A stretch of DNA of 21,905 bases from IMG/VR virus record IMGVR_UViG_3300036906_000050, positions 1 to 21,905 of that record; one strand, 5' to 3'. The translations under genes were made by a program, and so were the position numbers. The stretch comes from a virus. The notes below the pieces were generated by a model. The model had not been told where the DNA came from. It did not search any database and saw only the letters and a program-made list of their open reading frames with translations. Positions 1 through 21,905 of the stretch are shown one piece after another. The stretch's first letter is position 1, and the number at the start of each line of letters is the position of its first letter.

Positions 1-1
1 G

Positions 2-112
2 CGGGCTGGGGCAGATTCCGCGGCCGGCTCGCTGGACCTGCGCGCGATGATCCGCGGTGGAGAGGTGCGCGCGCTGCCCGCGCCAGGTGGTGACGATGAT
101 GCAGCATCGTGA
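2..112 (+). CDS. C-terminal end of a truncated gene, function unknown
   Basis: An open frame runs in from the left edge of the window for 36 codons and ends at TGA 110-112. The readable tail contains SLDLRAMIRGGEVRALPAPG followed by an acidic, Ser-rich end. Third codon positions are mostly G or C, as expected for a real gene in this GC-rich DNA, and the next small ORF starts 10 bases after the stop. I do not recognise the protein. The low-complexity end gives no function, and a chance open frame in GC-rich sequence cannot be excluded. Confidence 0.35.
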   Translation, partial: RAGADSAAGSLDLRAMIRGGEVRALPAPGGDDDAAS

Positions 113-122
113 GCCACGCGCG

Positions 123-311
123 ATGACGACCAGCGCGAGCAAGCTGGAGCGGTGGGACCAGGTGCGAGCGCGCGACAGGAAGGCGCTGGCGAACCTGCGA
201 GCGGCCGGCCGGCGGGTGGATTGCGAATCGTGGAGCGCTGAGGTGGGACGGTTGCTACGTGCACCGACACCACGAGCAATGAGCCGTTTCGCTGCGTGCA
301 GTGATTCCTGA
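123..311 (+). CDS. Small hypothetical protein (62 aa)
   Basis: This 62-residue ORF starts at ATG 123, just downstream of the preceding stop at 110-112. The frame is open further upstream to ATG 57, but the shorter start is preferred because the longer one would overlap the upstream reading frame for its whole extension. The N-terminal half is strongly charged, with many Arg, Lys and Glu residues (SKLERWDQVRARDRKALANL), and probably forms a helix. The C-terminal half has two Cys residues but no zinc motif. No family is recognised. There is no clear Shine-Dalgarno sequence, so this is a tentative gene. Confidence 0.35.
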   Translation: MTTSASKLERWDQVRARDRKALANLRAAGRRVDCESWSAEVGRLLRAPTPRAMSRFAACSDS

Positions 312-396
312 GCCGCCCGGGAATAGGCGCCGAAGCGCTTGCACCCTATCGAATCGGCTCAACCCATCGACGCACGGGCTTCGGAGGCTCTTAACT

Positions 397-882
397 TCAT
401 GCCCCGTCGCGGGTCCGTACACTTACTGCCTGCTCGGTGCACAGCCGCTTTCCCGTGAATCCGCCAGCCGTCCTAGTGGATCGGCAACCTGGCAACTGCT
501 CGGGTGGTGAGATCCGCCCGCGTATTTCCTCCATGGACCCTTTCAGGTCAGAGAGGACTCGGCTCGCTGGCAGCCGGAGAATCGAGAATCCGCGCTCAAC
601 CATTACGCGGTCGCGGTAAGCGTCAACGCGCTGCTGGTGAGTGGTTTGGTGATATCCACCGTCCACTTCGATGATGAGTTTTCGGCAAGGGCAGTAGAAA
701 TCGGCAATCCAGCCAAGAATAATCACTTGGCGCTTGAACTTGATGCCCCATGGCCGAGAGCGTAGAAATGCCCATAGTTTGCGCTCCGAATCGGTCGGAT
801 GTTTTCGCATCTGGTCGCAAAAGGCGAGCTTCTTTCGGTATTTTGGGGAATGGCGCGCGTGAATCGAAGGTTTAACCGCCAC
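397..882 (-). CDS. DUF559 domain protein, putative Vsr-like PD-(D/E)XK endonuclease
   Basis: The protein carries the DUF559 signature in order: an N-terminal helix with MRKHPTDSERKLWAFLR, then the core strand WIADFYCP (Asp61), then LIIEVDGGYH (Glu72, Asp74, His78), a helix with Asp87 and Arg90, and the final strand GFSILRLPASRVL. These are the expected acidic active-site residues of the very-short-patch-repair-like nuclease fold. Typical family members are about 115-130 residues; this one is 161 from GTG 882 and has roughly 35 extra residues at the C-terminus. An upstream GTG at 924 would add 14 residues, but those codons lie inside a palindromic promoter-like region, so 882 is preferred. It is the only minus-strand gene in the window. 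Two sampled rows (661-780) are about 49% GC, below the flanking DNA, suggesting acquisition. The substrate is unknown; a host-borne or phage homing-type role is inference. Confidence 0.85.
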   Translation of the reverse strand: MAVKPSIHARHSPKYRKKLAFCDQMRKHPTDSERKLWAFLRSRPWGIKFKRQVIILGWIADFYCPCRKLIIEVDGGYHQTTHQQRVDAYRDRVMVERGFSILRLPASRVLSDLKGSMEEIRGRISPPEQLPGCRSTRTAGGFTGKRLCTEQAVSVRTRDGA

Positions 883-888
883 CCCATC

Positions 889-927
889 ATCATGCGCTTG
901 ACTGGGATGGCATGTCAAGCGCACAAT
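889..927. promoter_or_regulatory. Candidate overlapping divergent promoters on the palindrome
   Basis: Each arm of the inverted repeat contains a -35-like hexamer. On the plus strand TTGACT (898-903) is followed after 18 bases by CACAAT (922-927, 4 of 6 consensus). On the minus strand TTGACA (918-913) is followed after 18 bases by CATGAT (894-889, 4 of 6). Projected transcription starts, near 934 and 882, fall on the first base of an ATG and a GTG start codon respectively, symmetric about base 908. Both transcripts would then be leaderless. The -10 matches are modest, so this is a proposal rather than a proven promoter pair. Confidence 0.4.
893..923. repeat. 10-bp perfect inverted repeat between divergent genes
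   Basis: TGCGCTTGAC at 893-902 is exactly mirrored by GTCAAGCGCA at 914-923, with an 11-base centre. It sits between the minus-strand DUF559 gene and the first plus-strand gene of the micro-ORF chain. It could act as a regulator-binding operator, or as a hairpin in RNA; there is no T-tract, so it is not a typical terminator. Confidence 0.8.
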
Positions 928-933
928 GGCGAC

Positions 934-1077
934 ATGGGAATAGCGAAACTGCTGGTGATCCCGGCTGCCGAGCGGTTGGCCGAGATCGGGCGCCTGTTGT
1001 GCGCGCCGGTGTTCGGGTTGGGAAGCGAGCGGCGGGTGCTCGACTTGCTACACTCCCTCGGAGTCGAGAAGCTGTGA
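934..1077 (+). CDS. Small protein (47 aa), first of five-gene overlapping chain
   Basis: The ORF starts at ATG 934 and encodes 47 residues beginning MGIAKLLVIPAAERLAEIGR. It looks amphipathic and mostly helical, with one Cys and a C-terminal LLHSLGVEKL. There is no confident membrane span and no recognised family. Its stop codon TGA (1075-1077) overlaps the GTG start of the next gene in a GTGA quartet, the first of four such junctions in a row, which is the main evidence that it is translated. The frame is open further upstream, but that extension runs through the palindromic promoter-like region and the DUF559 gene. Function unknown. Confidence 0.5.
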   Translation: MGIAKLLVIPAAERLAEIGRLLCAPVFGLGSERRVLDLLHSLGVEKL

Positions 1078-1169
1078 GCGAGCGTACCCGAGAGGTGGAT
1101 TTCATCGCCGGATTGGTGCTTGTGATCGCGCTCGGTCTGGTGGCCCTACGGTCCTGCTTGCATTCGTGA
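1074..1169 (+). CDS. Single-span membrane micro-protein (31 aa)
   Basis: This is a 31-codon gene too short for usual ORF calling. It starts at GTG 1074 inside the GTGA that ends the previous gene and stops at 1167-1169 inside the GTGA that starts the next. A charged N-terminus (SERTREVD) is followed by one hydrophobic helix, FIAGLVLVIALGLVAL, and a short tail with Arg, Cys and His. The layout is that of a single-pass bitopic micro-protein. Placed just before another membrane protein and close to the terminase gene, it could be a holin, antiholin or membrane regulator; the sequence alone cannot decide. Coupled translation with both neighbours is likely. Confidence 0.55.
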   Translation: MSERTREVDFIAGLVLVIALGLVALRSCLHS

Positions 1170-1363
1170 CCGGTTACGTCCAGCGGGTGTATCCAGCTCG
1201 AGCGCCGGTGTACTGCCCGTGGCCGTGGTTCGTAGCATTCCTGATCCTGCTGGCTGGCGCGTGTGTGGCGTTGGTCTGCCTGCCGTTCTGGGTGGTGCAG
1301 GACTGGCACAGGTACGATCCGCCCTTGACACGCAGCGAGCGCAGACGCAAAATGAGGACATGA
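1166..1363 (+). CDS. Small membrane protein (65 aa), holin-like candidate
   Basis: The gene starts at GTG 1166, overlapping the previous stop by four bases, and encodes 65 residues. Residues about 18-43 form a hydrophobic stretch (PWPWFVAFLILLAGACVALV, then CLPFWVV) long enough for one long or two tight membrane spans. It is flanked by a short N-terminus and a basic C-terminal tail ending RSERRRKMRT, so the C-terminus is predicted to face the cytoplasm. Size, charge pattern and position near the terminase resemble holins of some short-tailed phages, where lysis genes lie beside terminase genes. No holin family is recognised, so this is inference from architecture. The stop overlaps the next ATG in an ATGA quartet. 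Confidence 0.6.
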   Translation: MTGYVQRVYPARAPVYCPWPWFVAFLILLAGACVALVCLPFWVVQDWHRYDPPLTRSERRRKMRT

Positions 1364-1518
1364 TGCGGTGGCTGCGTAGTCTCCTCCTATTGCGGGCTTC
1401 TGACCTCAAGCCATTGCCACCGCCGACGCGGGGTATCGGCTACGGCTCCGGTGCCCCGCGTCCATACCGCGACCTTGACGACTTCATGCGGCCGGCCAAC
1501 CCGCCGGACTGGGAGTGA
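1360..1518 (+). CDS. Small proline-rich protein (52 aa)
   Basis: The gene starts at ATG 1360 (two consecutive ATG codons), overlapping the preceding stop as ATGA, and encodes 52 residues. The N-terminus MRWLRSLLLLR is basic and amphipathic. The rest is Pro- and Gly-rich (LKPLPPPTRGIGYGSGAPRP) and ends with acidic PYRDLDDFMRPANPPDWE. A Pro-rich small protein after membrane proteins recalls Rz1-type spanin subunits. However, there is no Cys and so no lipobox, so a spanin call is not supported. A longer frame reaching back to 1219 would lie inside the membrane-protein gene and is taken as a shadow. Function unknown. Confidence 0.5.
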   Translation: MMRWLRSLLLLRASDLKPLPPPTRGIGYGSGAPRPYRDLDDFMRPANPPDWE

Positions 1519-1745
1519 TGCCTCTCTCTTCAAATGCTCGCAGGCTTTTTCCCGGGTCTTACCCAACCAAATCCGAAGTAGCAGGTATTGTTGAACTTCC
1601 ACTAGTTTTTCACGACGGCATGATTCAACCTGACTTGGACGTGCTTGCAGAGATGCGGTATTCCACGGGAATTACGCCAGAGAAGTCATCAATCCAAGAC
1701 TATGCCCAGGACATAGAATGCCTCAAGCTGTCACTAAGCCGATAG
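1515..1745 (+). CDS. Truncated tyrosine-integrase-like N-terminal domain (76 aa)
   Basis: The gene starts at GTG 1515 (GTGA overlap with the previous stop; ATG follows immediately) and encodes 76 residues. The pattern ELPLVFHDGMIQPDLDVLAE, then ITPEKSSIQDYAQDIECLKL, resembles the start of site-specific tyrosine recombinases: a short strand segment followed by the SAM-like core-binding helix with its YAxDL-type motif. The catalytic domain (the Arg-His-Arg-Tyr tetrad) is absent. The frame stops at 1743-1745, inside the start of the terminase gene, which it overlaps by 28 bases. GC content over 1521-1740 is about 49%, against about 65% just upstream (1201-1320). This looks like an integrase remnant at a mosaic junction. 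A small independent DNA-binding protein, even a cryptic small terminase, is an alternative. Confidence 0.5.
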   Translation: MMPLSSNARRLFPGSYPTKSEVAGIVELPLVFHDGMIQPDLDVLAEMRYSTGITPEKSSIQDYAQDIECLKLSLSR

Positions 1746-3376
1746 CCCTACAGCCCAACCAGATGACGCTTTTGCAAGCGTGCCTTGACCAGAGGCCGGA
1801 AGCGCCGACGGTGTTGGGGTTCGGGGGTAGCCGTGGGTGCGCCAAGTCGTTTTGCGTGCGTGCGATAGCGTTGATTCTGGCGATGATGTTTCCGAAGTGT
1901 ATCGTGTGGATCATTCGCCGGGTGTGGGACGACCTCAACAAAGACCATGTACAGCCGTTGCTGCGTGATGAACACCCGGAGTTGAAGGCATTCTGGCGGG
2001 CGCAGGACAAGGAATTGCGGTTGCCGAACGGGAGTTCGATATTCTTCATTCACGCTGGCGATACGGGGCGGGCGAAGCGGAAGGCGCGCGGTCCGCAGGC
2101 TCGGTACATCTTTCTGGAGCAGGCAGAGGAGTTCAGCGAGGAAGAGATCCAGCAGTTGGACGGGTCGAACCGCGAGGCTGGCGTGTCGCCAGGCGTCTGC
2201 AAGAAGATCCTGACATTCAATCCTGGGGGTATCGGGACGGCGTATCTTCGGCGGGTGATGTGGCTTCGGCAGTTCCATGACAACGAAGACCCGGCGGCGT
2301 TCATGTTCATCCAGGGGTACGGGTGGGACAATTACGAGTGGTTCCGCGGCCTGGGTATCGTGAGTGAGAAGGACTTCTACGAGTCGCCGGAGTGGAACGA
2401 AGGGCCAGAGGTGCCAATTGAGCAGACACGTCGGTTCAAGGTGTTCACAGAGAAGACCGATTTCGGAAAGAAGTTGGCAGCATTGCCGCAAAGCCAGCGA
2501 ATCGGTGAGTTGATGGGCAGTTTTGAGAAATTCGCGGGGCAATACTACTCCGAGGTTTGGGAAGAGAGCGCGACGGTGCTTGATTCTGCGCTGGTGGGGA
2601 GAATTGTCCAGCCGTGGTGGAGGCGGTGGCTGACAACGGACTGGGGATTCAGCCACTACGCGGCGACGGGATGGTTTACGAGCGGGATTCTATCGCCAGA
2701 GCAGGTTTTGTCGCTGTTTGGCGTGAAAATGACGGGAATGCTGCGAATTATCATCCTTTATCGGGAGCTGGTGGTGAATGACGTTGCGGAACCGGACCTT
2801 GCGAAGCTGATTTTGCACTTGACGCCTGAAAGTGAGCGCCGGGAGATTCGAGATCACTACATCGGTCACGACGCCTGGGCGAAACGGGGAAGCGCAAACA
2901 CTGTGGTCGAGCAGATGGAGCCGGTTTTCGTGAATGGAGGGTTGCCAAGGCTGTCGCGGGCCGACATAGACCGGGTTGGAGGCTGGCGGTTGTTGTTCAA
3001 CTGCTGGGCAACGGCGCGCCGGCTGCGGAAATGGCCCGGTGGAGTCGATTTTCAGCAGGAAACGCAGGACCAGCCGGCCTTTTTCGTGTCCTCGGGGTGC
3101 CCGGAGACGATTGCAGCGGTCCCGATGCTGATTTGCTCCGAAAAAGACCCTACCGACATCGAAAAGATGAGCGGGCAGGCGTCGGATGACATTGCGGACA
3201 TGGTGCGGTATGGGTTGAAGACGCACCTTTCGGCCAAGACGGAAGCGCCGTTTGAGAACCGGATGGCGGAGACGTATGCGAAGTACGAAGACCCGACTTC
3301 CAGGGCGATGGCGATGTTGCGCTTGACAAAAGACGAACGAAGTGCTCAGTATATTCATAGGAGAAGGCGCGCGTGA
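1718..3376 (+). CDS. terL: Terminase large subunit (ATPase and nuclease)
   Basis: This is the packaging motor that translocates DNA into the prohead and cuts concatemers. The 552-residue length is typical. The ATPase domain has a phage-type Walker A, GFGGSRGCAKSF (about 34-45), and a Walker B-like strand, YIFLEQAEEF (130-139), where Gln135 occupies the position usually held by the catalytic Glu. A TFNPGG motif (166-171), probably motif III, follows. The RNase H-like nuclease has TTDWGFSH with Asp308, IGHDAWAKRG with Asp385, and SDDIADMVRYGL with Asp490, Asp491 and Asp494, which give the metal-binding set. ATG 1718 is chosen because AGGA (1708-1711) precedes it at a normal distance, although it overlaps the upstream gene by 28 bases. 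The stop overlaps the next GTG. No small terminase subunit is recognised next to it. Confidence 0.93.
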   Translation: MPQAVTKPIALQPNQMTLLQACLDQRPEAPTVLGFGGSRGCAKSFCVRAIALILAMMFPKCIVWIIRRVWDDLNKDHVQPLLRDEHPELKAFWRAQDKELRLPNGSSIFFIHAGDTGRAKRKARGPQARYIFLEQAEEFSEEEIQQLDGSNREAGVSPGVCKKILTFNPGGIGTAYLRRVMWLRQFHDNEDPAAFMFIQGYGWDNYEWFRGLGIVSEKDFYESPEWNEGPEVPIEQTRRFKVFTEKTDFGKKLAALPQSQRIGELMGSFEKFAGQYYSEVWEESATVLDSALVGRIVQPWWRRWLTTDWGFSHYAATGWFTSGILSPEQVLSLFGVKMTGMLRIIILYRELVVNDVAEPDLAKLILHLTPESERREIRDHYIGHDAWAKRGSANTVVEQMEPVFVNGGLPRLSRADIDRVGGWRLLFNCWATARRLRKWPGGVDFQQETQDQPAFFVSSGCPETIAAVPMLICSEKDPTDIEKMSGQASDDIADMVRYGLKTHLSAKTEAPFENRMAETYAKYEDPTSRAMAMLRLTKDERSAQYIHRRRRA

Positions 3377-3627
3377 AGCGATTGCTGGACTGGCTACGAA
3401 ATTGGCTGTGTTCGGATCTCGAAGAAAGGCACGGAGTTCTCATCGGGAGACTGGAGCAGCAAATTAGTGAGCAAAATCAAGTTATTCTTGAACTCACTAC
3501 AAGCGTCAACAAACTCGTTGAGCACTTAAGCGAGCGCCAAGCCGAATTGCCAACTGGCCGACGTGTGGCGCGCACCTTCAGCGAATTTCGAGCGGCTGCC
3601 GAAGGGCGGCCACAGGAGACACGATGA
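3373..3627 (+). CDS. Small coiled-coil protein (84 aa)
   Basis: The gene starts at GTG 3373, overlapping the terminase stop by four bases, with AGGAG at 3359-3363 as ribosome binding site. The first residues, MKRLLDWLRNWLCSDLEERH, are amphipathic and Trp-rich. Residues about 15-55 show heptad-like spacing (LIGRLEQQISEQNQVILE, then TSVNKLVEHLSERQ) typical of a coiled coil. The tail is basic and disordered. It lies between the terminase and a His-rich gene in the packaging module. Many phages carry small coiled-coil proteins here without known function. No specific family is recognised. Confidence 0.8.
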   Translation: MKRLLDWLRNWLCSDLEERHGVLIGRLEQQISEQNQVILELTTSVNKLVEHLSERQAELPTGRRVARTFSEFRAAAEGRPQETR

Positions 3628-4055
3628 GCATTGCAAGCACCATGGCGGGCATGGCCCGCGGCGGAAAGAAGCCCGGAATCGGTGAGAAAACCGAGGACCA
3701 GATGGGCGGCAAGTCGAACGGAGATGGCGGAGAACATTCCAAGCTGTTCGACCACGGCGACGGGACGTTTCACAGCGTCACCAGCGACGGGGAGCGCACC
3801 GAGCACCCGCATATCGGGCACGCCGTCGTCCACCTGGCCGCACACCACGAGCCGGAAGGCAAGCACTTCCACGTCCACCAAGACGGAGGTGGAGGCCACA
3901 CGAGCCACCAAGCCTCCGAAGGTGGTCAGGCCGAAGGGCCGCATGACCACGAGAACATCGAGGCCCTGAAAGAGCACATGGACCAGTTCTTGAACGAAGA
4001 GGAATACGAGGGCGAAGGCTCCCATGGCGGCGGCGAAGGGTCGATCTTCGAGTAA
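3624..4055 (+). CDS. Histidine-rich protein, possible metal binder (143 aa)
   Basis: The ATG at 3624 overlaps the previous stop as ATGA. The protein has 18 His in 143 residues, concentrated between residues 37 and 113 in patterns such as HGDGTFHSV, EHPHIGHAVVHLAAHH and KHFHVHQDGG. The N-terminus is Gly/Lys-rich and flexible. The C-terminus is acidic (MDQFLNEEEYEGEGSHGGGE). The His clusters alternate with acidic residues and Gly, which suggests binding of divalent metal, possibly with a small beta-rich fold. It sits between the terminase and portal genes, so it may be a minor head or packaging accessory. No signal peptide and no enzyme motif are visible; the function is unassigned. Confidence 0.85.
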   Translation: MSIASTMAGMARGGKKPGIGEKTEDQMGGKSNGDGGEHSKLFDHGDGTFHSVTSDGERTEHPHIGHAVVHLAAHHEPEGKHFHVHQDGGGGHTSHQASEGGQAEGPHDHENIEALKEHMDQFLNEEEYEGEGSHGGGEGSIFE

Positions 4056-4082
4056 CCGGGCATCAGCCCAAAAGGAATGACG

Positions 4083-4856
4083 ATGAATACCAAACGATTG
4101 ATTTTAGCGGGCCTTCTGGCTCTTGCCCTGGCCCTTGTTTCAGCAGCGCAGACGATTCCTGGCACCACCTACACCTGGGGTAGCTTCAAGCCGACGCTCA
4201 CCGTGGACATCGGGACGGCATCGGCCACCACCACCCAAACGCTCACCGTGGACATCGGCCAAGTGCCGGGTCCGAACGGAACGGTATTTTTCCCGCTGGC
4301 GGCCGGCGCCGTGGGGCAATCGGTGATCGTCGGAACCGGGACGAACGCGGACACCGTGACCATTTCGGCGGTGAACTGTTATACGCCGCTGGTTTACGAT
4401 ACCTGTTCGTTTACGGCGGCAAGTTACACGCACTCCCATGGGCGCGGGGAGCCGGTGTTCTTCCCGACTGCGGTTGAAGCGGTGAAGTTGGAAGGAGCCT
4501 GCACAGGCGCGGCGACAGCCAGCCAGACGCTCGGACTCTACGGATTAGGCCAGTGGGCCGCGCAAGCCTGCACCCAGACTGCCTATGATCTCGGTCGCGT
4601 GGTGAGCCAGCCTGGAACCATCCGTTACTTGGGAGTAGCTGTAACCGTGGCTGGGACCACTGCCAGTTCCGGCGTGTTCACGGTGCGAAAGAACGGCTCC
4701 GATACGACCGTCACGTGTACCGTGGGAACGGCGCTATATTGCTCCGATTCCTCGCACTTTGTGACCGTGGCGGCTGGCGACATTATCAGCGTCAAGTTCA
4801 CTACGCAAGGAGCCGAGACATTGGCCAATCCATCGGCCTACGTCCTGATTTTCTGA
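4083..4856 (+). CDS. Exported Cys-containing beta-sandwich-like protein (257 aa)
   Basis: ATG 4083 is preferred over ATG 4077 because AAAGGA (4071-4076) then lies six bases upstream instead of touching the start. The N-terminus has a classic signal peptide: basic MNTKR, hydrophobic LILAGLLALALALVS, then AAQ with probable cleavage near residue 23. The mature part is Thr/Val/Gly-rich, beta-strand-like, with six Cys in pairs or singles (NCYTPLVYDTCS, ACTGAA, AACTQTA, TCTVGTALYC), consistent with three disulfides after export. The C-terminal section, GVFTVRKNGSDTTVTC through VAAGDIISVKF, resembles beta-sandwich domains seen in phage fibre and capsid decoration proteins. A secreted protein within the packaging module is unusual: a surface-modifying or superinfection factor, or a virion protein with a mis-assigned leader, are alternatives. 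Confidence 0.85.
   Translation: MNTKRLILAGLLALALALVSAAQTIPGTTYTWGSFKPTLTVDIGTASATTTQTLTVDIGQVPGPNGTVFFPLAAGAVGQSVIVGTGTNADTVTISAVNCYTPLVYDTCSFTAASYTHSHGRGEPVFFPTAVEAVKLEGACTGAATASQTLGLYGLGQWAAQACTQTAYDLGRVVSQPGTIRYLGVAVTVAGTTASSGVFTVRKNGSDTTVTCTVGTALYCSDSSHFVTVAAGDIISVKFTTQGAETLANPSAYVLIF
4194..4258 (+). repeat. Exact 20-base direct repeat inside the exported-protein gene
   Basis: The same 20 bases occur at 4194-4213 and 4239-4258, 45 bases apart and in the same frame. Both encode TLTVDIG near the start of the mature protein. Exact nucleotide identity, rather than only similar protein, suggests a recent small duplication or slippage. Confidence 0.85.
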
Positions 4857-4857
4857 C

Positions 4858-5190
4858 ATGCCGAAAATCATCCAGATCATCGACACGGACTCGACCGGGC
4901 ACCGGGTCCGTTTGGACGACGGCTCGATTGTCTCGCTGAAACACTCGCATGACGTTCCTACCGTCGGAGCCGAACTGAACGAAGACGACTTTCTGTTCGA
5001 CCACGGAAAGCCCATGAGTATCGAGCAGATGAACAGCGATGCCCAGGTAGCGGCGAACGTTCTCAGCGAGATCGTGAAGCCGACCGGCCCCCGAAACGCC
5101 ACTGATATGGAGATTCTGGCCGCTGACCGAGCCGCCGACCGCGCGGAAGACCGCGCCGAGGAAGTCCGTTACGACAGAGAGAGGGGATAA
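4858..5190 (+). CDS. Hypothetical phage protein (110 aa)
   Basis: The gene starts at ATG 4858, one base after the preceding stop, and ends with TAA whose last base begins the next ATG. The first 50 residues (IIQIIDTDSTGHRVRLDDGS, then IVSLKHSH) look like a small beta domain with a repeated polar Asp/His pattern. Residues about 90-110 form a charged helix with the repeated unit ADRAADRAEDRAEE, rich in Arg and Asp/Glu. No strong Shine-Dalgarno is visible, so translation may depend on coupling to the gene upstream. No family is recognised; the position suggests a head or packaging accessory. Confidence 0.8.
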   Translation: MPKIIQIIDTDSTGHRVRLDDGSIVSLKHSHDVPTVGAELNEDDFLFDHGKPMSIEQMNSDAQVAANVLSEIVKPTGPRNATDMEILAADRAADRAEDRAEEVRYDRERG

Positions 5191-5354
5191 TGCCCTTCCT
5201 ATCGAAAGCGCAGCAGCGGTGGGGCCATTCTGAAAGCGGAAAGAAGGCTCTCGGTGGCGAATCGGCGGTGAAAGAGTGGGACTCCGCGACGAACTTCAAG
5301 AAGTTGCCTGAGAAAAAGGGCAAACTCCGGCGCGCGGCAGAACAAGAAAAATGA
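5190..5354 (+). CDS. Small conserved-type phage protein (54 aa)
   Basis: This gene fits exactly between its neighbours. Its ATG (5190-5192) shares one base with the upstream TAA, and its TGA (5352-5354) overlaps the next ATG as ATGA. It encodes 54 residues beginning MPFLSKAQQRWGHSESGKKA, followed by an AVKEWDSAT segment, then NFKKLPEKKGKLR. The pattern of SKAQQRW near the start and KLPEKK near the end resembles a family of very small basic proteins often seen in phage structural regions, whose role is not established as far as I know. The tail is strongly basic and could bind nucleic acid. GAGAGGGG just upstream is a good ribosome binding site. Confidence 0.75.
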   Translation: MPFLSKAQQRWGHSESGKKALGGESAVKEWDSATNFKKLPEKKGKLRRAAEQEK

Positions 5355-5599
5355 ACGCCCGAGAGAAAGTCATCGAAGCCGAGCGCCAGATCCGGTGCCT
5401 GATCTCCGGAACGTCAAAGGAGATACAATGCCCGTTCTGCGGTGAGACTTCGACCTCCGGCCAGGAACTTCTCTGCTGTGAGAATCTGTGCAACGTAGTC
5501 AATGCGGTTCTGGATTACGTGGACACCAGGTCGAACCTGGAAGTGGTTGACCGCGTGATGGACCGGCTCGCTGGGCAGAGCCAGGCGGTGCTGAATTGA
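5351..5599 (+). CDS. Small zinc-ribbon-like protein (82 aa)
   Basis: The ATG at 5351 overlaps the preceding stop by four bases. The 82-residue product contains CPFCGE (Cys27, Cys30) and CCENLC (Cys42, Cys43, Cys47), spaced as in a small treble-clef or zinc-ribbon knuckle. Helical segments lie on either side: MNAREKVIEAERQIRCLI before it and VVNAVLDYVDTRSNLEVVDR after it. It probably binds one zinc ion. Its TGA overlaps the TTG start of the portal gene, so the two are translationally coupled. A role in DNA or protein binding during head assembly is a guess. Confidence 0.75.
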   Translation: MNAREKVIEAERQIRCLISGTSKEIQCPFCGETSTSGQELLCCENLCNVVNAVLDYVDTRSNLEVVDRVMDRLAGQSQAVLN

Positions 5600-7866
5600 C
5601 TCCCCAGCCAATGGATGAGCTTTTCAGCCCTCCGAACGAAGGCCAGGACTCAGAGCGCGAATCCCCAGACGATGTTTCGGCACCTCCGCGCCCACAGCCG
5701 AGAACCTACGGCGACGAAAACAAGGAACTCCCCGAGGAGCTTCAAAACGCCGGCCTTGCATTGCTGCAGGAAGCTCAGAGGCAGGAACTTTACCAGCGCC
5801 GAATGGAGGTAATGCGGGCGCGCCGGAACCGATTCTATGAACGCGGACTCCAGCACATATACTACGACATCCTGAGTGGAGTTTTCGTTCAAGGCGCTCC
5901 AGGTCAGTTCGTTCCCGATAGCGGACACGGCGAGATTCAGTGCGGCGAGTACATCGCGGATTACAACATCTTCGCGCGAGCGCTGCAAATCATCATCGCC
6001 AAGTTGACCGAGAACCAGCCTGGCATCGATTTCCAGCCCGACAGCGGTAATTCTCCGGTGGATCTTCAGGCTTCGGATGCGGCGGAGGCGTACCGGATTC
6101 TGTACGACCGCCGGAACGACACCAAGGATCTGCTGACGGCTATCACGCGCATGATGGGCCTCGACGGGCGCGTGGTCACGTGGACCCGCACCATGGCCAA
6201 CGAGCAAAAGTGGGGCACGGATGAGAACGGAGTGCCGCGCCGGGTGCAGACCACATCCGTGTATGGTGTACTCGAAACCAAGGTCCCCATCGTTGCACGG
6301 ACTTTCGAGGAGTGGCCGTACTGCATCATCACCGAAGATCCGCACGTCTACACCGCCAGAAAAGAGCATCCCGGCTTCGCGGACAAGATCGGAAAGTTCG
6401 GTGAGGAAGGCATAGCCGATACCCAGTTCGAGAGGCTGGCTCGATTGGGAGCTTTGCAGGGGAACTCTGCCGCGTTCCAACTCACTGACACATACGACCA
6501 CTACACCGAGCGCAAATACTTTTTCTTTCGCCCGTCCATGCTGACCGATGAGGAATTGGATTCGGCGTATATGGACGAAGTTCACCAAGCCGAAAGTTGG
6601 ACGCTTCGGGATGGGTTGAACGAAGCGTTTCCCGATGGCGGTGTGTTCATCTTCGTTGGGAAGCAATACGTCGGATCTCGTAACGTCTGCATCGACGATG
6701 AATTGAGCGTTGACTTCCCGTATGCTGGTGACGGCATGGCGCGCATGGCAGTTATGGACCCGGCTGTGGTCATCCAGGACCGTTTCAACGATGACATGAA
6801 CCTGTACGCCGAATGGAAGGACTTCGGTTCACCTTCGACATGGCTCCGCGCCGGTCGCGCCCAGGTTGCAGCCGTCAATGACCAGACCGCCGCGCCGTTC
6901 TGCTTCCGGCCGGCCATGGAACTTGAGGTTTTGCGTGACCGCCCTCTGGCCGACAGTTTCTACCGTGAACCGAACCCCGAACTTCCCGAAACGTTCATCC
7001 GGCATACCGAGTATTTGGCGACTGCCCTTTTGCAGTACATTCTGGCGATTCCCTCCGCAGTCCAGGGCGCCGGGATGCCCGACCAGAAGACCAAGGGCGG
7101 CTACCAGGAGGCCATCTATCAGGCCATGGGGCAGTTGGGTGTGATATGGGGAGCCGTCCAAAGGTTGATGTCGAAGGTCTACCGGCAGGCGGCACTTGCT
7201 GCGGCGCGCGATGATAAGGAAGGAAAGCCGCTCATCATCCCCGGCCCAAAGGGTGCTGTGACATTGGACATCTCCGCTCTTGGCAAAGGGCACTTCCTGG
7301 CCCATCCCGACACGGACAGCGGCTACCCCGAATCCACGATGCAGAAGCGGGTCACGTTGAGTGGCATCTTGGAAATGGCGATGAAAGACCCGGTAATTGG
7401 GCAGGCGCTTCTATCGTCTCCAGACACCTGGGATTTCATCTTCAGGACGTACGGGGTGCCAGAGATCGTGATTCCAGAGGCGCGAGTGCGGCGCAAGCAG
7501 TCCGCAGAGATCGAGATGCTGATTCAGCAAAGCCCACAGCAAGGGCCGCCCGATCCATTGACCGGGCTACCAGGCGCGATGGTTTCTTCCGTTCCTGTCG
7601 ACCCCCTGGACTATCACGATTGGGAATTCGAGGAGTGCCGCGAGAAACTGTCCGACTGGCCGTGGGTTCAGCAGCAGTTGACCGCCGGGAACGAAGCGGG
7701 TATTGAGAATATCCGGGCGCACGCCATGGAGCACCAAAAGTTCATGGCGCAGGCGGCCGCCGCGGCGCAAGCGGCAGCGATGGCGGCGCAACCAGCAGCG
7801 TCGGCACAGCCAGGAAAACCAGCCGGCGCGGAAGCCGAGCAACCAGCACAGGAGAACAATGCCTGA
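5596..7866 (+). CDS. Portal protein
   Basis: At 756 residues this is the size of large P22-type portal proteins, which form the dodecameric ring through which DNA enters and leaves the head. Supporting features are its place between terminase and scaffold/capsid genes, a Glu/Pro-rich N-terminus, the helical segment EYIADYNIFARALQIIIAKL with TENQPGIDF following, a long central region with many aromatic residues, and QGAGMPDQKTKGGYQEAIYQ, similar to the stem region of portals. An Ala/Gln-rich C-terminus follows from about residue 710. The start is TTG 5596, overlapping the previous stop as TTGA. ATG 5611 is an alternative without a better ribosome site. The family assignment rests on order, size and motif style, not on a database match. 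Confidence 0.8.
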   Translation: MTPQPMDELFSPPNEGQDSERESPDDVSAPPRPQPRTYGDENKELPEELQNAGLALLQEAQRQELYQRRMEVMRARRNRFYERGLQHIYYDILSGVFVQGAPGQFVPDSGHGEIQCGEYIADYNIFARALQIIIAKLTENQPGIDFQPDSGNSPVDLQASDAAEAYRILYDRRNDTKDLLTAITRMMGLDGRVVTWTRTMANEQKWGTDENGVPRRVQTTSVYGVLETKVPIVARTFEEWPYCIITEDPHVYTARKEHPGFADKIGKFGEEGIADTQFERLARLGALQGNSAAFQLTDTYDHYTERKYFFFRPSMLTDEELDSAYMDEVHQAESWTLRDGLNEAFPDGGVFIFVGKQYVGSRNVCIDDELSVDFPYAGDGMARMAVMDPAVVIQDRFNDDMNLYAEWKDFGSPSTWLRAGRAQVAAVNDQTAAPFCFRPAMELEVLRDRPLADSFYREPNPELPETFIRHTEYLATALLQYILAIPSAVQGAGMPDQKTKGGYQEAIYQAMGQLGVIWGAVQRLMSKVYRQAALAAARDDKEGKPLIIPGPKGAVTLDISALGKGHFLAHPDTDSGYPESTMQKRVTLSGILEMAMKDPVIGQALLSSPDTWDFIFRTYGVPEIVIPEARVRRKQSAEIEMLIQQSPQQGPPDPLTGLPGAMVSSVPVDPLDYHDWEFEECREKLSDWPWVQQQLTAGNEAGIENIRAHAMEHQKFMAQAAAAAQAAAMAAQPAASAQPGKPAGAEAEQPAQENNA

Positions 7867-9073
7867 CACAGACGTTTTGGAAGTAGAACCGCTCGAAGGC
7901 GCGGAAGAAACCACGCTTGAGGAGCAGCCCGTCGAGGCTGGCGAAGAGAAACCGGCAGAGGGGGAAGAACAGACCGCGCCGGTAACGTCGCTCCTGGGTC
8001 CGGACGGGAAGAAACTCGATCCCACGGTTAGAAGCCTCCTGAGTGAGATCCGCACGAAGAACGACGCTGCGGGGAAGCTTTTGACGAAGGCCGTCTACCG
8101 CGTGGCGGAACTCGACCGGGAATTCCCCGGAGGGTTGACTGAAGCGCGCGAACTCCGAGATAAGATTGAAGGACTTGGAGGAGTCGAAGGCATCGAAGGG
8201 AAACTTGAAACGCTTGCGGAACTGACGGGGCTTTCCAAGCAGTTCATGGACGGCGATCCGGCTTTCGTCGAAGACATGGCCACCAGTAGTCCAGAGGCTT
8301 TTTCGGCACTGGCCCCCGCCATCTTCGCCAAGTATGCCCAGACGAACCCAGATGGTTTCACCGCCTACATCGGTCGCGTGGTCTGGTCCGACATGAACAC
8401 GAGCGGCATCCCGCTACTTTTGCAGCGGATGGCCGACTTCATGCCCGTCGACAAGCCCCAGGCGCTCGAACTCCTGAACTCATTGAGCACGTATCTGAAC
8501 GGTTTTGGTGAACTCTCGAAGAAAGCGCCGTCAACGGCCAGGTCAAAACCAGTCGAACAACCGAAGAAAGACGAAAAGAACGATTATGAGCAGGCATTTT
8601 CGGCGGCTGCATCAGACAGGATAAGACTTGCGAAAGAAGAAGTCAGGAAGACTTTGCACGGTGAATCTTTGGATAAGGAATCGCAAGCCCAGGTGATTTA
8701 CCTGTACGAGGGACGAGCGAAGGTGCTTGCAGATCGCCTATTCCCTGGTTGGATGAACAAAGCCAAAGCCTATCTGGAAAGGGGTAACCAACCTGCATAT
8801 TCTCGGTACATGACCTCTATCGACAACCGGGTTGTTCCCGAAGCCGTGTCGTGGGCGATTTCAAAGACAAGAAGCCACGGAGGGGATAAGAAGGCGGCTC
8901 CAACTCCGAAACAAACCGCCGTTTCCCGGCCCGGAACGTCGGCAGCGCCAGCAAACGGCTTCAAGCCGGTGGCTTCCATCCCCCAAAACATCGACTGGGG
9001 GCGAACCTCGAAGCAGATGGTTCAGGAAGACCGCTACATTCTGACGGATGGCTCCCGCGTTCAGGTGAGATAG
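7859..9073 (+). CDS. Probable scaffold or head-assembly protein (404 aa)
   Basis: ATG 7859 is chosen because AGGAG (7850-7854) precedes it; the frame is open upstream, but that part lies wholly inside the portal gene. The product has a very acidic N-terminus (about 7-40, many Glu). A charged helical middle follows, with GLTEARELRDKIEGLGGVEG, SLLSEIRTKND and KDEKNDYEQAFSAAASDRIR. Its C-terminus is more basic, ending SKQMVQEDRYILTDGSRVQVR. A highly charged, helix-rich, Cys-free protein placed directly between portal and major capsid is the standard profile of a scaffold, which co-assembles with capsid subunits and later leaves. No protease domain is visible. The assignment depends mainly on position and composition. 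Confidence 0.7.
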   Translation: MPDTDVLEVEPLEGAEETTLEEQPVEAGEEKPAEGEEQTAPVTSLLGPDGKKLDPTVRSLLSEIRTKNDAAGKLLTKAVYRVAELDREFPGGLTEARELRDKIEGLGGVEGIEGKLETLAELTGLSKQFMDGDPAFVEDMATSSPEAFSALAPAIFAKYAQTNPDGFTAYIGRVVWSDMNTSGIPLLLQRMADFMPVDKPQALELLNSLSTYLNGFGELSKKAPSTARSKPVEQPKKDEKNDYEQAFSAAASDRIRLAKEEVRKTLHGESLDKESQAQVIYLYEGRAKVLADRLFPGWMNKAKAYLERGNQPAYSRYMTSIDNRVVPEAVSWAISKTRSHGGDKKAAPTPKQTAVSRPGTSAAPANGFKPVASIPQNIDWGRTSKQMVQEDRYILTDGSRVQVR

Positions 9074-9257
9074 CCCTTGACACGGGCGTATAATGGAAAT
9101 GATGTAAAGTTCGACGCGCGGTAAGGAACGGGCACCTTCAAAACTGGCACGCGCTGAGAATTGCAACAAACGGTGACTGCGAAACGGTAGGGCGCCGTCC
9201 AGCCCGGCCAATGGCCGAAGGATCGCATGGCACACTTCAAATCTGAGAGGTGTAGAC
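9074..9257 (+). promoter_or_regulatory. 184-bp leader of the capsid gene with a small hairpin
   Basis: No gene of useful size lies here. The stretch holds the promoter-like hexamers near its start, a repeated AAACGGT (9168-9174 and 9182-9188), and a perfect small hairpin CGGCC-AAT-GGCCG (9205-9217). A strong ribosome site, GAGAGGTG (9245-9252), precedes ATG 9258. A long leader before the most abundant virion protein suggests control of its translation or mRNA stability. Confidence 0.5.
9077..9103 (+). promoter_or_regulatory. Candidate promoter upstream of the capsid gene
   Basis: TTGACA (9077-9082) is a perfect -35 hexamer just after the scaffold stop. A perfect TATAAT (9089-9094) is also present, but only six bases away, too close to pair with it. 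The -35 could pair with AATGAT (9098-9103) over a short 15-base spacer. Alternatively, TATAAT may act with an upstream weak -35. This is the only long intergenic stretch in the late operon, which supports a capsid-specific promoter. Confidence 0.35.
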
Positions 9258-10523
9258 ATGCCTGTTGGCAATCTCGCAGCCTCAATGGGGCTGCAAAAAG
9301 AGTATGTGGTTCCGAAGGTTGAAAAGCTGGCCCTTGCCAGTTCGCGCCTTTGGAAGCACATCAAACTGAACACGAAGATCAAGCCGGTTTCCAACCGGCC
9401 AACCAGAATCCCCTTACAGCCGCTCCAGTGGGGCAATTTCGCAGTCGCCAACCTCGACGGCGGCGCGTTCCCGCAGGGGTCCGGTCCCCAAGTAATCCCC
9501 GGCACGATTTCCTGCGTGTCCTTCGTTCACGCGGCCCAGTGGACCGCCCTGGCCGAGTACACCACGGACACCGACGAAAAGGCCGTTCAGGATTACGCCA
9601 CCCTCTTGACCAGCCAGCAAACCGAGATGATCGCCGGCTGCATGGATGCCCTTCTCCAGTCGGACGGCAGCAACACGCTGGACACCGTGGTTTCGGTTTC
9701 CGGAAACGTTCTGACCGTGAACAACCCGAACGCCTTCATGGACGGCCAGACGCTCGACTTCTACAACGGCCTGCTGGATGCCGGCGGGGTCTTCCTCGGC
9801 AGCGCAACCGTCCTGGGTGTGGACGCCATCAACGTAGCGATCACCCTGACCGGGGTGCCGCCGGCCGGAACCACAGGCGGGACCCGGATGCTGGTCAGCG
9901 GAAGTCCCGGCGTGAGCAATGCCGGACTCCTGGGACTGCGAGCCTACAACGTGGCCGGTAACACTGGCCTGTACATGAACATCCAGAAGTCGGCATACCC
10001 CGGAAAGTTCAACGTGCCGAACTTCAATGCCCCCGGCACCCTGACGCCTTCCCTGGTTCGCGCCATTGACGCGCTCATGGAGCTTTCGATGGGCGTGGAG
10101 AAGGCACAGGAAGCCGATCTCACCCCGCATTGCAATGTGGATATGGTGACGGCTTGGGAAAACCTCAGTCTGAACGTGCAGCGCGTGGACGTTACCCAGA
10201 TCCGCGGCGACGAGCAGCCCGACATGCTGAAGCGCCGGCGCCCGCGCACCATCGGTGGCCGCGAGGTCATCGTGAACGAACGCGCCCGGCCCGGCTACAT
10301 CGACTGGCTGGCCCTGGCCCACTGGTTCCAGGTGCAGTCCAAGGCCCTCTCGCTCTACGACGTGAAGGGGCAGGTGGTCTTTCCCGCCTACGGACCGGCG
10401 GGAACCATCGCGGCGAGCAACCTGATGTACCTGGTCATCATGCTCCAGTTTGCGAGCGTGCAACCGCGCCTCAATGCATATCTTTCCGGCGTGACCATTC
10501 CGCGTTATTTGTTCGGGCGTTAG
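9258..10523 (+). CDS. Major capsid protein
   Basis: The 421-residue product follows portal and scaffold-like genes and has its own leader and strong ribosome site (GAGAGGTG before ATG 9258), as expected for the most abundant head protein. Its composition is that of HK97-fold coat proteins. A basic N-terminal arm (KEYVVPKVEKLAL, then WKHIKLNTKIKP) is followed by the long segment AEYTTDTDEKAVQDYATLLT, forming a spine-helix candidate. The C-terminus is hydrophobic, with NLMYLVIMLQFASVQPRLNA. Residues about 142-212 form an inserted beta-rich segment (VVSVSGNVLTVNNPNAFMDG and onwards) placed like an I-domain or decoration insertion in other coat proteins. No prohead protease is visible. Confidence 0.85.
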   Translation: MPVGNLAASMGLQKEYVVPKVEKLALASSRLWKHIKLNTKIKPVSNRPTRIPLQPLQWGNFAVANLDGGAFPQGSGPQVIPGTISCVSFVHAAQWTALAEYTTDTDEKAVQDYATLLTSQQTEMIAGCMDALLQSDGSNTLDTVVSVSGNVLTVNNPNAFMDGQTLDFYNGLLDAGGVFLGSATVLGVDAINVAITLTGVPPAGTTGGTRMLVSGSPGVSNAGLLGLRAYNVAGNTGLYMNIQKSAYPGKFNVPNFNAPGTLTPSLVRAIDALMELSMGVEKAQEADLTPHCNVDMVTAWENLSLNVQRVDVTQIRGDEQPDMLKRRRPRTIGGREVIVNERARPGYIDWLALAHWFQVQSKALSLYDVKGQVVFPAYGPAGTIAASNLMYLVIMLQFASVQPRLNAYLSGVTIPRYLFGR

Positions 10524-10531
10524 GCTAAGTC

Positions 10532-11191
10532 ATGTCTTTTGAATACGATCCGGCAAGTTCATTGCGACACTGGCCCACGCCGATGGGCCGGTTTGGGAAG
10601 AATCCGTTTGGAGAAAACCTCTACCGGATCGTACTCACGGAGTCACGGCGGCATCTTGTTGGCGGCCTATGGCCTGACGGTGCGACGGGCTACCATTGGG
10701 TGCCCAAGTATCGTTCGGTCAAGGCCCCGTGGATTCTGGAGCGGTGGCGCTGGGAGATGCTTTCCAAGGCCAAGTGGGATGAGTTGGTGGACCCGGTATC
10801 CGGGTGGCCGCTATTCGGCCCGTACCCGACGCGGGGCGACTACGAGTTGGTCTGGGAGTTCGACGCCGGAGTGGATGCCGACAGTCTGGACAACATCATT
10901 GGGTTCGTCAATCGGCGCGATTCGTGGTCCTTCCAGGATCACCGGGATCGGGTGGCCGCCGAGTACCAGCAGGAAGAGAACGACATCCGCAACGCGGGGC
11001 GGGATGAGATTCGGGATTGCATGACCGCTTTCGGGGGTGCCCCAATCTCGTATGGCAGGTTCGGGAGAGGGACGAAGACGCAGCAGGACTTCGCCACCGC
11101 CCAAGACATGAACCTGCCAATTCCACGCGGCCGACCGCAGAACCTCAACGGCCTTGAAGTCACGAGTTCGATGTTTGCAGGGGGAGTTTGA
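10532..11191 (+). CDS. Hypothetical structural-module protein (219 aa)
   Basis: ATG 10532 lies eight bases after the capsid stop. The 219-residue protein is unusually rich in Trp, especially in the first 120 residues (SLRHWPTPMGRF, GYHWVPKYRSVKAPWILERW). A short charged helix (DHRDRVAAEYQQEENDIRNA) and a Gly/Arg-rich tail follow. Neither signal peptide nor membrane span is visible. A gene directly after the major capsid gene is often a head completion or decoration factor, but I recognise no family. The stop TGA (11189-11191) shares one base with the next ATG, so the two are coupled. Confidence 0.85.
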   Translation: MSFEYDPASSLRHWPTPMGRFGKNPFGENLYRIVLTESRRHLVGGLWPDGATGYHWVPKYRSVKAPWILERWRWEMLSKAKWDELVDPVSGWPLFGPYPTRGDYELVWEFDAGVDADSLDNIIGFVNRRDSWSFQDHRDRVAAEYQQEENDIRNAGRDEIRDCMTAFGGAPISYGRFGRGTKTQQDFATAQDMNLPIPRGRPQNLNGLEVTSSMFAGGV

Positions 11192-11958
11192 TGCCGATTA
11201 CAGCCCAAGAAGCCCAAGCGCTGCTCACGCAGGAGCAGCGCAAACTGAACCAGGGTCGCGTGTTGCCGCCGGTCCTAGATCGAATCCGCGTGCTGATGCG
11301 CGATGAGACGTTCCCGATTTGCAACGTGGGTCCGTGGGAGTACCGGGCGGAGCGGGGTTGTCTCTCGGTCTTCATCCCGGCTTACGACCCGGCGAAGGAC
11401 CCGGCCAAGTTGGGGTATGCCCGCAGTGAGCCGCTGGCGGTTATCCGGCGGGAAGCCAAGATCATCAACGAGGATGAATTCGGCTTCATTGAAGACGACG
11501 GGCACATGGTTGCCCAGGATCTCATTGGGATCGGCTGGGGGATGCACCCGCAGAACTCCCTGGTCCCGTTCGGGGTATTCGTGCCCGCCGGCAAGGAGCC
11601 GACGCCAGCGGAGATTGCCGCGGCGAAAGATCAGCTTTCGCTGTACTACGACCGGCTGATTGAAGAGGCTCGGGACGCCTACGACAAGGGGCCAGAGGCG
11701 CGGAAAAACACGATCACCGACCGGCACTTGACCGCAGCACGTATCAAAGGCATCGACGAAGCCTGGACCCGCCACCAGCACACTGAGGCGTCCGTGCGCT
11801 GCCAGATGTGCGGGAAGTTCAACCCGGCGGGGATCGCCAAGTGCGCTTGTGGTCAGATTCTCGACTTCGAGCTTTTTCAGAAGCTCCAGAAACAGCAGGA
11901 AGACATGCTGGAGAGGGCTACCAAACCGGCACCCGTTCAGCCGCCCGTAAAGAGATGA
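11191..11958 (+). CDS. Hypothetical protein with C-terminal zinc-ribbon-like knuckle (255 aa)
   Basis: ATG 11191 has the strong ribosome site GGGGGAG (11180-11186); a TTG three bases earlier is not preferred. Residues 1-130 are mixed, including PICNVGPWEYRAERGCLSVF and EDDGHMVAQDLIGIGWG, suggesting a beta-containing domain. A charged helical linker covers about 150-195. Residues 204-220 hold CQMCG (Cys204, Cys207) and CACG (Cys218, Cys220), a compact four-Cys zinc site. The last 35 residues are a coiled-coil-like, Gln/Lys-rich tail. The gene sits between head and connector genes. Zinc-binding proteins are uncommon at this point of a virion module, and no role is assigned. Confidence 0.85.
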   Translation: MPITAQEAQALLTQEQRKLNQGRVLPPVLDRIRVLMRDETFPICNVGPWEYRAERGCLSVFIPAYDPAKDPAKLGYARSEPLAVIRREAKIINEDEFGFIEDDGHMVAQDLIGIGWGMHPQNSLVPFGVFVPAGKEPTPAEIAAAKDQLSLYYDRLIEEARDAYDKGPEARKNTITDRHLTAARIKGIDEAWTRHQHTEASVRCQMCGKFNPAGIAKCACGQILDFELFQKLQKQQEDMLERATKPAPVQPPVKR

Positions 11959-11959
11959 A

Positions 11960-12787
11960 ATGCCTGTTGTCGCCCCAGTTCCGATGGCACCGTATGACAC
12001 GGTGGAAACCGCGCTACAGGTGGCGCGAGTTCGTCTGAACGATGCCATCGAGAGCATCCATGGCGACGTTATCACGGATACACAGCCTTTCACCCAAGTA
12101 GGAACGAATGCCGCTTGGCGTCGGATTCAGGAGTTTCTGGCGAACGCCGGATGTACTCGGTTTCATCAGGAAGCGGTGCTTTTCAGCATACCGGCCTGTG
12201 GAAACGCCGATTTGGTAGCGCAGGTGTGGCTGAACTGGACCCATTATTTTGACGGGTCGAACTACTTTTCGCCTCCAAACACCCCAGTTCTTCCTCAGAA
12301 CTTCATTTCGCCGTTGTCTCTTCAGGAGCGAATCTCTGGAACGACCGGGCAGTTCACCCCAATTGACCAAGTTCTCAAGGGGCTTCCACGAATCGGCCGA
12401 GTGCCCATCAATCGACTTTGGGAGTGGCGGGATGAGACGATTTACATGCCGGGAGCTACCGGGCCCACAGACATCATCGTGCGGTATCTGGGTTTCCTTC
12501 CCGACTTCGTTCAAACTGGCTCGACCGATTGGACCGCTCAACCCATTCCCATCATGCGGTGTTTGGACCCGCTTTCGTGGGCGATCTGCGCTGAATTCGC
12601 CAGAGCGCGCGGGGATCTTGACGCCGCATATTTCGACCAGGCGGCGCAGGCGTCCGCTCTAATGATTCTCGACCGCGACACTGCCTACCCGTCAGAACTT
12701 TTCAAGCAGACCGAACGTGGGAAGATGCCGGACCGCTTCACGCCAGCAGGACCGGCGCAACTGAAGAACCCGGCGGGAGCGAAGTAA
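11960..12787 (+). CDS. Connector/adaptor-like structural protein, paralogue 1 of 3
   Basis: This 275-residue protein is the first of three consecutive related genes. Landmarks shared by all three are an N-terminal PYD motif with a helix ending RLNDA or RLNGA, then NxAWR, a PVLPQ or PFLPS segment, WEWR, YMPGA or WMPGA, DxxIRY or DIIVRY, FLPDFV or similar, and QPIPIMRC followed by D and S. The conserved helices plus beta segments suggest a ring-forming head-to-tail connector or adaptor near the portal, in the place P22 has its tail accessory factors. That function is inferred from position only. The start is ATG 11960, one base after the previous stop. Confidence 0.8.
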   Translation: MPVVAPVPMAPYDTVETALQVARVRLNDAIESIHGDVITDTQPFTQVGTNAAWRRIQEFLANAGCTRFHQEAVLFSIPACGNADLVAQVWLNWTHYFDGSNYFSPPNTPVLPQNFISPLSLQERISGTTGQFTPIDQVLKGLPRIGRVPINRLWEWRDETIYMPGATGPTDIIVRYLGFLPDFVQTGSTDWTAQPIPIMRCLDPLSWAICAEFARARGDLDAAYFDQAAQASALMILDRDTAYPSELFKQTERGKMPDRFTPAGPAQLKNPAGAK

Positions 12788-12788
12788 T

Positions 12789-13601
12789 ATGCCAGCGACA
12801 ACACCTTACGATATTGTCTACGCCGCGATGCTTATGGCGAAAACGCGGCTTAATGACGCCATTTCAACGTTGACGCCCGTAGGCGGCCAATTGCTCGATA
12901 ATGCCCAAGCGTTCACTCAGCAGATTATGAACACCGCTTGGCGCCGGATGCTGGCATTTCTATCCGAGCGGAACTATTCTCGGCTGTTTCCTGAACTCCT
13001 GATTCCCTCTCTGCCGGTGGCGTCCACAAACGACCCAGCCTTGGAGGTTTCGCTTACCTGGACCGGGTACTTTGATGGCATTAACCAGTTCAACACCCCA
13101 GTTCTTCCGCAAGACCTCATTACGCCCGCGAAACTTTGGGAACGTGCGAGCGGCCAGACCCCGCCGGGTGGACTGTACGAGATGGACCGGGTTTTCAATG
13201 GCCTTCCACCGATTCCCAAGCAGTTTCGCAACTTCGTGTGGGAGTGGCGAGACGATGGGATCTACATGCCGGGAGCCACTGGGCCGACTGACCTGAAAAT
13301 CCGGTATGCGGCCTTTCTGCAGGATTTCGTGGACAACTCACCCACGGCTGCGACTCCATGGTTCCAGCAGCCCATCCCGATCATGCGCTGCCTCGACCCG
13401 CTTTCCTGCTATGCCTGCCATGAGATTGCCAAGGGCCGCAAAGACCTCGATGCGGCTGTTTTCTTGCAGGATGCCGAGGCCGCAGCAATGCTCATCGTGA
13501 ACCGCGACAGCGCGCAACCCAGGGCCATCCTGAAGCCTTCCGAGTACGGCAAGATGCGCGACCAGTATACCCCTGGAGGCCCGCCACCGCCCAAGGTGTA
13601 G
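12789..13601 (+). CDS. Connector/adaptor-like structural protein, paralogue 2 of 3
   Basis: This 270-residue protein is closest to paralogue 1, sharing RLNDAI, NTPVLPQ, IYMPGATGPTD, QPIPIMRCLDPLS and the D-L-D-A-A segment near the end. The coding DNA of the shared motifs differs at many silent positions, so the duplication is old or the copies diverged under separate constraints. The start is ATG 12789, one base after the upstream TAA, with GGGAG at 12775-12779. The C-terminus ends with a short Pro-rich tail (PGGPPPPKV). Retention of three full-length copies argues for three distinct virion roles, such as stacked rings, rather than redundancy. Confidence 0.8.
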   Translation: MPATTPYDIVYAAMLMAKTRLNDAISTLTPVGGQLLDNAQAFTQQIMNTAWRRMLAFLSERNYSRLFPELLIPSLPVASTNDPALEVSLTWTGYFDGINQFNTPVLPQDLITPAKLWERASGQTPPGGLYEMDRVFNGLPPIPKQFRNFVWEWRDDGIYMPGATGPTDLKIRYAAFLQDFVDNSPTAATPWFQQPIPIMRCLDPLSCYACHEIAKGRKDLDAAVFLQDAEAAAMLIVNRDSAQPRAILKPSEYGKMRDQYTPGGPPPPKV

Positions 13602-13604
13602 CCT

Positions 13605-14471
13605 ATGCCCGCCGCGCCCTACGATTCGCTGATGGTTGTCAGAAACACCGTACAGGCTCGCCTGAACGGTGCGCTGGACAGTCTTCAGCCGATCAGCGGG
13701 AAGATTTTGGAGAATTCCTCGTACTTCTCGCAGCAGGCGGTGAACAACGCTTGGCGAAACGCCCAGGACTATCTCGCGGAGCGTGGCTTTGCGGACCTAC
13801 TCAACGAAGCGGTAATTTCCGGCTTTCCGATAGTGGCATCGCTTGACCCCGCCACCCAAGTCCGGCTCGACTGGACAGGATGTTCAGACGGTGTGACCAG
13901 TTATACCACTCCGTTCCTGCCTTCGGAATGCACTCACCCACTGAAGATTTGGGAGCGGTGGAGCAACCAAAACGCTGAGTTTTCCCAGACGCCGATGGAA
14001 AAGATTCTCGACGGGCTACCGGCGTGGCAAAAGGCGATGGCAAACCGCTGCTGGGAGTGGCGGAACAATGCGATTTGGATGCCCGGCGCGCTGATGGTTG
14101 AGGACTTCAGAATCCGGTACGTCAAGTACCTGCCGGATTTTGTGGACAACTTCGCCGGAAAAACCTTTGACGAGATGCCCGGAACCTTCGATGAGACAAG
14201 CGGAACATTTGACGAGGCGGGAGGAACTCTGGTTCGTGTTCATTGGTTCGAGCAACCTGTCCCCATCATGCGGTGCTCGGACGGATTCTCGTGGTTCATC
14301 TGCGCCGAATTCGCGGAGGCGCAGGGTAAAGTGGAAGTCGCAGATCGGTTCCTCCAGAGGGGGAAGGATGCCTTTGGCAGAATCTTCAATCTGGACGCGG
14401 CCGCGGATCAGCGAGTGAACATCCGGCGCCGGCCGCACAGCGGGCGAGGGAACGGAAGATCATACTATTAG
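13605..14471 (+). CDS. Connector/adaptor-like structural protein, paralogue 3 of 3
   Basis: This 288-residue protein is the most divergent of the three. It keeps PYDSL, RLNGAL, NNAWR, WEWRNNAIWMPGA, DFRIRYVKYLPDFVDN and QPVPIMRC, but loses the LDPLS that follows in the others (SDGFSW instead). It alone has an insertion at about residues 185-206 made of three repeats around TFDE. The C-terminus is strongly basic (RRRPHSGRGNGRSYY), unlike the Pro/Lys tails of the other two, and could contact DNA or an acidic partner. The start is ATG 13605, three bases after the previous stop. Confidence 0.8.
   Translation: MPAAPYDSLMVVRNTVQARLNGALDSLQPISGKILENSSYFSQQAVNNAWRNAQDYLAERGFADLLNEAVISGFPIVASLDPATQVRLDWTGCSDGVTSYTTPFLPSECTHPLKIWERWSNQNAEFSQTPMEKILDGLPAWQKAMANRCWEWRNNAIWMPGALMVEDFRIRYVKYLPDFVDNFAGKTFDEMPGTFDETSGTFDEAGGTLVRVHWFEQPVPIMRCSDGFSWFICAEFAEAQGKVEVADRFLQRGKDAFGRIFNLDAAADQRVNIRRRPHSGRGNGRSYY
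14157..14222 (+). repeat. Three in-frame TFDE repeats in paralogue 3
   Basis: Codons 185-206 of the third connector paralogue read GKTFDEMP, GTFDETS, GTFDEAG: units of 24, 21 and 21 bases. The other two paralogues lack this segment, so it is a lineage-specific insertion just before the QPVPIMRC motif. Confidence 0.8.
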
Positions 14472-14480
14472 GAGAACAAC

Positions 14481-14861
14481 ATGGCAGCGGCAGTCACAGT
14501 TACCAACATCGACAACACGATGAAGCAGTTCATCGTGGACGGAATAATCGCCCTGACCGGGAACTACGGCACCAGCGGCGGCGCGGACCCCCACGGCGAC
14601 CCTCTGGACCTGTCCGGCCTCGGGGTGCCCAGCAACTCGCTTCCGACGCTGGTTCAGATCGTGGAGCAAAGCCCCGCGGGTGCGCTTTCGAGCGGCAACA
14701 CCTACGAATATATGCCCGGCACAACACAGGCTAACGGACAGCTTCAGATCCGCGCCGCGGGTGGTGGGGAGATCACTCCCGGCGGCGCTTACGGCACCCC
14801 GCCGTTCAGTGTGACCGGATTCGTGCTATTCATCCGCGCCTGGTTCCCCTCGTTCATCTAA
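14481..14861 (+). CDS. Small structural protein (126 aa)
   Basis: ATG 14481 is preceded by AGGAGA at 14470-14475. The 126-residue product has a short amphipathic N-terminus, then Gly/Ser/Thr-rich, beta-strand-like sequence (QIVEQSPAGALSSGNTYEYM and GTTQANGQLQIRAAGGGE), and a hydrophobic end (VTGFVLFIRAWFPSFI). The composition fits a small beta-sandwich virion protein, such as a decoration or tail accessory protein. There is no signal peptide, and the hydrophobic end is too aromatic and short of charge to call a membrane anchor with confidence. It lies between the connector paralogues and the large tail protein. No family is recognised. Confidence 0.8.
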   Translation: MAAAVTVTNIDNTMKQFIVDGIIALTGNYGTSGGADPHGDPLDLSGLGVPSNSLPTLVQIVEQSPAGALSSGNTYEYMPGTTQANGQLQIRAAGGGEITPGGAYGTPPFSVTGFVLFIRAWFPSFI

Positions 14862-14871
14862 GGAGGTCGTT

Positions 14872-17800
14872 TTGGCCTTCAACGTATCCGGCGGCGTGGA
14901 AGTGCCGCTCAATACTTTCGGATCGCTTGTCACGGAGACGGCCCCGGAGCAATTGCCCGAGGGCGTGTCTCCCGACAATCAGGACGTGGTGTATGCCCCC
15001 GGCCAAGTAGCAAGTCGCCCTGGACTCCACAAGGTTCTGGAGACCCCACTGGCCGCCGGCGACCCAAACAACCTCGTACCGACCCTGACGAACGGCGGGA
15101 GTTTCGTTGACCCGACAGGGACGCTGCGGAACGTGTATTTCGACTCGAACGGTATGATCTGGGTGGAAACGACGCTCGGGACGCTGGTTGCGGTTTCCAC
15201 ACCTTCCACGCCCGGATGCTGGATGAAGTCAATAACCGCCTTTGGCCGCCAGTACGTCGCCATCAGCGACGGCTTGCATGGGCAGGAAGTGCCGCTCCAA
15301 TTCGATGGCACAAACTGGGACCGGGTGACTCAGGACGGCCCCGGCGCCCCGCCCACAGTCGCATCTGTGGCGCTTCCTCCCGTTCTACTGGTAGGCAGCG
15401 GATCGGCAAGTCTGACACCCTACGAGGTTCAGCCGGGAGCACAAAACCCCGATGGTTCCTATTCGCAGATTCTCGCCTTCACCAGTAGCGCGTGGCCGCT
15501 GGCAATTGGTCCGGGCGATTCTCTCACACTCGCGGGATACACCGGAACGAATGACTCGAACTACAACGGCACGTTCACGGTGTTGGCGACGTATCAGGGC
15601 AGCACGAATCTGCTGGTCCTCGGAGCGTACCTCCCGGCTGGAACGGCATACAGTGCGGTGACTGCGGGGATCACTTGGAGCGCGGTTACGGGGAGTTTGG
15701 TTCGATCTAGCAATACGGTTACGGCCACCACAGCGAAGGCGCATCAACTCCAAGTCGGATACGAAGCACAGATCGCAGGAGTCGGGGCGGCGGAGGTGGG
15801 CGGCGGGATTTCCTCAATTGTCATTGACAACGAGGATCTGCCGGGATTGGCAACGGTGACTACCGCTTCGAAGCATGGGCTTGTGCCCGGATGTCAAGTC
15901 ATTCTCGCGGGCGTTCAGCCGGTCGCGGTTGGCGGCGCGATCACGGCGGCATCGTGGGCCGGTGGAATTGCTGAGATCACCACCACCAGCGCACATGGTC
16001 TAACGCCGGGTTGCCAAGTGACCGTAGCAGGCACCGGAGCGGGGGGCGTGAACGGAACTTTCTCTGTTCTCACCGTTCCTTCACCAACCACATTCACTTA
16101 CGTCTTCACTCCGATAGCTACGGTTACGATTTCTCTGAGCGGTCCCACTGTTACGCTCGTTTGGCCTATTCCAGACAGCAGCGCACCCACCTACTTCGAG
16201 GTCGTCGCTACTCCGACACCTACGAGCTTTCAGGTAGAAGTGACGTACTCTGACGGCACTTGGACGACTGGTACAGTCTCGTTCGCTTGGAATGGGACGT
16301 TCTTCGTCGCCTCGGTTCCTTCGGCAACATCGTTCACATACCAACAGTACGGACCAAACGCCACTTCGTCATCCACAACAGGGACCGTGACACCTTACGG
16401 TCAAGCGGCCCCTGGAGTTCACCAGTGCCAAGTTCATTTCCTGACACGCCAGGGATACACCACCCGTCCCAGCCCGCCGGTTCAATTCGTGGCAAATGGC
16501 GGCCAGTTCGTGAGTGTGTCCGGCATACCGATAGGGCCTCCCAATGTTGTTGCGCGTATCCTGGCTTTCACCGGAGCGCAGGGAGCCTATTTCTTCTACA
16601 TTCCCGTGCCAGCGCTGGTGAACGGCCAGCAGGTTTCGACAGCAACGCAGATCAATGACAACACAACGACCGCCGTTCTGCTCGACTTCTCCGACGTGAC
16701 ACTCTACTCCTCGTTGGGCGTCTCGATCCCAGGGAACAATCTCGCCAGCCAGATCATTCTCGACGGAGCTTTGGGATTCGGATTCTATGGTTCCCGCCTT
16801 CTGGCTTACGGCCAGCGGAACAAAATTCAGAACCTATTGAACATGGGATTCGAGGGCGGCGCTTTGCCAACGAGCTCCACCGCGCCGACTGGTTGGACGT
16901 TGGCAGGTACGGCAGTATTGGCAGCGGGGCACTTCGGGGAGGGACTGAGCATATCGCCCAGCTCCTCAATCTCACAGTCAGTATACCTCGACGCCTACCA
17001 GGGCGCTCCGATTCTACAGCCGAATACCGCCTACAAGTTTCGCGCATGGCTCAAACCAAGTACCGCCGGTCTGACCGTAACCGTCACAGTCAGTTCCATT
17101 CTGGGAACCTTTTCCAGCAGCATTTCATTCTCAACCGGAATGAGCACCAGTGGTTCATGGCTGGAGGCAACTTTCGCTACGAAGACTCCGAGCGCGATCC
17201 CGAGCGACATGCTTTTGACGATTGCTGTAGCCGGTTCCGCGGGGACGGTTCTGGTTGATGAATGCAGCCTAATCTATGCCGATTCTCCTTACGCCGATCA
17301 AATGATGTTCGCCAGCTACATAGACAACCCGGAAGCGTTCGACGGAGTTTCCGGCAAGTTTGGGCCATCCGAAGACGTTCACAAGGCCATGGACTTTGCC
17401 ATTGTGCGGGACAACCTGTACATCCTGACCCAAGACCCGGCGGGGCGCCTGCACGAGACCAGCGACAACGGAACGACGGAACCGTCCGGTTGGACCGTGC
17501 GCGAGATCGGAGCCAACTGCGGAGCGCTGTCGGCGTTCTGCACGGCGCATTCCCAGGCCGACGATGCGAGCGCAGGCGGCGGCGAAGAGTGGTTTGCGTG
17601 GGCGAGCGCGAGCGGTGCGCGGATTTTCGGCGGGGACCAGCCTTACAAGATAAATCAGGAACTCGCGCCGGATTGGGCGAATATCAACCCGGCAGCAGCA
17701 TTGACCATCTGGGCGCTGAACGATCCGGTTTCCAGGACGCTATATTTCGGCCTTCCGATGGGAAGCGCAACCGCAGCGAGTCTAGTCCACCCGATGAGTT

Positions 17801-18429
17801 ACCGGCAACTGGACAGCCCAGCCCAGATTGCCGCATCGCCGCCGATTCACGTCTCGTATACCGGGCGGTTGATCGCCACGGACAACACCAGAAAGTGGAC
17901 GCGCTGGAACCTGCCTATCAACGGAGCCGCACTGATGTATCGCGCTCCCGGAGTCCTCTCGGTCGTATTCTTCGGTGGCAACGGGCAGGCACCTGGCGCC
18001 GCGGCTGGATTCGGCAACGCCTACAGCCTGGACCCGACGAAGTTGACGGATGACGATTACGGCCAGATTGTCCCGTACTACACCACATACTTTTTCGTGG
18101 GCCACGACAATGAGAGGATGTTGAAACTGGACTCACACCGGAAGATGCTGGCCTATCTCACAGCGGCGATTCGAGGAACCGGGACGCTGACTATCACGGT
18201 ATTTTCGAACTCCCTGACAAACCCTTGGGCGATCACCGGGGTGCGCCCGCTGGCTGCCACCCCGAACAATGACCTCGGATGGGCCGGCGGTTCGGCCACG
18301 GCGGAGCGCATTGCAATCAAGATCGCCAGTGCGCCGCTGCCAGGACAGACGGATAACGGTTTCCTGCTTACCAAACTGGTGCCCACGTTGCGGCCGGCCG
18401 CGAGACTGCCGGTAAGGGGCGCGCCATGA
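14872..18429 (+). CDS. Large beta-rich tail protein with repeats and jelly-roll insertion (1185 aa)
   Basis: The start is TTG 14872, supported by a textbook AAGGAGG (14860-14866) five bases upstream. The N-terminus (NTFGSLVTETAPEQLPEGVS, then PDNQDVVYAPGQVASRPGL) is the typical opening of short-tailed phage tail nozzle or stabilisation proteins of the P22 gp10 / T7 gp12 kind, which are beta-propeller-like. Residues about 284-412 contain three related repeats with an H(G)L-xxG-xxV-x-AG core. Residues about 656-802 look like a carbohydrate-binding jelly-roll (FEGGALPTS, then PNTAYKFRAWLKPS, and VDECSL). The C-terminal third (about 805-1185) returns to propeller-like sequence (SGARIFGGDQPYKINQEL). 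It is far larger than the roughly 470-800 residues usual for such proteins because of these insertions. The exact tail role is inference. Confidence 0.75.
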   Translation: MAFNVSGGVEVPLNTFGSLVTETAPEQLPEGVSPDNQDVVYAPGQVASRPGLHKVLETPLAAGDPNNLVPTLTNGGSFVDPTGTLRNVYFDSNGMIWVETTLGTLVAVSTPSTPGCWMKSITAFGRQYVAISDGLHGQEVPLQFDGTNWDRVTQDGPGAPPTVASVALPPVLLVGSGSASLTPYEVQPGAQNPDGSYSQILAFTSSAWPLAIGPGDSLTLAGYTGTNDSNYNGTFTVLATYQGSTNLLVLGAYLPAGTAYSAVTAGITWSAVTGSLVRSSNTVTATTAKAHQLQVGYEAQIAGVGAAEVGGGISSIVIDNEDLPGLATVTTASKHGLVPGCQVILAGVQPVAVGGAITAASWAGGIAEITTTSAHGLTPGCQVTVAGTGAGGVNGTFSVLTVPSPTTFTYVFTPIATVTISLSGPTVTLVWPIPDSSAPTYFEVVATPTPTSFQVEVTYSDGTWTTGTVSFAWNGTFFVASVPSATSFTYQQYGPNATSSSTTGTVTPYGQAAPGVHQCQVHFLTRQGYTTRPSPPVQFVANGGQFVSVSGIPIGPPNVVARILAFTGAQGAYFFYIPVPALVNGQQVSTATQINDNTTTAVLLDFSDVTLYSSLGVSIPGNNLASQIILDGALGFGFYGSRLLAYGQRNKIQNLLNMGFEGGALPTSSTAPTGWTLAGTAVLAAGHFGEGLSISPSSSISQSVYLDAYQGAPILQPNTAYKFRAWLKPSTAGLTVTVTVSSILGTFSSSISFSTGMSTSGSWLEATFATKTPSAIPSDMLLTIAVAGSAGTVLVDECSLIYADSPYADQMMFASYIDNPEAFDGVSGKFGPSEDVHKAMDFAIVRDNLYILTQDPAGRLHETSDNGTTEPSGWTVREIGANCGALSAFCTAHSQADDASAGGGEEWFAWASASGARIFGGDQPYKINQELAPDWANINPAAALTIWALNDPVSRTLYFGLPMGSATAASLVHPMSYRQLDSPAQIAASPPIHVSYTGRLIATDNTRKWTRWNLPINGAALMYRAPGVLSVVFFGGNGQAPGAAAGFGNAYSLDPTKLTDDDYGQIVPYYTTYFFVGHDNERMLKLDSHRKMLAYLTAAIRGTGTLTITVFSNSLTNPWAITGVRPLAATPNNDLGWAGGSATAERIAIKIASAPLPGQTDNGFLLTKLVPTLRPAARLPVRGAP

Positions 18430-18980
18430 CAATTCCGCACCTTGACCGAATCCGCAGCATCCCCGAGCATGGCCAGTGGCTCTACGAGGCGCTACAGGCC
18501 ATCCAGCAGCAATCCACCACCCATGAAGAGCAGACGAACTCGAACCCCAAAGGGGCACCGCAGCCACCGCCGCCGGTGGATGGCGTCAAAGTCACCGGGC
18601 GAGACGGGCATCTCCACGTTGCCATCACGGACAACGGAAACATCTTCAGGGGAGTCCGGTATTACTGCGAGCACGCCGACAACCCCCATTTCACCAATCC
18701 CCAAATAGTGCCGATGCACGATTCGCGGAACGTCTCGATCCCCGTGGGAAACCAGGCGCGGTACGTGCGGGTGTTCTCGGCATATTCGGAGAGCGCGCCA
18801 TCCGCGCCAGTCTACCACGGCGGGGCCGCGTCTCCGAAAGCGGTGAACGGTGGTGGTTCAGGGCCGGGCCCGGCGTTCCTGCCATCTCAGGGGAGTGGAA
18901 CTGGCGCGGCGGGGCAGGGATTGAGCGGGCCTGGGCCGGTTCCATTCAGGTCTGCGACGGGAGCGCCACCAGTGAGGTAA
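18426..18980 (+). CDS. Virion protein with fibronectin-III-like domain (184 aa)
   Basis: ATG 18426 overlaps the tail-protein stop as ATGA. A helical N-terminus (WLYEALQAIQQQSTTHEEQ) is followed by a Pro linker (PQPPPPVDGV). Residues about 52-130 look like an FN3 or similar Ig-like sandwich (KVTGRDGHLHVAIT, GVRYYCEHADN, SIPVGNQARYVRVFSAYSES), a type of domain often found on phage surface proteins. From about residue 130 the tail is a Gly/Ser/Pro-rich disordered segment. It probably binds the neighbouring tail protein or a cell-surface glycan; neither is shown by the sequence. Confidence 0.75.
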   Translation: MTIPHLDRIRSIPEHGQWLYEALQAIQQQSTTHEEQTNSNPKGAPQPPPPVDGVKVTGRDGHLHVAITDNGNIFRGVRYYCEHADNPHFTNPQIVPMHDSRNVSIPVGNQARYVRVFSAYSESAPSAPVYHGGAASPKAVNGGGSGPGPAFLPSQGSGTGAAGQGLSGPGPVPFRSATGAPPVR

Positions 18981-18981
18981 T

Positions 18982-19359
18982 ATGCACGTTCGCGGGCTGA
19001 AAATGTCGGACATCCCGATTCTCCGCCAGATGGCAGAGGCGAGCGGCTTCCCGTATCCGGACCCGCTGAAACTCGAAGCCGTCCGCGTGGTAGCCGACGA
19101 TGACGACCGGCCCCTCATGGTGGCTGGCGCGGAAAGGCTGATTCAGGCGTACCTGTGGTGTGGAAATTTCCAGCGGCCACATGCAAAAGTCTTCGCCATG
19201 CGGCTTCTCCAGGACGAAATGATTGCCGCGTTGAAAGCAAAGGGGTACGATAGTATCGAAGCGTTCATCCCGCCGACTTTGGCAAAACGCTTCGGGCGGC
19301 GGTTGGTAAAGACATTCGGCTGGCGGAAGAACTGGCAATCGTGGAATAAGGAGTTCTGA
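18982..19359 (+). CDS. GNAT-like acetyltransferase-fold protein (125 aa)
   Basis: ATG 18982 follows GTGAGGT just upstream. The opening HVRGLKMSDIPILRQMAEAS resembles the first strand and helix of GNAT N-acetyltransferases. KVFAMRLLQDEMIAALKAKG and the closing AFIPPTLAKRFGRRLVKTFG match later helix and strand elements, including the place where acyl-CoA-binding proteins have a helix ending in a Phe-Gly near the end. The full acetyl-CoA motif A (Q/R-x-x-G-x-G/A) is not clearly present, so activity is doubtful. T7-like phages carry a related-looking protein among the internal virion proteins, which fits this position before Ala/Gly-rich proteins. Confidence 0.65.
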   Translation: MHVRGLKMSDIPILRQMAEASGFPYPDPLKLEAVRVVADDDDRPLMVAGAERLIQAYLWCGNFQRPHAKVFAMRLLQDEMIAALKAKGYDSIEAFIPPTLAKRFGRRLVKTFGWRKNWQSWNKEF

Positions 19360-19360
19360 T

Positions 19361-19915
19361 ATGGCGCGCGGATCATCGCAGGCAACCGGGGCGGCGACCA
19401 GCGCCCAGGATCTCAGTAACACGTATTCCGGCAATGCCGCTTCGCTGTTCTCGACGTTGGAGCCGACGCTGGCAACCGAGGCCGCGCACCCGGCGGGAAT
19501 GGCGCCCACGGACCTTGCGGCGGCGAACACGGCTGGAATGCAGGCTGGTGGCGGAACCCAGGCGGCGGCCACGGGTCAAGGGGCGCTCCGGGCGGCGCGG
19601 ACACGGAACATCGGCGGCGGGGATGCGGCGATAGCATCGGCGGCGCGTTCTGGAGGCCAGCAGGCTTCGAACGCCGCGCTTCAGACGATCCTGAAGAACG
19701 CCGCACTCAAACAGACCCAACAGCAGGCTGGGATCAAGGGCATGGAGGGGCTGTTCTCCGAGAATCTGGCCGGCGGGAACCAGGCACTCGGGCAAGTGGC
19801 GGGCGACGTGAACGCGAACACGAATGCTGAGAATGCTTCATGGGATTGGGCCAAAGACTTCATGGACCCCCTTTTGGGGGCCGCCTCTTCGGGAGCAGGG
19901 GCCTATTTCAGATAA
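19361..19915 (+). CDS. Ala/Gly-rich probable internal virion protein (184 aa)
   Basis: ATG 19361 is preceded by AAGGAG (19348-19353) at an ideal distance. The 184-residue product is very rich in Ala, Gly, Gln, Asn and Thr, with almost no aromatic residues before its end, and short helical stretches (NAALQTILKNAALKQTQQQA). Such composition is typical of ejection or internal head proteins that travel with DNA through the tail, as P22 gp7/gp16/gp20 and T7 gp14 do. It is directly followed by two further proteins of this type. No enzymatic motif is visible. Functional assignment is by composition and position only. Confidence 0.7.
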   Translation: MARGSSQATGAATSAQDLSNTYSGNAASLFSTLEPTLATEAAHPAGMAPTDLAAANTAGMQAGGGTQAAATGQGALRAARTRNIGGGDAAIASAARSGGQQASNAALQTILKNAALKQTQQQAGIKGMEGLFSENLAGGNQALGQVAGDVNANTNAENASWDWAKDFMDPLLGAASSGAGAYFR

Positions 19916-19928
19916 GGGGACAAGCATA

Positions 19929-21425
19929 ATGGCACTTCTCGATCCCTACAACCCGGATGAGTTCGAGCGGCTGAGACGCGAGCCGCCTGTTGGATATCCC
20001 GAGCCTCCGATACCAGGCGCGATGCCGGTTCCCCGTTTGGCGCCGCCCGCGCCCGAAGTACCGAGCCTTGTTCGCGCTCCTCAGAATGGAGCCGCCGCCC
20101 CCCTTCAGACGGCAGCCCCAGGGGGCGGCCTGACCTCACCGCCCCCATCCCAACCTGTAGGGCCGGTTCAACCGACCGCCCAGCAGCGGCTATCGACGCT
20201 CGAAACTTCACCAAGCGGAATCGGAGGCATCAAACACGCCGCCGCGCGCATCCCGCTCCAGGTGCTCGATGCCGTGGGCAGCACTTTCCTTCCCGGTCTG
20301 ATGATGGGTCTGCCCGGTACGCAGCTTCACCATAATCTGATGGTGCGCGGCGCGGAGCGAAACGTGTCGGATGAACAGGCACAGCAAGCGGCCGCGGCCA
20401 GCCGACAAAAGACTGGCGCGGAAGCGGAAGAACTCGGGGCACGGACGGCGCACGAGAACGCGGAAGCGAAACTCGCCGGCCAGCAAGCCGAAACGATGGC
20501 TGAAGAGGGAAAGCGCGCGCCAAAAGGGAACTTCATCACGGTCGGGACCGGACTCTATGACGCCAACGAGGGAAAATGGATCAGGGAGCCGCAAGACAAA
20601 GCGGATCTATACGAGATTTCTCCAGAGCGAGGTAAGGCTCTCGGATTGACGCCGAACGATAAGGGCGAATACTGGATTCCCAAGCAGGCGGTGGGTTCTC
20701 TCTTGAAGCCGCCGGCTGAAAAGGTAAAATCACCTGAACAGCAATTCATCGACGAATATCAAGGAAAGCACCCCGGTTCCTCGATTGCCGACGCGGAAAC
20801 GGCCTTCAAAAAGATCCAGCCACCGGAGAAGCCGGAAAGAACGCCCCAGACCATGATGATCGGCCCGGATGGAGTGGCGAAAGTTGTGAGGCCAGGAGAT
20901 ACTGTCGATCCTGGTTCCAGGACTCCACAACAGCAGGGTAGTGTGAACACGCCTACCATGCAGATGCGGACGGCTGGCAGCCGCGCCGAACTTGCCGCCA
21001 GCCAAGTGCCCGGAATTATCCAGGAAGTAATCCGGCTCAAAGATCAACTGGGTCCAGTGGCGGGTCGGTGGAACGAATTCATGCAGGGGAAGGTAGGCGC
21101 GCCAAACCAAGAGATAGCTGGCCTCAGAACGGATTTGCTTTTCCTGTCTTCGGCTGTGGCTCTGGCCCATGCCGTTGGCCGCCTGCCAGAGAACTTGCGT
21201 GAAGAATTCGACCAGATGATTAACGCCCCGACGCAAGATCCGGACAACCTCGTGACCGTCCTCACCCATGTGCAAAAATGGATGCAGGACAACGCAAAGT
21301 ACATGAAGGGCGAGCAGGGGCAGACGCCAGGCGGCGGAGGCCAGGCGGTTGGCACCGTTCAGGGTGGCTACCGATTCAAAGGCGGCGACCCCGGTAATCA
21401 GGCGAGTTGGGAAAAGGTGAAGTGA
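19929..21425 (+). CDS. Probable internal/ejection virion protein (498 aa)
   Basis: ATG 19929 is chosen with AAGGGGA (19914-19920) upstream; the frame is open further upstream, but that part lies within the preceding gene. The first 85 residues are Pro-rich and disordered. Residues about 125-190 are an Ala/Gln/Glu-rich helical stretch (DEQAQQAAAASRQKTGAEAE). The rest alternates charged and Gly/Pro-rich segments, with a hydrophobic patch TDLLFLSSAVALAHAVGRLP around 400-420. No lytic transglycosylase or peptidase motif is recognised. Together with its neighbours it fits a set of proteins carried inside the head and injected with the genome. Confidence 0.75.
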   Translation: MALLDPYNPDEFERLRREPPVGYPEPPIPGAMPVPRLAPPAPEVPSLVRAPQNGAAAPLQTAAPGGGLTSPPPSQPVGPVQPTAQQRLSTLETSPSGIGGIKHAAARIPLQVLDAVGSTFLPGLMMGLPGTQLHHNLMVRGAERNVSDEQAQQAAAASRQKTGAEAEELGARTAHENAEAKLAGQQAETMAEEGKRAPKGNFITVGTGLYDANEGKWIREPQDKADLYEISPERGKALGLTPNDKGEYWIPKQAVGSLLKPPAEKVKSPEQQFIDEYQGKHPGSSIADAETAFKKIQPPEKPERTPQTMMIGPDGVAKVVRPGDTVDPGSRTPQQQGSVNTPTMQMRTAGSRAELAASQVPGIIQEVIRLKDQLGPVAGRWNEFMQGKVGAPNQEIAGLRTDLLFLSSAVALAHAVGRLPENLREEFDQMINAPTQDPDNLVTVLTHVQKWMQDNAKYMKGEQGQTPGGGGQAVGTVQGGYRFKGGDPGNQASWEKVK

Positions 21426-21905
21426 TGGCTGGGCCATGGGAGCAGTACCAAAACTCGAATGAAAAGGGGCCATGGGAGCAATACGCCCAGAAACCGGCTC
21501 CGGTGACTGAGAAGCCCGCTATGTCCCCCGCCGCCCCGCAGACTTTCGGCCACGCCGCTAGCGAAGCCCTGAGCGCGGCGAACCCGCTGCCGGGCTTGTG
21601 GTCTGCCATTCGGCACCCACTGGACACAGCGAAAGGTCTGTACCAGGCGTCCGCAGACCAGGCCGCACAGGTTGTACCGCATCTCCAGCGCGGAGACTAC
21701 AGTGAGGCTGCTGGCCATGCTCTCGGCACCATTCCATTGATCGGGCCGGGCGCCGCCGCCATCGGTGAGAAGATGGGCGGCAAGGCTCCGACCTTCGACA
21801 AGTACGGAAACGTGATGGAACCGGGAGCCGAACCGGACTTGGCTGGAGGTCTGGGAGCGGCTACCGGGATGATCGGCAGTATTGCCGCGGCGCCAGCACT
21901 GGCGC
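21425..21905 (+). CDS. Probable internal/ejection virion protein, N-terminal part (160 codons, runs off the window)
   Basis: ATG 21425 shares its first base with the preceding stop. The frame stays open to the window end. The N-terminus carries a short tandem motif, GPWEQYQ then GPWEQYAQ, at about residues 3-9 and 15-22. A Pro/Ala linker and a Gly/Ala-rich hydrophobic stretch (HALGTIPLIGPGAAAIGEKM and later GLGAATGMIGSIAAAPALA) follow, which could insert into or cross a membrane. PWE-type N-terminal motifs occur in some phage internal proteins and may mark packaging into the head. The remainder, where an enzymatic domain such as a transglycosylase could sit, is not visible. Confidence 0.7.
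   Translation, partial: MAGPWEQYQNSNEKGPWEQYAQKPAPVTEKPAMSPAAPQTFGHAASEALSAANPLPGLWSAIRHPLDTAKGLYQASADQAAQVVPHLQRGDYSEAAGHALGTIPLIGPGAAAIGEKMGGKAPTFDKYGNVMEPGAEPDLAGGLGAATGMIGSIAAAPALA

Follow-up and report, generated by a model that had tools for sequence, protein, structure and literature searches.

The 21,905-base IMG/VR virus record analyzed here, referred to throughout as the window, belongs to an uncultured short-tailed phage and carries three adjacent genes for paralogous proteins that are predicted to be portal-tail adaptors of podoviruses. These proteins probably form three stacked rings, with one paralogue per ring, in the order portal, copy C, copy B, copy A and nozzle. The case for this arrangement comes from sequence features that single-copy relatives combine in one protein and that the window's copies share out, with the last copy retaining one and the first copy the other.

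All three genes lie head to tail on the plus strand, with only 1-3 nt from each stop to the next start. Copy A (11960..12787, 275 aa), copy B (12789..13601, 270 aa) and copy C (13605..14471, 288 aa) are predicted to make the nozzle-side, middle and portal-side rings, respectively. In pairwise BLASTP comparisons they are homologous from end to end, with full-length identities of 49% (E 3e-85), 36% (E 2e-52) and 37% (E 2e-63). An earlier sequence-only reading of this DNA had described three adjacent full-length related genes at 11960-14471 and proposed pairwise alignment as a check. Both the genes and their relationship are confirmed by these comparisons, and the motifs which it quoted are present in the same order in A, B and C. 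Other metagenomes have yielded contigs with the same set of three genes (L007, L008 and L009, and L006 in truncated form), thereby ruling out an assembly artefact as the source of the triplication. Between the window and L008, dN/dS is 0.09, 0.04 and 0.07 for the first, second and third copies, indicating that all three proteins are maintained, with purifying selection acting on each.

Copy C was modeled by AlphaFold from a 73-sequence alignment (pLDDT 89.1, pTM 0.82), and the model has helices at residues 9-23 and 40-59, followed by a beta block, two further helices (225-239 and 243-269) and an unstructured tail. It displays the helix bundle, the beta dock domain and the C-terminal embracing element by which the adaptor fold is recognized. 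A Foldseek search of the PDB with this model recovered ten matches with E<1e-3, all of which are podovirus portal-tail structures, including those of Pa223, Moo19, B2, VP1, GP4, SU10 (7z47_B), crAss001 and KHP30; the match to T7 gp11 was weak (E 0.42). Additionally, L093, a distant relative with the same gene order, matched the Pfam family PF24175 (SU10_adaptor) slightly below the curated cut-off (E 1.3e-5, 26.1 bits versus 27); the window copies themselves gave no match to PF24175 in the Pfam scan. Based on the fold matches of copy C and the near-threshold PF24175 match of L093, we call the family portal-tail adaptors of the SU10/T7 gp11 type, with copies A and B being assigned this predicted fold by homology to C only. 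The predicted fold of copy C also lends support to the description of these genes in the sequence-only reading as connector-like and structural. Neither PHROG nor Pfam gave a significant match to A, B or C, the alignment of adaptors recovered only chance matches to Huntingtin when PDB sequences were searched, and tblastn searches of phage records with the adaptor, major capsid protein (MCP), nozzle and L093 proteins recovered nothing.

Certain members of the family show inserts. In copy C, a 21-bp in-frame tandem repeat of 2.6 copies (window 14162-14216) encodes the insert TFDE-GTFDE-GTFDE, which is modeled as a low-confidence loop (residues ~186-212) and is not found in copy C of L008. The single adaptor of L023 (L023:10007-11002) has a beta-rich insert of ~70 aa at the same loop, with weak likeness to a nozzle segment (BLASTP E 0.005) and to the phrog_584 major tail protein (E 0.0012). 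The first adaptor copy of L040 (L040:7308-8186) has an insert of ~40 aa that follows the WER motif within the beta domain.

The genes of the window are arranged in the order TerL, presumed portal, MCP, a 219-aa protein, a 256-aa protein, A, B, C, a 126-aa protein and presumed nozzle. The presumed portal (5596..7866, plus strand, 756 aa) is so named from its position and size only, and has no family match. The MCP (9258..10523, plus strand) matches phrog_14242, a major head protein family (E 2e-5). The presumed hexameric nozzle is a single-copy gene (14872..18429, plus strand, 1185 aa), which is suggested by its position after the adaptor in relatives, its size and weak PHROG matches to virion-structural families; its AlphaFold model is poor (pLDDT 47) and a PDB sequence search with it gave no confirmation. 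In relatives with both flanks present, the adaptor gene likewise lies between the capsid gene and the inferred nozzle gene. PHROG and Pfam scans of most neighbours gave family matches for TerL, a DUF559 protein and, weakly, the MCP and the nozzle, and otherwise none that were significant.

Scans with the nozzle, MCP and adaptor recovered ~70 distinct IMG/VR viral contigs as relatives of the window, and the adaptor occurs among them in one, two or three copies. A single adaptor is found in most of these (48 loci and about ten more). Three separate genes are present in the window, L007, L008, L009, L021, L031, L059, L080 and L061, and two in L040, L068 and L137. Fusions are also seen: L015, L076, L077 and L129 have two domains in one ORF, and L011 has three domains in one ORF of 778 aa. 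In L061 the three genes share one frame, with nothing between them but a stop and the start that follows it; in-frame junctions between copies occur at some other loci as well. When the fused protein of L011 was aligned together with the separate copies, all copies fell onto its third domain.

Structures of known adaptors suggest what the divided features might do. In T7 gp11 an acidic alpha1-alpha2 loop contacts the nozzle gp12 and a C-terminal embracing helix grips the portal (PMC6702177), and in SU10 a C-terminal embracing loop is wedged between the portal clips (PMC9509320). We scored 11 multi-copy lineages against a profile of single-copy adaptors, reading the interfaces by fold-level analogy at ~10% identity. 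The C-terminal tail is single-like in the last copy only, in all 11 lineages. Conversely, the first copy has the most single-like N-terminal alpha1-alpha2 hairpin in 11 of 11, with a near-tie in L011 (1.45 versus 1.44), and in every one of the 11 its H3-H4 loop is closer to that of singles than is the H3-H4 loop of the last copy. Most of these lineages go back to a single ancestral split and do not count as independent cases.

The tail of nearly every single-copy adaptor and of every last copy is basic, with the pattern KQR..RR..SGR.., whereas the first and middle copies have a different tail, which is of the form K.SE.GKM.D..TP in most separate genes. In the window, copy C ends in the basic single-copy-type tail QRVNIRRRPHSGRGNGRSYY (14400..14468, plus strand), a putative portal grip by analogy with the embracing elements of SU10 and T7. 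Copies A and B end in tails of the FKQTERGKMPDRFTP type (12701..12784, plus strand) and the LKPSEYGKMRDQYTP type (13530..13598, plus strand), respectively, the former being common to A and B and not seen in single-copy adaptors. Tail net charge is +6.7 in singles and +4.4 in C, as against +2.0 and +2.4 in A and B. The alpha1-alpha2 loop is 17 residues long in 37 of 41 single-copy adaptors, in all separate-gene first copies and in domain 1 of L011; in later copies it has 20 residues if the genes are separate and 16-17 in fused domains. The first domains of the fused doubles break this rule with a loop of 25 aa. In copy A of the window the loop DAIESIHGDVITDTQPF (12041..12091, plus strand) is 17 aa long and acidic, and its single-like length and charge, along with the analogy to T7 gp11, make it a putative nozzle contact. 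The corresponding loops of copy B (12855..12914, plus strand) and copy C (13668..13727, plus strand) are both 20 aa long (+3), that of C being nearly neutral. The mean net charge of the loop is -2.7 in singles, -3.4 in A, -0.8 in B and -0.4 in C; it is near -3 for singles and for the majority of first copies, and near -1 or 0 for the majority of later ones. L137, which came to light once the rule had been framed, conforms to it: its first copy has a loop of 17 residues with a charge of -4 and a GKM tail, and its second copy has a loop of 20 residues with a charge of -1 and a weakly basic tail of the single-copy type. Thus, the portal-gripping and nozzle-gripping jobs seem to be split between the last and first copies, respectively.

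These features can be accommodated in one scenario. An adaptor forming a single ring has to perform two jobs, using its C-terminal tail to grip the portal and its alpha1-alpha2 loop to seat the nozzle. Once the gene had been duplicated, the portal tail would have been kept by the last copy and the nozzle loop by the first, while the tails of A and B, altered alike, would grip the adaptor ring above. The mutual similarity of the A and B tails would follow if the partner of each is an adaptor ring and not the portal. By analogy, each ring would be a dodecamer and the outcome a longer tail barrel, with the fused paralogues of some relatives fixing a 1:1 or 1:1:1 ratio. A chain fused from A to C would be compatible with such a stack if the tail of one domain lies at the face with the N-terminus of the next.

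The phylogeny of the adaptors suggests that the copies are old. All multi-copy domains fall on one side of a branch with moderate support (85/80), within which the domains sort according to their place in the array: first copies (100/99), second copies of three-gene phages (98/92) and all upstream copies together (99/96), with the last copies forming a looser group. Topologies that make the three copies of one phage each other's sisters were rejected by the AU test for the window group (p 1.6e-4), L059 (p 1.6e-4), L021 (p 2e-6) and L011 (p 0.03). As the copies cluster by position and not by phage, they constitute an old paralogous set. Their adjacent, tandem disposition might in itself suggest a recent neutral amplification, or a dosage effect of one adaptor gene, devoid of structural meaning. 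However, the positional clustering, the AU tests, the low dN/dS and the divergence of the copies (at most 51% identical) make this extremely improbable, and recent amplification within lineages is rejected in those with separate genes (AU p <=2e-4, together with the positional clustering). There is also suggestive evidence (p 0.019 and 0.039) that the third copy of L011 may have arisen separately from that of the window. On a tree of the MCP and nozzle the multi-copy phages do not form one clade (AU p 2.8e-5, using a simpler model instead of a mixture model), and hence copy losses or exchange of the adaptor module must be added to this history. Four phages with a single copy, L023, L063, L071 and L085, lie among the multi-copy phages on the MCP and nozzle tree, and are candidates for such loss or exchange.

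The sequence-only reading had offered two architectures for the three proteins, stacked rings and a mixed ring with broken symmetry. In the latter, A, B and C would alternate in one 12-subunit ring as (ABC)4, or as (AB)6 in two-copy phages, and the fused forms would produce pseudo-symmetric rings of four or six chains. Each of the copy numbers 1, 2 and 3 is a divisor of 12, the equal numbers enforced by the fusions are compatible with one ring, and neighbouring adaptors of SU10 are already quasi-equivalent (PMC9509320). Yet in such a ring all copies would meet both the portal and the nozzle, whereas the tail and loop elements are split; moreover, the four-fold (ABC)4 is a misfit to a six-fold nozzle, and no such case was found in the limited literature searched. 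As the portal-side and nozzle-side elements are divided between the last and first copies, stacked rings are the better supported of the two suggestions; the mixed ring finds no support in this division and we regard it as unlikely. Similarly doubtful is the particular proposal that four chains of the 778-aa L011 protein form one 12-position ring and that the three-gene relatives form (ABC)4 hetero-rings; were it true, a four-fold pseudo-symmetric ring would have a twelve-fold portal on one side and a six-fold nozzle on the other.

A further alternative is that C alone is a true adaptor, with A and B having moved to roles in fibre docking, in a collar or as assembly factors. This would account for the tail being single-like in C alone and for the beta domain also being best preserved in C in most lineages, and the beta domain of the adaptor is indeed the fibre dock in T7 and SU10 (PMC6702177, PMC9509320). 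Nevertheless, it is copy A which best retains the helical hairpin and the nozzle-type loop, both A and B retain the core motifs under strong constraint, and all domains are held together in the fused chains, which leaves this alternative with a slim chance.

A stack of paralogous adaptor rings has been documented in crAss001, and crassviruses are inferred to share it; beyond these we found no other case in the limited literature searched. The tail barrel of crAss001 has five stacked dodecameric rings (R1-R5) made from four paralogous adaptor-fold proteins, gp43, gp40, gp35 and gp34, and its authors noted that other podoviruses had been observed with one ring only (PMC10172136). Hence, the design was already known, contrary to the suggestion in the sequence-only reading that it might be undescribed. 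Like the window, crAss001 has several paralogues of the adaptor fold in one phage and one muzzle or nozzle gene downstream of the final ring gene. In crAss001 gp34 of the muzzle-end rings is encoded first and gp43 of the portal-end ring last, followed by the muzzle gp44, the muzzle-binding segment being residues 15-26 of the last ring protein (PMC10172136). This gene order, from the muzzle end to the portal end, is the one predicted for the window group. In contrast, the crAss001 paralogues are mostly 15-19% identical (31% in the most similar pair) and spread across 10 genes, whereas those of the window are adjacent and 36-49% identical, and the window group additionally has single-copy relatives and natural fusions. 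Adaptor and nozzle profiles gave no match to the crAss001 ring proteins and muzzle gp44, and tblastn searches with the MCP and nozzle against 50,697 phage records, including crAss001, were also negative. The window's phage group thus appears to lie outside Crassvirales, with no detectable sequence kinship in the capsid, nozzle or ring proteins. As for the single-ring systems, SU10 gp11 has the fold seen in the copy C model (7z47_B) and T7 gp11 (tail tubular protein A) and P22 gp4 likewise combine a helix bundle with a C-terminal portal-gripping element, but SU10 makes do with a single adaptor gene and a single ring (PMC9509320), and T7 and P22 have one adaptor copy each, against three in the window. 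T7 gp11 showed no detectable sequence similarity to the adaptor profile, and T7 gp12 did not match the nozzle profile.

What appears to be new here is a second, unrelated phage group with a series of one, two and three copies, including fusions, in which the division of interfaces can be read. Stacking in this group would show a short-tailed phage lengthening its tail by duplication of a two-faced adaptor and division of its two interfaces, and predicts that the length of the tail barrel rises with copy number. Judging from crAss001, whose five rings span ~23 nm (PMC10172136), each additional ring should add ~4.6 nm. The natural fused chains would fix ring stoichiometry and could be useful for structural work on symmetry transitions.

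With regard to the wider affinities of the phage, two scans of genome contigs turned up neither a host nor a prophage, and its TerL is nearest to those of unannotated faecal phages and of Roseobacter CRP and HMO-2011 phages (~25%). The 256-aa gene between the MCP and adaptor genes (window 11188-11958; L010:6552-7364; L011:6836-7567) is conserved, and its product, which has no family match in PHROG or Pfam, ends in a cysteine-rich, zinc-finger-like motif. Upstream of TerL, the opposite strand encodes a nuclease-like DUF559 protein (window 397-924, minus strand, E 5.5e-25).
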